Part shown: positions 1 through 64,000 of the stretch, piece by piece
Layout: every line of letters starts with the position of its first letter
How positions within the stretch are numbered: the stretch's first letter is position 1
Source: Flavobacterium sp. N1736
GTDB lineage: Bacteria > Bacteroidota > Bacteroidia > Flavobacteriales > Flavobacteriaceae
Assembly: GCF_025947065.1 (NCBI RefSeq)
Contig: NZ_CP109994.1
Span: 2,108,001 to 2,172,000 of the forward strand
Length of the DNA: 64,000 nucleotides
Reading direction: 5' to 3'
Program-made: the position numbers and the translations under genes
Notes under the pieces: generated by a model
Told to the model about the DNA's origin: nothing
Seen by the model: the letters and a program-made list of their open reading frames with translations, nothing else
Databases searched by the model: none

Positions 1-1757
1 AGCTGCCCCAATTCGTCATACTTATTTGAAACAATGATTTCTTCAGATTGGTTATTTATTTTCTGGGATTGAGTCAATAAACGATTTTGACTATCATAGG
101 TAAAAGTATCTATAATATCTACTGTAGTTCCTTTGATATGTTTAGTCGTTATTTTTATTGGTTTACCCTCAAAATCGAGTTCGGTTTTTACTTTTTGGGT
201 TAAACCTAAAAAATCATTTTTAGAGTAATTGTATATCGGATGACCTTTTTGATCATAATAAATGACATTGGTTGTCCAATTATTGGTTCCCAGAATACGT
301 ATTTTACTTCCTGTTTCCAAAGACTTAGTTACTGTGTTTGGAATAGTTGAACCAACATTTTCAGAAACTCCCCCATTTACATCAAAATTATAATCATCGT
401 AATAATTGATGGTAAATAAGTTTATATCTGTATTAGGAAACACAGAGTTAGTATAATATATAATTGTATTATTAATAGTATTACTGTCTTGTTTGTTTTC
501 AAACAAGACAGTATTTCCATCTGCTATTCCTTGTATCTCTACGCGAGTATTTTGACTTGTTTTAGTATATTCACCTGTATAAACAGGACGGTTAAAAGCA
601 TCATATTTATTAAAAAGCCATTTGTTTTGGGCTTTCAAATTAGCATCCTGAGTTAAAACAGGTCTGTCTAGTTTGTCATATATAATATATTCCCATTGTT
701 TTCCAGGAAGCTTTTTTTCAACGAGCCTATTGCGATAATCGTATTTGTATTGGTAGCATAAATTATCTAAAACGCTTTGACTGCCATTGTCTATAACGGC
801 AGAAAAAGTGCTGCCTGACTGCGCATAAAATCCCTGCAATAATGTAATGGAGTTAGTAGCTTTTAAATCTAAATTGCTTCCAGAATTAACCACTGCTGTT
901 GATGTAGTATCGGCCTGAAGTGCTGTTGTACTGCCAACTAAATCTACAGCTTTTGGTGGAATCACATAAGTAAGATTTCCGTAGATATCATAGACATAAT
1001 AGGTATCATGTTTTTCATTAACTGTTCCTGTTCCAACCGCTCCATAGGCTCTTTTTAAAACTACCTGTCCTTCCTTATTTTTGAATTCAATCGTTGATCC
1101 ATTACTTTCAGATGGTACTGCCGCAGTATTCTCATCATAAACAATGCTTTTATAAAGCTCATTAGCTAAGTAATACCCATTATCTGTCAATGAAATGAAA
1201 TATAATTTCTGACTGGCATTCCAACTGGCATTTGCCGTAAACGATTTAACTTCATTGGCTGCATTGGTTTGATAATTCATTTTTATTTCATGTCCTGAAC
1301 CTATTTTCCAATCAGCACCCGGAGCTGCTTGTTTTATAACACGGTTCAATGGTGAAACCTCTAAATCTTTTTCAAAATAGGGATTTCCATCATTAAAAAA
1401 TGTTTGATATTGACTGACAATTGCTGGTATAATAATACTATTATCTATTCTGTCCATATTGTTTTGAGAGGAAATATAAGGCAGATATTCCTTCTTTTGG
1501 CGTCCATAGTCATCATATTCAATAGGTACAATAATATCTTTTTCTAATGGCGATTGCGCATTAGCAATTTTTTGTATAGGTCTTCCAAGTCCGTCAAAAT
1601 AAGTAATATTCTGACTGACCTGATCAGGGGTTGGATTTGCAATAGTAGATGAACTAGCTAGTTTATATGTACTGCTTTTTATGAAATTACCTGTTTGAGT
1701 TTGCCCTACCAACGTGAATGGAAACATAACCAAAAGGAATTTGATTAAATTTTTCAT
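1..1757 (-). CDS. DUF6443/RHS-repeat secreted protein, 3' end beyond window
   Basis: An open frame from an ATG at 1757 runs without a stop to the window edge (about 585 codons seen). It starts with a signal peptide (MKNLIKFLLVMFPFTLVGQ) and then matches, almost residue for residue, the N-terminal half of the RHS protein encoded at 4384-6519: the segment with YFDGLGRPIQKIANAQSP, the conserved VSPLNRV, and YD-type repeats such as YDKLDRPVLT. The two genes are therefore paralogues. Proteins of this kind are exported and build an RHS shell around a variable C-terminal domain; that C-terminal part lies outside the window, so its activity is unknown. It lies downstream of a terminator and behind its own copy of the leader found upstream of the 10619 gene, so it is probably transcribed separately. 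Confidence 0.85.
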   Translation of the reverse strand, partial: MKNLIKFLLVMFPFTLVGQTQTGNFIKSSTYKLASSSTIANPTPDQVSQNITYFDGLGRPIQKIANAQSPLEKDIIVPIEYDDYGRQKKEYLPYISSQNNMDRIDNSIIIPAIVSQYQTFFNDGNPYFEKDLEVSPLNRVIKQAAPGADWKIGSGHEIKMNYQTNAANEVKSFTANASWNASQKLYFISLTDNGYYLANELYKSIVYDENTAAVPSESNGSTIEFKNKEGQVVLKRAYGAVGTGTVNEKHDTYYVYDIYGNLTYVIPPKAVDLVGSTTALQADTTSTAVVNSGSNLDLKATNSITLLQGFYAQSGSTFSAVIDNGSQSVLDNLCYQYKYDYRNRLVEKKLPGKQWEYIIYDKLDRPVLTQDANLKAQNKWLFNKYDAFNRPVYTGEYTKTSQNTRVEIQGIADGNTVLFENKQDSNTINNTIIYYTNSVFPNTDINLFTINYYDDYNFDVNGGVSENVGSTIPNTVTKSLETGSKIRILGTNNWTTNVIYYDQKGHPIYNYSKNDFLGLTQKVKTELDFEGKPIKITTKHIKGTTVDIIDTFTYDSQNRLLTQSQKINNQSEEIIVSNKYDELGQ

Positions 1758-1938
1758 GCTCTTTTTGGTTTTGTTTTTTTTGATGATACTGATTCTCTGA
1801 AAGTAGTTATCCATTAAATATTTGTTTTCGAAAGTTTTTACTATTTCTCCTTTTTTATTATAGTGATGCTCTCGTAATTTTATTATTCATATGCATCATC
1901 ATATGAAGGCACATTTTTTATTCAATTTGTAATTTTTC

Positions 1939-2025
1939 AACCAATATTAGTACATTATTTCTTATGTAATGTTTAGATTATATTAAGTAATTGAATACAA
2001 AATGATAGTATTGTTATGGATTACT
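1939..2025 (-). promoter_or_regulatory. Duplicated leader upstream of RHS paralogue
   Basis: About 87 bp here are nearly the same as 10660-10750, upstream of the 1358-aa gene. Shared blocks include CCAATATTAGTACATTATTT and a TTGTTATGGAT block. Both copies lie 40-180 bp upstream of a minus-strand gene. Read on the minus strand the block holds TAATATTG, one base from the Bacteroidetes -7 element TAnnTTTG. I infer a shared promoter or regulator site. Confidence 0.55.
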
Positions 2026-2086
2026 TTATAATTATTTTATTTAAAATCTTACTATTTCGGCTGTAACCAATAAAGACTTTTATATT

Positions 2087-2121
2087 AAAAAAGGGATGAG
2101 TATTAATACCCATCCCTTTAA
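2087..2121 (-). terminator. Terminator after RHS/lipoprotein operon
   Basis: A 14-bp stem (2090-2103 with 2106-2119) carries one pair that is a T-G wobble on the minus strand. A two-base loop closes it, and a run of T follows on the minus strand. It ends the minus-strand unit whose last gene stops at 2229. Confidence 0.8.
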
Positions 2122-2228
2122 AGTAAATTTTATTTAAGATGTAATAATTATCATATAATTGAGTTTTGAAAAATAAAAATCTCATTATAGACACATCATT
2201 TTTCAGGCAGCCAGAAGAAAATTGTGAT

Positions 2229-2684
2229 CTACTTTTTTACTCCATAACGTTCCGGATGTTGTCGGACGATAGCGGGAACTGTATTTTCATAATCAATCAT
2301 TTTTTTTACAAATGTCAATATCTCCTTATTATCGGTAACTTTTACTCCATTTTTGTAGGTGTCAAAATGTTCTCCAAAACATAAAGTATCTACTTTGTTT
2401 TTATAATGAATCAAAACTTTTATTCTTGCATTGATTCTGTCAGATTCATTAGATTCCTTATATGTATTAGATAAACTAATTAGTTTTTCATACATATTTT
2501 TATCAACTATTTTTTTATAGTTTATTTCTTCTTTTAATATTCCTTTAGAAAGCATACTACAAGAATAACTCATAGGTGTACTAACATTAGGTCCGATATA
2601 AAAAACTTCCAAAAACTCTGAATCGTTTTTATTGGAACAGTTTAATAAAAAAACAACTGCTAGATAAAAAAGTGTACTTTTCAT
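2229..2684 (-). CDS. Small lipoprotein, candidate immunity protein for the RHS toxin
   Basis: 151 aa, starting 8 bp after the stop of the RHS C-terminal fragment, so surely co-transcribed with it. The N-terminus is a lipoprotein signal with lipobox LLNC (Cys16), placing the mature protein on a membrane. The rest is hydrophilic and lysine-rich (a helical stretch around residues 50-85, YKKIVDKNMYEKLISLSNTY) and I do not recognise a family. Its position directly after a toxin-like C-terminal domain is the classical place for an immunity gene in polymorphic toxin loci; that role is inference from position only. An alternative is an unrelated envelope lipoprotein. Confidence 0.7.
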   Translation of the reverse strand: MKSTLFYLAVVFLLNCSNKNDSEFLEVFYIGPNVSTPMSYSCSMLSKGILKEEINYKKIVDKNMYEKLISLSNTYKESNESDRINARIKVLIHYKNKVDTLCFGEHFDTYKNGVKVTDNKEILTFVKKMIDYENTVPAIVRQHPERYGVKK

Positions 2685-2692
2685 TATAATTT

Positions 2693-4402
2693 TTAATCTT
2701 TATATTTATTTGTATCTTCTATTCCAAAACCAGGAAAAAAGGTTCCCTGATCATGCAAATTTTGTAAAAATCTATACGTTTGTCTTCTGTTAACCTTATT
2801 TGAGGTAGGAGACGTTGTTATTACCGGTAATCCTTTATGGTCTTTTCTTGTAATGCCAGCAGCTGGAATTTCCCCATTTGCCCTGGCGGTTACTTGTTCA
2901 GAACCATTAACAACTCTTTTTTCTTCTTTATTATCATAATTTTTATCAGGAGTACCGGTTAGAATGTCTTTAGATTTAGAAGCTACGGCACCTGCTAATG
3001 CATGATCTGCTTCATGTTCTGCCATGGTTGCCGGTGACATAATAGTACCATTAGTAGTTTCATATCCAACTTTTGGATTCCAGGTAACTACATTATAATT
3101 CGATTGTTCTGAATTTTCTTGTTTACTAAATACTCCTTCCTGAACATCAACCGTAATATTAGGATTTTCTGCAATTGCCTGCATCGCCTTACCACCACCA
3201 TTATTAACATTGTAATTATATGCATCTACAAAGTCTCTCACAAATTGATTATCTGGTAAAACTGTTGCACCACCATTAAAAATAAACTCTTTACTTTTTC
3301 CTTGTTTATCTATATAATTTATTCTCCAATCATCAGGCGCCATCCCGTCAGGGTCAATAAAATAGACAGGGTTATTAAATGCATAATTATAAGGACTATG
3401 TCTTCTCATTTTTTCTGCCTTAGGATCAATGTTCATCCATCTTCCTAAAGCTGGATCATAGTTACGTGCGCCATAATCATATACATTAAAACTTAGCTCG
3501 TCTTGAAGTTCTTTTCCATTGTATTTATACTTTAAGGCAGTGCGAGTTGAATTAACTATACCGTTATCCTTATGTTTTAACCCGAAAGGATAATAATTAT
3601 TTTCTTCCATGTTTTCAGAATAGACAATCATTCCATCGTTATTTGAATCACAATAACTCAATCGAACGTTTCCTAAATGATCTTTGTATTGATAAATATA
3701 ACGAAAAATCCCGGAATTATATTCCACAAAACCTTCAGGTTGCGGAAAAAGTTTTAATACATTGTTTTCATACTGAAATCCGCCTGCGTAATCTGTTGTT
3801 ATTCCTGTACTTACTATTTTACGCTGTTTTGCACCAGTTGCATCATACTTGTAATCAATAGTTCCGCTGCCAAATGTGACTTTGACAGGCAAGTTGAGAT
3901 GATTGTAGGTAACAGAAGTTATATCTTTGTTTTTATCAAGAATCATATTCCCATTGGCATCATAAATGTAATCATCATCAGTATTAGTACCATCTTTAAA
4001 GCCTTCGGCACCATAGGCGCTATTTTTAAAACCATCATCTACTTTTTTTAAGCGATTACCGTTATTGTAAGTATAGCTCAAAGCATCCATTGAAGTGGAA
4101 CCATTTCCGACATTCGGAGTAGGTGTCTGACGAGTTAAATACATAATATTTCCATTTCGATCATACTCATTAACAATTTCATCAAATTTATTATTGGATA
4201 AATTATTCTCATAATAAAGAGCTTTTGTAAATCTATTCAGTGCATCATAAGTATAATTGTATTGCTTTAAGGCTGAAGGCGTAAGGTTGTTTGACTTCCA
4301 GGAACTACTGCTTATATTACCATTGTATAATGGTTTATTATAAAAATATGGAGAAACTGATGGATTTACTATCGTATTGTAATTCAATGCATAACCAAAC
4401 AA
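2693..4402 (-). CDS. RHS core plus HExxH C-terminal domain (frameshifted 3' part)
   Basis: This frame continues the protein encoded at 4384-6519 after a one-base frameshift; the nominal start is a TTG inside the RHS domain, so it is not an independent gene. Residues 1-310 are YD/RHS repeats ending in the RHS-associated core (YDYGARNYDPALGRW, then PYNYAFNNPVYFIDPDG). The variable C-terminal domain follows (about 355-569). It contains HEADH at residues 463-467, a zinc-metallopeptidase HExxH motif, and a downstream EEKR...GSEQVTARANGE segment that resembles the third-ligand region of M91/NleD-like toxin peptidases. I infer a zinc-protease effector. If the frameshift is real the effector is not made as one chain unless the ribosome shifts. 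Confidence 0.75.
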   Translation of the reverse strand: MFGYALNYNTIVNPSVSPYFYNKPLYNGNISSSSWKSNNLTPSALKQYNYTYDALNRFTKALYYENNLSNNKFDEIVNEYDRNGNIMYLTRQTPTPNVGNGSTSMDALSYTYNNGNRLKKVDDGFKNSAYGAEGFKDGTNTDDDYIYDANGNMILDKNKDITSVTYNHLNLPVKVTFGSGTIDYKYDATGAKQRKIVSTGITTDYAGGFQYENNVLKLFPQPEGFVEYNSGIFRYIYQYKDHLGNVRLSYCDSNNDGMIVYSENMEENNYYPFGLKHKDNGIVNSTRTALKYKYNGKELQDELSFNVYDYGARNYDPALGRWMNIDPKAEKMRRHSPYNYAFNNPVYFIDPDGMAPDDWRINYIDKQGKSKEFIFNGGATVLPDNQFVRDFVDAYNYNVNNGGGKAMQAIAENPNITVDVQEGVFSKQENSEQSNYNVVTWNPKVGYETTNGTIMSPATMAEHEADHALAGAVASKSKDILTGTPDKNYDNKEEKRVVNGSEQVTARANGEIPAAGITRKDHKGLPVITTSPTSNKVNRRQTYRFLQNLHDQGTFFPGFGIEDTNKYKD

Positions 4403-6519
4403 ATCACCGGATTCTGAGCCATAGTATTAGGGTTGTTAATACCAGTAAGCCATCCGCGAATATTATAGGTAAAATCTACATTTTGCAATCCTTCATTGTT
4501 TTTTCCTCCAACTTTTTTATTGGTTAATTGCCCAAATTCATTATAATTATTAGCCACAATAATTTCCGGAATGCTGGCAGCATTTATGGCTTGAGTTTGT
4601 TTTAACATCCTGCCTGCCTGATCGTAAGTAAAGGTGTCTGCTATAAAGGTATTCACGCCGTTTCTGAGGTGTGTAGTAGTACTTCCCAATATTTTGCCCA
4701 CAAAATCGAATTGGTTTTTTACTGTAGTGGTTGTAGACAGGTAATCATTTTTTGTGTAGTTGTAAATAGGTTTTCCTTTAGCATCATAATAATATGTATT
4801 GGTTATCCAGTTAGCAGTTTCCAAAATACGAATTTTACTTCCTGTATTCATGCCTTTGGAATTAGTAATTGGTGTAACACCATAAGATGTTGTCGAAACG
4901 CCACCGTTTAAATCAAAGTTATAATCATCATAATAATTAATCGTTAACACATTAATGTCGCTTGTGTTTGGAAAAGCAAAATTGCTATAATAGATAGTAG
5001 TTCCATTAAGGGTGTTCATCGCTGTTTTTATTTCTGACAAGCTGCTGCCTCCAACATCTGCTAAGAGCTGTATTTCTGCACGTGTTGTTTTTAGTGTATT
5101 TATATATTCACCAGTGTAAACAGGTCTGTCAAATGCATCATATTTGGTAAACAGCCATTTATTGGAAGTTTTTAAATTGGCATCCTGAGTTAAGATCGGT
5201 CTGTCTAGTTTATCGTAGACAATATACTCCCATTCTTTTCCTGGTAATTTCTTTTCTATAAGCCTATTTCGTTTATCATACTTATATTGATAAATTAAAT
5301 CATTAAAAGTACTTCTGTCTAACGAAGGGATAGTAAATTTACTCTGCCAATTGTCAAGATTTATAGAAAACTGGGTAGTAAAATCGCCTCTTTGATGTGA
5401 GGACACCAAAAGACCTGTTGGGGAAAAACACAAATCTCCATTCAAAATATAAGCAGTTCCTGCTACAATTGGGTATCCTGAACTATTGTACATTATAATA
5501 TCTCCTAAAGTCATATTAGGTAAATCGGGACTAAAATTTAAGTGTGCAATTTTACCGCTTTTTACGGGCTCATTTTGAAAATTTTCTCCGTAAAAATAAC
5601 ACTCTAATTTTCCTTTCGATTCATACATCGAAATTTCACTATAGTAGCCGTTATCTACAAGAAAGGATGCTCCATCGTTATAACTATCCAGAAAAATCTC
5701 TTGTTTTTGAAACACCTGCCCTAAATTACTGTATGTAAAAACTTTAGGAGGAAGTACATAAGTCAAATTCCCATAATCGTCATATACATAATAGGTATCG
5801 TGCCATTTTTCTGCATCAAAATTACGTTTCAAAATCATACGTCCCTCTTTGTCTTTAAATTCTTGCGTGGTATGATCATTAACATCAGTTTGACTAGCCA
5901 TCCAATTTTCGTCTTTCGTAATCGTTTTATATAATTGAGATGGGGCATAAACACCTTGGTCTTCCAAATAGGGATTCTCTGTATTGCCTGAAATAAAAGA
6001 AACACCAAAACGTCTTACCTGATCTGCATAACTATTGGTTTGATAATCTAGCTTTATTTCATGACCATTGCCAAGTTTCCAATCCTCTCCCGGTGCTCCT
6101 TGCTTCAGCACTCTGTTAAGCGGTGAAACTTCTAAATCTTTTTCAGAATAGGGATTGCCATCTTTATAAAATGTTTGGTATTGGCTGGCAATTGCTGGTA
6201 TAACAATACTATTGTCTATTCTGTTCATATTGCTTTGAGAGGAAGTATAAGGCAAATATTCCTTCTTTTGGCGTCCAAAGTCATCATATTCTATAGGTAC
6301 AATAATATCTTTACCTAGTGGCGATTGCGCATTAGCGATTTTTTGTACAGGCCTTCCAAGTCCGTCAAAATAAGTGATATTTTGACCTACCTGAACAGGA
6401 GTTGGGTTTGCAATAGTAGACGAACTAGCTTGTTTATAAATATTGCTTTTTATGAAATTACCTGTCTGTCCAATAATTATCATTGGAAATAGTAATAATA
6501 TATATAGATATCTTTTCAT
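4384..6519 (-). CDS. DUF6443/RHS secreted protein, N-terminal part (ends at frameshift)
   Basis: 711 aa: signal peptide (MKRYLYILLLFPMIIIGQTG), a DUF6443-like N-terminal region (about 20-260), then YD repeats. The last seven codons (VICLVMH) are out-of-frame residue; dropping them and moving one base gives DLFGYALN, which opens the 2693-4402 frame in full agreement with the family. The intact product would be about 1280 aa. The gene sits 23 bp downstream of the 1358-aa gene, so it is the second gene of that operon. The first 585 residues are paralogous to the 1-1757 gene; the two differ in an insert around residues 290-400. Confidence 0.85.
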   Translation of the reverse strand: MKRYLYILLLFPMIIIGQTGNFIKSNIYKQASSSTIANPTPVQVGQNITYFDGLGRPVQKIANAQSPLGKDIIVPIEYDDFGRQKKEYLPYTSSQSNMNRIDNSIVIPAIASQYQTFYKDGNPYSEKDLEVSPLNRVLKQGAPGEDWKLGNGHEIKLDYQTNSYADQVRRFGVSFISGNTENPYLEDQGVYAPSQLYKTITKDENWMASQTDVNDHTTQEFKDKEGRMILKRNFDAEKWHDTYYVYDDYGNLTYVLPPKVFTYSNLGQVFQKQEIFLDSYNDGASFLVDNGYYSEISMYESKGKLECYFYGENFQNEPVKSGKIAHLNFSPDLPNMTLGDIIMYNSSGYPIVAGTAYILNGDLCFSPTGLLVSSHQRGDFTTQFSINLDNWQSKFTIPSLDRSTFNDLIYQYKYDKRNRLIEKKLPGKEWEYIVYDKLDRPILTQDANLKTSNKWLFTKYDAFDRPVYTGEYINTLKTTRAEIQLLADVGGSSLSEIKTAMNTLNGTTIYYSNFAFPNTSDINVLTINYYDDYNFDLNGGVSTTSYGVTPITNSKGMNTGSKIRILETANWITNTYYYDAKGKPIYNYTKNDYLSTTTTVKNQFDFVGKILGSTTTHLRNGVNTFIADTFTYDQAGRMLKQTQAINAASIPEIIVANNYNEFGQLTNKKVGGKNNEGLQNVDFTYNIRGWLTGINNPNTMAQNPVICLVMH
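4405..4410 (-). other. Frameshift joining the two RHS fragments
   Basis: On the minus strand the reading AAT CCG GTG ATT TGT leads to a stop in seven codons, while GAT TTG TTT GGT TAT continues the RHS domain. One base is missing between CCG (4410-4408) and GAT (4405-4403). There is no homopolymer or slippery heptamer here, so a mutation or a sequencing error is more likely than programmed frameshifting. Confidence 0.75.
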
Positions 6520-6542
6520 TATGATCGTTTATTTAATTATTA

Positions 6543-9500
6543 CTAATCTCTGAATACAGTATTACAAGTTACTGAGATTACCTCAGAACCTATTTTTGTA
6601 AATGTTCCTGAACTTAGTACATTTCCACTTCCACTATTAGCATAACCGTTAAATAGTACCCCTCTTACAGAACTGGTCACTTTTAAATATTTATCGTAAG
6701 TATCCTGACTTGCTGTAATAGTGGCATAAAAAGTATCTCCTTCCGTGAGAGTGCCTGTTGAATATCCAGTACTTGTCATAGTTAAATATGGAACGCCATT
6801 TTTATAAAAAGCACAGGATTCGGATGAACCATTATAGCTTGAAAATTCTATACTGCAAGCGTTTACTAAGGCAATAGTTTTCATCGCTACAACGGGACAT
6901 AATGCTCCTTCGCCAGTACTATTATAAGCAAGAACCTGCACATTATAAGAGGTTCCGCCTACCAGACCGGATAATGAACCGGATGTTGTAGCCGATGAAC
7001 TAACATATACTCCATTCTTATATATTTTGTAACCTGTTGCACCAGAAACAGCATTCCATGTGAAGTTTAAAGTTGTTGACGTGGCACTTGAAAGAGACAA
7101 TCCTGTTAATGCTGTAGGTATTTGATTAACGGTAATACAATCTACAGATTGCCCTTGATAATTATAACAATATGTTTCAATAATATTTAGATTCTGATCC
7201 TTTATAACTGCCAGTCTATTATTACTGTCATATTCGTAATAGGTAATTAATCCTTTAGGATCAGTTATAGTACTTACTCCTGCAAGTGGCTTGTAGGTAT
7301 ATGTAGTAACCATGGCATTGGTCAATGCTGCTCTGATTTTGTTTAATACAGTAATCATTGTGGCTTGATTGTATGTCCCATCCTTAATATTGGATAGCTC
7401 TGTTGGTGTCAAAATAGCCACAACAGATGCCAGAGAGGCATTTTCTATTTTAGCAACAGGATATTCTTCTTTGTATCCCCACAGAAAAACAGTTGTGGCA
7501 CCATCGGTTTGCTTATACTCAGCAAGGTTTCCGTATTTTCCATAACCTGTAAAATCTATCTTTTTGTCATAACTTGTTGCCCCACCTTTTATAGTTTTAA
7601 CATTTTTAGGTAAAAACATATTTTTGGAAACATTATTTTCATCCAGATAAGAGCTACTATTGAAATTATTAATAGTTCCTTGTACTAAGTTTCCATCAAT
7701 AGTATTTTCTGATTGTATCACGGGATTAACAACATTCGCTGCAATCATACTCGAGATAGTAGCTGCAGGGGTTTCATCTATACCGGCTATTAAATCTTGT
7801 GGATATTTATTTTTAGCTATTATTACTTTCCCTTTACTATTAGTGGTAGTGGTTTTAGTTAAATTTTTATGCTGAGGATTTTCATAATCGTATGTAGTTT
7901 TTGTCGTAATAGGATCTTTTCCATTTACATCAAAAATCGTTTCTGTAGTACTCTCAGGATGCCACCATTCACAATAAAATCTATAATAATTAATAAAAAT
8001 ACCCTGTTTTGGATCAGAACTAGACCGATCTTTTAAAACAGTTCTTGTAGAAATCCCCTTAATAATTTTTGATGAAAGATTATCTTGCATATAATTGTTT
8101 TCTGTGATTTTTACGATATCACCTTTGGCATTATATTGTTCCTCTTTTATTAAATCACCATTATTCATATGCGTTATTAGGGGCATCCCAGGAATATTAG
8201 TAAAACCTTCTACATCAGGATTATTGGAATAATAATAAACAGATTTTCCCAACGTATTTCCTGACGAATCCTGATCTGACACTGATACATTTGTGTATCC
8301 AATATAATTTCCCTGAGCTGAAGAACTTAAAGGTGTACAATTTTCTGTAGAACGCACAACAACTTTCGTAAAATCATAACCTGAATAACCTTCCGGACTA
8401 TAGTATTGCTTTGTTCCTGAATCTATATAAAAATGCTGAATATCACTCATAGGAACTCCTGAAGTCCAAGTCGTTCCTTTATAGTTATAATCATAAACTC
8501 TGCTCAGTTTAACGGTGCTGTCAGTATCTAAACTTTCCTGTTTCAAGATTCTTAAACCGCCTCCAATTATTCCGTCTGATCTAAGTCCTTGCGTAAAACT
8601 AACACGCATAGAAATTGTTGCATAGCCTGTATAAGCTTTAGTATTGGCTCTAATATTATAAAATCCGGGAGGTAAAATCAACTGAACGTTTGAACTAAAA
8701 TTATTTACGCCTGGGCTAAAACGCAGTATAGTTTCACCGGCAGAGGTTTCTAGTAAAGCTTTAATATTTGCCAATGTACTTGAGGTACCTGAATTATTTG
8801 TAATGTTGCAATTAATTTTTACAATGGTATAGTCATTTAAATAAAATCCTCTTGATTCATCATCTACTGAATCGCCATCATGCCATATTGCATATTGTTG
8901 GTAATTATAATTCAAAACATCCTGATCACCATTAGGATCATATTTGTTTGATTCATAAGTAAACGTTGCAGCGCCTCCTGTAGGGTAATTAATTTTGGTT
9001 AAAATCCCTGCTTGCGCGTTAGTTTCATTGGGTTCTCTGTAAGCACCATTTAGAAAAGGATACCAGGTAGAACTTGATGCCGGACCACACTCCATTTGAA
9101 AAGGTAAAAAACTGGTATGGCTTATTTTATATTCAGGTGCATTATCTTCTCGTATTACAACAGGATTTCGTATGTAATCATAATCTGACGAGTTGTATCT
9201 GTATAAAGATGAGCTTACGTCTCTATAATATTGGAGATGATCATTATCAAATCCATTATAATATCCCCAGTGATCTGTCGAAGTAGATGTTTTAGCAGGA
9301 AGTATAATCGAATTATAAGTAAATGTATAGGGAGGATTTTTTTTATAAGTATTGGATACCTTATCATAAAATGATTCCTGAACGCTATTTAATTTCAGCC
9401 TCCAATAATTTTCTTTATTTTTTCCTGTTACATTTCCGTTAAAATAAGAATAGTCAAACGCCACTTTCTTAACAGATTCTCCATTTAAATTAAATACCTC

Positions 9501-10619
9501 AAAAGAATTTAGTTTTTGAGATTTTGGAGCTATATTTCCAAAGTGATTATTCTGGCGCTGATCTTCCCTGTCGTTTGAAGTAAAATCAATATAACCATTT
9601 TTAAATTTTATTTTTGTCAAATTGATATCACTAGCTGATGACATACTAACAGCTATATTATATTTTTTTTCATTAAAAGTTCCATACCATAAATTATAAT
9701 ATTCTGAAGATTTAAAAAGAGGATCTCCAAAATAACTTTCCTGTTCATAAAAACTTAACTGACTGATACTTCGGCGCCCGATCGCGTCATCATATTCAAA
9801 AGTTAGTGCATCTCCTTTTGGTGTTATTATTTTATTAATATACCATGCTGATATATATTCATCGAAATTAACATTGGGATCCAGTCTGGAAAATCTATCT
9901 TCACGTAGCACATCATCTACCAGATAATATGGAACCGCACCGCTATCAGTACCACTGTAGCTACGCGACACTTCTTTTACATTAAAATAATATTTCCAGC
10001 CATTACCATCGGTTACTTCCCACTCCATTTTATCTGTGTCATAAACAAATGTGGTATTGGTTTGTTTTAGAGGTATTCCTTTAATCTTAGGAGAACTTCC
10101 TTGCCTTTTATCGAAAATCATTTTTCCTGATTCTCCTAAAAAATTATAATACATTATATCTGGTTTTCCATCCCTTGCCCCTTCATCAATTTCTCTGTAA
10201 GAATTACAATATTCGCAATTATTCCCAAAAATAACTACATCAGTACTTGTAGAAGGCAAATCGCTAACTGTGGTATATCCAGTAAAAGGTTTTAAATCGT
10301 CTAAACCATTTATAGATCTGGTTATAACACCACCTGCATTTAATGCCCAGCCAAGACCAACATTACTCGCTTCTTGAGAAACTCTTATCCCTGAAGCGTG
10401 GTAACTTACTGAAATCGGTAATTCTATTTCTCCTGATTTTATATTATATAAGGGTACCGATATATCAGGAACCCCAGTATAATTATTTGTTGGCACATTT
10501 GCGTATTGTGCTAATGCAGCTGCATTTGGTGAAGGAGGCATCACTTTCGGTGCATTTTGTGAGAAAGCTAAGCTAACACTAAGTAGTGCCAAAATTTTAG
10601 ATAGTACCTGTCTTTTCAT
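6543..10619 (-). CDS. Large secreted YD-repeat protein with fibronectin III domain
   Basis: 1358 aa, first gene of the RHS operon. A signal peptide (residues 1-20, cut after LAFSQ) is followed by a segment typical of Bacteroidetes RHS-associated proteins (YTGVPDISVPLY; VSYHASGIRV; GLGWALNAGG, about 45-105). This resembles the start of SpvB/TcB-type shell proteins. YD-like motifs appear late (YYEYDSNNRLAVIKDQN, about 1125-1145). A fibronectin type III domain spans about 1165-1248, and an unassigned Cys-containing domain ends the protein (1250-1358). There is no T9SS sorting domain. It probably forms part of a cell-surface or secreted RHS assembly with the next gene, as B and C subunits do in Tc toxins; the parallel is inference. 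Confidence 0.75.
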   Translation of the reverse strand: MKRQVLSKILALLSVSLAFSQNAPKVMPPSPNAAALAQYANVPTNNYTGVPDISVPLYNIKSGEIELPISVSYHASGIRVSQEASNVGLGWALNAGGVITRSINGLDDLKPFTGYTTVSDLPSTSTDVVIFGNNCEYCNSYREIDEGARDGKPDIMYYNFLGESGKMIFDKRQGSSPKIKGIPLKQTNTTFVYDTDKMEWEVTDGNGWKYYFNVKEVSRSYSGTDSGAVPYYLVDDVLREDRFSRLDPNVNFDEYISAWYINKIITPKGDALTFEYDDAIGRRSISQLSFYEQESYFGDPLFKSSEYYNLWYGTFNEKKYNIAVSMSSASDINLTKIKFKNGYIDFTSNDREDQRQNNHFGNIAPKSQKLNSFEVFNLNGESVKKVAFDYSYFNGNVTGKNKENYWRLKLNSVQESFYDKVSNTYKKNPPYTFTYNSIILPAKTSTSTDHWGYYNGFDNDHLQYYRDVSSSLYRYNSSDYDYIRNPVVIREDNAPEYKISHTSFLPFQMECGPASSSTWYPFLNGAYREPNETNAQAGILTKINYPTGGAATFTYESNKYDPNGDQDVLNYNYQQYAIWHDGDSVDDESRGFYLNDYTIVKINCNITNNSGTSSTLANIKALLETSAGETILRFSPGVNNFSSNVQLILPPGFYNIRANTKAYTGYATISMRVSFTQGLRSDGIIGGGLRILKQESLDTDSTVKLSRVYDYNYKGTTWTSGVPMSDIQHFYIDSGTKQYYSPEGYSGYDFTKVVVRSTENCTPLSSSAQGNYIGYTNVSVSDQDSSGNTLGKSVYYYSNNPDVEGFTNIPGMPLITHMNNGDLIKEEQYNAKGDIVKITENNYMQDNLSSKIIKGISTRTVLKDRSSSDPKQGIFINYYRFYCEWWHPESTTETIFDVNGKDPITTKTTYDYENPQHKNLTKTTTTNSKGKVIIAKNKYPQDLIAGIDETPAATISSMIAANVVNPVIQSENTIDGNLVQGTINNFNSSSYLDENNVSKNMFLPKNVKTIKGGATSYDKKIDFTGYGKYGNLAEYKQTDGATTVFLWGYKEEYPVAKIENASLASVVAILTPTELSNIKDGTYNQATMITVLNKIRAALTNAMVTTYTYKPLAGVSTITDPKGLITYYEYDSNNRLAVIKDQNLNIIETYCYNYQGQSVDCITVNQIPTALTGLSLSSATSTTLNFTWNAVSGATGYKIYKNGVYVSSSATTSGSLSGLVGGTSYNVQVLAYNSTGEGALCPVVAMKTIALVNACSIEFSSYNGSSESCAFYKNGVPYLTMTSTGYSTGTLTEGDTFYATITASQDTYDKYLKVTSSVRGVLFNGYANSGSGNVLSSGTFTKIGSEVISVTCNTVFRD

Positions 10620-10659
10620 ATGGTTTGTTCTATGTTTTTCTTATTTTTCATAAAATTTT

Positions 10660-10750
10660 AACCAATATTAGTACATTATTTCTTATTTAATGTTTGCACT
10701 ATATTAAGGAATTAGATATAAAATGAATGCATTGTTATGGATCAACTTAA
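10660..10750 (-). promoter_or_regulatory. Leader of the RHS operon (copy of 1939-2025)
   Basis: This copy starts 40 bp upstream of the 10619 start codon and is nearly identical to 1939-2025, although the genes that follow differ at their starts. Conservation limited to this non-coding block suggests it carries the promoter and control site. Confidence 0.55.
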
Positions 10751-11150
10751 GTAATTATTAATCAAAAACTTATAAATTAAATTACAAACTAATAAAGATT
10801 CTTATGGTGTCATTTATCTAAAAATAGGTCGACAGAAATCAATTTATTATGAAAGACAAAAAAGGAAACTGAACTCATTGAGACTTTAAATTAACTACTG
10901 TTTCTCAAGTTAAAGAAGCGTAAATTCGTCTAAAAACAGATACGTTTAAACAAAAACTCAAAAGCTTATGTTTAACATTAAATTTACATATGTAAGAAAG
11001 CAAAAGCTTTTGAAAAATTTATGATATACTTTTTTGCGTGATTTTTAATGATTCTTGAATATAAAAATTAAGATTAACTTATTATTTACCAAAAATTCTA
11101 ATTCGAATATCTTTTGTCAAAATTCAATCTAGAGTTCTTTTATAGAAAAC
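10751..11150. other. Gene-free AT-rich stretch
   Basis: I see no open frame with family character, no repeat and no RNA structure here beyond short AT-rich inverted repeats. It lies between the RHS leader and the terminator of the SIMPL gene. Confidence 0.5.
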
Positions 11151-11157
11151 GTTCAAT

Positions 11158-11202
11158 AAAAAAAATTCCAAACCCCAATTTTTAAATTGGAATTTGGAAT
11201 TT
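11158..11202 (-). terminator. Terminator after SIMPL gene
   Basis: Outer arms 11163-11172 and 11193-11202 pair (10 bp), an inner 7-bp stem pairs 11175-11181 with 11184-11190, and eight T follow on the minus strand. It lies 26 bp after the SIMPL stop codon. Confidence 0.75.
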
Positions 11203-11228
11203 AAGATTTAGAATTCTTTATTTATGAT

Positions 11229-11921
11229 TTATTCTAGAACAAAACTTACACTTACATTTGCTGTAACTTCGATTTCACCAACTGCTAAAGTTTCATTTTC
11301 TGCACCACCGTTGCTATCCATAGCCATCGATTTCATAGCTGCATACATTGGTTGCGGGTGATAAATTTGTGAATTATCAGAAATAACAAAAGCTTTACCT
11401 ACTTTTTGTCCTAAAACAGAAACGTAATCTTCTGCTTTTGCTTTCGCATCTTTCATCGCTAATTTACGAGCTTCTGATTGTAGCTGAACTATTTTTGAAG
11501 ATTCAAAAGAAACTTTGTCCAAACGGTTAATTCCCTGTTGAACCAAACCTTCCATCAATTCATCGTATTTAGTTAAATCTTTTAAAACAATTTCTACTGT
11601 TTGCGTAGCGTTGTAACTTGTTTTCTTTTTTTCGTAATCATATTGCGGATTTAGCGCAACTTGTTTGGTTTTAAAATCTGCTGTTGGAATATTCATTTTT
11701 TTGATGAATTTCAAAACAGCATCAATTTTTTCGTCATTTTGCTTTTTGACGTCTTTAGCATTATTCCCTTTTGTTTCAACTGTTGCTGAAATACAAACCT
11801 GATCAGGTGCTACTTTTACTTTTCCTTCTCCATTTACATTGATTTGTGGAATTTGTTTGGTTTCCTGGCCGTAAGACATAGTCATAAACATGATTGTTAA
11901 AAATAATACTAGTTTTTTCAT
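11229..11921 (-). CDS. SIMPL (DUF541) domain periplasmic protein
   Basis: 230 aa with a signal peptide (MKKLVLFLTIMFMTMSYGQ) and one SIMPL/DUF541 domain filling the rest: the opening INVNGEGKVKVAPDQ, the middle LNPQYDYEK, the helix SEARKLAMKDAKAKAEDYV and the closing GEIEVTANVSVSFVL are family hallmarks. SIMPL proteins are exported and form oligomers; their biochemical role in Bacteroidetes is not settled. It follows the rhomboid gene by 51 bp in the same direction and may share its transcript. Confidence 0.9.
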   Translation of the reverse strand: MKKLVLFLTIMFMTMSYGQETKQIPQINVNGEGKVKVAPDQVCISATVETKGNNAKDVKKQNDEKIDAVLKFIKKMNIPTADFKTKQVALNPQYDYEKKKTSYNATQTVEIVLKDLTKYDELMEGLVQQGINRLDKVSFESSKIVQLQSEARKLAMKDAKAKAEDYVSVLGQKVGKAFVISDNSQIYHPQPMYAAMKSMAMDSNGGAENETLAVGEIEVTANVSVSFVLE

Positions 11922-11972
11922 TTTTGTTAAATTTTAATTATTCAATAATGGCATTTCAAAATTTGTGCCACA

Positions 11973-12611
11973 TTATATTTTTCCCAATTTTGCTAATACA
12001 AAAAGTATTAAAATAGGAATCGCCAACAGGATTACCATTAAAGTATGATCTGCAATTAAGGAAGGTTCTTTAATTAAAGTTATCAAATAACCGCCTATAG
12101 CACCTCCAAAGTGCGCTGTATGACCAATGTTATCATTTTTGGCGCGCATTCCGTAAATTGAATATAATAAATATAAAATTCCGAAAAGATAAGCAGGAAC
12201 GGGAATCACGAAGAATACCCCTAACATCATATCCGGCTGTAAAAGTATTGCCGAATATAAAACACCTGTTACTGCGCCCGAAGCACCAACGGCTCTGTAA
12301 CTGTAATCGTTTTTATGAAAAACCATTGTTAGCAGACTTCCAAAAATTAAACTTCCAAAATAAACCAGCACAAACGAAAAGTTACCCAACCAGCCTAAAA
12401 CAACCGGAGCAAAAAACCAAAGCGTAAGCATATTAAAAAGTAAATGCATCATATCTGCATGTAAAAAACCGGATGAAAGCATTCTGATTTGTTCCCCGGA
12501 ACGAATACTTCCTACATGAAATTCGTGTTTTCTAAAAAAAGCAAGATCATTAAAACCTTTGTAGCTAATCAATACATTGGCGACTATAATCCCAATTAAA
12601 ATGGTATTCAT
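11973..12611 (-). CDS. Rhomboid-family intramembrane serine protease
   Basis: 212 aa, six predicted membrane segments. The catalytic set is intact: the HxxxxHxxxN motif (His51, His56, Asn60) in helix 2, the nucleophile Ser111 in GASGA, and His167 in HFGGAIGGYL. It cleaves single-span membrane proteins inside the bilayer; substrates cannot be told from sequence. It is divergent from the acyltransferase gene, with about 110 bp between start codons. Confidence 0.92.
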   Translation of the reverse strand: MNTILIGIIVANVLISYKGFNDLAFFRKHEFHVGSIRSGEQIRMLSSGFLHADMMHLLFNMLTLWFFAPVVLGWLGNFSFVLVYFGSLIFGSLLTMVFHKNDYSYRAVGASGAVTGVLYSAILLQPDMMLGVFFVIPVPAYLFGILYLLYSIYGMRAKNDNIGHTAHFGGAIGGYLITLIKEPSLIADHTLMVILLAIPILILFVLAKLGKI

Positions 12612-12701
12612 AAAAAATATTTAATGTGAAATGTAAATATAGTCATTCTTAAACATATGTTAGCGTCAGTCCAAAATATCCGTCTTTATTCATTTTTATT
12701 T

Positions 12702-12709
12702 TATATTTG
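12702..12709 (+). promoter_or_regulatory. -7 promoter element, acyltransferase
   Basis: TATATTTG is a perfect TAnnTTTG element 13 bp before the ATG at 12723. It favours that ATG over the in-frame upstream TTG-type/ATG start at 12657. No clear -33 TTG is present at the usual spacing. Confidence 0.55.
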
Positions 12710-12722
12710 TAAAAAAATTTAC

Positions 12723-13598
12723 ATGCAATTTCTCGTTTATATATTGGCCTACCCTTTTTTATGGCTTATCTCTATATTACCTTTTCGAATATTTTACTTG
12801 TTTTCTGATTGCGTATATTTCATTATATATCATGTTGTTGGTTATCGTAAGAAAGTTGTTCGCGAAAACTTAGCAATGACTTTACCACATTTAAATAATG
12901 CCGAACGAAAAGAAATCGAAAAGAAATTCTATCAGCACATGTGCGATATGTTTTTAGAAACGATTAAAACGATGAGTATTTCGCCTGAAGAAATGGAAAG
13001 GAGATTTCAAGTCACTAATATTGAACTCATACAGGATTATGCAAGAAAAGGCAAAAGTGTTATTCTCGTTGCTTCACACTACGCCAGTTACGAATGGCTT
13101 CTGACAATTAATCCAAAACTTGGTTTTCAGGGAATTGCAATATACAAGAAAATTGCCAATCGTTATTTTGATAAATTAATTCGTAAAATTCGTTCAAAAT
13201 ATAATACAGAATTAATTGAAACCAGAAAAGCCATTCCAACTATGGCTCAAAATCAGCGTGAAGGAAAATTAAGCCTTTACGGATTAGCAAGTGATCAGTC
13301 TCCAAAACTGGACAGGATTTTTCATTCAATGAAATTTATGGGTATTGAAGTTCCTGTGCACACCGGAGCCGAAATGCTGGCAAAAAAATACGATTTAAGC
13401 GTGATAATGGTAAAAGTAAAAAAAGTTGCAAGAGGCTATTATGAAGCCACTTTTCTAACTATTGCTGATAATCCTAATGATTATGAAAATTTTGAAATTA
13501 CAGAACGATATTTAAGAGAAGTCGAAAAACAAATTTATGAAGTTCCGGAATATTATTTATGGACACATAAAAGATGGAAACATAAAGTTGAAAAATAA
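12723..13598 (+). CDS. Lysophospholipid/lipid A acyltransferase (LpxL/HtrB-like)
   Basis: 291 aa from ATG 12723; the open frame extends 22 codons upstream to 12657, but the -7 element at 12702 and the usual family start (a membrane helix, YILAYPFLWLISILP) support 12723. The catalytic HX4E box HYASYE is at about residues 119-124, followed by the substrate region with GLASDQSPK. The protein is an inner-membrane acyltransferase adding a secondary acyl chain to lipid A or a related lipid such as an aminolipid. A strong hairpin follows it. Confidence 0.88.
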   Translation: MQFLVYILAYPFLWLISILPFRIFYLFSDCVYFIIYHVVGYRKKVVRENLAMTLPHLNNAERKEIEKKFYQHMCDMFLETIKTMSISPEEMERRFQVTNIELIQDYARKGKSVILVASHYASYEWLLTINPKLGFQGIAIYKKIANRYFDKLIRKIRSKYNTELIETRKAIPTMAQNQREGKLSLYGLASDQSPKLDRIFHSMKFMGIEVPVHTGAEMLAKKYDLSVIMVKVKKVARGYYEATFLTIADNPNDYENFEITERYLREVEKQIYEVPEYYLWTHKRWKHKVEK

Positions 13599-13605
13599 TC
13601 TTCAA

Positions 13606-13642
13606 AAAAATCCAAAAAACAATACATGTTTTTTGGATTTTT
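13606..13642 (+). terminator. Terminator after acyltransferase gene
   Basis: A perfect 16-bp inverted repeat (13606-13621 with 13627-13642) with a 5-base loop and T-rich right arm, 7 bp after the stop codon. Confidence 0.8.
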
Positions 13643-13730
13643 GGGTTTTAGTGCAAATCATAAAAAAATGAAAACTGATTGATGTGTTTTTGTATATCTT
13701 TTTTTTGATACGATTTTTACTAAAAAAACA

Positions 13731-13738
13731 TACATTTG
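13731..13738 (+). promoter_or_regulatory. -7 promoter element, glycosidase
   Basis: TACATTTG matches TAnnTTTG exactly, 36 bp before the ATG. A TTTG lies at 13704-13707, but the 23-bp spacer is longer than the usual 19-20. Confidence 0.5.
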
Positions 13739-13774
13739 AAATAGATAAAATTAACCCAAATCTTATTATCTATT

Positions 13775-15253
13775 ATGATCAAAAACCTATCTTTAATTGT
13801 ATGTTTCTCATTAGCAACATTCGCACAAAGCCCAAAACGCGGAATTGCATACGGAGACCATTCTACATCTGATTTATTACTATTAAAACCCGGAGTTTCC
13901 TGGTGGTATAACTGGGGATCTTCTCCAGAAAACGACACTAATGCAAACTACGAATCTATTGGTGTAGAATATGTACCCATGGCATGGGGAAAAATAAATG
14001 ATGCTGATGTTCAGGCTTTTATTAACAGAATAAAACCCGGAGCCAAATATTTATTGGCTTTTAATGAACCCAATTTTAACGACGGATCCAGATTAACGCC
14101 GCAAGAAGCAGTAAATGCATGGGCAAATGTCGAAAAAGTTGCTGCTGCAAAAAATCTCGAAATCGTAAGTGCCGCGCCGGCTTTTAACGGTTCCAATAAT
14201 TATGGCGGTTACACAAGCCCAGTTGCCTGGCACGATCAATTTTTTCTGCTATGTCCAAACTGCAAAGTCGATTACATAGCTTTTCATACTTATGATAGTT
14301 CATCAGGATCTGTTATTGGCGTTACAGGACTTTTAAAAAAATACAATCGTCCTGTTTGGGTAACCGAATTTGCCAATAGAGTCATTCAGACTGCCGCCGA
14401 AAAAACGACATTCATGAAAGAGATCTTAACCAGTTTTGAAAACGATCCGGATATCTATCGTTATTCATGGTTTACCGGAAGAGTCGATCCTGCAAAATGG
14501 CCTGACATGGCCGAAGGACCATTATTAGAGTTAAAAACCAGTGCTTTAAGACCTATTGGAACGGAATATATAAATGTGCCTTACACTACCAAAAAAATGA
14601 ATGTTCCGGGACGAATTACTGCCAATAAACATTATCGCCGAAAAGGAACAACATTGCAAAACACAACAGATGGCGGAACAGTTCAGAATGTTAGCGCAAT
14701 AAATGAAGGCGACTGGAACGAATTTATGATCAATGTTGTCGATGCCGGAACCTATAAACTTACTTTTAGAGTAGCGGCTGCAACCATTGCCGGAAAATTT
14801 GACATTTTTGTAAATGATATTGCGGTAAAAACAGATGAAACTTTCCCCGCTACAGGCGCAATGCAAACGTATGCAGATAAAATCGTAAACGGAGTTGTGT
14901 TACCAAAAGGAGAAGTTTATCTGAAAATTAAATTCAAATCAAACGATATGAATTTTAATTATATAGATGTTGCCGTTACTAATTTAGGTGTAAATGATCC
15001 GGTTTCTGAAAAAGATTCTTTTACGGTTTATCCAAATCCAATTAAAACACAATCGACACTTCATATTAAATCAGATCTTACAGAACCTTTGTCTTTAAAA
15101 ATAGTAGACATGAAAGGAAGTATTTGTTTTTCTTCTGATGAATATTTCACAAATGAAGATATAAAAATTGGAGATAAACTTTCGACAGGAATTTATATTG
15201 TAACCGCAACTTACGGTTCAATTAAAAAATCATTGAAAATTATCAAAGAGTAA
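13775..15253 (+). CDS. Secreted GH128-like beta-glucanase with CBM6 and T9SS sorting domain
   Basis: 492 aa in three parts. After a signal peptide (cut near residue 18) residues 20-260 form an Asl1/GH128-like barrel: WWYNWGS, FNEPN with Glu98 (candidate acid/base) and VTEF with Glu198 (candidate nucleophile). Residues 275-400 look like a CBM6 sugar-binding module, and residues 415-492 are a type A T9SS C-terminal sorting domain (YPNPIKTQSTLHI, ending in STGIYIVTATYGSIKKSLKI). GH128 enzymes cut beta-1,3-glucan, so the likely job is secreted breakdown of fungal, algal or plant glucan. It stands alone, without SusC/SusD neighbours. Confidence 0.85.
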   Translation: MIKNLSLIVCFSLATFAQSPKRGIAYGDHSTSDLLLLKPGVSWWYNWGSSPENDTNANYESIGVEYVPMAWGKINDADVQAFINRIKPGAKYLLAFNEPNFNDGSRLTPQEAVNAWANVEKVAAAKNLEIVSAAPAFNGSNNYGGYTSPVAWHDQFFLLCPNCKVDYIAFHTYDSSSGSVIGVTGLLKKYNRPVWVTEFANRVIQTAAEKTTFMKEILTSFENDPDIYRYSWFTGRVDPAKWPDMAEGPLLELKTSALRPIGTEYINVPYTTKKMNVPGRITANKHYRRKGTTLQNTTDGGTVQNVSAINEGDWNEFMINVVDAGTYKLTFRVAAATIAGKFDIFVNDIAVKTDETFPATGAMQTYADKIVNGVVLPKGEVYLKIKFKSNDMNFNYIDVAVTNLGVNDPVSEKDSFTVYPNPIKTQSTLHIKSDLTEPLSLKIVDMKGSICFSSDEYFTNEDIKIGDKLSTGIYIVTATYGSIKKSLKIIKE

Positions 15254-15337
15254 GATTCTGATTAATAAGCGAATCAAAAGTTAAATGTGCCGTTAGGCAC
15301 AAATATTGGTAGAAAACAAGAAGTGGAATAAATTTAG

Positions 15338-15387
15338 CGTGCCGTAGGTACGCAATAGTTATCATTTTGTTGCGTACCTACGGCACG
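15338..15387. repeat. Long palindrome (REP-like)
   Basis: An 18-bp perfect inverted repeat (15338-15355 with 15370-15387), core GCCGTAGGTACGC, with a 14-base loop. A related GTGCCGTTAGGCAC palindrome lies at 15285-15300. It is GC-richer than its surroundings and has no T tract, so it looks like a dispersed palindromic element rather than a terminator. Confidence 0.7.
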
Positions 15388-15472
15388 TTAACGAATTTTC
15401 AACCTAATTAATAACTACCAAAATTTGGTGCTTAACCGCACAAATTGCAAATTTTCAACTCTTGCATTTAAT

Positions 15473-15517
15473 AAAAAAAATACCTCTTTCATTGATTTTG
15501 AAAGAGGTATTTTTTTT
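15473..15517. terminator. Bidirectional terminator between glycosidase and glmM
   Basis: A perfect 19-bp stem (15473-15491 with 15499-15517), A-run on one side and T-run on the other, lying between convergent genes. It can stop transcription from both sides. Confidence 0.88.
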
Positions 15518-15533
15518 ATAGAATTGTCAAAAA

Positions 15534-16922
15534 TTAAATTCCGGCAATTGCTTTTATTTCATCTATAATTCGAAGTGCCAAAACATCTGCTTTTTCCTGA
15601 GACGGAGCTTCGGTATAAATACGAATAATAGGTTCTGTATTTGATTTTCTTAAATGAACCCATTCTGTAGCAAAATCAATTTTTACACCGTCAATTGTCG
15701 AAATATCTTCGTTTTTATATTTTTCAGTCATCGCAACTAAAATTGCATCAACATCAATTTGCGGCGTTAATTCAATTTTATTTTTGCTCATATAATATTC
15801 AGGATATGAAGCACGCAATGCCGAAACTGAGATCTTTTTATTAGCCAAATGCGTCAAAAACAATGCAACGCCAACCAAGCTGTCACGACCGTAATGAAGC
15901 TCAGGATAAATAATTCCCCCGTTACCTTCACCGCCAATAATAGCATTATTTTTTTTCATTAATTCCACAACATTTACCTCGCCTACTGCGCTGGCTTCGT
16001 AATTTCCTTTATGACCAACAGTTACATCGCGCAATGCACGTGAAGATGACATATTCGAAACTGTATTTCCCAGAGTTTTACTCAAAACATAATCAGCGCA
16101 AGCGACCAAAGTATATTCTTCACCAAACATTTCACCGTCTTCGCAGATAAAAGCCAAACGATCCACATCAGGATCAACAACAACACCTAAATCTGCCTTT
16201 TCTTTTACAACCAATTCTGAAATATCCGTTAAATGTTCCTTTAAAGGTTCCGGATTATGAGGAAAATGTCCGTTTGGTTCACAATATAATTTCACCACTT
16301 CAACCCCCATTAATTCCAGTAATCTCGGAATAATAATTCCGCCAGAAGAATTTACACCATCAACAACAACCTTAAATTTTGCCGCTTTTACAGCTTCAAC
16401 ATCAACTAAAGGCAAATTTAAAACCTCGTCAATATGAATATCCATATACGCATCATTCAACGTAATCTCGCCTAAACTATCCACATCCGAGAAATCGAAA
16501 GCCTCAGCATCAGCAATTTCAAGAATTTTTGCACCTTCAGCGCCGCTTAAAAATTCCCCTTTTTCATTCAGTAATTTCAAAGCATTCCATTGTTTTGGAT
16601 TGTGCGAAGCCGTCAAAATAATTCCGCCATCCGCTTTTTCCAAAGGCACGGCAACTTCAACAGTTGGCGTAGTTGAAAGTCCAAGATCAATTACATTAAT
16701 TCCCAAACCTATTAAAGTATTTACCACAAGATTGTGAATCATTGGTCCTGAAATTCGGGCATCACGGCCAATTACAACCGTTAATTTTTCTTTTGAAGTA
16801 TTGTTTTTCAAAAAGGTTCCGTAAGCCGATGCAAATTTTACCGCATCAACAGGAGTCAGGTTATCACCTACTTTTCCTCCAATAGTGCCACGTATACCTG
16901 ATATTGATTTTATTAAAGTCAT
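15534..16922 (-). CDS. glmM: Phosphoglucosamine mutase-type phosphohexomutase
   Basis: 462 aa, the usual length. It converts glucosamine-6-phosphate to glucosamine-1-phosphate for peptidoglycan and LPS precursors, in the cytosol. The phosphoserine loop is TASHNP (Ser106), the metal loop is DPDVDR (about 248-253), the sugar loop is GGEGNGG and the phosphate-binding loop RKSNTEPIIRIY is near the C-terminus. In Bacteroidetes this GlmM-like form carries the glmM role; a phosphomannomutase/phosphoglucomutase activity cannot be excluded by eye. The gene is monocistronic, between a terminator and its own -7 element. Confidence 0.88.
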   Translation of the reverse strand: MTLIKSISGIRGTIGGKVGDNLTPVDAVKFASAYGTFLKNNTSKEKLTVVIGRDARISGPMIHNLVVNTLIGLGINVIDLGLSTTPTVEVAVPLEKADGGIILTASHNPKQWNALKLLNEKGEFLSGAEGAKILEIADAEAFDFSDVDSLGEITLNDAYMDIHIDEVLNLPLVDVEAVKAAKFKVVVDGVNSSGGIIIPRLLELMGVEVVKLYCEPNGHFPHNPEPLKEHLTDISELVVKEKADLGVVVDPDVDRLAFICEDGEMFGEEYTLVACADYVLSKTLGNTVSNMSSSRALRDVTVGHKGNYEASAVGEVNVVELMKKNNAIIGGEGNGGIIYPELHYGRDSLVGVALFLTHLANKKISVSALRASYPEYYMSKNKIELTPQIDVDAILVAMTEKYKNEDISTIDGVKIDFATEWVHLRKSNTEPIIRIYTEAPSQEKADVLALRIIDEIKAIAGI

Positions 16923-16947
16923 TTTTTTGAGTTATGGTTACCAGTTA

Positions 16948-16955
16948 CAAATATA
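16948..16955 (-). promoter_or_regulatory. -7 promoter element, glmM
   Basis: On the minus strand this reads TATATTTG, a perfect TAnnTTTG, 25 bp before the glmM ATG. Confidence 0.5.
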
Positions 16956-16959
16956 GAAA

Positions 16960-17168
16960 AGTTAGTAAGTTTCTAAGATGCTAAGTGGCTAAGAATTTAA
17001 AAAAAGTTGTTAAGTGGCTAAGGTTCTAAGTTACTGAGATTTTTTAAAATAAGCTGAAATGTTAAGTTTATATTGAGAAGTCCTATTATAAAAACCATTT
17101 AAAAAAGATTTTATACATTTACAATAGAGAGAACTTAGAAACTTAGTCTCTCAGAACCTTAGCAACTC
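16960..17168. repeat. CTAAG-rich degenerate repeats between glmM and acpH
   Basis: Short motifs of the type GTTTCTAAG, GTGGCTAAG and GGTTCTAAG recur on the left side, and their complements (CTTAGAAAC, CTTAGTCTCTCAG, CCTTAGCAACT) on the right side up to the acpH start. Together they form a loose inverted array of about 200 bp, a known style of flavobacterial intergenic repeat. Confidence 0.5.
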
Positions 17169-17174
17169 AAAAAA

Positions 17175-17759
17175 ATGAACTTCCTAGCCCACATATATCT
17201 TTCAGGCGATAACGATTTAATAAAAATTGGCAATTTTATGGCCGATGGCATCCGTGGAAAACAGTTTGAACATTTTCCTGACGATGTTCAAAGAGGAATT
17301 ATTTTGCATCGTTTTATTGATACTTACACCGATTCGCATGATGTTTTCAGGCAAAGTACCAAACGGTTACACGAAAAATACCATCATTATTCAGGAGTGA
17401 TTGTAGACATTGTTTACGATCATTTTTTAGCTAAAAACTGGTCTAATTATTCAGATGAAAAACTCGAAACCTTTATCGATAGATTTTACAGTTCATTGCA
17501 CGATAATTATGATATTCTAACAGAAAAAACACAGGGTTTAATGCCTTATATGATTGAGCGAAACTGGCTTTTAAGTTATCGGACTGTCGAAGGAATTCAT
17601 CAGATTTTAACTCAAATGGACCGACGATCTAAGAATATGTCGAAAATGCAGTTTGCCAGTGAAGAATTAAAAGAATTTTACGATGAATTTGAACAGGAAT
17701 TCACTTTATTCTTTGAAGATATCAGGCTCAATGCACATCAAAAATTACAATCTTTATGA
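17175..17759 (+). CDS. acpH: Acyl carrier protein phosphodiesterase (AcpH/DUF479)
   Basis: 194 aa, normal for AcpH, an HD-like enzyme that removes the 4'-phosphopantetheine arm from holo-ACP. Family motifs: MNFLAHIYLS at the start, NFMAD, the His-Asp pairs in LHRFIDTYTDSHDVF and the metal-site helix DIVYDHFLAKNW. It overlaps ggt by 4 bp (ATGA), so the two are translationally coupled. The link with ggt has no clear pathway meaning. Confidence 0.9.
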   Translation: MNFLAHIYLSGDNDLIKIGNFMADGIRGKQFEHFPDDVQRGIILHRFIDTYTDSHDVFRQSTKRLHEKYHHYSGVIVDIVYDHFLAKNWSNYSDEKLETFIDRFYSSLHDNYDILTEKTQGLMPYMIERNWLLSYRTVEGIHQILTQMDRRSKNMSKMQFASEELKEFYDEFEQEFTLFFEDIRLNAHQKLQSL

Positions 17760-19438
17760 AGAAAATTACGCTTTTATTGAGCCTTATTTATATTAGCTGC
17801 GCCACGCAGGAAACTTCAAAACCAACCGGATTAGTCACTTCAAAAGCAATGGTGGTTTCTGCTCGCGAAGAAGCTTCTAAAATTGGTGTTGAAATCATGA
17901 AAAATGGCGGAAACGCTTTTGATGCCATGATTGGAACCGAATTGGCTTTGGCGGTTTCATTTCCTTTTGCAGGAAACATTGGCGGCGGCGGATTTATGGT
18001 TTACAGAAAAGCAAACGGCGAAGTTGGATCTTTAGATTATCGCGAAAAAGCGCCTTTGGCAGCATCAAAAGACATGTTTCTGGATAAAGACGGAAACGTT
18101 ATAAAAGGAAAAAGTACTGAAACTGCTTTGGCAATTGGCGTTCCGGGAACTATTGCAGGTGTTTTTGCCGTGCATAAAAAGTTTGGTTCTCTGCCAATGT
18201 CTGAAATTTTAAAACCTGTAATTGCTCTTGCCGAAAGAGGCGTTATTGTTACTGAAAAACAAGAAAAAAGCATGGATAATTATCGGGAATCGATTGTAAA
18301 AGTAAACGGTTCTACGACTCTTTTGGCAACTCATTTTAAAGAAAAAGATACTATTAAATATTCGGCTCTGGCCAATACTTTAAAACGAATTTCAAAAAAC
18401 GGACGAGATGAATTTTATAAAGGTCAAACTGCTGAAATTCTGGTTGATTATCTACAGAAAAAAGGCGGCATTCTTACGCTTGAAGATTTAGCCAAATACG
18501 AAGCAAAATGGAGAAAACCACTTCAGTTTACTTATAAGGATTTAAAAATTACCTCAATGTCGCCGCCAAGCAGCGGGGGAATTTGTCTGGCACAAATCCT
18601 GAAAATGATTGCTACTTATGATTTGGCAAAAATGGGTCATAATTCTCCGGAAGCAATTCAGGTAATTGTTGAAGCAGAAAGAAGGGCTTACGCCGACAGA
18701 AGTCAATTTTTGGGAGATCCTGATTTTGTAAAAATTCCGACAAAAGCATTACTTTCCGATGCTTATTTAAAAGACAGAATGTCGACTTTTAATGTTGACA
18801 AAGCCAGTTTATCATCTGAAATAAAAGAAGGAAAAATAACGTACAGCGAAAGTACCGAAACGACGCATTATTCAATTGTCGACAAATTTGGAAATGCCAT
18901 TGCAGCAACTACAACCTTAAACGACGGTTACGGTTCTAAATATTATTGTGATGAATTGGGTTTCTTCCTTAATAATGAAATGGATGATTTTAGTGCAAAG
19001 CCGGGATCTCCAAATATGTTTGGTTTGGTTGGAAATGAAGCCAATAGTATTGTTCCTCAAAAACGAATGCTGAGTTCGATGACACCAACAATTGTAGAAA
19101 AAAACGGTAAACTTTTTATGGTTGTCGGAACTCCCGGAGGTTCTACTATTATAACATCTGTTTTGCAGACGATTTTAAATGTTTACGAATATAAACTGAG
19201 TATGCAGGAAGCTGTAAATGCGCCGCGTTTTCATCATCAATGGTTACCCGATCTTATTAATTTTGAGCCAGAAACCTTTGATATAAAGACTATTGAAGTT
19301 TTAAAAGCAAAAGGGTATCTGATAAACGAAAATCCAACTCCGGTATTGGGCAAAGTCGATGCAATTTTGGTTTTACCAAATCAAAACCTTGAAGGAGGCG
19401 CTGATTTTCGTGGAGACGATACTGCTTCCGGTTTTTAG
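17756..19438 (+). CDS. ggt: Gamma-glutamyltransferase, lipoprotein form
   Basis: 560 aa Ntn hydrolase acting on glutathione and gamma-glutamyl compounds outside the inner membrane. The N-terminus has a lipobox (YISC, Cys15), so it is membrane-anchored rather than freely periplasmic. The autoprocessing site is ETTHYSIVD: Thr369 becomes the N-terminal nucleophile of the small subunit. The oxyanion and substrate loops GGGGFMVYR (about 77-84) and GTPGGSTI are intact. Start codon overlaps acpH stop. A weak CG-ended hairpin follows the stop before the ClC promoter. Confidence 0.93.
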   Translation: MKKITLLLSLIYISCATQETSKPTGLVTSKAMVVSAREEASKIGVEIMKNGGNAFDAMIGTELALAVSFPFAGNIGGGGFMVYRKANGEVGSLDYREKAPLAASKDMFLDKDGNVIKGKSTETALAIGVPGTIAGVFAVHKKFGSLPMSEILKPVIALAERGVIVTEKQEKSMDNYRESIVKVNGSTTLLATHFKEKDTIKYSALANTLKRISKNGRDEFYKGQTAEILVDYLQKKGGILTLEDLAKYEAKWRKPLQFTYKDLKITSMSPPSSGGICLAQILKMIATYDLAKMGHNSPEAIQVIVEAERRAYADRSQFLGDPDFVKIPTKALLSDAYLKDRMSTFNVDKASLSSEIKEGKITYSESTETTHYSIVDKFGNAIAATTTLNDGYGSKYYCDELGFFLNNEMDDFSAKPGSPNMFGLVGNEANSIVPQKRMLSSMTPTIVEKNGKLFMVVGTPGGSTIITSVLQTILNVYEYKLSMQEAVNAPRFHHQWLPDLINFEPETFDIKTIEVLKAKGYLINENPTPVLGKVDAILVLPNQNLEGGADFRGDDTASGF

Positions 19439-19462
19439 TTTTTCAAAAAATAAACCGAAATA

Positions 19463-19495
19463 GTTGACTTTTATGAATTCTATGCGCTAAATTTG
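19463..19495 (+). promoter_or_regulatory. Promoter of ClC gene
   Basis: GTTG (19463-19466) and TAAATTTG (19488-19495) are separated by 21 bp, close to the Bacteroidetes consensus TTTG-N19-TAnnTTTG. The ATG lies 27 bp downstream. Confidence 0.6.
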
Positions 19496-19522
19496 TAGTT
19501 TACCTAACTTTTTAAACAAATA

Positions 19523-21307
19523 ATGTTAAGAAAACTTTTTCGCAGACTAGAAAGCATTATTGCTTTAGCTCAATCTATATTGACACCAAAGCAATTTATA
19601 TTTTTATCCAGTGTCTTAGTTGGTATTTCTTGTTCATTGGCTGTAATTGTTTTAAAAACATTTGCCCACAGCGTTTTTTCTTTTGCCACGTATATAAACG
19701 GAATCCTGAAATTAAATTTCATTAATGGTATCTTGCCTATAATTGGTATTTTGCTAACCGTATTTGTGGTCAAAAAAGTATTAAACGGTTCTATTCAAAA
19801 AGGTACTTCTCAAATTTTATATGCCGTTGCAAAAAAAGCAAGCATAATTCCCAAAAAACAAATGTATGCGCAAATCATAACGAGTTCCTTAACAGTAGGT
19901 TTAGGAGGTTCTGCCGGATTAGAAAGCCCAATTGTAATTACCGGAGCCGCTTTTGGGTCCAATTATGCGCAAGGTTATAAATTAGCTTACAAAGACAGGA
20001 CTTTGCTTATTGGCTGTGGCGTTGCTGCCGGAATTTCGGCTGCTTTTAACGCTCCTATTGCCGGAGTTCTTTTTGCTATCGAAGTTTTATTGGTTGATGT
20101 TAGTATTTCAGCCTTTACTCCTATTATGATTTCTGCGGCTACAGGTGCTTTAGTTTCTGCTATTTTATTAGATGAAAGCATTTTATTGTCCTTCAAACAA
20201 CAGCAAACTTTTAATTATCACAATATTCCATTTTATGTTCTTTTGGGTGTTTTAACTGGTTTTATTGCGGTTTATTACGCACGAAATTTTCAAAAAACAG
20301 AGCATTATTTTTCTAATTTAAAAATGGGTCCTTATAAAAAAGCACTTATTGGTTCTTCTTTATTAGCCTTGCTTATTTTTATTTTTCCAACCCTTTTTGG
20401 TGAAGGTTATGAAAGCATCAAAACCTTATCAGAAAGTGATCCGGGACAATTATTAGACAATACTCTATTTGCTGATTTTAGAAACAACCAATGGGTTTTA
20501 CTTCTTTTTGTGGGATGCACGATGATGGTAAAAGTATTTGCTTCAGGATTAACTCTTGGAAGTGGTGGAAACGGAGGAAATTTTGCTCCATCCTTATTTA
20601 TGGGATCTTATTTGGGGTATTTCTTTGCAAAATTCATTACTTTAATTGGTTTGGCAAAACTGCCAATAAGCAATTTTACAATGGTTGGAATGGCCGGTAT
20701 TTTGAGCGGATTATTTCATGCGCCACTTACAGCGATTTTCTTAATTGCCGAAATTACCGGAGGTTATGGCTTAATGATTCCGCTTATGATCGTATCTTCT
20801 ATAAGTTTTGCCATTTCTAAACGATTTGAAAAATATTCGCTTGACGTAAAAAACCTCGCTAAAAAAGGTCATGCATTTACAAGTAATAAAGACTCCAATA
20901 TACTTTCGACTTTAGATATTGATACTATTATACAATGCGATTATTTAACCGTTCATCCGGAAGAACATCTAACTAAACTGGTCGATCTTATCTCGCACTC
21001 CAATCAGGTTGTTTTTGCTGTTGTTACGAAAGAAAATGAACTCGTTGGCGTTGTACATTTTAATGATATTCGCGAAATTATTTTCAATCCGTATCGGGTA
21101 AAATATACCTTAATAAAAGATGTCATGAAAACACCGCCTGCCACTATTTCATCTTATGATAGTATGGAAGTGGTTATGAGCAAGTTCGAAAAATCGAAAT
21201 CAGCATTTATTCCCGTTTTAAAAGATCAAAAATATTTTGGTTTTATTTCTAAATCTATCGCACTCGAAGCTTACAGAACAAAATTGCGTTCCATGACAAT
21301 TGAATAG
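19523..21307 (+). CDS. ClC-family chloride channel/transporter with CBS pair
   Basis: 594 aa: about ten membrane helices (residues 15-425) and two C-terminal CBS domains (about 450-590). Selectivity-filter regions are seen as GLGGSAGLESP, whose Glu matches the gating glutamate of the GREGP motif, and GSGGNGGNFAPSLFMG. The CBS pair (YLTVHPEEHLTKLVDLI and DVMKTPPATISSYDSMEVVM) should bind adenine nucleotides and gate transport. Whether it is a channel or a Cl-/H+ exchanger cannot be told safely from sequence. Confidence 0.92.
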   Translation: MLRKLFRRLESIIALAQSILTPKQFIFLSSVLVGISCSLAVIVLKTFAHSVFSFATYINGILKLNFINGILPIIGILLTVFVVKKVLNGSIQKGTSQILYAVAKKASIIPKKQMYAQIITSSLTVGLGGSAGLESPIVITGAAFGSNYAQGYKLAYKDRTLLIGCGVAAGISAAFNAPIAGVLFAIEVLLVDVSISAFTPIMISAATGALVSAILLDESILLSFKQQQTFNYHNIPFYVLLGVLTGFIAVYYARNFQKTEHYFSNLKMGPYKKALIGSSLLALLIFIFPTLFGEGYESIKTLSESDPGQLLDNTLFADFRNNQWVLLLFVGCTMMVKVFASGLTLGSGGNGGNFAPSLFMGSYLGYFFAKFITLIGLAKLPISNFTMVGMAGILSGLFHAPLTAIFLIAEITGGYGLMIPLMIVSSISFAISKRFEKYSLDVKNLAKKGHAFTSNKDSNILSTLDIDTIIQCDYLTVHPEEHLTKLVDLISHSNQVVFAVVTKENELVGVVHFNDIREIIFNPYRVKYTLIKDVMKTPPATISSYDSMEVVMSKFEKSKSAFIPVLKDQKYFGFISKSIALEAYRTKLRSMTIE

Positions 21308-21309
21308 TC

Positions 21310-21350
21310 TTAATATCGGATAGGTTAAAATTTGATATATCCGATATTAA
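21310..21350. promoter_or_regulatory. Palindromic operator candidate over the fic promoter
   Basis: Perfect 13-bp inverted arms TTAATATCGGATA (21310-21322) and TATCCGATATTAA (21338-21350) flank a 15-base centre that holds the -33 TTTG of the fic promoter. No T tract follows, so an operator is more likely than a terminator for the ClC gene, although it begins 3 bp after that stop codon. Confidence 0.6.
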
Positions 21351-21362
21351 GAAGTACCTTTG
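21331..21362 (+). promoter_or_regulatory. fic promoter, near-leaderless
   Basis: TTTG (21331-21334), 20-bp spacer, TACCTTTG (21355-21362): an almost ideal Bacteroidetes promoter. The ATG at 21370 is only 7 bp further, so the mRNA should start at or just before the start codon. Confidence 0.75.
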
Positions 21363-21369
21363 TGGGGAA

Positions 21370-22323
21370 ATGTGGAATATAGACTTAACATATAGAGAAG
21401 AATTTCAATCGACATTTGATCGATTGTACCAAAAAAGGCTTGATTTGCAAAATAGCAGACCATTGCCCAATATTGCTTTGCATAAAATTCGCGAAAGTTT
21501 ATCGCTCGAATGGACCTACAATTCCAATAGTATTGAAGGAAATACAATGAGCTTACGTGAAACCCAAATGGTGATTCAGGAAGGAATTACCATAAAAGGC
21601 AAATCGCTTCGGGAACATTTTGAAACTCATAACCACGATAAAGCGATTGATTATTTATACTCAATTGTTGATGATAATTATAAAATTCGAAGTATTGATA
21701 TCCTCTCTATTCACGGATTGGTCTTGCGTTCTATTGAAGATGATTTTGCAGGACGAATACGAAATGGCGGTGTTCGAATTTCGGGAGCTAATTTTATGCC
21801 TCCAAATGCTAATAAAGTTTCAGATTATCTCGATGAATTAATTGAGTTTATCAATACAAATCCGTTGGGTTTAAACGATATTGAGCTGGCAACAATTTAT
21901 CATCACAAGTTGGTTTGGATTCATCCTTTCTTTGACGGAAACGGTAGAACTGTTCGTTTGAGCATGAATTTGTTATTAATGCGCTGCGGTTTTCCTCCTG
22001 CTATTATCCTTAAAAATGACAGGAAAAAATATTACGAAGCACTTAATCAGGCTAATAATGGCAATTATCAAAAACTGACGCTTTTGATGTGTCAGGCACT
22101 GGAACGAACGCTAAATATTTATTTAACCGCTATGCCGGGAAGTAGTTACGATTATCAGCCTATAATAAATATCGTAAGTGAACCCCGAACACCTTATGGT
22201 CAGGAATATATTAGTTTACTCGCCAGAACAGGAAAAATTGACGCTTATAAAGAAGGACGAAACTGGTATACAACCAAAGAAGCCATCGAAGAATATATGG
22301 CAACCAGAAAAAGAAAACGCTAG
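21370..22323 (+). CDS. Fic-domain AMP-transferase, class II, with C-terminal DNA-binding-like domain
   Basis: 317 aa. The Fic active site HPFFDGNGR (residues 185-193) is complete, with catalytic His185. An N-terminal inhibitory helix carries SNSIEG (Ser52-Gly57), fitting the (S/T)xxxE(G/N) rule, so Glu56 should block ATP gamma-phosphate binding: a class II, self-inhibited Fic protein. Residues 265-317 (YISLLARTGKIDAYKEGRNWYT) look like a helix-turn-helix/excisionase-type domain. Fic proteins transfer AMP to target hydroxyl groups. Regulation through the palindrome in its promoter is possible, maybe by itself. No separate antitoxin gene is present. Confidence 0.92.
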   Translation: MWNIDLTYREEFQSTFDRLYQKRLDLQNSRPLPNIALHKIRESLSLEWTYNSNSIEGNTMSLRETQMVIQEGITIKGKSLREHFETHNHDKAIDYLYSIVDDNYKIRSIDILSIHGLVLRSIEDDFAGRIRNGGVRISGANFMPPNANKVSDYLDELIEFINTNPLGLNDIELATIYHHKLVWIHPFFDGNGRTVRLSMNLLLMRCGFPPAIILKNDRKKYYEALNQANNGNYQKLTLLMCQALERTLNIYLTAMPGSSYDYQPIINIVSEPRTPYGQEYISLLARTGKIDAYKEGRNWYTTKEAIEEYMATRKRKR

Positions 22324-22337
22324 TGTAAACTAGCGTT
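22316..22337 (+). terminator. Terminator overlapping fic stop
   Basis: AACGCTAG (22316-22323) pairs with CTAGCGTT (22330-22337) and ATTTTG follows. The left arm includes the fic stop codon. Confidence 0.65.
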
Positions 22338-22400
22338 ATTTTGTTACTAATTGTAACATAAAGTTTTGTACTCTAGTACTAAAAGAACAAATCAAAGTGG

Positions 22401-22408
22401 TAACTTTG
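22401..22408 (+). promoter_or_regulatory. -7 promoter element, uvrA
   Basis: TAACTTTG matches TAnnTTTG, 16 bp before the ATG at 22425; the upstream in-frame TTG at 22413 would lie at or before the transcript start. Confidence 0.55.
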
Positions 22409-22424
22409 CGTTTTGCTCAAATTT

Positions 22425-25256
22425 ATGCTAGATAAAGACAATACTATTGAAGTTCTTGGTGCAAGAGTTCATAATCTAAAAAATATCGATATTTCTATTC
22501 CGCGTGAAAAACTGGTTGTAATTACCGGTTTGTCAGGTTCGGGAAAATCATCTTTGGCGTTTGATACTATTTATGCCGAAGGACAACGTCGTTATGTCGA
22601 AACTTTTTCGGCGTATGCCAGACAGTTTCTTGGCGGTTTGGAGCGTCCGGATGTAGATAAAATCGACGGACTTTCTCCCGTAATTGCGATTGAACAAAAA
22701 ACAACCAGCAAAAGTCCGCGTTCAACTGTTGGAACAATTACAGAAATATACGATTTTCTAAGACTTTTATATGCTCGCGGTGCAGACGCTTATAGCTACA
22801 ACACAGGCGAAAAAATGGTCTCTTATTCTGATGAACAAATTAAAGATTTGATTATTCAGGATTTCAGCGGAAAACGCATCAATATTCTTGCTCCGATTAT
22901 TCGAGCCAGAAAAGGGCATTATGCCGAATTATTCCAACAAATTACCAAACAAGGTTTCTTGAAAGTTCGTGTAAATGGCGAAGTTCAGGATTTGGTTTCA
23001 GGAATGAAACTGGATCGTTACAAAACCCACGACATCGAAATTGTTGTAGACAGAATGTTAATTGAAAATACCGAAGACAATCAAAAACGATTGGCTGAAA
23101 GTATCAATACAGCTATGCATCATGGCGAAAATGTCTTGATGATTTTAGATCAGGATACTAATGAGGTACGTTATTTTAGTAGAAATTTAATGTGTCCGAC
23201 AACCGGAATCTCGTATCAAAATCCGGAACCGAATTTATTTTCATTCAATTCCCCAAAAGGTGCTTGTCCGCATTGTAACGGATTAGGAACGGTTCACGAA
23301 ATCAACATCAAAAAAATTATTCCAAATCCAAAATTATCCATTAAAAGTGGTGGTTTTGCTCCGCTTGGTGAATATAAATCATCGTGGATTTTTAAGCAAT
23401 TAGAAGTTATTGGAGAAAAATTCGGATTTAAAATAACAGATCCGATTGAGAAAATTCCGGAAGAAGCCATGAACATGATTCTTCACGGAGGAAAGGATAA
23501 ATTTACCGTAAACTCGAAAGATTTAGGCGTAACTCGCGATTATAAAATAGATTTTGAGGGGATTTCGCATTTCATCAAAAACCAATATGACGAAAGTGCT
23601 TCGACAACCATAAAACGTTGGGCAAAAGATTTCATGGACGAAGTCAATTGTCCGGTTTGCGAAGGCTCACGTTTGAAAAAAGAAGCTCAGTTTTTTAGAG
23701 TTAACGGGAAAAATATCACTGAATTATGTGATATGGATATTTCTGATTTAACAGCCTGGTTTCAGGATTTAAATTCTCATTTATCAGACAAACAGCTTTT
23801 AATTGCCTCAGAAGTTGTGAAAGAAATCAAAGACCGTTTAAACTTTTTGATGAATGTTGGTTTGAATTATTTGGCTTTAAGCCGAAGTTCAAAATCACTT
23901 TCGGGCGGTGAAGCACAGCGTATTCGTCTGGCAACACAAATTGGTTCGCAATTGGTTGGTGTTTTATATATTCTGGATGAACCAAGTATTGGTTTACACC
24001 AAAGAGACAATGAAAAACTAATTCATTCGTTAGAACAATTACGTGATATCGGAAACTCGGTTATTGTGGTTGAACACGATAAAGACATGATCGAACGTGC
24101 TGATTATGTAATTGATATTGGTCCGAAAGCCGGAAAATACGGAGGAGAAATTATTAGTATTGGAACTCCTGCTGAAACTTTAAAATCGAACACGATTACC
24201 GCTCAATATTTGAATGGTAAAATGAAATTAGAGATTCCGAAAGAGCGTCGTAAAGGAAACGGCAAGTTTTTAAAATTAAGCGGGGCAACCGGAAACAACT
24301 TAAAAAATGTTTCAATCGAATTGCCTTTAGGACAATTGATTTGTGTTACAGGAGTTTCTGGAAGTGGAAAATCGACTTTAATAAACGAGACGCTCTACCC
24401 TATTTTAAACGCCTATTATTTTAATGGTGTGAAAAAACCACAGCCGTACAAAAAAATAGAAGGTTTAGAACATATTGACAAAGTAATTGATATTGACCAA
24501 AGTCCGATTGGAAGAACGCCGCGTTCGAATCCAGCGACTTATACAGAGGTTTTCACCGAAATCAGGAACTTGTTTACGATGACTTCTGAAAGTATGATTC
24601 GTGGTTATAAAGCCGGACGTTTTAGTTTTAATGTAAAAGGTGGACGCTGCGAAACCTGTGAAGGTTCCGGTGTTAGAACTATTGAAATGAACTTTTTACC
24701 GGATGTTTATGTAGAATGCGAAACATGTCAGGGAAAACGTTTTAACAGAGAAACGTTAGAAATTCGATACAAAGGAAAATCAATTTCCGACGTATTGAAT
24801 ATGACGGTTGATGAAGCGGTTCCGTTTTTTGAAAACATTCCGAAGATTTATAGAAAAGTAAAAACAATTCAAGATGTTGGTTTAGGATATATTACACTTG
24901 GTCAGCAAAGTACAACACTTTCCGGCGGAGAAGCACAACGTATTAAACTGGCTGGAGAATTGTCTAAAAAAGACACCGGAAATACCTTTTATATTCTGGA
25001 CGAACCTACAACAGGTTTGCATTTTGAAGACATTCGTGTTTTGATGGACGTGATTAATAAACTGGTCGATAAAGGAAACACAATTTTGGTAATCGAGCAT
25101 AATATGGATGTTATCAAACTTGCCGATTACATTATTGATATTGGTCCCGAAGGTGGAAAAGGTGGCGGACAATTGATCGCCAAGGGAACTCCGGAAGAAG
25201 TTGCGAAAAATAAAAAAAGCTATACAGCTAAGTTTTTGAAAAAAGAGTTAATTTAG
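22425..25256 (+). CDS. uvrA: Excinuclease ABC subunit A
   Basis: About 943 aa from ATG 22425; an in-frame TTG at 22413 adds four residues but sits at the predicted transcript start. UvrA is the damage-recognition ATPase of nucleotide excision repair. Two ABC ATPase halves are complete: Walker [10 protein letters not shown] and GVSGSGKST, signatures [18 protein letters not shown] and [17 protein letters not shown]. Zinc-binding Cys pairs are present in CPHCNGLG and CPVCEGSR and in the C-terminal [16 protein letters not shown] module that reads DNA damage. It stands as a single gene followed by a toxin-antitoxin pair. No SOS-type box was sought in detail. Confidence 0.97.
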
Positions 25257-25304
25257 TAGGTAATTATTAGAATCAATAGTTTTCCTATTTATAAAAGTAT
25301 CGTT

Positions 25305-25532
25305 ATGAACAGTTTAAGTTTAAAAGTAGATTTAGATTTTAAAGAGTTACTAAAAGTTGTAAAACAATTATCTCCTTCAGAAAAATTGAAACTTAATGAT
25401 GAAATTTGGAAAGATGATATCGAAATTCCTATTGAACATCAAAAAATAGTTTTAAACAGAATTGAGAAAAGTAAAGCTTCACCTAAAAGAATGTTAGATT
25501 GGGATGAAGTATCAGATTTGCCAATTCAGTAA
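25305..25532 (+). CDS. Antitoxin of RelE/ParE-type module
   Basis: 75 aa, acidic-rich. The C-terminal ASPKRMLDWDEV resembles the small addiction-module proteins (PF09720-like) that pair with ParE/RelE toxins; the N-terminal part should dimerise. It precedes the toxin gene with a 9-bp gap to the toxin ATG, the normal order for such pairs. Antitoxins of this kind neutralise the toxin by wrapping its basic face and often repress their own promoter. Confidence 0.75.
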   Translation: MNSLSLKVDLDFKELLKVVKQLSPSEKLKLNDEIWKDDIEIPIEHQKIVLNRIEKSKASPKRMLDWDEVSDLPIQ

Positions 25533-25541
25533 TTCTTGAAA

Positions 25542-25847
25542 ATGTATAATATTAAGATAGACCAAGATGCTTTAAATGATCTTGGAGAAATTGTTATTTG
25601 GTACAATAATCAATTGCAAAATTTAGGATTACGTTTTCATAAACAAATAAAATCTCAAATTAATTCTTTAAAAAACGAACCTTATATTTATACTATTCGT
25701 TATAAAGACGTTCATGGTATGCTTGTTAAAAAATTTCCGTTTATGATTCATTACACAATTAATGAAGAATCTAATTTAGTGGAAATTTTCGCCATATTTC
25801 ATACTAGTCGAAATCCAGAAATTTGGAATTCAAGGATAAAAAAATAA
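25542..25847 (+). CDS. RelE/ParE-superfamily toxin
   Basis: 101 aa from ATG 25542 (an in-frame TTG at 25536 adds two). Motifs typical of this fold: an N-terminal strand MYNIKIDQDALNDLGEIV, a helix-rich middle (LGLRFHKQIKSQINSL) and the C-terminal strand with the basic/His end IFAIFHTSRNPEIW. ParE members poison gyrase and RelE members cut ribosomal mRNA; the sequence alone does not choose between them. Co-transcribed with the antitoxin just upstream. Confidence 0.82.
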   Translation: MYNIKIDQDALNDLGEIVIWYNNQLQNLGLRFHKQIKSQINSLKNEPYIYTIRYKDVHGMLVKKFPFMIHYTINEESNLVEIFAIFHTSRNPEIWNSRIKK

Positions 25848-26142
25848 TCTTAATTGCAGGGTGGTTAAACTTTTGACTATTTCATTGTGTCGACGAATTC
25901 ATTGATGATTTTAATTCTTAAAAATTTATTCAACAGACATTAATTTCGCAATAACAATTCTTTCTATTTTGATTAGATTTTTTAATCTACTGATAATGAA
26001 TATCCAATCAAAAATACCACTATAGAAATGTTACATTTAAATTAATAAATACGCACTTCTGTAACAATTCTCAAAAAAAGCAGTAATTTAGTACGCCCTT
26101 TTTGTCAAAGCTTTTAATTTTGACAAAGACTAAGATGAATCT

Positions 26143-26502
26143 ATGAATCTAAAAGAGAAATTAAACAGCGTTGACCAATATTTTTCGCCGAAAATAATTG
26201 ATGAAGTAAATGATCAATATATTAAAGTAGCTAAAATAAAAGGTCAGGAAGTGCCCTGGCATAATCACGAGAATGAAGACGAATTGTTTTACATTATTGA
26301 CGGTGAACTTTTAATGGAAATTGAAAATGAATCTTCGTTCATCATGAAAAAAGGTGATTTATTCGTTGTGAAAAAAGGCGTAAATCACAGGGTTTCATCG
26401 GTTGAGGAATGTTCAATAATGCTGATTGAATCGAAAACTACTGAACATACCGGAAAAGTTAAAAGCAACATTACCAAATCAATTGAAGAACAATCGTATT
26501 AA
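26143..26502 (+). CDS. Single-domain cupin protein
   Basis: 119 aa forming one small beta-barrel. Metal-binding motif 1 is seen as WHNHENEDELFYIIDGEL (His, His, Glu) and motif 2 as FVVKKGVNHRVSS (His). The acidic stretch next to motif 1 is common in this cupin group. Substrate and role are unknown; such proteins range from sensors to isomerases. It stands alone, with nearly 300 bp of gene-free AT-rich DNA before it. Confidence 0.85.
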   Translation: MNLKEKLNSVDQYFSPKIIDEVNDQYIKVAKIKGQEVPWHNHENEDELFYIIDGELLMEIENESSFIMKKGDLFVVKKGVNHRVSSVEECSIMLIESKTTEHTGKVKSNITKSIEEQSY

Positions 26503-26549
26503 TTAAAAGACAATTTCTTTTTTTTATAAAACATGTTTCAATTGAAAAC

Positions 26550-26637
26550 GGCTGCCCTAGCCCTGATGGTCCCGAAGTGTCGGGAGGCATCCTTTTTCTT
26601 GCTTCTTTAGCAAGGAAAAGATATAGCAGACAGCAGG
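26550..26637 (+). ncRNA. Candidate structured RNA (flavobacterial repeat family, perhaps Flavo-1)
   Basis: The sequence opens with GCTGCCCTAGCCCTGATGG and closes with GATATAGCAGACAGCAGG, so the ends CTGC/GCAG pair. Between them are two hairpins: TCCCGA/TCGGGA and CTTGCT/AGCAAG. The layout and the conserved ends match a sequence family I recall as scattered through Flavobacterium genomes and that may be the Flavo-1 RNA motif; this identification is from memory and was not checked. Confidence 0.5.
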
Positions 26638-26646
26638 ATTAAGCTC

Positions 26647-26675
26647 CTCACTTCGACTACGCTCGGGATGACAAT
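26647..26675. repeat. CTTCGACTACGCTCGGGATGAC element
   Basis: The core TTCGACTACGCTCGGGATGA here is related to the TTCGACTTCGCTCAGGAAGA units at 50009-50128. I take it as a single copy of the same dispersed repeat. Confidence 0.5.
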
Positions 26676-26732
26676 TTGAGTAAAATTAGAGACACAACTT
26701 AAAATAAAAATATAAATTATAATATACCAAAA

Positions 26733-27461
26733 ATGAGATTAGAAGATTTTGATAATGATGAGGATAAAGTAATTCAGGATCGTTTGAAACAAAAAACGTG
26801 GAATGAAATTAGAACCAATGACAGCTGGGCGATTTTTAAAATCATGGCCGAGTTTGTAAACGGTTACGAAAGTATGGGTCGTATTGGTCCGTGTGTTTCG
26901 ATTTTTGGATCGGCGAGAACAAAACCGGAAGACAAATATTATTTACTTGCCGAAAAAATTGCATATAAAATCAGTAAAGCCGGTTATGGCGTAATTACAG
27001 GCGGAGGACCTGGAATTATGGAAGCCGGAAATAAAGGTGCACATTTAGGGGGCGGAACTTCGGTTGGTTTAAACATCGAATTGCCTTTTGAACAGCATTT
27101 TAACCCTTATATTGACCATGATAAAAACCTGAATTTCGATTATTTCTTTGTGAGGAAAGTAATGTTTGTAAAATATTCGCAAGGTTTTGTGGTTATGCCG
27201 GGAGGTTTTGGAACTCTGGACGAGATGTTTGAAGCAATTACTTTGATTCAGACTAAGAAAATTGGAAAATTCCCAATTATTTTGGTTGGTGTTGAATTTT
27301 GGTCTGGATTGATTGACTGGGTAAAAACGGTTTTGGTAGAAAAAATGCATACGGTAAGTCCTGAAGATTTGAACTTATTTAAAATAGTGGATACTGAAGA
27401 TGAAGTAGTTGACGTTTTGGATAAATTCTATAAGAAATACGATTTAAGTCCGAATTTCTAA
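26733..27461 (+). CDS. LOG-family (TIGR00730) Rossmann-fold protein
   Basis: 242 aa. Nucleotide-binding motifs are clear: SIFGSAR near residue 58, GVITGGGPGIMEAGNKGA (about 86-103) and the family signature PGGFGTLDEMFEA (about 155-167). LOG proteins release free base from nucleoside monophosphates (cytokinin-activating in plants) and in bacteria may be general nucleotide phosphoribohydrolases. It has an N-terminal acidic extension (DNDEDKVIQDRLK) usual in the Bacteroidetes form. Single gene, with an intergenic repeat after it. Confidence 0.9.
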   Translation: MRLEDFDNDEDKVIQDRLKQKTWNEIRTNDSWAIFKIMAEFVNGYESMGRIGPCVSIFGSARTKPEDKYYLLAEKIAYKISKAGYGVITGGGPGIMEAGNKGAHLGGGTSVGLNIELPFEQHFNPYIDHDKNLNFDYFFVRKVMFVKYSQGFVVMPGGFGTLDEMFEAITLIQTKKIGKFPIILVGVEFWSGLIDWVKTVLVEKMHTVSPEDLNLFKIVDTEDEVVDVLDKFYKKYDLSPNF

Positions 27462-27505
27462 AAATATTTTTAGACATATAAGTAAAGTGATATACTAAAA
27501 TAATT

Positions 27506-27557
27506 GACGCGGATTAAACGGATTCGCTAAAGCGAAGACGCGGATTAAAACGGATTT
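27506..27557. repeat. Repeat family B copy (CGCTAAAGCG core)
   Basis: About 52 bp with the palindromic core TTCGCTAAAGCGAA and flanking CGCGGATTAAAACGGATT. Reverse-oriented copies lie at 44060-44112 and 50138-50190. Confidence 0.65.
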
Positions 27558-27624
27558 ATTGGAATTTCGTTTTTCAACTTATATCACATATATGGTTAAA
27601 ACACGTTAAGTATCGTAAAAATTG

Positions 27625-27651
27625 AAAGCTGTTTTTTTAACAGCTTTTTTT
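27625..27651 (+). terminator. Terminator before 27726 gene
   Basis: AAAGCTGTT pairs with AACAGCTTT around a short T loop, followed by more T. It is 165 bp after the LOG-family stop and the only terminator-like hairpin in this gap. Confidence 0.7.
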
Positions 27652-27725
27652 ATACTATTTTTACAAAAAAACCAAATTTACTTTATGCTCGTAACTTACA
27701 TATATCCTTAAATTTTAAGCTATCC

Positions 27726-30557
27726 TTGAAATCATTTTATAAAATTATATTTTTTGTCTTCGTTTTATTCAGTTCGGTAAAACAATATGCACAACATCAA
27801 TCTAAGATGGAAGTTGCGGTTAATCTTGAACTTAAAACGCTGAATATAAAACAGGATATTACGTTTTATAATACTTCAAATGATTCTTTAAGTACGATTG
27901 TTTTGAATGACTGGAACAATGCTTTTTCTCATAAAAATACGCCGCTTGCGAAACGATTTTCGGATGAATTTTATCGAGGTTTTCATTTGGCAAAAGATTA
28001 TGAAAGAGGAAATACAACGATTCTAAATCTGACCGATTCAGATAATCTGGCTTTTGAATGGGAAAGAACTGTTGAAAATCCGGATTTTATTGTTATAAAA
28101 CTGAAGCAAAAATTACTTCCGGGACAAAAAATAGAATTGCATCTTACTTATATTTCTAAAATTCCGAGTGATAAATTTACGCACTATGGTTTTGATCAAA
28201 ATGGCGGAATGAGCTTAAAAAACTGGTTTTTGAGTCCGGCGCGTTTGGAAAATGGTACCTTTATAACAAACCATAATTTTAATCTGGATGATATTGCAAA
28301 TGCAGGTACAGATTATAAAATTGAAATAAAACTTCCGAATCAATATGCTATTACAACTGATTTGAATTCGGTTTCAAAAGATAATTCGAATCCTTCTTAT
28401 AGTACTTATTTTTTCTCAGGAAATAACAGAACTGATTTTAACGTTTTTATTGAAAAACAAAATACTTTTAGAAGTTATACCAACGGAGATTTAGAAATTC
28501 TTTCGGATTTAAAAAGTAAAAAAATTACTGAGATTCAAAAAGCGATTATCATTAACAGGGTTGTGACTTTTACGAATGACTTTATTGGGAAATATCCGCA
28601 TCAAAAAATCACAGTTTCTCAGGCAGATTATGACCGAAATCCTTTTTATGGGTTAAATCAGTTACCATCATTTATTAGTCCGTTTTCTGATGATTTTATC
28701 TTCGAAATTACCTTTTTAAAAACATATCTGAATAATTATCTAAGGAATAGTTTACGCCTGGATCCGCGAAAAGACAATTGGGTTTATGACGGAATTCAGA
28801 TTTATGCCATGATGCAATTTATGGAAGAACATCATGCGGATCAAAAGATGCTGGGAAAGCTTTCGGATATGAAAATTTTTAAAAGTTACAATATCACCAA
28901 TCTTACATTTAATGAGCAATACAGCTACTATTATATGTTAATGGCGAGAAAAAATCTCGATCAGCCGCTTGGAGATCCTAAAAATACTTTAATAAAATTC
29001 AACGAACAAATCGCCAGTAAATATCGTGCGGGTTTAAGTTTGAGTTATCTCGATGATTATTTAGATCATAATGTTGTTCCTCAAAGTGTACAGGAATTTT
29101 ATAATCTGAACAAAACAGAACAAACAAATCGTTCTGATTTTGAAAGAATATTGACCAAAAACAGTCCTAAAAATATTGATTGGTTTTTTGAAACTATTAT
29201 CGATTCGAGAGAAATTATAGACTATAAATTTTCGAATGTTTCGAGAACAAAAGACAGTGTTCAATTTTCGATCAATAACAGAACCGGCATTTATGCTCCG
29301 ATTCCCGTTTACGGAATCAGGAAAAAAGAGATCGTTTTTAAAGAATGGATTGAACCCAAAAACAATGATTCTGTTTATAAATTTGACCGAAAAAATGCAG
29401 ATAAAATTGTAATTAATTACGATAATGAAGTTCCTGAATATAACCAGAGAAACAATTGGAAATCATTAAAAAATCTGGTTATAACCAATCGTCCGATAAA
29501 ATTTAATTTTGCCAAAGATTTAGAAGATCCCTATTACAATCAGATTTTATATATACCAACGTTAACGTATAATTTATATGACGGTTTTATGCCCGGAATT
29601 CGTTTTCACAATAAAACAATACTGGATAAACCTTTTAATTTTGACATTAACCCCACTTATTCGATTAACACTCAAACCTTAACAGGTTCATCTGCATTCT
29701 CATACACTCAGAATTACAGAAATAGTACGCTGTATAATGTACGTTATTCTATTAGTCAAAATTATTTTCATTATGCGGAGGATGCTACTTATTTTAGATT
29801 AAATCCGATGGTTCAGTTTCGAATTCGCGAAAAAGAGTTCAGAGACAATAGAAAACAACTTATTTTGTTACGTCAGGTTATTGTAAATCGCGAAGCAAGT
29901 GAGCATATAACAGATAATTCAAAACCAAATTATTCTGTTTTTAATGTGAGATATTCTAATACAAAAACAGAATTAATAAATCATTTTAATTTTATGACTG
30001 ATGTTCAATTTTCCGGTGATTTTGGAAAATTGGCTGCAGAAGTAGAATATCGAAGATTATTTGACAATAACCGCAAATTGAATTTAAGATTGTATGCCGG
30101 AAGTTTTTTATACAATACAACAAATTCAGATTATTTTAGTTTTGGTTTAGACAGGCCGACAGATTATTTATTTGATTATAATTTTTACGGAAGATCAGAA
30201 AGTACCGGTTTTTTTAGCCAGCAATATGTAATGGCCGAAGGTGGTTTTAAGTCTAAAATAGAGCCGCGTTATGCCGATAAATGGATGACAACCTTAAACG
30301 CCAGTTACTCCCTTTGGAACTGGATTGAAGCGTACGGAGATGTTGGTTTTATGAAAAATAAGCATAAAAGCGAAAACTTTGTTTATGATAGTGGCATTAG
30401 ATTAAATCTGGTTCCGGATTACTTTGAACTCTATTTTCCGGTTTATTCTAATAATGGCTGGGAGATTTCTCAAAACAAATACAGTGAAAAAATCAGATTT
30501 GTAGTGACACTTTCTCCAAAAACATTAGTTACTCTTTTTACCCGAAAATGGTTTTAA
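27726..30557 (+). CDS. Degenerate M1-type peptidase fused to outer-membrane beta-barrel
   Basis: 943 aa, with a TTG start; no ATG lies in frame before residue 35, and TTG gives a proper signal peptide. Residues 25-480 follow the M1 aminopeptidase plan: a beta-sandwich with VNLELKTLNIKQDITFYN, then a helical part. At the place of HExxH+E the sequence reads FIFEITFLK and later WVYDGIQIYAMMQF, where active enzymes have HE-x-x-H and WLDEGFA; the zinc histidines are lost, so it should be inactive. Residues from about 600 to the end are aromatic-rich strands ending in TRKWF, like an outer-membrane barrel. Role unknown; perhaps surface binding or assembly. Confidence 0.75.
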   Translation: MKSFYKIIFFVFVLFSSVKQYAQHQSKMEVAVNLELKTLNIKQDITFYNTSNDSLSTIVLNDWNNAFSHKNTPLAKRFSDEFYRGFHLAKDYERGNTTILNLTDSDNLAFEWERTVENPDFIVIKLKQKLLPGQKIELHLTYISKIPSDKFTHYGFDQNGGMSLKNWFLSPARLENGTFITNHNFNLDDIANAGTDYKIEIKLPNQYAITTDLNSVSKDNSNPSYSTYFFSGNNRTDFNVFIEKQNTFRSYTNGDLEILSDLKSKKITEIQKAIIINRVVTFTNDFIGKYPHQKITVSQADYDRNPFYGLNQLPSFISPFSDDFIFEITFLKTYLNNYLRNSLRLDPRKDNWVYDGIQIYAMMQFMEEHHADQKMLGKLSDMKIFKSYNITNLTFNEQYSYYYMLMARKNLDQPLGDPKNTLIKFNEQIASKYRAGLSLSYLDDYLDHNVVPQSVQEFYNLNKTEQTNRSDFERILTKNSPKNIDWFFETIIDSREIIDYKFSNVSRTKDSVQFSINNRTGIYAPIPVYGIRKKEIVFKEWIEPKNNDSVYKFDRKNADKIVINYDNEVPEYNQRNNWKSLKNLVITNRPIKFNFAKDLEDPYYNQILYIPTLTYNLYDGFMPGIRFHNKTILDKPFNFDINPTYSINTQTLTGSSAFSYTQNYRNSTLYNVRYSISQNYFHYAEDATYFRLNPMVQFRIREKEFRDNRKQLILLRQVIVNREASEHITDNSKPNYSVFNVRYSNTKTELINHFNFMTDVQFSGDFGKLAAEVEYRRLFDNNRKLNLRLYAGSFLYNTTNSDYFSFGLDRPTDYLFDYNFYGRSESTGFFSQQYVMAEGGFKSKIEPRYADKWMTTLNASYSLWNWIEAYGDVGFMKNKHKSENFVYDSGIRLNLVPDYFELYFPVYSNNGWEISQNKYSEKIRFVVTLSPKTLVTLFTRKWF

Positions 30558-30711
30558 TTCAATAAAATTTACACAAAAACATAAATTATTGTTATTAAAA
30601 CCAGAATAACCTTAAATATTACACAAAAAATATACGTAGTTTTAGCAATTTAATTATAAATAATTAAATTATATTTACTTTAATGAATTATGATTATTGA
30701 TACTTTTTAAT

Positions 30712-30719
30712 TAATTTTG
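30712..30719 (+). promoter_or_regulatory. -7 promoter element, E1 gene
   Basis: TAATTTTG matches TAnnTTTG 9 bp before the ATG at 30729. It overlaps the TTG at 30717, which argues against that codon as the start. Confidence 0.5.
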
Positions 30720-30728
30720 CAGCGTAAC

Positions 30729-33158
30729 ATGACCCATTCCGAGATTATGATTAAAGAAAAAAACAATACTACACTTACTTTCGAAGATTTCAAAACAGAA
30801 GTAATGAGCGACTACAAAATTGCTGTAACCAGCCGCGAATGTAGTCTTTTAGGACGTAAAGAAGTATTGACAGGAAAAGCCAAGTTTGGAATATTTGGTG
30901 ACGGAAAAGAAGTGCCGCAGCTTGCTATGGCAAAGGCTTTTAAAAACGGAGATTTTCGTTCCGGATATTATCGCGATCAGACTTTTATGATGGCAATTGG
31001 AGAATTAACTCCTAAACAGTTTTTTGCAGGTTTATACGGCCATACTGATTTGGATTATGATCCAATGTCTGCCGGAAGACAAATGGGCGGACACTTTGTA
31101 ACGCACAGTTTAAACGAAGACGGTTCGTGGAAAGACTTAACTCAACAAAAAAATTCAAGCGCAGATATATCGCCAACAGCCGGACAAATGCCAAGATTAT
31201 TGGGATTGGCTCAGGCGTCAAAAATTTACAGAAATGTTGATGGAATAAAAATCAAAGACAAATTTTCTGTAAACGGAAACGAAGTTGCCTGGGGAACTAT
31301 TGGTAACGCAAGTACATCTGAAGGTTTATTTTTTGAAACCATAAATGCTGCCGGAGTTTTACAAGTTCCGATGGTAATGAGCGTTTGGGATGATGAATAC
31401 GGAATTTCGGTTCACGCCAAACATCAAACTACAAAAGAAAATATATCTGAAATTTTAAAAGGATACCAACGCGACGAAGACTCAAAAGGGTATGAAATTT
31501 TCAGGGTTAAAGGCTGGGATTATGCGCAACTTGTTTCGACTTACGAAAGAGCTGCAGCAATTGCCCGCGAAGAACATGTTCCGGTTTTAATTCACGTTAA
31601 CGAATTAACACAACCACAAGGTCACTCGACATCAGGTTCGCACGAGCGTTATAAAAACGCAGAAAGACTGGCTTGGGAAAGAGATTTTGACTGTATTCGC
31701 CAAATGCGTTTATGGATGATTGCAATTAATATTGCATCTCCTGAAGAATTGGCTGAAATTGATTTTGAATTGAAAAAAGAAGTTCTGGAAGCTAAAAAAG
31801 AGGCCTGGAATTCTTTCATCAATCCGATTATTGAGGATCAGAAAAATCTTTTGGTTTTATTGGAGCAAATTGCAGAAGCCAGCATCAATCATAAGGAAAG
31901 AATAAAAAAATATATTTCAGAATTAAGCGCTATAAAATCGCCTTTAAAAAAGGAAATGCTGGTTATTGCAAGAAAGATTTTGCGTTTTATTGAAGTTCCA
32001 AATAGTAAAGTGCTATTATCAAACTGGATTACCAATTATATTGGTGTTACTCAGGGAAAATTTAGCAGTAACTTATATTCTGAATCCGATTTAAATGTGT
32101 TTTCAGTACAAAAAGTACTTCCTGAATATGCAGATAATGCTAAAGCTGATTTAGACGGGCGAATGATTTTGCGCGATAACTTTGATGCTTTGTTTACCAA
32201 ATATCCTGAAACATTGATTTTTGGTGAAGATGTTGGAAACATTGGCGATGTAAACCAAGGTTTAGAAGGCATGCAGGAAAAATACGGAGAACTTCGTGTT
32301 GCCGATGTCGGAATTCGTGAAGCGACTATTATTGGTCAGGGAATTGGAATGGCTTTGAGAGGTTTACGCCCGATTGCCGAGATTCAGTATTTGGATTATT
32401 TATTATATGCCATCCAAATTATGAGTGATGATTTGGCTACGTTGCAATACAGAACTGTTGGAAAACAAAAAGCGCCATTAATTATCAGAACCCGCGGACA
32501 CCGTTTAGAAGGTATCTGGCATTCTGGTTCTCCAATGGGAATGATCATTAATGCTATTCGTGGAATTCACGTTTTGGTTCCTAGAAATATGACGCAGGCG
32601 GCAGGTTTTTACAATTCACTTTTAGAATGTGATGAACCGGCTTTGGTAATTGAATGTTTAAATGGTTATCGTTTAAAAGAAAAAACACCGCTGAATTTTG
32701 GTGAGTTCAAAACGCCAATTGGTGTTGTTGAAACATTAAAAGAAGGCGCTGATATTACTTTGGTTTCTTACGGATCTACGTTAAGATTGGTAGAACAGGC
32801 TGCTACTGAATTATTAGACTTAGGAATTGATTGCGAAATAATTGACATTCAGTCTTTACTTCCATTTGATGTCAATAAAGATATTGTAAAAAGTATCGCT
32901 AAAACAAACCGTCTTTTAGTAATCGACGAAGATGTTCCCGGTGGAGCTTCTGCTTTTATTTTACAGCAAATTATTGAAGAACAGGATGCTTACAAATATT
33001 TAGACAGTAAACCACAAACGCTTGCTGCAAAAGCACACAGAGCTGCTTACGGAACTGACGGTGATTATTTCTCTAAACCTTCTGCCGAAGATATTTTCGA
33101 AAAGGTTTATGATATGATGCATGAGGTAAACCCTTCTAAGTTTCCGAATTTATATTAA
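30729..33158 (+). CDS. Fused E1 alpha-beta subunit of a branched-chain-type 2-oxoacid dehydrogenase
   Basis: About 809 aa from ATG 30729 (30747 is also possible). The first half is an E1 alpha subunit: DQTFMMAIGELTPKQFFAGLYGH, then a thiamine-pyrophosphate region with GTIGNASTSEGLFFE. The second half is E1 beta: GEDVGNIGDVNQGLEGM, GLRPIAEIQYLDYLLYA, and the C-terminal transketolase domain with IDIQSLLPFDV. The enzyme decarboxylates a 2-oxoacid and passes the acyl group to the E2 lipoyl enzyme; substrate class (branched-chain or pyruvate-like) is uncertain. Alpha and beta are one chain, a common Bacteroidetes form. No E2 or E3 gene is nearby. Confidence 0.9.
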   Translation: MTHSEIMIKEKNNTTLTFEDFKTEVMSDYKIAVTSRECSLLGRKEVLTGKAKFGIFGDGKEVPQLAMAKAFKNGDFRSGYYRDQTFMMAIGELTPKQFFAGLYGHTDLDYDPMSAGRQMGGHFVTHSLNEDGSWKDLTQQKNSSADISPTAGQMPRLLGLAQASKIYRNVDGIKIKDKFSVNGNEVAWGTIGNASTSEGLFFETINAAGVLQVPMVMSVWDDEYGISVHAKHQTTKENISEILKGYQRDEDSKGYEIFRVKGWDYAQLVSTYERAAAIAREEHVPVLIHVNELTQPQGHSTSGSHERYKNAERLAWERDFDCIRQMRLWMIAINIASPEELAEIDFELKKEVLEAKKEAWNSFINPIIEDQKNLLVLLEQIAEASINHKERIKKYISELSAIKSPLKKEMLVIARKILRFIEVPNSKVLLSNWITNYIGVTQGKFSSNLYSESDLNVFSVQKVLPEYADNAKADLDGRMILRDNFDALFTKYPETLIFGEDVGNIGDVNQGLEGMQEKYGELRVADVGIREATIIGQGIGMALRGLRPIAEIQYLDYLLYAIQIMSDDLATLQYRTVGKQKAPLIIRTRGHRLEGIWHSGSPMGMIINAIRGIHVLVPRNMTQAAGFYNSLLECDEPALVIECLNGYRLKEKTPLNFGEFKTPIGVVETLKEGADITLVSYGSTLRLVEQAATELLDLGIDCEIIDIQSLLPFDVNKDIVKSIAKTNRLLVIDEDVPGGASAFILQQIIEEQDAYKYLDSKPQTLAAKAHRAAYGTDGDYFSKPSAEDIFEKVYDMMHEVNPSKFPNLY

Positions 33159-33182
33159 GGACTTAGTTTGGTTTTAGATATA

Positions 33183-33218
33183 AAAAAAGCTCCTAAACAA
33201 TTGTTTAGGAGCTTTTTT
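33183..33218. terminator. Bidirectional terminator between E1 and kdsB
   Basis: A perfect 36-bp palindrome, 18-bp arms with core CTCCTAAACAATTG and A/T runs at both ends, between convergent genes. Confidence 0.9.
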
Positions 33219-33235
33219 GTTTTTACACTGTCTAC

Positions 33236-33261
33236 GTCATTGCGAGGAACGAAGCAATGAC
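33236..33261. repeat. Repeat family A copy (GAGGAACGAAGCAA)
   Basis: Short palindromic unit, GTCATTGC and GCAATGAC arms round GAGGAACGAA. It abuts the 3' end of kdsB; a second copy lies at the 5' end. Confidence 0.75.
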
Positions 33262-33265
33262 AGTA

Positions 33266-34000
33266 TTATTTCGCAGCCAATATCGCTCTCGCCTTCTCTA
33301 AATCTTCCGTCGTATCAATTCCAATTCCTACATGCGTAGTTTCGACCATTTTAATTCGTTTTCCGAATTCTAAATAACGAAGCTGTTCCAGTTTTTCAGA
33401 TGCTTCTAAAGATTTCATTGGTAAACTATAAAAATCTAATAAAGCTTGTTTTCTAAAAGCATAAATTCCGATGTGCTGAAAATAACGCACGCCAACATCT
33501 TTATCTCTTGGATATGGAATTACTGAACGCGAAAAATATAACGCAAACTGCGACTGATCTACAACCACTTTTACATTATTCGGGTTATTTATTTCGTCTT
33601 CGTCAGTGATTTCACGCATTAGCGAAGCCAAATCAACTTTGCGATCTGAATCGTTTTTAAAAACCGATAAAACCTGTTCTAAAGGTCCGGCTTCAGTAAA
33701 AGGTTCGTCGCCCTGAACATTTACCACAATATCAACATCAAGATTTGCAACAGCTTCGGCAATTCGGTCACTTCCTGATTCGTGTTCTTTAATGCTCATA
33801 ATGGCTTTTCCGCCATTCGAAACAATTTCATTATATATCAAGTCAGAATCGGTTACAACAAATACATCGTCAAATAATTTTGTTGCTACAGAGGCTTCGT
33901 AAGTTCTTAAAATTACCGTTTTACCTTCTAAATCCTGCATTAGTTTTGCAGGAAAACGTGTTGATGCATATCGCGCCGGAATTACAGCTATTATTTTCAT
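33266..34000 (-). CDS. kdsB: CMP-Kdo synthetase
   Basis: 244 aa from ATG 34000; the longer frame to 34012 adds MTLK and reads into a repeat, and the family starts at [17 protein letters not shown]. The enzyme activates Kdo with CTP for the inner core of LPS. Motifs: [15 protein letters not shown] for CTP binding, NVQGDEPF with the metal Asp (about 95-102), and HIGIYAFR. Repeat family A copies flank the gene on both sides. It is separated by a short gap from ygiD upstream in the same direction. Confidence 0.95.
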
Positions 34001-34007
34001 TTTTAAT

Positions 34008-34032
34008 GTCATTGCGAGGAACGAAGCAATCT
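34008..34032. repeat. Repeat family A copy upstream of kdsB
   Basis: GTCATTGCGAGGAACGAAGC, the same unit as 33236-33261, directly next to the kdsB start. Confidence 0.75.
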
Positions 34033-34055
34033 CATCCTCATTGTTATTTAATTTT

Positions 34056-34886
34056 TTATATTATTTTTACTGACGTCATACTCAACGAACCCGCCAATAA
34101 TTTATCGTTGAACAAACTCAGTTCTTCTGATTTTTCTTTTAAACCTAAAGTGTACAATAAAGGCAAGTAATGATCGGGGGTTGGAATCGCAACCTGAACA
34201 GCTTTACTCATTTTTTCGTAATCAATAAGAGGCTGAAAATTTCCATCTAACAAATAATTATTAACAGTTTCTCTGGCTTCAATTGCCCAATCGTAACCAT
34301 AATTATCTTTATCGAAATTTCGAAAATCAACCAAACGAAGGTTGTGAACAATATTTCCGCTTCCGATAATTAAAACGCCTTTATGACGTAACGATTGTAA
34401 TTTCTGTGCTAGCTCAAAATGATATTGTCCGGATTTAGTGTAATCAATACTCAACTGAATTACCGGAACATTGGCTTCAGGATATAAATGTTTGATTACG
34501 CTCCATGCGCCATGATCTAAACCCCAATGTTCATCTAAATCTACGGGAACCGGATCTAAGATTTTTCTAGTTTCTAATGCTAATTCCGGACTTCCTTTTG
34601 CAGGATATTGCACATCAAATAAAGCTTGTGGAAATCCTCCGAAATCATGAATCGTTCTTGGCATTTGCATCGAAGTAACTTTGGTTCCGTTTGTAAACCA
34701 ATGCGCCGAAATACACAAAATTGCATTGGGCTGCGGTAATGTTTTTGCCAGATTACGAAAACCCGCTACAAACTGATTTTCTTCAATTGCATTCATTGGA
34801 CTTCCGTGTCCTAAAAACAAAACCGGCATTTTATCTGTATTCGAAAACGTAGACGAAATCGAATGTAAGTCGTTTAATGTTGTCAT
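34056..34886 (-). CDS. ygiD: 4,5-DOPA dioxygenase extradiol-like protein
   Basis: 276 aa from the ATG at 34886 (the frame reaches 34910, but that part reads through the arm of an inverted repeat). It belongs to the LigB-type extradiol dioxygenases of the YgiD group: FLGHGSPM at the N-terminus with the first metal His, [33 protein letters not shown] and [11 protein letters not shown] near the C-terminus. The usual E. coli substrate for YgiD is not certain; ring cleavage of catechols is the family reaction. Confidence 0.9.
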
Positions 34887-34900
34887 TGTAAAATCTTTTC

Positions 34901-34985
34901 TTTTTGCCACAGATTAAAAGGATTAAAAGATTTTCTAAATATACATTTTAAAATCTGCGAGAATCATTTTAATCTGTGGCAAAAA
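34901..34985. repeat. Inverted repeat family C (CCACAGATTAAAA)
   Basis: A perfect 19-bp inverted repeat (34901-34919 with 34967-34985) with arms ending TTTTTGCCACAG. The related element at 52735-52796 shares ACCACAGATTA. It fills nearly all the space between the ygiD start and the helicase stop codon. Confidence 0.7.
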
Positions 34986-34986
34986 A

Positions 34987-36411
34987 CTATTCCTCGAAAC
35001 TCTCGTCTTTAAATCCTATCAAATATAATTTATTTTTGGCACGCGTCATCGCTGTATAAAGCCATCTGATGTAATCACGATCAATTCCGTTTGGTAAATA
35101 CGGCTGTTCAATAAAAACTGTATTCCACTGCCCTCCTTGCGATTTATGACACGTAATGGCGTAAGAGAATTTTACCTGCAACCCATTAAAATATTCGTTC
35201 TCTTTTACTTTTTGGAATTTCTTGTATTTCGTACTTTCATCTTCATAATCTTTCATCACTTCTTCATACAAACGATTTGATTCTTCGTATGTCAGCGACG
35301 GAGATTCACTTTTTATGGTATCCAAAAGCAAAACCGTTTCAAAAGGTTTCTGGTCCGGATAATCGACCATTCTAATTTTTACTTTTGCAAAAGTAAAACC
35401 GTATAATTCCTTGATTCCAAACATTTCCAGAACTTCAATAATATCTCCGTTGGCAATAAATCCGGCTTCATCCGTTTCTTTCAGCCAGAAATAATTATTC
35501 TTGACAACCATTAAAAAATCGCCAACAGAAAGTTCGCTTTCTTTAAACAAAATTCGGGTTCTGATTTGTTCATTATACTGATTTGCTCTTTTATTCGAAC
35601 GTACAATAAAAGCCGTATCTTCAATACTATAATTGCTGTATGCCGTATTTATCGCATCCTGAATATCATAACCATCCGTTAAACGAACAATATCTTTAAA
35701 CTTTTTTACATTGAATTTAAACTCCGTAATAAAGCTATCTTTCAATAATTCACGCAATTCGGTCGCATTGTATAAAATTCCCGAATTTTCTTCCTGACGC
35801 ATGACTTCATCAAGTTCAATATGTTCAATTTCTTTATCATAATGAACGCCCAAAGTTTGTATATCAAGCGCCGGACTAATGTCTAAATTTACGGGCGGCA
35901 ACTGAGCTGTATCTCCCAAAAGAATCATTTTGCAATTCGTTCCGGAATAAACATAAGAAATCAAATCATCTAAAAGTGATCCGTTATCATACAATTTCGA
36001 ATCAGAATTGCTGTCTGAAATCATCGAAGCTTCATCGACGATAAAAATCGTATTTTTATGTTTATTGATTTGTTTGGTAAAAGCTACGCCTCCGCCAGCC
36101 GATTTTTTAGGAAAGTATATCTTTTTATGAATTGTAAAAGCAGGCGTATGAGAGTAATTCGCAATTACTTTTGCAGCACGTCCGGTTGGTGCCAGCAAGA
36201 CAAATTTCTTATTTATATCTCCCAGATTATTAACGATAGTCGAAATCACAGTTGTTTTTCCGGTTCCGGCATATCCTTTTAATACAAAAATGGTATCATT
36301 ATGCGTATCGGTTAAGAAAATGGCGATTTTTTGAAAAAAAATATCCTGTTTATACGTTGGTGCAAATGGAAATCTTTTTTGTAAAACGCCGTAAAACAAT
36401 GATGAATTCAT
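34987..36411 (-). CDS. RecD/PIF1-like DNA helicase
   Basis: 474 aa from ATG 36411 (frame open to 36465, but the family starts at MNSSLFYGVLQKRFPF). Superfamily 1B helicase: Walker A GYAGTGKTT, Walker B DEASM, the GDTAQLPPV motif, EVMRQ (motif IV-like), ATCHKSQG near the C-terminus and WLYTAMTRAKNKL (motif VI). The single-chain form without the N-terminal region of true RecD matches the RecD-like helicases of Bacteroidetes, which are not tied to RecBC. Likely works in DNA repair or replication restart; exact job unknown. Confidence 0.9.
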   Translation of the reverse strand: MNSSLFYGVLQKRFPFAPTYKQDIFFQKIAIFLTDTHNDTIFVLKGYAGTGKTTVISTIVNNLGDINKKFVLLAPTGRAAKVIANYSHTPAFTIHKKIYFPKKSAGGGVAFTKQINKHKNTIFIVDEASMISDSNSDSKLYDNGSLLDDLISYVYSGTNCKMILLGDTAQLPPVNLDISPALDIQTLGVHYDKEIEHIELDEVMRQEENSGILYNATELRELLKDSFITEFKFNVKKFKDIVRLTDGYDIQDAINTAYSNYSIEDTAFIVRSNKRANQYNEQIRTRILFKESELSVGDFLMVVKNNYFWLKETDEAGFIANGDIIEVLEMFGIKELYGFTFAKVKIRMVDYPDQKPFETVLLLDTIKSESPSLTYEESNRLYEEVMKDYEDESTKYKKFQKVKENEYFNGLQVKFSYAITCHKSQGGQWNTVFIEQPYLPNGIDRDYIRWLYTAMTRAKNKLYLIGFKDESFEE

Positions 36412-36456
36412 AGGGAATAATTGAAATACAAAGTACGGTTTTTTAAATGGTAATGT

Positions 36457-36630
36457 CAATGTCAAAATTCAATATCAATTTCAAAAATCAATGACAATTT
36501 TAATATCAAAAATTAATGCCGATTTAAATATTAAATCCAATTGCAATGTCAAAATTCAATATCAATTTCAGAAATCAATGGCAATTTTAATATCAAAAAT
36601 TAATGCCGATTTGAATATTAAATCCAATAG
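36457..36630. repeat. Two 87-bp tandem repeats with a nearby inverted copy
   Basis: Unit 1 36457-36543, unit 2 36544-36630, differing at only a few positions, each starting CAATGTCAAAATTCAATATC and ending TTAAATCCAAT. A truncated third unit begins at 36631. The stretch 36690-36740 repeats the same motifs in reverse (TTGATATTGAATTTTG, GCCATTGATATTG). The 346-bp gap holds no gene. Confidence 0.7.
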
Positions 36631-36723
36631 CAATGAAAATAGCAATGTAAAAATTATAAGTATTAATTAAACTTTCAATTGAAATTTGAAATTCTTACAT
36701 TGATATTGAATTTTGCCATTGAT

Positions 36724-36754
36724 ATTGTTATTGAATTTTTAATTTGTAAGTTTG
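36724..36754 (+). promoter_or_regulatory. Promoter of DUF3822-rsmD operon
   Basis: ATTG (36724-36727), 19-bp spacer, TAAGTTTG (36747-36754): the expected Bacteroidetes spacing. It lies inside the reversed repeat region, 58 bp before the start codon. Confidence 0.6.
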
Positions 36755-36811
36755 TGTTCGAATTAAATTCTTTCTTGACACTAAAGCAGGTAACGAATTG
36801 TAAATCAAATT

Positions 36812-37633
36812 ATGTCTTTACAAAATACTAATATTACATCAAAAAAATACAAAAAACTTTCGATTCAGGTTTCCCTGAGCGGATTTTCTTTTTGTTGTTT
36901 TGACACTTTAAATAATACGATTACTTCGTTTAATGAAGTTCATTTTGATCCTACACAAAAAACAGCCAAAATAGAAGAATTATATCATGATAATTTTAAA
37001 AAATATGCTGAATTAAAGGACACTTACGACGAAATTATGGTTATTCATACTAATAATCTTTCGACTTTTGTGCCAACAGCGCTTTTTGATGAACATTATC
37101 TGGGAAGTTATTTACAGTATACAACCAAGGTTTTCGAAACGGATTTTTTTACATACGATCATATTTCAAATTATGAAATGAATTCCGTTTATATTCCGTA
37201 CGTAAACATCAATAATTTCCTGATCGATCAGGTTGGTTCTTTTGATTACAAACATGCCAATAGTATTTTGATTGAGAAAATTTTAGAAAGCTCAAAAAAT
37301 AATGATGATAAAAAAATGATTGTTAACTTTAATGTTGGTCATTTTGAAATTATCATCGTTCAAAATCAAAAGCTATTATTGTTCAATTCGTTTGAATATC
37401 AATCGCCTACGGATTTTATTTATTATGTGCTTTTTACCGCCGAACAATTAAGTTTAAATCCTGAAAGTTTTCCACTTGAATTATTAGGCACAATAGAAAA
37501 AAATGACGCGTATTATGCCATTGCGTATAAATACATTCGTAATATTTCATTTTTGGATGTAAGCACTTTACAGCAAAAAAATAACTTTTCAACTGCTCAG
37601 AATCAAAAACATTATATCTTATTTCAATCATGA
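36812..37633 (+). CDS. DUF3822 family protein
   Basis: 273 aa, a family found in Bacteroidetes next to rsmD. It has an actin-like/ASKHA look (LSIQVSLSGFSFCCFDTLNN at the start, MIVNFNVGHFEIIIVQ in the middle), but no function has been assigned to the family that I know. It overlaps rsmD by 4 bp (ATGA), so they form a coupled operon. Conserved linkage suggests a role near ribosome assembly or coaA/kdtB-type neighbours, but this is unproven. Confidence 0.85.
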   Translation: MSLQNTNITSKKYKKLSIQVSLSGFSFCCFDTLNNTITSFNEVHFDPTQKTAKIEELYHDNFKKYAELKDTYDEIMVIHTNNLSTFVPTALFDEHYLGSYLQYTTKVFETDFFTYDHISNYEMNSVYIPYVNINNFLIDQVGSFDYKHANSILIEKILESSKNNDDKKMIVNFNVGHFEIIIVQNQKLLLFNSFEYQSPTDFIYYVLFTAEQLSLNPESFPLELLGTIEKNDAYYAIAYKYIRNISFLDVSTLQQKNNFSTAQNQKHYILFQS

Positions 37634-38235
37634 GAATCATTTCAGGAAAATACAAAGGGCGCCGCATTTTTCCACCTAAAAACCTTCCTGTAAGACCTAC
37701 GACTGATATGAGTAAAGAAGCATTATTTAATGTTTTAAATAATCATTTTAGTTTTGACGGCTTAAAGGTTTTAGATCTATTTGCAGGAACAGGAAACATT
37801 AGTTTTGAATTTGCTTCACGCGGAAGTGAACCAATTACGTCTGTTGACGGCGATTTTGGATGCGTAAAATTCATTAAGCAGATTGCATCAGAATATGATT
37901 TTAATATTGCGGCAACCAAAAGTGACGTTTATAAATTTCTGGAAAACTGCAAAACATCGTACGATATTATTTTTGCCGATCCGCCTTACGGATTAGATCA
38001 GGCTGCTTTTGAAAAAATTGTTTTAACGGTTTTCGAAAGAGATTTGCTTCACGATGACGGAATGATGATTATTGAACATTCAAAATATACCAAAATGGAA
38101 CATTTAAGTAATTTCTCTTTTCAGAAAAATTACGGCGGTTCGTTTTTTAGTTTCTTCGAATTAAATTCTACAGATGATGACGAAGAACTTCCGGATGATT
38201 CTCCTTTAAAAATAGCAGAAGAAGACGAAGGTTAA
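37630..38235 (+). CDS. rsmD: 16S rRNA m2G966 methyltransferase
   Basis: 201 aa. RsmD methylates the N2 of G966 in the small-subunit rRNA using S-adenosylmethionine. Motif I is VLDLFAGTGNISFEFASRG and the catalytic motif is DPPYG (about 117-121), as in the family. The start RIISGKYKGRRI and the PTTDMSKEALFNVL helix are characteristic. A C-terminal acidic tail (DDDEELPDD) extends past the usual end. The stop lies only 7 bp from that of the convergent TonB receptor gene. Confidence 0.95.
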   Translation: MRIISGKYKGRRIFPPKNLPVRPTTDMSKEALFNVLNNHFSFDGLKVLDLFAGTGNISFEFASRGSEPITSVDGDFGCVKFIKQIASEYDFNIAATKSDVYKFLENCKTSYDIIFADPPYGLDQAAFEKIVLTVFERDLLHDDGMMIIEHSKYTKMEHLSNFSFQKNYGGSFFSFFELNSTDDDEELPDDSPLKIAEEDEG

Positions 38236-38242
38236 TTGTCTT

Positions 38243-40357
38243 TTATTTAATTCTATTCGAATTTTCATCAGCATTTTTCTCTTTAAATTCTGTTTCTTTT
38301 ATTTTTCCAAAAGAATATTTTACAGAGAGAGAAATCTCATGACTATCAACCACATATCTTGCTTTAGAATTAATATTATTGATGGTGAATTTTTCTGTTT
38401 CAATAGTACTTTTAAAAACATTATTACAGCTTAAAGTACAATTCCATTTTTTTGAAAACGTTTTTGAAATCGCCATATCGACTCTAAATCGTGGATTTGT
38501 TTCAAAAACACCCGTGTTTTGTTTCGTTAATCCCCAAAAATTCAAAATAAGGAAATACTCTTTTGGAAGTTTAAATTCATTATTTGAAGTGTAATATAAA
38601 TAAGGTTTTGAAGCTATGAATACAGCAGTATCATCTTCAATCTTTTCTAAAACAAATACCAAAGAGTTAGTTGTTGTCCAAAATTTATATGTGAAAGGCA
38701 AGGTAAAATCAACCGTAAATCCTGAACTTTTATCAAAATTTATATCTTTAAAAGTCATGATATTATTTTGATCATCAAAAGAAAAACTATTGTAAACAGG
38801 ATCTTTAGCCTTATAAAAACTAAATTTTACCGACTTATCATGATATTGAAAAGTGGTCGAAATTTCATCAGTAATTGTTGGTCCTAAATTAATATTTCTT
38901 GCATACAAAAAATACGGATTAATATAAGTCGCGCCCTGACTTAAAGAGGAGTAATTAGGTCTTGAAATACTTCTTGCATAGTTTACAGAAATGCTTTTAA
39001 TGCTATCAATTGGAAACGTAAATTGCGCTTTCGGGAAAAAATTAGTATAGTTTTTATCCAGTAATGGTAATGCATCTGCTCTGAATTTTCCAATTACATT
39101 TGAATTTTCAACCCTAAAACCAAGTGAAAAATCAGTCTTTTTAATTTTACCGGATAATTGAGTGTATCCGGACAAATTTTCTTCTTTAAAGTCATAATAG
39201 CTCAATTCATTTTGATTGTTTTCAGTATAAAAAATAGCAACATCTGATTTAGAATTTGCTGAAGAATATAATCCTCCAATTTCAAATTTCATTTCATTTT
39301 TAAGCTTTTTCTCCATATCAATTCTTCCTGAAAAATAATTGACCTGAAATTTCTGATCTCTGATTTGTGACAATTCAAATTGTGTTTCATTATAATTATT
39401 ATTTATTTCGGTAAACAATCGCTGATCAAAATTAGAATATTGCAAACCTGTATAAATTTGTGCATCAATCGATTTTATTTTTTTCTGATAATTTAAAAAT
39501 GAGTTTACAAAATTCTTTTTGCTATCATTATCAGTAAAAGTCAAAACGTTATTTTCAACATTTTTATTCTTATTATCCGTTATTGTATTGATGGGGAAAG
39601 TATCTGATTGTAACTTGCTATTTATATTTATCGAAAAATAATCATCCTCGTTTATCTTATAAAATAAACCACCGCCAAAAACATATTGCTTTCTTTTTGT
39701 ACTCGCAGTTACATTATATTTTGACACAATTTCTGCTGTTGGAATTTGATAATCAATACTATGGCTTTCCCAGGGATTCAGTCTATTGTAATTAAAATTA
39801 GCTTTCAATTCCAGTTTGTTTTTTTTGAAATTAGAATTAAATCCTAAGTAATTATTACAGTTTTTTTTGAAAGAAGCCACTTCTGAAATTTCCGTTTTAA
39901 AACTGTCTTTTTTACTAAATTTTCTGGTAATCAAAATCACAGAACGTCCTTCTGCTTCATATTTAGAAGATGGATTTTGAATGATTTCGATCGTTTTTAT
40001 ATCGGCGACAGCCAAAGCGTTCAAATCATTTATTCCCACTTTTTGATTATCGATATAAATCAACGGATTTCCTTTGCCAACAACTGTAATACTTTCTTTG
40101 TCTGAACTAATTTGAACTGTTGGTAATTTTGCCAGTAAATCGACTGAATTCGGAATTGAACTATAAATAGAATTAGCAACGTCAACTTTAATATTCCCGT
40201 TTGAATTGGTAAACGTTTTTTTGTTTTGAGTGATAATAACTTCATCCAGTTTATTCGAAATACTGTCTTTTTGAGTTTCATTTTGTGCATTTGCAACTAG
40301 AGAAAAACAAAACAATAATAAAATTAAAAAAAGTTTTAAAGGCAGATAAATCTTCAT
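38243..40357 (-). CDS. TonB-dependent-type outer-membrane beta-barrel protein
   Basis: 704 aa. A signal peptide (ending LVANAQ, residue 25) is followed by a plug domain (VDLLAKLPTVQISSDKESI, then IYIDNQKVGINDLNALAVADIKTIEIIQNP, about 70-150) and a barrel of the Bacteroidetes OMP_b-brl_3 kind. The N-terminal carboxypeptidase-regulatory domain common in this group is absent. Ligand unknown; small size suggests a specialised receptor. It diverges from the histidine kinase/response regulator pair, which probably controls it. Confidence 0.88.
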   Translation of the reverse strand: MKIYLPLKLFLILLLFCFSLVANAQNETQKDSISNKLDEVIITQNKKTFTNSNGNIKVDVANSIYSSIPNSVDLLAKLPTVQISSDKESITVVGKGNPLIYIDNQKVGINDLNALAVADIKTIEIIQNPSSKYEAEGRSVILITRKFSKKDSFKTEISEVASFKKNCNNYLGFNSNFKKNKLELKANFNYNRLNPWESHSIDYQIPTAEIVSKYNVTASTKRKQYVFGGGLFYKINEDDYFSININSKLQSDTFPINTITDNKNKNVENNVLTFTDNDSKKNFVNSFLNYQKKIKSIDAQIYTGLQYSNFDQRLFTEINNNYNETQFELSQIRDQKFQVNYFSGRIDMEKKLKNEMKFEIGGLYSSANSKSDVAIFYTENNQNELSYYDFKEENLSGYTQLSGKIKKTDFSLGFRVENSNVIGKFRADALPLLDKNYTNFFPKAQFTFPIDSIKSISVNYARSISRPNYSSLSQGATYINPYFLYARNINLGPTITDEISTTFQYHDKSVKFSFYKAKDPVYNSFSFDDQNNIMTFKDINFDKSSGFTVDFTLPFTYKFWTTTNSLVFVLEKIEDDTAVFIASKPYLYYTSNNEFKLPKEYFLILNFWGLTKQNTGVFETNPRFRVDMAISKTFSKKWNCTLSCNNVFKSTIETEKFTINNINSKARYVVDSHEISLSVKYSFGKIKETEFKEKNADENSNRIK

Positions 40358-40491
40358 TTTTTAGATTGATTTTAGATTGAAACATTGCAAAAGTGCTTCT
40401 AAAAAAGTGTTCTGAAGGTTAATGCGGAGTTAATGCATTTTTCGTACTATAAAAGCATTATTTTTGAATTTAGAATCTTCGTGCGTTAATC

Positions 40492-40569
40492 TCACGCAGA
40501 TTGTGCAGATTGAAGCAGATTTAAGGAAATTATTTTTAATCTGCTAAAATCATTTTTAAATCTGCGTGA
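40492..40569. repeat. Nested inverted repeats in the receptor/kinase spacer
   Basis: TCACGCAGATT (40492-40502) pairs with AATCTGCGTGA (40559-40569); inside, GCAGATTTA (40515-40523) pairs with TAATCTGC. The elements share AATCTGCG with family B and ATAAATCCG just downstream (40590-40597), so it may be a degenerate member of that group. Confidence 0.6.
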
Positions 40570-40630
40570 AAAATAAAAGAAATTGGTATAAATCCGTTTA
40601 ATTCGCCTTATCAGCGTGCCATAAAAACTA

Positions 40631-41989
40631 ATGAAACAAAGAATCAATTTATTAATCGTGTTTTCAGTCGTTGCTTTGATCGTTTTATCGACGGTGCAAT
40701 GCTATTTGGTAAAAACGACTTACGATTATAAAGTGGCGCAGTTTCATACCGAAATCAAAAATGAAATCGCTCAGATATCTAACAATTACAGCGATATTGA
40801 TTCTGTAATTGTATCTAAAAAAGAAGCGCTTTATAAAAAATTATCTGAAAATTATATTCAGGGAAAAAAGACCAGACTGGATATTAAAAACAGTATTCTT
40901 GAAAATGAATACAGACATATTCTAACCGAGAAAATTCAACGTAAGTTTGAAAGAGATTTACCCAATCTTAAAATAGATTTTGCAATTGTACTGAATAAAT
41001 TTATTCTGTATCAAAACACAACAAAAGCGGATACTATTTTTTCTGAAAAGCCTTTTATACAAAACAAATTATACGGAAATCTGGCTTCTCTAAATCATGC
41101 TTTTTTGGTTCGGAATTATGTTGGTACCACAAACGGATCTTACGCAAATCAAGATTATAAATTATTGACTGAAGATTCGATGTACATTTCTGTAATCGAT
41201 TGGGAAATGATTATTTTAAGGCGAATGATGTTTATTCTCACTTTATCTTTGCTTTCGATTTTAACGCTTATTACACTTTTTGTAATTGCCATAAAAGCAT
41301 TAATCAAACAGAAAAAAGTAAACGATGTCAAAACTGATTTCATCAATAATATTACGCATGAACTTAAAACGCCTTTGGCAACTTTAAGTATTTCGACCAA
41401 AATTTTAGAGCAGAAAAACATTCGTGAAAACGATGAAAATTTCAATTCGATTGTCAATACTATTTCACGTCAAAACAATCGCCTGCAAAATTTAATCGAT
41501 CAGGTTATGGCAAATTCATTGGCTGAAAATGAAATTGAACTGCAAAAAGAAAAAATAGAAACCGAAGATTTTTTGCTGACTATTGTCAATGATTTTAAAA
41601 TTACATATCCTAAAATCAATATTGGAACTGATTTTCAAACATCAAAAACAATGTTGGTTTTAGACAAATTTCACTTAACAACGGCCATTTTAAATGTACT
41701 TGAAAATGCCGTAAAATATGGTTCGAACAACATTCGCGTAAAAACCAAAAACTTTCAAAATCAATTTTCGATTAGTATTGAAGATGACGGAATTGGAATT
41801 TCGAAAAACAAACAGGCTCTGCTTTTTGAGAAATTTTATCGCGTAGAACAAGGAAACCTTCATAATACAAAAGGCTTAGGTTTAGGACTTTATTATGTCG
41901 ATCAGATTATAAAAGCGCATCAGGGCTCTGTTAGCGTTGTGAGCGATTTAGGAAAAGGAACTCAGTTTACTATTTTATTAAAAGTTTAA
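40631..41989 (+). CDS. Sensor histidine kinase
   Basis: 452 aa. Membrane helix 1 (about 7-26), a periplasmic sensing region (27-190, Lys/Glu-rich with little recognisable fold), helix 2 (about 195-222), a HisKA dimerisation domain with the phosphoacceptor in NITHELKTPLATLSIS (about 240), and a HATPase domain with N box ENAVKYG, G1 EDDGIGISKNKQ and G2 KGLGLGLYYV. It signals to the response regulator, whose TTG start lies 10 bp downstream. The stimulus is unknown; the divergent outer-membrane receptor suggests a nutrient or envelope signal. Confidence 0.95.
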   Translation: MKQRINLLIVFSVVALIVLSTVQCYLVKTTYDYKVAQFHTEIKNEIAQISNNYSDIDSVIVSKKEALYKKLSENYIQGKKTRLDIKNSILENEYRHILTEKIQRKFERDLPNLKIDFAIVLNKFILYQNTTKADTIFSEKPFIQNKLYGNLASLNHAFLVRNYVGTTNGSYANQDYKLLTEDSMYISVIDWEMIILRRMMFILTLSLLSILTLITLFVIAIKALIKQKKVNDVKTDFINNITHELKTPLATLSISTKILEQKNIRENDENFNSIVNTISRQNNRLQNLIDQVMANSLAENEIELQKEKIETEDFLLTIVNDFKITYPKINIGTDFQTSKTMLVLDKFHLTTAILNVLENAVKYGSNNIRVKTKNFQNQFSISIEDDGIGISKNKQALLFEKFYRVEQGNLHNTKGLGLGLYYVDQIIKAHQGSVSVVSDLGKGTQFTILLKV

Positions 41990-41999
41990 TTACCTTATT

Positions 42000-42689
42000 T
42001 TGAAAAAATTACTTTTAGCCGAAGACGATTTTGATTTTGCTGCAATTTTAAAACAATATTTAGAACTGCATCAATTTGAAGTAATCTGGGCAGAAAATGG
42101 AGAAATAGCTTTAGACTATTTTAAAAACCAAACTTTTGATATTTGTGTTTTTGACGTCATGATGCCAAAATTGGACGGATTTTCATTAGCGGAAAAAATA
42201 ATTACAATCAATCCTGAAATTCCTTTTATTTTTCTAACGGCAAGAAAGTTAAAAGAAGACAAAATCATTGGGTTAAAACTAGGTGCAGACGACTATATTA
42301 TAAAACCTTTTGAAGTCGACGAACTTGTTCTGCGTTTGCAGAATATTCTAAAGAGAATCGAACAAAAGAGAAGTCTGGAAGGAAATAATATAATTGAAAT
42401 TGGTTCTTATATTTTTGATAATGAACGATTAACCCTAAATAATAAAAATCATGTCCAGCAGCTCACAGAAATGGAAGCTTCTCTTATTGAATATTTATAT
42501 CTGAACCATAACCAGTTATTAAAGAGGGACCAAATTTTAATGTCTGTCTGGAAAAAAGATGATTATTTTTCAGGTCGAAGCATGGATGTTTTTATCAGCA
42601 GGCTTAGAAAATATTTTAATTCAGATCCAAAAATTAGTATTGATAGTGTTCGTAATATTGGTTTAGAATTTAAAATAAAAAAATCTTAG
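42000..42689 (+). CDS. OmpR-family response regulator
   Basis: 229 aa starting at TTG 42000; no ATG precedes the conserved N-terminus (KKLLLAEDDFDFA). The receiver domain has the phosphorylation site Asp52 (VFDVMMPKLDG), switch residues FLTAR and the conserved Lys in IIKPF. The C-terminal winged helix ends in SMDVFISRLRKYF, followed by the wing. Follows the histidine kinase directly; the two form an OmpR/EnvZ-type pair. Confidence 0.95.
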   Translation: MKKLLLAEDDFDFAAILKQYLELHQFEVIWAENGEIALDYFKNQTFDICVFDVMMPKLDGFSLAEKIITINPEIPFIFLTARKLKEDKIIGLKLGADDYIIKPFEVDELVLRLQNILKRIEQKRSLEGNNIIEIGSYIFDNERLTLNNKNHVQQLTEMEASLIEYLYLNHNQLLKRDQILMSVWKKDDYFSGRSMDVFISRLRKYFNSDPKISIDSVRNIGLEFKIKKS

Positions 42690-42755
42690 TTAAATTACTG
42701 CAAATCATATAAGTTTCATAAGCAATTGTATAACAGCTTAAAAGTTGTTATAAGG

Positions 42756-42763
42756 TACTTTTG
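42756..42763 (+). promoter_or_regulatory. -7 promoter element, small membrane protein
   Basis: TACTTTTG matches TAnnTTTG, 24 bp before the ATG at 42788. Confidence 0.5.
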
Positions 42764-42787
42764 GTATAAACCTTAAAAACATAAATC

Positions 42788-42982
42788 ATGAACCTTAAAA
42801 GATTTTTTGGAGCAGTGCTTACCATTCTGGGAATAGTGGGCTTAATTTATACTGCTGTTATATTTGCCGGCACTTCTGGCGAAACAAGAGATATTAAATC
42901 GCTAATTATTTACGGTATACTTGGAATCGTTTTTTTCATGTCCGGCATCAGTTTAGTTCGTACTACAAAAGACGAATCATAA
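42788..42982 (+). CDS. Small two-helix membrane protein
   Basis: 64 aa with two membrane helices (about 6-27 and 39-58) joined by a short charged loop (SGETRDIKS); both ends face the cytosol if the positive-inside rule holds. It has its own -7 element and lies between the response regulator and panE, 3 bp from the convergent panE stop. I do not know its function. Small proteins of this kind are common in flavobacteria as stress or envelope factors. Confidence 0.75.
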   Translation: MNLKRFFGAVLTILGIVGLIYTAVIFAGTSGETRDIKSLIIYGILGIVFFMSGISLVRTTKDES

Positions 42983-42985
42983 GCG

Positions 42986-43900
42986 TTACACCAAAGTATT
43001 TGCTATCTTTTCATAAAGAGGTGTTTGTACGCCATGCTTTAAACCCTCATTTACAACAAATTGCGTTAGTGAAATAACTTCTGTTTTATTACCGGAAGTT
43101 AAATCTCTATGCATCGATGAAGTCGCTTCTTTAGGCGATTTTTCGAGTTTTACAACAGTCTGTTTTACAATATCATCAGGCAATTGTAATCCTTTTGCTT
43201 TTGCAACAGCTTCAATTTCATGCAGTAATTGTACATAAAGTGCTTTAGAATCTTTATTGCTTAGAATTTCACCAATATTTTGATTCAGATAGGAAGTTGC
43301 AGAAGCAAGTGCCGAAATAAAAATGAATTTCTCCCAAACTGTTTCTTCAATATTTTCTACTAAATAGCTCTCTATTTTAGCGGTTTCAAAAATGTTTTGC
43401 AATTCATGCAATCGGGAAATTTGAGCCGTTTTTGAGCCAAAAAACAACTTTTCATAAAAGCCTATTTTCCTGATTGTTCCCGGCGAAAAAATCATCGAAA
43501 TGATATAAACACAACCTTGCAGAATATCATTTTCAGGAAATATTTTCTGAATACGTTCCGGCGCATCAACGCCATTATACAAAGGAAGAATTACCGTTTT
43601 TGGAGCAATACATTTTTTTATGGAAAGTAAACTTTCCTTTATATCATAAGTTTTTGTAGCACAAATTAAATAATCCAAAACACCAATTTCATCCGGATTA
43701 TTCGAAACTATTTTTGGATAAACAATCATTTCTGTAGTATCAGTTATGATCTTTAATCCGTTTTCTACAATTGCCTTTTTGGTTTCGCCACGAGCGATAA
43801 AAATAATTTCAACTTCTTCTGACTTATAATAGGCTTTCGCCAAAAGTCCGCCGAAATAACCACCAACACCACCAAGTCCTAAAATTCCAATTCGTTTCAT
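42986..43900 (-). CDS. panE: 2-dehydropantoate 2-reductase (PanE/ApbA family)
   Basis: 304 aa from ATG 43900; the frame opens three codons upstream at 43909. The enzyme reduces ketopantoate with NADPH in coenzyme A synthesis. The dinucleotide motif GLGGVGGYFGG starts at residue 6, and the C-terminal helical domain has the catalytic-type Lys in SALASATSYLNQ/EIEAVAKAKG and the closing SSMHRDLTSGNKTEVISLTQ. Some ApbA-family members act on other substrates, so panE is a family-level name. Confidence 0.85.
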   Translation of the reverse strand: MKRIGILGLGGVGGYFGGLLAKAYYKSEEVEIIFIARGETKKAIVENGLKIITDTTEMIVYPKIVSNNPDEIGVLDYLICATKTYDIKESLLSIKKCIAPKTVILPLYNGVDAPERIQKIFPENDILQGCVYIISMIFSPGTIRKIGFYEKLFFGSKTAQISRLHELQNIFETAKIESYLVENIEETVWEKFIFISALASATSYLNQNIGEILSNKDSKALYVQLLHEIEAVAKAKGLQLPDDIVKQTVVKLEKSPKEATSSMHRDLTSGNKTEVISLTQFVVNEGLKHGVQTPLYEKIANTLV

Positions 43901-43958
43901 AAATTTCAATTAAAAAATTTCCAAATTCTAATAAATATAAAATAACCGTGTCCCGTTT

Positions 43959-44044
43959 GTCCTTGCGAGGAACGAAGCAACCACACTAACAATTAGACAC
44001 AAAGTTGATTTTGTAAATGAGATTGCTTCGTTCCTCGCAAGGAC
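43959..44044. repeat. Repeat family A, paired inverted copies
   Basis: Two copies face each other: 43959-43980 and 44023-44044 are perfect 22-bp complements (core CTTGCGAGGAACGAAGC). They can form a long hairpin with a 42-base loop between panE and the symporter gene. Confidence 0.8.
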
Positions 44045-44059
44045 AAAAAATGAGGATAA

Positions 44060-44112
44060 AAATCCGTTTAAATCTGCGTTTTCGCTTTAGCGAATCCGTA
44101 TAATCCGCGTTC
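44060..44112. repeat. Repeat family B copy
   Basis: AAATCCGTTTAAATCTGCG followed by the palindromic core TTCGCTTTAGCGAA and TCCG...AATCCGCG. Directly after the family A pair, so the two kinds of repeat adjoin. Opposite orientation to 27506-27557. Confidence 0.65.
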
Positions 44113-44128
44113 CACTATACGCAAACAA

Positions 44129-45379
44129 TCACTCCTCCGTAACAGGCTCTAAATTCAACTCCGTAAAATCGTGTTCTGTTTTCGAAATTATAATTGTTGC
44201 GACTGTATTTCCAATTAAGTTTGTAATTGCTCTTGCTTCGCTCATAAATTTATCGACTCCCAATAAAAAAGCTAAACCTTCTACGGGAATTTTATGCAAA
44301 GCTGTTAATGTCGAAGCCAGAACAATAAATCCGCTTCCGGTCACGCCCGCAGCACCTTTTGAAGTAATCATCAAAATTCCGATTACGGTTAAAATCTCAA
44401 AAAAACTCAAATGAACATCGTACAATTGCGCCAGAAATATGACTGACATCGATAAATAAATTGAAGTTCCGTCAAGATTAAAAGAATATCCTGTGGGAAT
44501 CACTAAACCTACTACAGATTTGCTGCAGCCCATTTGTTCCAGTTTTACCATAATACTTGGCAATGCGGCTTCTGAAGAAGATGTTCCCAAAACCAATAAA
44601 AGTTCTTCTTTAATATATTTTAGAATCGAAAGAATATTAATTTTATAATATCTCAGAATACTTCCCAAAATTAAAAACACAAATAAAGCCATTGTCAGAT
44701 AAACGCAAAGCATTAATTTACCAAGTGGAATCAAAGTTTCTAAACCGAACTTTCCAATCGTGTACGCCATTCCGCCAAAAGCACCAAGCGGCGCCAGATA
44801 CATAACATATTTCAATCCGGTAAAAACGACTTTTGAAAATCGTTCTAAAACCAAAATTGTCTGTTCTCTTTTTTTATAAAAATTCAATGCAATGCCGCAT
44901 ACAATCGCTGCCAATAAAACCTGCAAAGTAAAATTCGACAGGAAAAACTGGAACCATGAAAAATTCTCTGCGGCGTGAGTTGTATATTTACTAGGATCTT
45001 GTAAAGTCAATCCGGATTTATCAATTTTTCCGGGCTGAAAAAAATACGCAACACTTACGCCAATTGCCAAAGCAACTGTCGAAACGACTTCGAAGTAAGC
45101 TAAAGCTTTAACGCCAATTCGCCCCACTTTTTTAAGATTTCCCATTCCGGAAATTCCCAAAACAATCGTCAAAAATATAATTGGACCAATAAATAGTTTG
45201 ATAATATCGACAAATGTTTTCCCGATGATTTCCATTTTAACGCCATTTTCAGGCGAAAAATGTCCGAGCAAAACACCTGCAATAATGGCAATTAAAACCC
45301 AAAAAGTAAGATTTGTAATTATTGTTTTAAAAGTACTTTTCTTTGGTTTTGTGGCAGTGTTTGGAGTAGGTATATTCAT
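44129..45379 (-). CDS. Dicarboxylate/amino acid:cation symporter (DAACS, GltP/DctA type)
   Basis: 416 aa with about eight membrane helices and two re-entrant loops. The substrate-binding HP1 loop is seen as LLLVLGTSSSEAALP and helix 7 as YSFNLDGTSIYL. HP2 and helix 8 appear as GVTGSGFIVLASTL and DKFMSEARAITNLIGN, with the Arg of helix 8 (EAR) usual for C4-dicarboxylate/glutamate carriers. It couples uptake of glutamate, aspartate or succinate-type acids to Na+ or H+. The -7 element at 45399-45406 lies 20 bp upstream, next to rnpB. Confidence 0.93.
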   Translation of the reverse strand: MNIPTPNTATKPKKSTFKTIITNLTFWVLIAIIAGVLLGHFSPENGVKMEIIGKTFVDIIKLFIGPIIFLTIVLGISGMGNLKKVGRIGVKALAYFEVVSTVALAIGVSVAYFFQPGKIDKSGLTLQDPSKYTTHAAENFSWFQFFLSNFTLQVLLAAIVCGIALNFYKKREQTILVLERFSKVVFTGLKYVMYLAPLGAFGGMAYTIGKFGLETLIPLGKLMLCVYLTMALFVFLILGSILRYYKINILSILKYIKEELLLVLGTSSSEAALPSIMVKLEQMGCSKSVVGLVIPTGYSFNLDGTSIYLSMSVIFLAQLYDVHLSFFEILTVIGILMITSKGAAGVTGSGFIVLASTLTALHKIPVEGLAFLLGVDKFMSEARAITNLIGNTVATIIISKTEHDFTELNLEPVTEE

Positions 45380-45398
45380 GAAGATAAGTTAGTATTCA

Positions 45399-45406
45399 CA
45401 AATATA
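45399..45406 (-). promoter_or_regulatory. -7 promoter element, symporter
   Basis: On the minus strand TATATTTG, a perfect TAnnTTTG, between the rnpB 3' end and the symporter start. Confidence 0.55.
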
Positions 45407-45414
45407 TAAAAAAT

Positions 45415-45723
45415 GCAGACCTATAAGCCGGATTCTGTCCCTGATAAATCAGAGCCTTATCATTTATCTAGATTCCGAATTACTTCGGAACTCAAGCTAC
45501 CTACCCTTCAACAACGGACGAGAAGCCCTTAAATGCTGATATACTTGGTATTTCACCGCATAGAGTTTACCTGGTTTCACTACAGCATTACCTGTACATA
45601 CTTTCTGTTGCACTTGTCCTGACGTTATTGCTAACGCCGACGGGTGTTACCCGCTATGCTTCTCTTTGGTGTCCGGACTTTCCTCCCTCCCGATAAATCA
45701 GGACGACGATAAGGCGGTCTGCG
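45415..45723 (-). ncRNA. rnpB: RNase P RNA, type A
   Basis: Read on the minus strand: 5' GCAGACCGCCUUAUCG, GAGGAAAGUCCGGACAC (the conserved P4/CR-I region), GAAACCAGGUAAACUC, then AAGGGUAGGUAGCUUGAG and the 3' ACAGAAUCCGGCUUAUAGG (the P4 partner), ending GUCUGC. The ends GCAGACC and GGUCUGC pair as P1. RNase P matures the 5' ends of tRNAs. The TACTTTTG promoter element sits just upstream of the 5' end, and about 310 nt is normal for Bacteroidetes. Confidence 0.97.
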
Positions 45724-45726
45724 CGG

Positions 45727-45734
45727 CAAAAGTA
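45727..45734 (-). promoter_or_regulatory. -7 promoter element, rnpB
   Basis: On the minus strand TACTTTTG, a perfect TAnnTTTG, 4-5 bp before the P1 stem. It places the transcript start at the first bases of the RNA. Confidence 0.65.
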
Positions 45735-45849
45735 GCGATTTATCAGGGAAGAAACGAGTATTTAAATTTCGGTTTTTTATAAAGTTTTCATAACAATTTA
45801 ATTTTAAATTAGTTACCTTTAAAATCCTTAATTTTTAAATTCATTTATT

Positions 45850-46143
45850 ATGGCTAAAATGTATCATTACGCAACTGTTTCAAAAGCTTTAGATCAATTG
45901 AATGAAAAAGGATTTACATGTGATTTTAATCTAAACTCGGACGTGATTAAAAAAAATCCTGAAAAATTTGAAATTGTTCATGTGTATCGATACGAAGGGG
46001 ATTCGGACCCAGGCGATGAGGCAGTTGTATACGGAATTAAATCAACATCAGGCAAAAAGGGCGTTTATGTAGCAGGCTTCTCCGCTGATTCTGACCAGGA
46101 AACCGCGAAGTTTTTATTTGATTTGAGTATTAGAGGAAGGTAA
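45850..46143 (+). CDS. Conserved small hypothetical protein
   Basis: 97 aa, soluble, no signal or membrane segment. It starts [22 protein letters not shown] and holds an acidic [14 protein letters not shown] loop. The alternation of strands and helices suggests a small alpha/beta fold. I recognise it as a type of short protein present in flavobacteria but no function is clear. It stands alone after rnpB, preceded by TAAATTCATTTATT with no strong promoter. Confidence 0.75.
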
Positions 46144-46209
46144 TCAATAATGAAGTCGCTGAGTTAAAAATTGCTTTTATACTCAGCGACATAAATCTTT
46201 AACCTGTTA

Positions 46210-47004
46210 TTAAATCGTCGGAATCGTTCCGCCATCAATTACAAATTCTGTTCCCGTTAAATAATTAGCTCTTGACGAAACCAGAAAACCAATTAATTCT
46301 GCTACTTCTTCCGGTTGTGCCGGACGTCCGAAAGGAATTCCGCCCAATGCATTCATCACACTTTGAGTTGCTTCTTCGATCGTACTATTCGAACTTTCTG
46401 CTATTCTCTCCATCATTCTGTTGGCAGATGTAGTCATAATCCAGCCCGGAGAAACCGTAAGCACGCGAACTCCTTTTGGCGAAACCTCATTCGATAAACT
46501 TTTGCTGTAATTAATTAAACCTGCTTTTGCTGCTGCATAAGGCAAAGTCGAATCATACAGCGGTAATTTTCCCTGAATTGAAGCAATATGAATAATAACA
46601 CCTGATTTTTGTTGTATCATTTCAGGCAAAAAACCTCTGTCTAACCTTACAGGCGCAAACAAATTGGCCTGAAAAGTACGTTCCCAATCTTCATCCTTTA
46701 AAGCTTCAAAACCACCACCCGGAGTTTCTGAACTTCCCAGATTATTTATCAGAATATCCAGTTTTCCAAAGTTTGTTTTTACTTCTTCGATTACTTTTGC
46801 TGTTCCTTTTGAAGTACTCAAATCTGCCGAAATAAAATGCAAATCCTTATTCTCCGTCTCAGGTTTATTTCTTGCCGTAATAATAACTGTTGCACCGGCT
46901 TTCAATAACCTTTCTGCAATTGCTTTTCCTGTACCTTTTGTACCGCCGGTTACCAAAGCAATTTTGCCTGATAACTCCTTATTAAAATTTAATTCTTTTT
47001 CCAT
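46210..47004 (-). CDS. SDR-family NAD(P)-dependent oxidoreductase
   Basis: 264 aa from ATG 47004; the frame extends 33 codons up to 47103 but that part lies in the divergent promoter region. Classical SDR motifs: cofactor loop GGTKGTGKAIAERL (about 18-31), NNLGSS, catalytic Ser in IHIASIQG and YAAAK (Tyr and Lys), then VSPGWIMT and the end FVIDGG. Substrate unknown; an alcohol or ketone. It diverges from a HxlR-type regulator, which likely controls it. Confidence 0.92.
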   Translation of the reverse strand: MEKELNFNKELSGKIALVTGGTKGTGKAIAERLLKAGATVIITARNKPETENKDLHFISADLSTSKGTAKVIEEVKTNFGKLDILINNLGSSETPGGGFEALKDEDWERTFQANLFAPVRLDRGFLPEMIQQKSGVIIHIASIQGKLPLYDSTLPYAAAKAGLINYSKSLSNEVSPKGVRVLTVSPGWIMTTSANRMMERIAESSNSTIEEATQSVMNALGGIPFGRPAQPEEVAELIGFLVSSRANYLTGTEFVIDGGTIPTI

Positions 47005-47094
47005 TTGTTTGTTATTTACAGGACAAATTTCGACAGTATAACTGGTTCCCACAATTACGGAAAATCGAATTGCATACGGATAAATTTTTCCCCT

Positions 47095-47126
47095 ATTGTG
47101 CAATTTGGAACATTAGGTTATTTTTG
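47095..47126 (+). promoter_or_regulatory. Promoter of HxlR regulator
   Basis: ATTG (47095-47098), 20-bp spacer, TATTTTTG (47119-47126), in the consensus arrangement. The ATG at 47132 follows by 5 bp, so translation begins close to the transcript start. Confidence 0.65.
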
Positions 47127-47131
47127 TATTT

Positions 47132-47503
47132 ATGTACGAAAGAAAAATCCCTTTGAACTTAAATTGTGGCCTGGACCTAATTGGAGAAGTGCTTTATGGC
47201 AAATGGAAAATCCGTTTGTTGTGGTTCATCAATGAAGGATTCCAGCGGCCAAGCGAACTGCAGCGAAAAATTCCGGATGCCTCCAGAAGGGTTTTAAATA
47301 TTCAGTTAAAAGAACTGGAACAGCACGAACTGGTTTCAAAAATTATTTATGCACAAATGCCTCCCAAAGTCGAATACAGCTTAACCGACTTTGGTAAAAC
47401 ACTGATACCTATAATTTTTGCTTTAGGAAACTGGGGCGATGAAAATGAGGAGCGTTTAAGAGTTGCTATTTTAAAACAGCCTTTAAATGATGGTGCTGAA
47501 TAA
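47132..47503 (+). CDS. HxlR-family winged-helix regulator
   Basis: 123 aa. The family signature is complete: an N-terminal Cys (NLNCGLDLIG, Cys12), GKWKIRLLWFI, then PSELQRKIPDASRRVLNIQLKEL as recognition region and YSLTDFGKTLIPI. In several HxlR proteins this Cys senses quinones, aldehydes or oxidants. It diverges from the SDR gene, with about 127 bp between starts, so a redox-triggered control of the SDR is likely. Confidence 0.92.
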   Translation: MYERKIPLNLNCGLDLIGEVLYGKWKIRLLWFINEGFQRPSELQRKIPDASRRVLNIQLKELEQHELVSKIIYAQMPPKVEYSLTDFGKTLIPIIFALGNWGDENEERLRVAILKQPLNDGAE

Positions 47504-47515
47504 CACAATCTACCT

Positions 47516-47584
47516 CATTGCGAGGAAAGAAGCAACCACATTTGCTAAATCAATTATAGTGTGGTTGCTTCTTTCCTCGCAATG
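47516..47584. repeat. Repeat family A variant, 25-bp paired copies
   Basis: Arms 47516-47540 and 47560-47584 are exact complements (core GCGAGGAAAGAAGCAACC). The centre differs from the other copies by one base (AAAG for AACG) in both arms, so the arms change together. Confidence 0.8.
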
Positions 47585-47604
47585 ACAAAAAATAAGAATA
47601 AAAA

Positions 47605-47633
47605 AAAAGCCCATCATAAAATGACAGGCTTTT
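47605..47633 (-). terminator. Terminator after LysM gene
   Basis: On the minus strand AAAAGCC and GGCTTTT pair, with an inner TCAT/ATGA stem, followed by a T run. It lies 22 bp after the LysM stop codon. Confidence 0.75.
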
Positions 47634-47654
47634 AAAAATAATTCGCAAAAAAAA

Positions 47655-48026
47655 TTACGCTGTAGGTATTTTTAATTTCCAACCCGGTTGAATAACGTCC
47701 GGATTTTTAATAATATCTTTATTGGCTTCATAAATAGTTTGCCATGAAACGCCATGTGCTTTTCCTATTTTTGATAATGAATCGCCACTTACAACTGTAT
47801 AATCTGTAGTTGTTCCTTCTGCAACTGCAATATTCATAACCACATCTGCTGATCTAAAATCAGGATCTATTTTTCCGTAAGCATCCCAAAGTTTTTCTTT
47901 ATCATCTGCAGATTTTGCTGTACCATCAATATACAATACATTATCCTGTTCTCTAACTTGCAAATCTGATGTACCTAAATTAGTAGCCAAATCTGTTAAC
48001 TCTTTGTATTTATCTAGTAAACTCAT
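47655..48026 (-). CDS. BON-like + LysM protein (Kbp/YgaU-like)
   Basis: 123 aa. The first part (about 1-65) has the pattern of a BON domain (LQVREQDNVLYIDGTAKSADD); residues 73-121 are a LysM domain (YTVVSGDSLSKIGKAHGVSW, ending IQPGWKLKIP). The pair BON-LysM is that of E. coli Kbp (YgaU), a cytosolic K+-binding protein. There is no signal peptide. It follows the BON lipoprotein by 6 bp, so the two are one operon. Role in potassium or osmotic response is inference from that similarity. Confidence 0.85.
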   Translation of the reverse strand: MSLLDKYKELTDLATNLGTSDLQVREQDNVLYIDGTAKSADDKEKLWDAYGKIDPDFRSADVVMNIAVAEGTTTDYTVVSGDSLSKIGKAHGVSWQTIYEANKDIIKNPDVIQPGWKLKIPTA

Positions 48027-48032
48027 AACTTT

Positions 48033-48509
48033 TTATTTAATAGTTAACTTGTTATCCACTTTTTTAGGTTTCAATTCCTGTACGCTTTTTATAAGGTTAG
48101 GCAATTGACTTCTTTTGATTTCTCCTGTAAGCGTTACTACTCCGCCTACAACGGTAGCACTAACACCATCGTAAGATTTTACAACTTTACTTAATGCTTT
48201 GTCTAATTCAGTATCAGGACTAATTATAACAGCTGCTGCCGCAGTTTCTTCCGGCGCAACAATCTGGCAGTTATTCACCACAGATTTTACTCCTTTGATT
48301 GTTTTTATAGAACTTTCAACATTTTGCTTTAAGATATCATCTTTACAAATTCCAGAAATTGTAGCAACACCTTTTTCTACTGTAACCTGTACTTCTGGTG
48401 TATCACTCAATTTTGCACTAATTTCTTTTTGAATATCTGCATCTTTAGGCCCACAAGCTACTAACAAAACAGCAAGACCCATCCCTAATAAAACTGATTT
48501 AATCTTCAT
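48033..48509 (-). CDS. Lipoprotein with two BON domains
   Basis: 158 aa. A lipoprotein signal with lipobox LLVAC (Cys19) and two BON domains: residues 25-85 (VQVTVEKGVATISG) and 95-158 (VSATVVGGVVTLTGEI). BON proteins bind membranes and often respond to osmotic shock. First gene of a two-gene unit with the BON-LysM protein. An Ala-rich link (EETAAAAVI) joins the domains. Confidence 0.9.
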   Translation of the reverse strand: MKIKSVLLGMGLAVLLVACGPKDADIQKEISAKLSDTPEVQVTVEKGVATISGICKDDILKQNVESSIKTIKGVKSVVNNCQIVAPEETAAAAVIISPDTELDKALSKVVKSYDGVSATVVGGVVTLTGEIKRSQLPNLIKSVQELKPKKVDNKLTIK

Positions 48510-48659
48510 AACGATATTTTTTTAATTAATTTATTATTTAAAGTTAACGAATTAATTAATTAAATATTACAAAATAATCTTACAATTTTTATATTTTTCC
48601 CAGTCAGTATTTGGATTGAGAGTTAAGAGACTGATCTGTTTGTAGTTAAAATCTTATTT

Positions 48660-49136
48660 TTAATCTAAATAATTTTCAGGAAACATTTTTTGCCCATACT
48701 TTTCAAAAATCGAGTTAATCTTTTGCTTAGTTTCCTTTTCAGAATCTTTATTAGTTTCCATATAATCTGCTATTTCTTCAAACAAATCATCTAATCCTGC
48801 TGGTGTAACGGTACATAAAAGTTTTGCCGGTTTGTCGCTCTCGTTTTTAAAACCGTGAACAATTCCCCCTTTCGGAATATTGACAAACGAATTCTTCTTC
48901 GCGATATAATTTCCTAATTCTGATTTAAAAGAAACCTCGCCTTCCAGCACAAAAAAAGTTTCCGTAAAATCAGCATGTGCATGCGGATTTGGCCCAGCAC
49001 CCGGTGGAATCGACATTTCGATTACAGCATATTCTCCATTAGTTTGTTTTCCTGAAATTATGATTCGGTAATTTCCTCCGGCAATTTTTAATTTTTGACC
49101 TTGGGTTTCGTCGATTGTTATAATTGGGTTATTCAT
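48660..49136 (-). CDS. Cupin-domain protein
   Basis: 158 aa. One cupin barrel with motif 1 GPNPHAHADFTETFFVLEGEV (two His, Glu) and motif 2 NIPKGGIVHGFKN (His), then a charged helical tail of about 45 residues (EEIADYMETNKDSEKE). Metal-dependent enzyme or sensor; substrate unknown. Alone on the minus strand. Confidence 0.85.
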   Translation of the reverse strand: MNNPIITIDETQGQKLKIAGGNYRIIISGKQTNGEYAVIEMSIPPGAGPNPHAHADFTETFFVLEGEVSFKSELGNYIAKKNSFVNIPKGGIVHGFKNESDKPAKLLCTVTPAGLDDLFEEIADYMETNKDSEKETKQKINSIFEKYGQKMFPENYLD

Positions 49137-49271
49137 GTGATTTTATATTATTGTTCAATTTTCAGTTCGTGTTATCTTAGATAAAATAATCGCTTTTATT
49201 ACAAAACATCTAAACTAAATTTATAAAAACTAAGAATAAAAAAGATTATTATTGTATTAAAAATCAATCTT

Positions 49272-49928
49272 ATGAATTTGAAATATCTTTTACTATTAGT
49301 TTTCTTTTTCACCATCAAAGCTTATCCAAGTGAATACCCTCACTATACAAAACAGGAAAAGGTTAATAGGGGACTGAAAGCTGCTGATATTATTTTTTAT
49401 GGAGAACTTATAAAAGTAGATACAATTTTAGGTACATACGATTTTAAAATCCTTGAAATTTTTAAAGGTCATTATCACTCAAAATTTATTAAAGCCACAA
49501 ACAATGAAAAAGATTTTTTTATTGCTCCGTTTAAAAATGATTTATGGATTGTATATGCTAAATTTAATAAAGACAGAACCATTTCTCTTAATCTAAGATC
49601 ACCAACCCAAACAATGGAAATTCCTTCCGGATTTCCACCACCAATACCTTACTATAATACTTACGGAAGAAAAATTACAAAATTAGATTCTTTAAGCAAT
49701 GATATAGAAAATTTGAAAATAAGAAATGAAACTCTGACAACATTTTTTTATCAATTAGATCAATTAAAATCTTATAAAGCTTCTCAAAATACAAATTCTG
49801 AAAAAGAAAAAAGCGAACAAAAAATAGAAACTTATAGCAGATATATTATCATTTCTTTAATTGTCAACATCATATTATTTCTAATTCTAATTTTCGTTAT
49901 TTCCAAAAAGAAAAATACGAATCTCTAA
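49272..49928 (+). CDS. Exported membrane protein with NTR/TIMP-like domain
   Basis: 218 aa. Signal peptide (1-17, after FTIKAYPS), then residues 25-110 resemble the NTR/TIMP-like fold: a start ADIIFYGELIKVD with strands KILEIFKGHYH and WIVYAKF, but without the Cys of the usual form. Next comes a Pro-rich stretch (GFPPPIPYY), a coiled-coil helix (about 135-165) and a C-terminal membrane helix (about 190-212) with a Lys-rich end. Orientation: domain outside, tail in the cytosol. I do not know its function; the NTR call is tentative. Confidence 0.7.
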   Translation: MNLKYLLLLVFFFTIKAYPSEYPHYTKQEKVNRGLKAADIIFYGELIKVDTILGTYDFKILEIFKGHYHSKFIKATNNEKDFFIAPFKNDLWIVYAKFNKDRTISLNLRSPTQTMEIPSGFPPPIPYYNTYGRKITKLDSLSNDIENLKIRNETLTTFFYQLDQLKSYKASQNTNSEKEKSEQKIETYSRYIIISLIVNIILFLILIFVISKKKNTNL

Positions 49929-49944
49929 TTTATCCGCTTTATGA

Positions 49945-49968
49945 GATTGCTTCGTTCCTCGCAAGGAC
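49945..49968. repeat. Repeat family A single copy
   Basis: GATTGCTTCGTTCCTCGCAA, reverse orientation of the family A unit, in the gap before dnaX. Confidence 0.75.
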
Positions 49969-50014
49969 TTTGATTGTCGATTGTGATTGTCGATGATGAT
50001 TGCGGTCCTTCGAC

Positions 50015-50128
50015 TTCGCTCAGGAAGACAAACGGAGCGCCCATAAAACTAAAAGCCTTATTTCGCTCAGGAAGACAAACGAAGTGCCCATAAAGCTGAA
50101 ACCATTTCTTCGCTCAGGAGGACATATC
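50015..50128. repeat. 47-bp tandem repeat, two full and one partial unit
   Basis: TTCGCTCAGGAAGACAAACG starts at 50015 and 50062, and a divergent partial unit (TTCGCTCAGGAGGACA) at 50109: period 47 bp. Related single copy at 26647-26675. No spacers between units, so not a CRISPR array. Confidence 0.75.
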
Positions 50129-50137
50129 CACAGAAAA

Positions 50138-50190
50138 AAATCCGTACAAATCAGCGTTTTCGCTTTAGCGAATCCGTTTCATCAGTGTTC
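50138..50190. repeat. Repeat family B copy upstream of dnaX
   Basis: AAATCCGTACAAATCAGCG, then the core TTCGCTTTAGCGAA, then TCCGTTTCATCAG; same orientation as 44060-44112. Confidence 0.65.
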
Positions 50191-50287
50191 AATTTATCAA
50201 ACATATATTAAAAATCGTTAATTTAATTTCCTTACTTTCTCACATTCAAACCAATCAAAATCTTCTCTAAGATTTATGATTTTCAGA

Positions 50288-50319
50288 TTTGTGATTTGGT
50301 AATTTTCAGACTATATTTG
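50288..50319 (+). promoter_or_regulatory. dnaX promoter
   Basis: TTTG (50288-50291), 20-bp spacer, TATATTTG (50312-50319), consensus in both boxes, 19 bp before the dnaX ATG. Confidence 0.75.
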
Positions 50320-50338
50320 CTATCGAATAAAATAGAAT

Positions 50339-51424
50339 ATGGAACAATTTGTAGTATCGGCTCGTAAATATCGCCCACAAACCTTTAAGGATGTTGTAGG
50401 CCAGAAAGCCATTACCAATACTTTGCTAAACGCCATAGAAAGCAATCACCTTGCCTCTGCCCTTTTATTCACGGGACCGCGTGGCGTTGGAAAAACGACT
50501 TGCGCGCGTATTTTGGCTCGAAAAATAAATCAGCCGGGATATGACGATCCAAACGAAGATTTTGCGTTTAACGTTTTTGAGTTGGATGCCGCTTCAAACA
50601 ACTCGGTTGATGATATTCGAAGTCTGATTGATCAGGTTCGAATTCCGCCACAAACCGGGCAATACAAAGTCTATATTATTGACGAGGTTCATATGTTGTC
50701 TTCGGCAGCTTTTAATGCTTTTTTGAAAACATTGGAAGAACCGCCAAAACATGCTATTTTTATTTTGGCAACTACGGAGAAACACAAAATTATTCCAACG
50801 ATTTTATCTCGTTGTCAGATATTTGATTTCAAGAGAATTACTGTAAAAGATGCTAAAGAACATTTGGCAGAAGTTGCAACAAGTCAGGGAATTAATTTTG
50901 AAGACGATGCTTTGCACATTATCGCTCAAAAAGCTGATGGTGCCATGCGTGACGCTTTATCGATTTTTGACCGTGTGGTTTCTTATTGCGGAACCAACTT
51001 AACACGTCAGGCTGTAACCGAAAACCTAAACGTTTTAGATTACGAAACGTACATTAGTATTACCGATTTACTTTTAGAAAATAAAATTCCGGATCTTTTA
51101 ATTGCTTACAATGAAATTCTTGCAAAAGGTTTCGACGGTCATCATTTTATTGCCGGATTAGCTTCGCATTTCAGAGATTTATTGGTAAGCAAAACTCCTG
51201 CTACTTTAAGTTTGCTTGAAGTTGGTGAACAAGCGCAGCAAATGTACGGCGTACAGGCGCAAAAATGTTCTCAGGAATTTTTACTTAAAGGAATTGACAT
51301 TGCAAACGACTGCGATTTAAAATATAAATTAAGTCAGAATCAGCGACTTTTGGTCGAATTATGTTTGATGCAATTAGCCTCTATCAACTTTGATGGAGAA
51401 AAAAAAAAGTTGAGCAATTCATAA
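50339..51424 (+). CDS. dnaX: DNA polymerase III gamma subunit (dnaX frame 0)
   Basis: 361 aa: the AAA+ clamp-loader ATPase. Walker A GPRGVGKTT (46-54), Walker B with DEVHML (115-120), sensor 1 ATTEKH and the Arg-finger region SRCQIF; domain III runs to the end (about 240-361). The Cys4 zinc module that normally lies between the Walker motifs is absent; the sequence there is NQPGYDDPNEDFAFNV. Frame 0 stops at 51422-51424, only 13 bases after a ten-A run. This is the short gamma form; the long tau form needs a shift to the -1 frame (see next entries). Its promoter is the consensus pair at 50288-50319. Confidence 0.9.
   Translation: MEQFVVSARKYRPQTFKDVVGQKAITNTLLNAIESNHLASALLFTGPRGVGKTTCARILARKINQPGYDDPNEDFAFNVFELDAASNNSVDDIRSLIDQVRIPPQTGQYKVYIIDEVHMLSSAAFNAFLKTLEEPPKHAIFILATTEKHKIIPTILSRCQIFDFKRITVKDAKEHLAEVATSQGINFEDDALHIIAQKADGAMRDALSIFDRVVSYCGTNLTRQAVTENLNVLDYETYISITDLLLENKIPDLLIAYNEILAKGFDGHHFIAGLASHFRDLLVSKTPATLSLLEVGEQAQQMYGVQAQKCSQEFLLKGIDIANDCDLKYKLSQNQRLLVELCLMQLASINFDGEKKKLSNS
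51399..51409 (+). other. Slippery A10 run with heptamer A AAA AAG (dnaX recoding site)
   Basis: Ten A (51399-51408) followed by G. In frame 0 the codons are GAA AAA AAA AAG, so the heptamer A AAA AAG (51403-51409) is in the phase that E. coli dnaX uses for -1 frameshifting. Sliding back one base continues as GTT GAG CAA in the frame of the tau tail. RNA polymerase slippage adding one A would give the same result. Confidence 0.75.
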
Positions 51425-52095
51425 TTCCGCCCACTTATTTTAAAAATAGCGGTTATTCGATAGTCGAAAGTCCAAAGGCAAAAGCCCAAAGTCTTGAAAA
51501 CGAAAATTCAAAGCCAAAAGCTGAAAATCCAACTCCAGCCACTGAAGTTCCGACTCCACAAAAAACAGAAATTGTTGAAACTCCAAAAGTTGAAACTCCA
51601 GAAACTCCAAGAGCTGAAACAAAAGGCGAACCAAAGGTTTCTGCATTTTCTCTTGCAAGCATTCGTGCTAAAAAAGCAATGGAAGAAAGCAATAAATCGT
51701 ATGTAAAACCTTCCTCAGTTTTGCCTACGGAAGAATTTACGGAGACTGAAATGTTATTGCATTGGAACAAATATGCACAACGTTTGGGCGAAAAAGGTTT
51801 AAAAATCATGGAATCGTTATTATTGATTAACGACCCAACTTTGAACGGAACAGTTATTACACTTGAATTACCAAATGAAGGTTCTAAATTAGATTTTGAA
51901 AGTCAGCTTAATGGGCTTTTAGGACATTTAAAAGGACATTTGCATAATCACGACATTACAATTGAAATTATTGTAAATGAAACGATACAAACCAAAAGAA
52001 GCTTTAACGATCAGGATCGCTACAATCGTTTATTAGAAATCAACCCAAATATTGAGCTTTTGCGTTCTACATTTGGATTGGATTTACCTACATAG
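51409..52095 (+). CDS. dnaX: DNA polymerase III tau-specific C-terminal part (-1 frame of dnaX)
   Basis: Open in the -1 frame from the slippery site to 52095, 228 codons. It starts VEQFIIPPTYFKN, then a Pro/Glu/Thr/Lys linker (ETPKVETPETPRAE), then a folded part (about the last 125 residues, FTETEMLLHWNKYAQRLGEKG to STFGLDLPT) as in the C-terminal region of flavobacterial DnaX. An independent start is unlikely: the first ATG is at 51679 and lies inside the linker end. Together with frame 0 up to the site it makes a 585-aa tau. Confidence 0.85.
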   Translation, partial: VEQFIIPPTYFKNSGYSIVESPKAKAQSLENENSKPKAENPTPATEVPTPQKTEIVETPKVETPETPRAETKGEPKVSAFSLASIRAKKAMEESNKSYVKPSSVLPTEEFTETEMLLHWNKYAQRLGEKGLKIMESLLLINDPTLNGTVITLELPNEGSKLDFESQLNGLLGHLKGHLHNHDITIEIIVNETIQTKRSFNDQDRYNRLLEINPNIELLRSTFGLDLPT

Positions 52096-52127
52096 CTTTT
52101 TGTATGAGATAAGTTTAGTGCTTAAAG

Positions 52128-52703
52128 TTATTTAGTAAATACTTTTTCGATTCTTTTATCCGGAATAAGCCAGGACATTGCAACGATGAAATAGGCTGCT
52201 CCGGAAAGCCATTCGTTGTAAAATGAAGCCACAATTCCAACCGTATATAAAACAGCAGAAGCTTTTCCTTTTAAATCGTTTCCTAAAGCTTTTGCCAATA
52301 CAGAATCTTTTCCTTCAACATCTAAAACTGTTTTTTGAAGAATTACATACGCAATCGCACAAAGCAATAAAATGAATCCGTAAAATGCCATCGCAGCTTT
52401 TGCGAAGTTATGCTCCCCCATCCAGCCTGTTGCAACGGGAATTAGTGACAGCCAAAATAATAAATGAAGATTTGCCCAAAGTATTTTTCCGTTTACTTTA
52501 GATAAACCATGAAGTAAATAATGGTGATTGTTCCAGTAAATTCCAACATAAATAAAACTCAGGATATAACTTAAAAACTTAGGAATAAGTGGTTTTAAAT
52601 CAGCAAACTCAACTCCGTGAGGCACTTTTATTTCCAAAATCATAATGGTAATAATAATTGCTAAAACACCATCACTAAAAGCTTCGAGTCTGGTTTTATT
52701 CAT
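52128..52703 (-). CDS. TMEM175-family K+ channel-like membrane protein
   Basis: 191 aa, six membrane helices. The RxxxFSDGVLAI motif of TMEM175 (R5, FSDG at 9-12) is in helix 1, with ITIMILEIKVP following. Bacterial TMEM175 forms tetrameric K+-leak channels; the single six-helix unit is the expected bacterial size. Its direction and position next to the ppx-ppk1-sixA group suggest a loose link with ion or polyphosphate balance, not an operon, because an inverted repeat lies between. Confidence 0.88.
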   Translation of the reverse strand: MNKTRLEAFSDGVLAIIITIMILEIKVPHGVEFADLKPLIPKFLSYILSFIYVGIYWNNHHYLLHGLSKVNGKILWANLHLLFWLSLIPVATGWMGEHNFAKAAMAFYGFILLLCAIAYVILQKTVLDVEGKDSVLAKALGNDLKGKASAVLYTVGIVASFYNEWLSGAAYFIVAMSWLIPDKRIEKVFTK

Positions 52704-52734
52704 TTTATATAAAGTTTGATGTTGAAAAAAAGTT

Positions 52735-52796
52735 TACCACAGATTAAAAGATTTTCTCAGATTTTATACTCTTTTGAATCTGTGTAATCTGTGGCA
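52735..52796. repeat. Inverted repeat family C copy
   Basis: TACCACAGATTA (52735-52746) faces TAATCTGTGGCA (52785-52796), and inside CAGATT faces GAATCTG. Relative of 34901-34985. It may stop ppx transcription on the minus strand. Confidence 0.6.
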
Positions 52797-52802
52797 ATAT
52801 TT

Positions 52803-53699
52803 TTAGATTTTACCGTAATACATTGCTTTTACGATTCCGTCAGAAAGTCCTATTTTAGGAACGTAAATCTGGCGTGCTCCACTCCACTTCATAGCATTTA
52901 AGTAAATACGTGTGGCGTGAATAATTACGTCGGCGCGATCAGAGTTTAAACCTAATTCGGCAATTCTTTGTTCGTAAGTCAATGAATTTAAAAACGCATA
53001 TTGCGAATTGATATAAATGTATGAAAGCGGTTTTTCCTGCTGTTTTCCAGACATTTTAAACAATTTATTGATGTTTCCGCCAGAACCAATTAAGGTTACT
53101 TCTTCATAATCTGCGGTATTGGTTTTAATCCATTTTTCAATTTCATCCCAAACTACATCATGAACCATATTATTTAATAAACGAACTGTTCCTGCTTTAA
53201 ACGATCTTGAAGTAATCATTTTTCCATCAGAGAATAAGGTAAATTCGGTACTTCCGCCGCCAACATCTACAAATAAATAGGTTTCATCTGATTTTAATAA
53301 ATGATGTAAATCTGTAGAAGCGATTATCGCCGCTTCTTTTTTACCATCAATAATTTCAATTTTAATGTCGGCTTTTTTCTTAATCAAAGCCACAACTTCT
53401 TTCGCATTATATGCTTCGCGCATTGCCGAAGTTGCAAATGCCATATAACGTTCTACTTTATGTACTTTCATCAAAAGATTGAATGCTTTCATGGCATCAA
53501 CCATTCGATCTATATTTTCTTCTGAAATTTCTCCTACTGTAAAGGCATCTTGTCCCAAACGAATTGGCACACGAACAAGGGAACTTTTATTGAATTGAGG
53601 TTCTTTGCCTTCTTGTTCTACAACATTGGATATCAGAAGCCTCATGGCATTTGAACCGATATCTATTGCTGCATACTTTTTAATTTTAATCATGCTCAC
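52803..53699 (-). CDS. ppx: Ppx/GppA exopolyphosphatase family protein
   Basis: 298 aa, the ASKHA phosphatase core only (no C-terminal HD domain). Motifs: AAIDIGSNAMRLLI (phosphate 1), ATSAMREAYNA, DVGGGSTEFTLF (phosphate 2) and GSGGNINKLFK. It cuts terminal phosphate from polyphosphate or pppGpp. Last gene of the sixA-ppk1-ppx unit, 18 bp after ppk1, so synthesis and breakdown are encoded together. A second Met two codons on (53693) could be the start. Confidence 0.9.
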   Translation of the reverse strand: MSMIKIKKYAAIDIGSNAMRLLISNVVEQEGKEPQFNKSSLVRVPIRLGQDAFTVGEISEENIDRMVDAMKAFNLLMKVHKVERYMAFATSAMREAYNAKEVVALIKKKADIKIEIIDGKKEAAIIASTDLHHLLKSDETYLFVDVGGGSTEFTLFSDGKMITSRSFKAGTVRLLNNMVHDVVWDEIEKWIKTNTADYEEVTLIGSGGNINKLFKMSGKQQEKPLSYIYINSQYAFLNSLTYEQRIAELGLNSDRADVIIHATRIYLNAMKWSGARQIYVPKIGLSDGIVKAMYYGKI

Positions 53700-53717
53700 T
53701 TATGATTTGTTTTGGTT

Positions 53718-55802
53718 TTATAAATTTATTTTTTGTGAAACCTCTTCTAATACCGAAATTTTATTCTGATAATATTTATAGGTCTCCAATTGAGCTCTAA
53801 ATGGGGCATGATGATTTCTTGCTTTATATTTATTATCTAATTTATAGGAATGATATCTCACTTTAACATTCCCTTTCCATCCTATATCAAAATTGTCAAC
53901 GAGTTCTTTTTTGATTTCAAGGTCGTAAATTGGACAGGTTACCTCAACTCGTCCATCAAGATTTCTTGTCATAAAATCAGCAGAAGAAATATAAACTTCT
54001 GTTAATCCGGCATTTCCAAAAATATAAACTCTTGAATGTTCCAGATAATTATCGACAATACTTATGGCTTCGATATTTTCGCTCATTCCCGGAATTCCCG
54101 GAATCAACGAACAAATTCCTCTTACCTGAAGCTGGATTTTTACTCCGGCATTACTGGCTTCGTATAATTTATCGATCATTTTAAAATCAGATAAACTATT
54201 CATTTTAAGCTTTATATGTGTTTTTCTACCTGCCAATGCGTGCAGAATTTCACGATCGATCAGTTTAATAAATTTACTTCTTGTATAATGCGGAGACACT
54301 ATTAAATGTTTGTATCTGTGCACTCTGTAATTGATGTCAAAAAATTCAAAGATTTTAGAAATGTCTTTCAAAATTCCCTGATTACAGGTAAAAAGTGTCA
54401 CATCGGTATAAATTTTTGCTGTCGATTCGTTGAAATTTCCCGTCGAAATAAATCCGTAACGACGACTTTTACCTTCTTCTGTTCTTTCGATAACACATAT
54501 TTTACTGTGTACTTTTAAGCCTTTGATTCCAAATATCAATTCGATTCCTTCGGTTTGCATTTGTTCTGCATACGAAATATTCGAAGCTTCATCAAAACGC
54601 GCCTGAAGTTCGATTTGAACGGTCACTTTTTTACCGTTTTTTGCTGCATTTATCAATGAACTGATAATTTGCGAATTTTTAGCCAAACGATACAAGGTAA
54701 TTTTAATACTTGTTACTTTTGGATCTAATGCCGCTTCTCGTAAAAACTTTGTTAAGTATGAGAAAGACTGATATGGAGCGTTTAATAAATAATCTTTTTT
54801 ACTGATTTTTTCCAGAATACTTCCGCCTAAACTCAAACCGGGAATTGGCAGCGGATCATTGGTTTTATACAATAAATCGTATCTTCCTAAATTTGGAAAA
54901 TTCATATAATCACGTCGATTATGATATCTTCCTCCGGGAATTATACTGTCTGTTTCTACAATTTTCATTTTATCAAGAAAGAAACGCAATGTGTCTTCTT
55001 CGATTAAACTATCGTAAATAAAACGAACGGGCTCACCTATTCTTCGATCTTTTACTGATGTGGCGATTTTTTCGAGCATACTTTTGCTCAAATCACTATC
55101 AATATCCAATTGCGCATCTCGCGTAATTTTGATCATATGCGCCGTAACGCTTTTATAATCGAAAATATTGAAAATGTTTTTCAGATTATGGCGAATCACG
55201 TCATCAATTAAAATAACATAATGTTTATCATCATGAGAAGGCAAAACAACGAATCTGTTTATGGTTTTTGGGATTTCGATAACGGCGTATCGAACCTCAT
55301 CATTTGTATTCATCTCTAATCGAACAGCCAAATACCCTAAAGTATCTTTAAGAATAGGAAATTCAGCAAGATCATTCAAGATAATCGTGACTAATTCCGG
55401 ACTTAATCTTTGCGTAAAAAAGTCTTTCAGGAATTTATCCTGCTCTATTGTAATTTGATCTTCGTTTATAATAAAGATATTTTCGGCTTCGAGTTCAGAT
55501 TCTATATTTCCTAAAATACGTAAACTTTCAGATTGCTGCTGAATTACAATTTCGGTAATATCCTTAATTAATTGGTGTGCCGAAACGCCGCCTAAATATT
55601 TTTCGCCTGAAATTCCAGAAAGACTCAATCTGCGGATTGCGGCATAACGAACTCTGAAAAATTCATCTAAATTGTTCGAAAAAATTCCAACAAAACGCAA
55701 CCTGTCTAAAAGTGGCACTGTATTATCTGCTGCTTCCTGAAGCACTCTTGCATTAAACGCTAACCAACTTTTTTCTCTATCGATATATTTCTGCTCGTAC
55801 AC
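53718..55802 (-). CDS. ppk1: Polyphosphate kinase 1
   Basis: 694 aa, normal for PPK1, which makes long polyphosphate from ATP. The N-terminal part starts YIDREKSWLAFNARVLQEA; the autophosphorylated His is in LKVHSKICVIER, with GFISTGNFNEST following, and the second His-containing catalytic motif is LEHSRVYIFGN. Fourth-domain region ends with YKARNHHAPFRAQLET. It is 5 bp after sixA in the same direction. Confidence 0.96.
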   Translation of the reverse strand: MYEQKYIDREKSWLAFNARVLQEAADNTVPLLDRLRFVGIFSNNLDEFFRVRYAAIRRLSLSGISGEKYLGGVSAHQLIKDITEIVIQQQSESLRILGNIESELEAENIFIINEDQITIEQDKFLKDFFTQRLSPELVTIILNDLAEFPILKDTLGYLAVRLEMNTNDEVRYAVIEIPKTINRFVVLPSHDDKHYVILIDDVIRHNLKNIFNIFDYKSVTAHMIKITRDAQLDIDSDLSKSMLEKIATSVKDRRIGEPVRFIYDSLIEEDTLRFFLDKMKIVETDSIIPGGRYHNRRDYMNFPNLGRYDLLYKTNDPLPIPGLSLGGSILEKISKKDYLLNAPYQSFSYLTKFLREAALDPKVTSIKITLYRLAKNSQIISSLINAAKNGKKVTVQIELQARFDEASNISYAEQMQTEGIELIFGIKGLKVHSKICVIERTEEGKSRRYGFISTGNFNESTAKIYTDVTLFTCNQGILKDISKIFEFFDINYRVHRYKHLIVSPHYTRSKFIKLIDREILHALAGRKTHIKLKMNSLSDFKMIDKLYEASNAGVKIQLQVRGICSLIPGIPGMSENIEAISIVDNYLEHSRVYIFGNAGLTEVYISSADFMTRNLDGRVEVTCPIYDLEIKKELVDNFDIGWKGNVKVRYHSYKLDNKYKARNHHAPFRAQLETYKYYQNKISVLEEVSQKINL

Positions 55803-55807
55803 TTTAT

Positions 55808-56293
55808 TTATTTTAAATCTTTGGGGAAAATTGTTTTTTGTGTCTTGCCTTTATGAATTGCATCCCAGGCTTCGGTATCAAATTTAAGCGATACAAATCC
55901 TGAAGTAGGTACATTTTCTATAAAAACATCCCCAAATTTATTAACAAAATTTGTAATAGCCTCATTATGTCCAAAAAGAATAACGCTTTCGAAACTATTA
56001 TCACAAGATTTAATAACTTTTTCGAGTTGTTTATCATCAAAAGTATAAAGATCGTCTTTATAAACAATGCTTTCTATGGGATAGGATATGTTTTGAGCAA
56101 AGATAAGTGCTGTTTCAGATGCACGAGCCGCAGTGCTGCTCCATATTATATAGGTTTTAGGAAGATATTTTGCAATATGGGTCGACACTTCATGAGCATC
56201 TAAAATTCCTCTTTTCATTAATGGCCTGTCAAAATCCTTTAAAGGCGCTTCCCAACTTGATTTGGCGTGTCGTATTAAAATTAAATTTTTCAT
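55808..56293 (-). CDS. sixA: SixA-like histidine phosphatase
   Basis: 161 aa. The catalytic RHAK motif (LILIRHAKSSW, His9) and second His in FGHNEAI mark a short histidine-phosphatase domain. E. coli SixA removes phosphate from His residues (for example of the phosphotransferase or ArcB systems). First gene of the polyphosphate unit; its target here is unknown. Confidence 0.9.
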   Translation of the reverse strand: MKNLILIRHAKSSWEAPLKDFDRPLMKRGILDAHEVSTHIAKYLPKTYIIWSSTAARASETALIFAQNISYPIESIVYKDDLYTFDDKQLEKVIKSCDNSFESVILFGHNEAITNFVNKFGDVFIENVPTSGFVSLKFDTEAWDAIHKGKTQKTIFPKDLK

Positions 56294-56739
56294 AAATAGA
56301 AGGGTTTAGAAACGTCAAAATTGAAGTTGCTTTTTTATTGAAGTTCTAATTTACAAAAGAAATTGTAATAGTCCTCCTTTTTTTAATTCTGTTAACATTT
56401 GAAGAAAATTTTAACAAGAATTTAAATTGCTGAAAAGTCAAAATTTCCAAAATTATCAAAATTATCATTTTAACAAATTATGTACTTCATCTAACAAACC
56501 CATCATTTCGTCGATTTAATTATCATTCCTAAAAAATTAACTAAATATCTGATTATTAGTTATTTATGATATTTATTTTTTTCTCTTTTAACACAAAAAA
56601 GTAAAAAATTCGTACAATTTTATTTGTTACAAATGACATAAAAAATTGCATTTTTTACCATTATTTAACAAAAAAAGAACATTTCAACGAGTTTTTAGGT
56701 TAGTTGCAGATAAAAAAAATCAAAAAATGATTGCCTATA
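56294..56739. other. AT-rich spacer upstream of adhesin cluster
   Basis: About 450 bp with long A/T runs and no gene, repeat or RNA fold that I can see. It separates the sixA start from the plus-strand adhesin genes and probably holds both promoters. Confidence 0.5.
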
Positions 56740-56747
56740 TAACTTTG
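56740..56747 (+). promoter_or_regulatory. -7 promoter element, adhesin cluster
   Basis: TAACTTTG matches TAnnTTTG, 45 bp before the ATG at 56793. Confidence 0.5.
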
Positions 56748-56792
56748 ATTCTGTTAAAATATTAGAAATAATTCAAAACAAAATCTTTAGTT

Positions 56793-57344
56793 ATGAGAAC
56801 AAACTCTACTCTTCAAAAAGCCGTAAAATTTGTAAAAAATTGTAAGTCTATTTTTTCTTATAAAAAAAGAATCTTTCAAAAAAACATTTTTTCATTACTG
56901 TTTTGTTTACTCCTCAATATTTCATTTGCACAATCAGGTTCGTGCAGCGCAATTTTGGTTGTTGAAAATAACGGAAATATTAGAAGTACTCCTCTCGACG
57001 GAACTTATTACGCGATGGTTCTTACCAACAATGGAGCATCGACAGATACTTATGTCCTGAATTCTAAGAATATAAATTCTTCCTGCAGTAATAGTGACGA
57101 TAGCCCTGCAAGCGGCAACGTTGCAGTTAATGCTGAATTTATAGATTCTGAAAAAAATACCATTAGCGAAATAACATTAAATGCGGGGCAAAGCATAAAT
57201 TTCTACATACACATTGCAGTACCTATTGGCACTGCTGTAGAAAAATGGTCCTGCAATCAGATTACTGCGACTTCAAAAAACTGCAGCAATTATTCTGCTG
57301 AAACGGTTTTACACACTTACATCATTAATCCGGTTAATGATTAA
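56793..57344 (+). CDS. Small secreted protein before the adhesin gene
   Basis: 183 aa with a long N-terminal region (Lys-rich, residues 1-30) before a signal-peptide helix (NIFSLLFCLLLNISFAQ, cut near residue 47). The mature part is strand-rich with Cys (SGSCSAILVVENN; SSCSNSDDS; WSCNQITATSKNCSN) and looks like a single immunoglobulin-like/DUF11-type repeat. It lies 34 bp before the large adhesin gene and shares its transcript. Function unknown; perhaps an accessory surface component. Confidence 0.75.
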   Translation: MRTNSTLQKAVKFVKNCKSIFSYKKRIFQKNIFSLLFCLLLNISFAQSGSCSAILVVENNGNIRSTPLDGTYYAMVLTNNGASTDTYVLNSKNINSSCSNSDDSPASGNVAVNAEFIDSEKNTISEITLNAGQSINFYIHIAVPIGTAVEKWSCNQITATSKNCSNYSAETVLHTYIINPVND

Positions 57345-57378
57345 CTCTATTTCAGGTATTCCCTTAAAATAATTTAAA

Positions 57379-60300
57379 ATGGAAAAAACTCTACTCTCTT
57401 TCAGCAATTATTTTCATGATATAAAAAAAATACATTTTGTTTTTGTATTACTTATATCATCTTCATTAGGGTTGGCGCAAACGATAACAACCAATAAAAC
57501 GGTTACTGCAAATGCGGGTAATTGTGGCATTGTGAATGTAAAAGTAGACATTACAGGCGCTAATCCTGTTACTCGAAATTCTGATGTGATTTTAGTTATT
57601 GATGTTTCCGGAAGTATGGGAAACACGATTTCCGGCGATACAAAAACATCTATGGATTATGCTAAATTGGCGGCGAAATCATTTATTACACAGGCATCTG
57701 CAAATACAAATAACCGAATTGCTATTGTATCGTATACTACAAATGCTAAGCTTGAACTGGGTTTAACGTATTTGAATGCGGCGGGTGTTACGACATTAAA
57801 TGCTAAAATTAATGCGCTGACGGCAACAAATAATACGAATATTCAGGATGGAATTGTAAAAGCAGAAACGGAACTGGAAACCAATGGGCGTTTTGACTGC
57901 AGTACTTCAAGAGGCATTATTTTACTTACGGATGGTGTTGCAAACAGAACCGGAAGTGTTGGAAATACAACAAGCTGTAATACTGTAAGCACTTCTTCAG
58001 TTTGTGTTACAAGTGCTATTACGGCTGCAACGAATGCTAAAACTACGGTAAAAAGCAGTGTAACTTACAACAATCAGATTTTTTCTGTTGGTTTATTTGG
58101 GGGAATTCCGGGGAATATTAGTACTGTTGGAAGTGACCAGTATGTAGCAAAATATACTTTGGATGGCATTCAGGGAAGTGCTGCGTATATCACGCAAAGC
58201 GCTGCAAATTTAACTGCAATTTACAATCAGATTGCGACTCAAATTTCGTGGGTTGCGCAGAGTTTAATCGAAAAAGAAACTGTGATTCCGGGATTTACTG
58301 TGGGATCAATTTCGGTTAGCAAAGGAACAACTTCAGTATCTGGACAAGTAATTACGTGGAATACCGATTTTTTGAATTCTGAAACCATTACTTTAAATTA
58401 TCAATTAACACCAACCGGAAGTGCCTGCGGAAATCAAACAGTAAGTACATCTAGTTTTAATTATCAGAATACATCATGTTCCGCTGATTCAAAAACAATT
58501 ACAAGTCCGGGTTATTTTGTGCCTTGCCTGCCATTAATAACCGGAGTTCTAAGCGCCTGCGGATCTACAACATTAACCGCAAGTACAAATGCGGCTTCTC
58601 CAACTTATACTTGGTACAAAGACAATGTTGAAATAACAGGACAAACGGCTTCAACACTTATTGCAACAGCAAGTGGAGCTTATACCGTAAAAGTTAAAAA
58701 CGGCAATACAAATTGTGAATTAACTTCTGCAGTTTCAACCGTAACGATTAGTCCGGCGGCGGCTCTTGTCGCGCCCGATAATGCTACAATATCCGGATGC
58801 AGTACAGCCGCGATTACAGGATTAGCATATAAAACAACTGATACTGCAATTACTCTCGCACAATTAAATACGGCTGGTGGTTCTCTTGCAAATAGTGCAA
58901 GTTTGGGAAGTTATACAATATCATATTCTGATGTTGCATCAGGAACTTGCCCAACAATTGTAAACAGAACTTTTAAAGTTACAACCGGATGTGGAGTAAT
59001 AACAAAAACGCAAATTATTACAATTCAGGATACTGCTGCACCAACATGGACAACAACTGCAAATGCCTTAAACGTGACTTTGCAATGCAGTGATTCTGCC
59101 GGACTTTCTACGGTGCAAAATCAAGCGCCAACTGCAACTGATAATTGTGGAGGAACTATAACATATACCAAAGCCAGTGGAAATTTTGTTGCCGGTTCTT
59201 GCTCAAATTCTGGAACTTATACCAATACGTGGATTGCGAAAGATATTTGTTTGAATACTTCGACAACTTTTACGCAGGTAATTACTATTATTGATAATAC
59301 AACGCCAACTTGGACTACAACTGCAAATGCCTTAAATGTGACTTTGCAATGCAGTGATTCTGCCGGACTTTCGACAGCGCAAAATCAAGCGCCAACTGCA
59401 GTTGATAATTGCGGTGGAATTATAACATATACCAAAACCAGCGGAAATTTTGTTGCAGATTCTTGTGCAAATTCAGGAACTTATACCAATACCTGGGTTG
59501 CAAAAGATGTTTGTTTAAATACTTCGACAACTTTTACGCAAGTAATTACAATTATTGATAATACAGCGCCAACTTGGACAACAACTGCAAATGCCTTAAA
59601 CGTGACTTTGCAATGCAGTGATTTTGCCGGACTTTCGACAGCGCAAAACCAAACGCCAACTGCAACTGATAATTGTGGAGGAACTATAACATATACCAAA
59701 GCCAGTGGAAATTTTGTTGCCGGTTCTTGCTCAAATTCTGGAACTTATACCAATACGTGGATTGCGAAAGATATTTGTTTGAATACTTCGACAACTTTTA
59801 CGCAGGTAATTACTATTATTGATAATACAACGCCAACTTGGACTACACAAACTGCTTTTTTAAACAGAACTGTAGAATGCAGCGATTTATCTGCTTTGGC
59901 TTCCGCGCAAGCGTTATTTCCTATTGCTTCTGATTTATGTGATGGTGATGTTTCGAATATCGTAAAAACCAGCGGTCAGTTTGTGGCTTCGGGATCTTGT
60001 TCGAATGCGGGAACGTATACCAATACTTGGGTTGTTTCTGACGATTGCGGAAATATTTCGGATACTTTCACACAGATAATTACAATTGAAGATACTACAA
60101 AACCAACTTTTAGCGGAGATCTTCCAACAGATATTACCGTTTCTTGTGACGCCGTTCCTGAACCTGCCGAAATGCAGGCAACAGACAATTGCGATAGTAA
60201 TTTGCCAATTGTATTCTCTGAAATTAAAAGTGATATTGCGAATGGATGCAGTACAAATTATACTTTGACCCGTAAATGGACAACAAGCGATTGTAGTGGA

Positions 60301-63300
60301 AACACGCAGTTTTATGTTCAAATTATTACCGTAAAAGATACGACTCCGCCAACAGGTACTGCTCCGGCTGATGGGGCAGATTTACAAAATATTGCAGATA
60401 TTCCATTGGCAAACCCACAAGACATAAAAGATGCTGCCGATAATTGCAGTCAAAACATAAATATTACAATTAGCGATGCAAATAATGGCGCTTCGGGCTG
60501 CGAAGGAAATGCTTATATCCTGACCAGAACTTATACGCTGACAGATTGTGCAGGCAATAAAACAGATTTAATACAAACTTTTACTGTCGAAAATAAAGTA
60601 TTTGTTTCGGGAATTGCTTCTAATGTAACTTGTTTTGGCGGAAATAATGGTTCTATTTTAGTTACAAACAGTCCCGGTTCAACTGTTGTGATTACGAATG
60701 ACAAAAATGAGGTTGTTGGAAATTCTAATTTACCTGCCGGGATTTATACTTTAACAGCTTTGTCTGCTGTAAATAACGGAAATCAAACTTGTACAGCAAC
60801 TTCGATTGTAACGATAACTCAGCCAACATATACCGTAAAAATATCCGGACAAATTATAAATACAGATACAAATACGCCTATTGCAAATGTTCCGGTTACT
60901 TTAGTTCCGCAAGGCAATACAGCGGGACCAATTTTATTGCGGGTAACGGGTATTGATGGACTTTATAATTTTTCTGGTGTACCTGCAGGAAACTATTTAG
61001 TTCAGGTTCAGGATGCTAATTTAAATAGTGCTTATCAATTGTATCCTGTAACTTCGAGTTTGTTTTTTACTACTCTTGAAGATTGTATTATTCAGGAACA
61101 TAATTTCGAATATGGAAAATCGACCTTGCCCGTTTTAGGAGATTATGTTTGGTATGACACAAATGGCAATGGCATTCAGGATGAATGGTATGATGCTAAT
61201 AATGACAACATTGTAACGAAAAATATTCCGGATAGCGAAGGCGCAATTGATTACAGCCAATGGGAATGGATTGATTTTAATGGTGACGGAAGTTATACAG
61301 GAACACAAAATGTTGGTGAATTAAATGCCGGTGGTTTTGGAAATGCATTGAGTTCGAACGTTATTATTGACGGCTCAAATGGTTATCACGCAGAAGTAAT
61401 TGTAGGTATTGAAGGATTTTGGAGAAACAGACCTGAAACTGCAAATCCGTATGGAGATTATACCATTAAACTGGTAAGAGATTCTAATTTTGATACTGTG
61501 GCAGCTTCTTTAGGAGCAACGAATCTGGTAAAAGAACTTCCTTCGGCTACAGCCAAAAAAATAACTTCGAAAACCGGAAAAACACAATTACACACTGTTT
61601 GTCAAACCACTACAAACTCCGCAATAATTGTAACTGTAACGCCTCAGGATTTGGTTCATTTGGATGCTGATTTTGGTGTAAACTGCAAAGTTTATGCTGA
61701 TATTGTTGCTAATGATGATAGCGCCGGACCAATTGCAGGTGTAAATCATACGACGCAAAATGTGCTGAATATATTACCAAACGATACGCTTGAAGGAGTT
61801 GTTGTAACTGCTTCAGACGTGATTATTACGACTGTAACACCAAATGCGTTTTTACAATTAAACGCCGATGGTTCTGTCGATGTTTTACCAAATGCTCCAG
61901 TAGGTATACTCACATTAGTATATCAAATTTGCGAAGCTGATCAAATTTCAAACTGTGATACAGCAACTGTAACGGTTACGATTGTAGCTCCGGTTATCAC
62001 GATTACCGCAACTTCTATTTGTGTTAATGACGTTCCGTATATTGATTATGTTGTAACTCCGGTAAATTTTACTCCCGTAAATGGCGTAACAATCTCCTGG
62101 ACAAATAGTGGTAACAACGTTATAAGCACTACAACAGATTTATCTTTGAGCGGCAGAGTCTTATGGCCGGGCGCTGTTGTAGATCAAGCCGGTAACGGAA
62201 TTGACTGGCCGGGCTGGATTTTCGAAAATAATAAATGGATTCAGGGCAGCGACGGATTTGAAACACTTCGTCCAACGGCGACATTAGCAATCTCTGTGAA
62301 TCCAACTCAAACTATTACAATAAATTATCCTCCGGCAGATCCTTATTGTATTGCAAGACCAACATTTGCAATTGTGGCAAATGATGATGTCGCAGGACCA
62401 ATTAATGGAATTACAGGCGGAACTAATGTCTTAAATGTTTATAATAATGATACATTAAATGGCTCAACAGTTAATCCAAATGATGTAACTCTTACAATTG
62501 TAACACAAGATCCTAAAGGAATTTTGACTTTAAATGCTGACGGATCTGTAAATATTCCCGCAAATACACCCGCAGGAACTTATACATTGACGTATCAAAT
62601 TTGTGAAAAGGCTGATTTTGGAAACTGCGACACCGCAACGGTAACCATTACTGTATCTTCTTCTGCAATTATGGCGAACGACGATGTTTATGCCAATATA
62701 AGCTGTAACACTTTTGGGCTTGTTGGAAATGTTTTAACCAATGATCTTCTCAATCAAACTGCGGTTACGTTACAGCTCGTAAACTTTATGTTAGTAAATA
62801 ATAACTCCGATAAAACAGATGCAAATATTAAGATTGATGCTTTGGGTAATGTAAATGTTTCGGGCTTAACTCCTGCCGGAACTTACACGTATAATTATCA
62901 AATTTGCGAGAAACTAAATCCTGATAATTGCGATACAGGATTGGTTACTATTACGGTTCTTCCTAACGGAATTACAAATATTTCCGGCGAGGCTTGCGCC
63001 GATGACTCAAGCCTTATTGATTTAACAACTTTATTACCGGCAAATACGCCAGCAACCGGAACGTGGATTGATCAAAATAACAGCAATGCATTGCAGGGAA
63101 ATATTTTGAATCCTCTTGGTTTGGCATTGGGAAATTATGTATTTGAATATCAAATTGCAGATCAAAATTGCCCTAAAAGTATTGTGCTAACTATGGAAAT
63201 TAACGATGACTGCAAAGTATTGGCGTGTGGAAATGTTATCATACACAATGCTTTTTCGCCAAACGGAGACGGAATAAATGATTTCTTTAAAATTGACAAT

Positions 63301-63555
63301 ATTGATGACACAACATGTTATCCCGAAAATACAGTCGAAATCTATAACCGCTGGGGAATATTAGTATTTGAAACTTCTAATTACAACAATACTACTAATG
63401 CATTTGACGGAACTTCCAGAGGCAGAACAACCGTTAAACAATCTGACGGGCTGCCAACCGGAACTTATTTTTATATCGTGAATTATAAATCCTTAGACGG
63501 AAATAATACAATTCAATCGAATAAAAAAGACGGCTTTTTATATTTATCGAAGTAA
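57379..63555 (+). CDS. Giant surface adhesin with vWA, 88-aa repeats, SdrD-like B and gliding-type CTD
   Basis: 2058 aa. Signal peptide (1-34, ending LGLAQ); vWA domain about 70-300 with a full MIDAS motif DVSGSMG and LLTDGVA; an Ig/PKD region about 380-460; three tandem 88-aa repeats (551-638, 639-726, 727-814), a fourth variant to about 905 and two divergent HYR-like units after; an SdrD B-like/carboxypeptidase-regulatory domain at about 1153-1235; a Ca-binding-type B domain (VLGDYVWYDTNGNGIQD, about 1247); three ANDD-type cadherin-like repeats; and a gliding-motility/T9SS type B sorting domain at about 1950-2058 (HNAFSPNGDGINDFFKI). It should be exported by T9SS and held on the surface by the PorP/SprF partner downstream, for adhesion or gliding. 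Confidence 0.92.
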   Translation: MEKTLLSFSNYFHDIKKIHFVFVLLISSSLGLAQTITTNKTVTANAGNCGIVNVKVDITGANPVTRNSDVILVIDVSGSMGNTISGDTKTSMDYAKLAAKSFITQASANTNNRIAIVSYTTNAKLELGLTYLNAAGVTTLNAKINALTATNNTNIQDGIVKAETELETNGRFDCSTSRGIILLTDGVANRTGSVGNTTSCNTVSTSSVCVTSAITAATNAKTTVKSSVTYNNQIFSVGLFGGIPGNISTVGSDQYVAKYTLDGIQGSAAYITQSAANLTAIYNQIATQISWVAQSLIEKETVIPGFTVGSISVSKGTTSVSGQVITWNTDFLNSETITLNYQLTPTGSACGNQTVSTSSFNYQNTSCSADSKTITSPGYFVPCLPLITGVLSACGSTTLTASTNAASPTYTWYKDNVEITGQTASTLIATASGAYTVKVKNGNTNCELTSAVSTVTISPAAALVAPDNATISGCSTAAITGLAYKTTDTAITLAQLNTAGGSLANSASLGSYTISYSDVASGTCPTIVNRTFKVTTGCGVITKTQIITIQDTAAPTWTTTANALNVTLQCSDSAGLSTVQNQAPTATDNCGGTITYTKASGNFVAGSCSNSGTYTNTWIAKDICLNTSTTFTQVITIIDNTTPTWTTTANALNVTLQCSDSAGLSTAQNQAPTAVDNCGGIITYTKTSGNFVADSCANSGTYTNTWVAKDVCLNTSTTFTQVITIIDNTAPTWTTTANALNVTLQCSDFAGLSTAQNQTPTATDNCGGTITYTKASGNFVAGSCSNSGTYTNTWIAKDICLNTSTTFTQVITIIDNTTPTWTTQTAFLNRTVECSDLSALASAQALFPIASDLCDGDVSNIVKTSGQFVASGSCSNAGTYTNTWVVSDDCGNISDTFTQIITIEDTTKPTFSGDLPTDITVSCDAVPEPAEMQATDNCDSNLPIVFSEIKSDIANGCSTNYTLTRKWTTSDCSGNTQFYVQIITVKDTTPPTGTAPADGADLQNIADIPLANPQDIKDAADNCSQNINITISDANNGASGCEGNAYILTRTYTLTDCAGNKTDLIQTFTVENKVFVSGIASNVTCFGGNNGSILVTNSPGSTVVITNDKNEVVGNSNLPAGIYTLTALSAVNNGNQTCTATSIVTITQPTYTVKISGQIINTDTNTPIANVPVTLVPQGNTAGPILLRVTGIDGLYNFSGVPAGNYLVQVQDANLNSAYQLYPVTSSLFFTTLEDCIIQEHNFEYGKSTLPVLGDYVWYDTNGNGIQDEWYDANNDNIVTKNIPDSEGAIDYSQWEWIDFNGDGSYTGTQNVGELNAGGFGNALSSNVIIDGSNGYHAEVIVGIEGFWRNRPETANPYGDYTIKLVRDSNFDTVAASLGATNLVKELPSATAKKITSKTGKTQLHTVCQTTTNSAIIVTVTPQDLVHLDADFGVNCKVYADIVANDDSAGPIAGVNHTTQNVLNILPNDTLEGVVVTASDVIITTVTPNAFLQLNADGSVDVLPNAPVGILTLVYQICEADQISNCDTATVTVTIVAPVITITATSICVNDVPYIDYVVTPVNFTPVNGVTISWTNSGNNVISTTTDLSLSGRVLWPGAVVDQAGNGIDWPGWIFENNKWIQGSDGFETLRPTATLAISVNPTQTITINYPPADPYCIARPTFAIVANDDVAGPINGITGGTNVLNVYNNDTLNGSTVNPNDVTLTIVTQDPKGILTLNADGSVNIPANTPAGTYTLTYQICEKADFGNCDTATVTITVSSSAIMANDDVYANISCNTFGLVGNVLTNDLLNQTAVTLQLVNFMLVNNNSDKTDANIKIDALGNVNVSGLTPAGTYTYNYQICEKLNPDNCDTGLVTITVLPNGITNISGEACADDSSLIDLTTLLPANTPATGTWIDQNNSNALQGNILNPLGLALGNYVFEYQIADQNCPKSIVLTMEINDDCKVLACGNVIIHNAFSPNGDGINDFFKIDNIDDTTCYPENTVEIYNRWGILVFETSNYNNTTNAFDGTSRGRTTVKQSDGLPTGTYFYIVNYKSLDGNNTIQSNKKDGFLYLSK
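59029..59820 (+). repeat. Three 264-bp tandem repeats inside the adhesin gene
   Basis: Units 59029-59292, 59293-59556 and 59557-59820 encode 88 aa each. Units 1 and 3 agree almost base for base over their final 180 bp, while unit 2 carries several silent and coding changes there. Each encodes LQCSDSAGL or variant, DNCGG and an SGTYTNTW end. Confidence 0.9.
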
Positions 63556-63583
63556 TCAATAGTAATACTAAAAAACATCTACT

Positions 63584-64000
63584 ATGAGAGCAAAATTATT
63601 ATCCTTCGTTTTAATGCTTGTATCTATTGTAGGTTTTGCACAGCAAGATGCTCAATTTACGCAATATATGTACAATACCATCACTATTAATCCGGCTTAT
63701 GCGGGTTCTCGTGGAGCTTTAAGCATTTTTGGATTGTATCGTACGCAATGGGTTGGACTTGACGGAGCACCTGAAACCAGCAGTTTTTCGGCAAATACAC
63801 CTATAAATAATTCTAATTTAGGAGTTGGTTTCTCTTTGGTCAATGACAAAATTGGTCCTACAAATGAGAACAATTTTTCTGTCGATATTTCTTATACGCT
63901 TCAAACATCTGCTAATTTCAAACTTTCATTTGGAATTAAAGGAACAGCAAATTTATTCAATTTGGATATCAGCAAACTAAATCCTGAAAATCAGAACGAT
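63584..64000 (+). CDS. PorP/SprF family T9SS outer-membrane protein, 3' end beyond window
   Basis: 139 codons seen. Signal peptide (ending VGFAQ), then DAQFTQYMYNTITINPAYAGSRG and FGLYRTQWVGLDGAPET, the signature of PorP/SprF proteins, which help hold CHU_C-tailed adhesins such as SprB at the outer membrane. It starts 28 bp after the adhesin stop, so it is the dedicated partner. The barrel part lies outside the window. Confidence 0.93.
   Translation, partial: MRAKLLSFVLMLVSIVGFAQQDAQFTQYMYNTITINPAYAGSRGALSIFGLYRTQWVGLDGAPETSSFSANTPINNSNLGVGFSLVNDKIGPTNENNFSVDISYTLQTSANFKLSFGIKGTANLFNLDISKLNPENQND

Follow-up and report, generated by a model that had tools for sequence, protein, structure and literature searches.

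The question raised by this locus is how the long product of dnaX, tau, can be made from a gene whose coding sequence is divided between two reading frames. The division lies at a run of ten adenines in a 64,000-nucleotide stretch of Flavobacterium sp. N1736 DNA, referred to here as the window (G000:C1:2108001-2172000). In E. coli, the tail domains of tau are described as contacting the helicase and the polymerase (PMC11470591), and if these contacts hold here, tau must be made. The need for the short product, gamma, was for a long time disputed in E. coli, according to the review PMC5009743.

Results

Anatomy of the dnaX Locus

The window contains a single dnaX gene. A search of the genome returned one strong match and two others that were partial and 34% identical (E 6e-14 and 1.2e-10). 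The frame-0 ORF (50339..51424, + strand) encodes the AAA+ ATPase, the lid, and domain III of a 361-aa gamma-like product. The C-terminal part of tau lies in the -1 frame (51409..52095, + strand) and consists of 228 codons (51409-52092) followed by a stop at 52093-52095. The A10 run itself occupies 51399..51408 (+ strand) in the context GATGGAG-A10-GTTGAG, with GGAG (51395-51398) directly 5′ and a G directly 3′. It contains the heptamer A AAA AAG (51403-51409, + strand) in phase with frame 0, the codons of which read GAA AAA AAA AAG TTG AGC AAT TCA TAA across the run. The terminal TAA (51422..51424, + strand) is the gamma stop; it falls 13 bases past the run and arises from the tau-frame Ile codons ATA ATT. 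A TGA in the third frame (51411..51413, + strand) would end the reading of an mRNA with 9 or 12 A residues just past the run. Nearby stops are thus found in both non-tau frames, as in Thermus-type genes. A 47-bp tandem repeat of 2.4 copies, with a unit containing TTCGCTCAGGAAGACAAACGAAG, was also observed upstream of dnaX at window positions 50013-50124.

Given that the N-terminal part covers positions 1-370 of the 614-position PRK14971 profile and the tail covers positions 411-613, the two ORFs together make up one full-length gamma/tau protein. The N-terminal part scored 382.8 bits on TIGR02397, above the cut-off of 250, and so belongs to the DnaX gamma/tau family, and the PRK14971 cut-off of 685 was reached by neither piece alone (617.4 and 75.4 bits). 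The first-pass annotation had described a dnaX gene split at A10 with a frame-0 stop 13 bases on, a -1 frame open for 228 codons that completes tau, a heptamer phased for -1 slippage, and reversed roles in which frame 0 gives gamma and the shifted frame gives tau. Re-reading of the exact run and stop, the profile match of the tail, and the phase of the heptamer bear out this description at the locus.

Conservation of the Split in Flavobacterium

Homopolymers are error-prone and the window rests on one assembly, such that the split might reflect a sequencing error, or a decaying gene, with a true sequence of one continuous ORF. The alignment of related flavobacteria that the first-pass annotation had called for was performed with 138 distinct loci of the genus. 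The run was A10 in 134 of these, A9 in 3, and A11 in 1. Of these loci, 129 had the tau tail in the -1 frame, 6 had it in frame 0, and 3 had it in the +1 frame, so that it lay out of frame in 132/138. Runs of A9-A11 at all 138 loci, with the tail out of frame at 132, argue that the split is no plain sequencing error. The pattern GATGGNG-A10-B was present in 324 of 398 genus genomes, a count that takes in the pattern at any place in a genome. Together, the genus loci and the pattern count rule out sequencing error for the genus as a whole.

A search with the N-terminal part gave a match in 292 of 299 genus genomes; among the matches listed, the frames were 362-424 aa in length, save three of 603-609 aa. 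The tail was conserved as a protein, with 1551 proteins of like length found at E<=1e-3. Among the best 120 of these 1551 matches were some proteins named as Flavobacterium and called gamma/tau or hypothetical, and many others were on short contigs. This conservation, and the presence of a single dnaX in the genome, also speak against error or decay, which is accordingly given a negligible probability.

Extent of the Run across the Phylum

A total of 357 loci were read for dnaX, of which 355 were placed (L002 and L003 were not) and 347 were distinct. Outside the genus, the loci were drawn from the best-scoring search rows. Group labels follow search kinship, and some named contigs are titled as other taxa and are probably mis-binned (e.g. 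L067, L069, L075, and L076). A homopolymer of at least nine A residues at the gamma/tau junction is the form of run associated with Thermus-type slippage, and the A10 of the window is of this kind. Such a run was observed in 324 of the 347 distinct loci of the sampled phylum: 138/138 in the genus, 86/86 in the rest of the family, 61/62 in other families of the order, 25/29 in the rest of the class, and 14/32 in the rest of the phylum. Elsewhere within the 322 dnaX genes for which the tau frame was resolved, only 5 runs of this length were found in 555,124 nt. The run was lacking at 23 loci, 18 of them in the rest of the phylum; the 23 had a median G+C of 0.52, in comparison with 0.38 for loci with it. 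A-richness therefore helps to keep the run, and the within-gene comparison controls for composition. On a FastTree phylogeny of 208 chosen N-terminal parts, in which some supports were low, presence or absence of the run changed at least 13 times. Outside the genus, the run was found in all three codon phases and was followed by G, T, or C.

Reading Frame of Tau

Frame counts rest on the 322 resolved loci; L155 and L264 are cut off too early for a frame to be assigned. Of the resolved loci, 124 encoded tau in frame 0, 187 in the -1 frame, and 11 in the +1 frame, counts that are enriched for rare types because split genes of the family and unusual genus rows were picked deliberately. Orthologues thus shift in different directions, as in the dnaX genes found by GeneTack (see below). 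At least 35 changes of tau-frame state were required among 183 tips (10 for the +1 state), and shuffled labels gave a mean of 68. Frame 0 encoded gamma in 129/138 Flavobacterium loci and in 22/23 loci of family f4. In the rest of the Flavobacterium family, tau was in frame 0 in 66/86 loci; TAGC directly follows the run in 39/86, where a slip would run straight into TAG and thereby yield gamma. One base is sufficient for a switch, as exemplified by L138, which has A9 where relatives with identical flanks have A10. According to PMC5009743, one nucleotide can reverse the roles when efficiency is near 50%, dnaX being given as an example. At two loci, L131 and L302, the run was A13, three residues longer than A10, and tau was still in frame 0.

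The 11 loci with tau in the +1 frame were L046, L145, L147, L149, L153, L165, L166, L205, L206, L219, and L228. Their supports on the tree ranged from 10 to 94, some being low, and L205 and L206 were sisters. The three genus cases (A9) deviate from the rule by a single A and may reflect miscalled homopolymers; two of the three come from single-contig assemblies.

Stops and Codons around the Run

Both non-tau frames were shut within 7 codons in 282 of the 322 resolved loci; among 157,536 control positions the proportion was 20.9%. For the frame into which -1 shifting never leads, closure within 7 codons was observed in 274/311 loci (control, 49.5%). At the genus loci of the -1 type, this unused frame had a stop within 3 codons in 128/129 (34% of control positions). 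At frame-0 loci, it was closed within 7 codons in 62/66 for the rest of the family (control, 46%) and in 8/13 for the rest of the phylum. In f4, closure within 7 codons was observed in 1/22 (control, 51%) and within 10 codons in 21/22 (control, 62%). The double-stop pattern is thus weak in f4 and in the rest of the phylum, and these groups count against slippage in this respect. That stops are kept in both wrong frames suggests that the gamma protein is generally selected for.

The gamma stop corresponds to an Ile-Ile pair written ATA ATN in the tau frame. Its first Ile was encoded by ATA in 135 of the 137 genus loci with the motif (138 loci in all; background, 15%) and in all 62 such loci in the rest of the family (86 in all; background, 22%), giving 197/199 family-wide (224 in all). 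In both exceptions (ATC), and likewise in 3 of the ATA loci, a stop already occurs earlier in the gamma frame. Upstream of the heptamer, GAA was present in 138/138 genus loci, in comparison with 4-98% in 13 other invariant Glu columns, and the next two codons were AAA in 138/138, against 75-98% AAA in 14 invariant Lys columns. Given that the heptamer alone would leave the upstream GAA free, its invariance counts in favor of slippage. In the rest of the family, the codon comparison was limited to the 70 of 86 loci with a run start at the same column, and the resulting 70/70 is partly so by construction.

Sequences Flanking the Run

The first-pass annotation had proposed GGAG as a stimulator and had drawn attention to a weak downstream hairpin. 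In E. coli, the sequence AGGGAG acts as a Shine-Dalgarno (SD)-like stimulator of dnaX frameshifting and ends 10 nt before the heptamer. GGAG in the window ends 4 nt before it, and its spacing is therefore not that of E. coli. Within 25 nt upstream of the run, GGAG was observed in 136/138 genus loci and 63/86 loci in the rest of the family, but in only 8/61 in other families of the order and 3/39 further out in the class and phylum, the A-run being present at every one of these loci. Since GGAG is not maintained where the run is, and SD sequences reportedly go unrecognized by Bacteroidia ribosomes (PMC9976891), a role as an SD stimulator was rejected.

The CCGC/GCGG stem exists but is of 4 bp, and CCGCC was found 3′ of the run in just 49/138 genus loci, so the stem is not conserved. 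The 60 nt downstream of the run in the window gave an MFE of -5.7 kcal/mol and a z of 0.19 by a shuffle test that is itself blind to the E. coli hairpin. The same test detected no folding signal in the genus (mean z 0.14; z<-2 in 5/138, in comparison with 12 control windows) or in the family (mean z -0.21; z<-2 in 8/85, in comparison with 5 control windows). As the known E. coli hairpin, used as positive control, was missed (z -0.03, MFE -19.7), this is a weak test by which a hairpin cannot be excluded, and the case against one lies in the low folding energy and the lost stem. In family f4 (e.g. L215, L238, and L242), a fairly stable hairpin was predicted directly 3′ of the A-run, with z<-2 in 10/23 loci and 1/23 control windows; the folds differ between species.

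Proposed Mechanism of Tau and Gamma Synthesis

From the comparisons described above, the A10 run is likely to be a programmed transcriptional-slippage site that would serve as the main mechanism for making gamma and tau. In this scheme, RNA polymerase would make dnaX mRNAs with varied numbers of A residues. The templated A10 mRNA would lead to the early stop and to a gamma-like protein of 361 aa ending in GEKKKLSNS, and A9, A12, and A13 mRNAs would similarly give proteins of 357, 358, and 362 aa, respectively. An A11 mRNA would restore the frame and yield tau of 585 aa, and an A8 mRNA would do so with 584 aa. The predicted junction-spanning peptides are EKKKVEQFIIPPTYFK for tau and the terminal EKKKLSNS for gamma. 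Whenever a run slips, more than one frame is read, so a frame-changing indel in the DNA would cost little; cheap indels of this sort would account for relatives in which the "normal" product is tau and others in which it is gamma. The comparisons show directly the anatomy of the site, its conservation, the recurrent changes in the continuous frame, and the stops in both non-tau frames. Slippage by the polymerase and not by the ribosome, the production of both proteins, and the ratio between them are what we infer for the window.

The first-pass annotation had regarded ribosomal frameshifting and polymerase slippage as fitting the locus alike. Both are possible in principle, and the evidence now moves towards the polymerase. 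Under E. coli-type -1 frameshifting at A AAA AAG, part of the ribosomes would make tau and the rest gamma, either as the sole mechanism in Flavobacterium or in addition to slippage. Consistent with this, the heptamer is in phase in 134/138 genus loci, G follows the run in 138/138, the tail is predominantly in the -1 frame, and GGAG precedes the run almost throughout the genus. The rarity of the +1 type (11/322) also counts against slippage, as -1 ribosomal shifting would give the same result; insertion-biased slippage is an alternative reason for it, and both mechanisms may act together. However, +1-type genes are out of reach of a -1 ribosomal shift and could not produce tau by it, which argues against a pure shift of this kind. 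The frame that it leaves unused is nevertheless closed within 3 codons at all but one of the -1-type genus loci, and the conserved A residues exceed what the heptamer needs. The ribosomal reading is further weakened by the loss of GGAG in families that keep the run, by the reported disuse of SD sequences, and by the lack of a conserved downstream structure in the genus and family, as judged by the weak folding test. Codon phase alone was dropped as an argument against ribosomal shifting because any phase offers a slippery heptamer once the run has nine or more A residues. On balance, ribosomal frameshifting is considered unlikely at this locus.

Contingency loci typically have a long homopolymer where two frames meet, and in such a case slippage of the run at the DNA level would toggle cells between tau and gamma production. 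Run lengths would then be expected to be mixed, whereas A10 was found at nearly every genus locus, and species with tau in frame 0 also keep the run. Moreover, tau is essential in E. coli. Phase variation is thus very improbable, and programmed transcriptional slippage is the preferred explanation.

Other A10 Runs in the Genome

The genome was scanned on both strands for further slippage genes by means of runs of exactly ten A residues. Among 49 isolated A10 runs, that of dnaX alone joins two frames of at least 80 codons in different phases. Of the others, three fall within long sense frames and one within an antisense frame, and a ten-A run inside a gene is therefore rare in this genome. This agrees with the expected under-representation of slippage-prone runs in coding regions (PMC1088944). 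Two of the three sense-frame runs are between two Pfam domains, and one is just ahead of a domain.

The first of these runs (L444; G000:C1:3975271-3975282, - strand) is between the domains of a glycosyltransferase-2/DUF2062 fusion. A run of at least nine A residues was present in 28/30 loci of this type, the one in this genome included (relatives, L486-L515), the DUF2062 part was in frame 0 in 30/30, and a stop in the -1 frame was found within 3 codons in 28/30. From its sequence, this gene is a candidate second slippage gene, for which a conserved KKKG motif offers a plain alternative. The second run (L376; G000:C1:1833545-1833556, - strand) is between the domains of a pectate lyase-pectinesterase fusion. 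In relatives (L456-L485), at least nine A residues were found at 10/26 covered junctions, or 14/30 with a wider search, and the downstream part was in the -1 frame in L481 (A10) and L484 (A9). The third (L374; G000:C1:1592162-1592173, - strand) is in a TonB-dependent receptor just before a CarboxypepD_reg-like domain, with no Pfam match ahead of the run. As a control, other A10 genes were expected to lose the run. The pectate lyase-pectinesterase often did but the glycosyltransferase-2/DUF2062 fusion did not, and the control is therefore not clean.

Discussion

A dnaX gene of the reversed type with ten A residues, together with its reading as slippage, is already published. Antonov et al. (2013; PMC3711429) found 17 two-ORF dnaX genes in 12 genera by GeneTack, nine of them with 10 A's, and proposed transcriptional realignment for the A10 genes, taking a mixed shift direction as its mark; the review PMC5009743 cites this work. 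As in the window, tau in the GeneTack genes needs recoding through a -1 transition at poly-A. That set comprises 17 genes, whereas the present comparison follows the run across most of the sampled phylum, genes with frame-0 tau included. The main text of PMC3711429 contains no word starting with Flavobacter; its species are given in its supplement, and Flavobacterium may be included there. The literature searched (titles and abstract openings, with subscription journals mostly outside) held no account of dnaX slippage in Flavobacterium or Bacteroidetes beyond PMC3711429 and PMC5009743, and a paper on a flavobacterial endosymbiont (PMC3971599) merely lists dnaX as present. As far as this literature shows, the breadth of the run, the repeated role reversals, and the double-stop pattern are apparently new.

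The window shares with E. coli dnaX the gene, its two products (predicted here), and the in-phase heptamer. It differs in that the roles are reversed, ten A's are present rather than six, the SD-like site is spaced differently and is not maintained beyond the family, and the weak folding test used revealed no conserved hairpin. The Thermus thermophilus dnaX gene is closer: an A9 run, mRNAs with varied A counts, close stops in both other frames, and gamma and tau from one gene are described for it (PMC1088944, PMC5009743), and in the window the run is A10 and the mRNA variation is predicted. However, the template frame of Thermus encodes tau and that of the window encodes gamma, and slippage has been shown experimentally in Thermus, whereas for the window it is predicted from sequence. 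In Blochmannia dnaX, transcriptional slippage at an A tract has likewise been proposed as a requirement for tau (PMC3017870). By contrast, the frameshift in that gene is inside the tau-only part, downstream of the gamma site, and is read there as correction of a mutation rather than as a gamma/tau switch.

Taken as a whole, the observations can be joined into a broader proposal, which is advanced tentatively and is more doubtful than the slippage reading of the A10 run itself. A slippage site of nine or more A residues would be old and phylum-wide in the dnaX genes of Bacteroidota, and since slippage would supply both products at all times, the DNA frame would drift so that tau and gamma repeatedly swap the encoded role. 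Other genes may use a site of this kind where their domains join.

Judged from these sequence comparisons, slippage at the dnaX A-run is apparently far more widespread than the literature found states. Gene callers split one protein in two, as the tail-sized records among the best 120 matches that are named Flavobacterium and called "gamma/tau" or hypothetical illustrate. The changes of tau frame on the tree would constitute a natural experiment on the determinants of slippage efficiency and also bear on whether gamma is generally selected for. If the preferred reading is true, an essential gene for DNA replication would, across a large phylum, depend on the stuttering of RNA polymerase.
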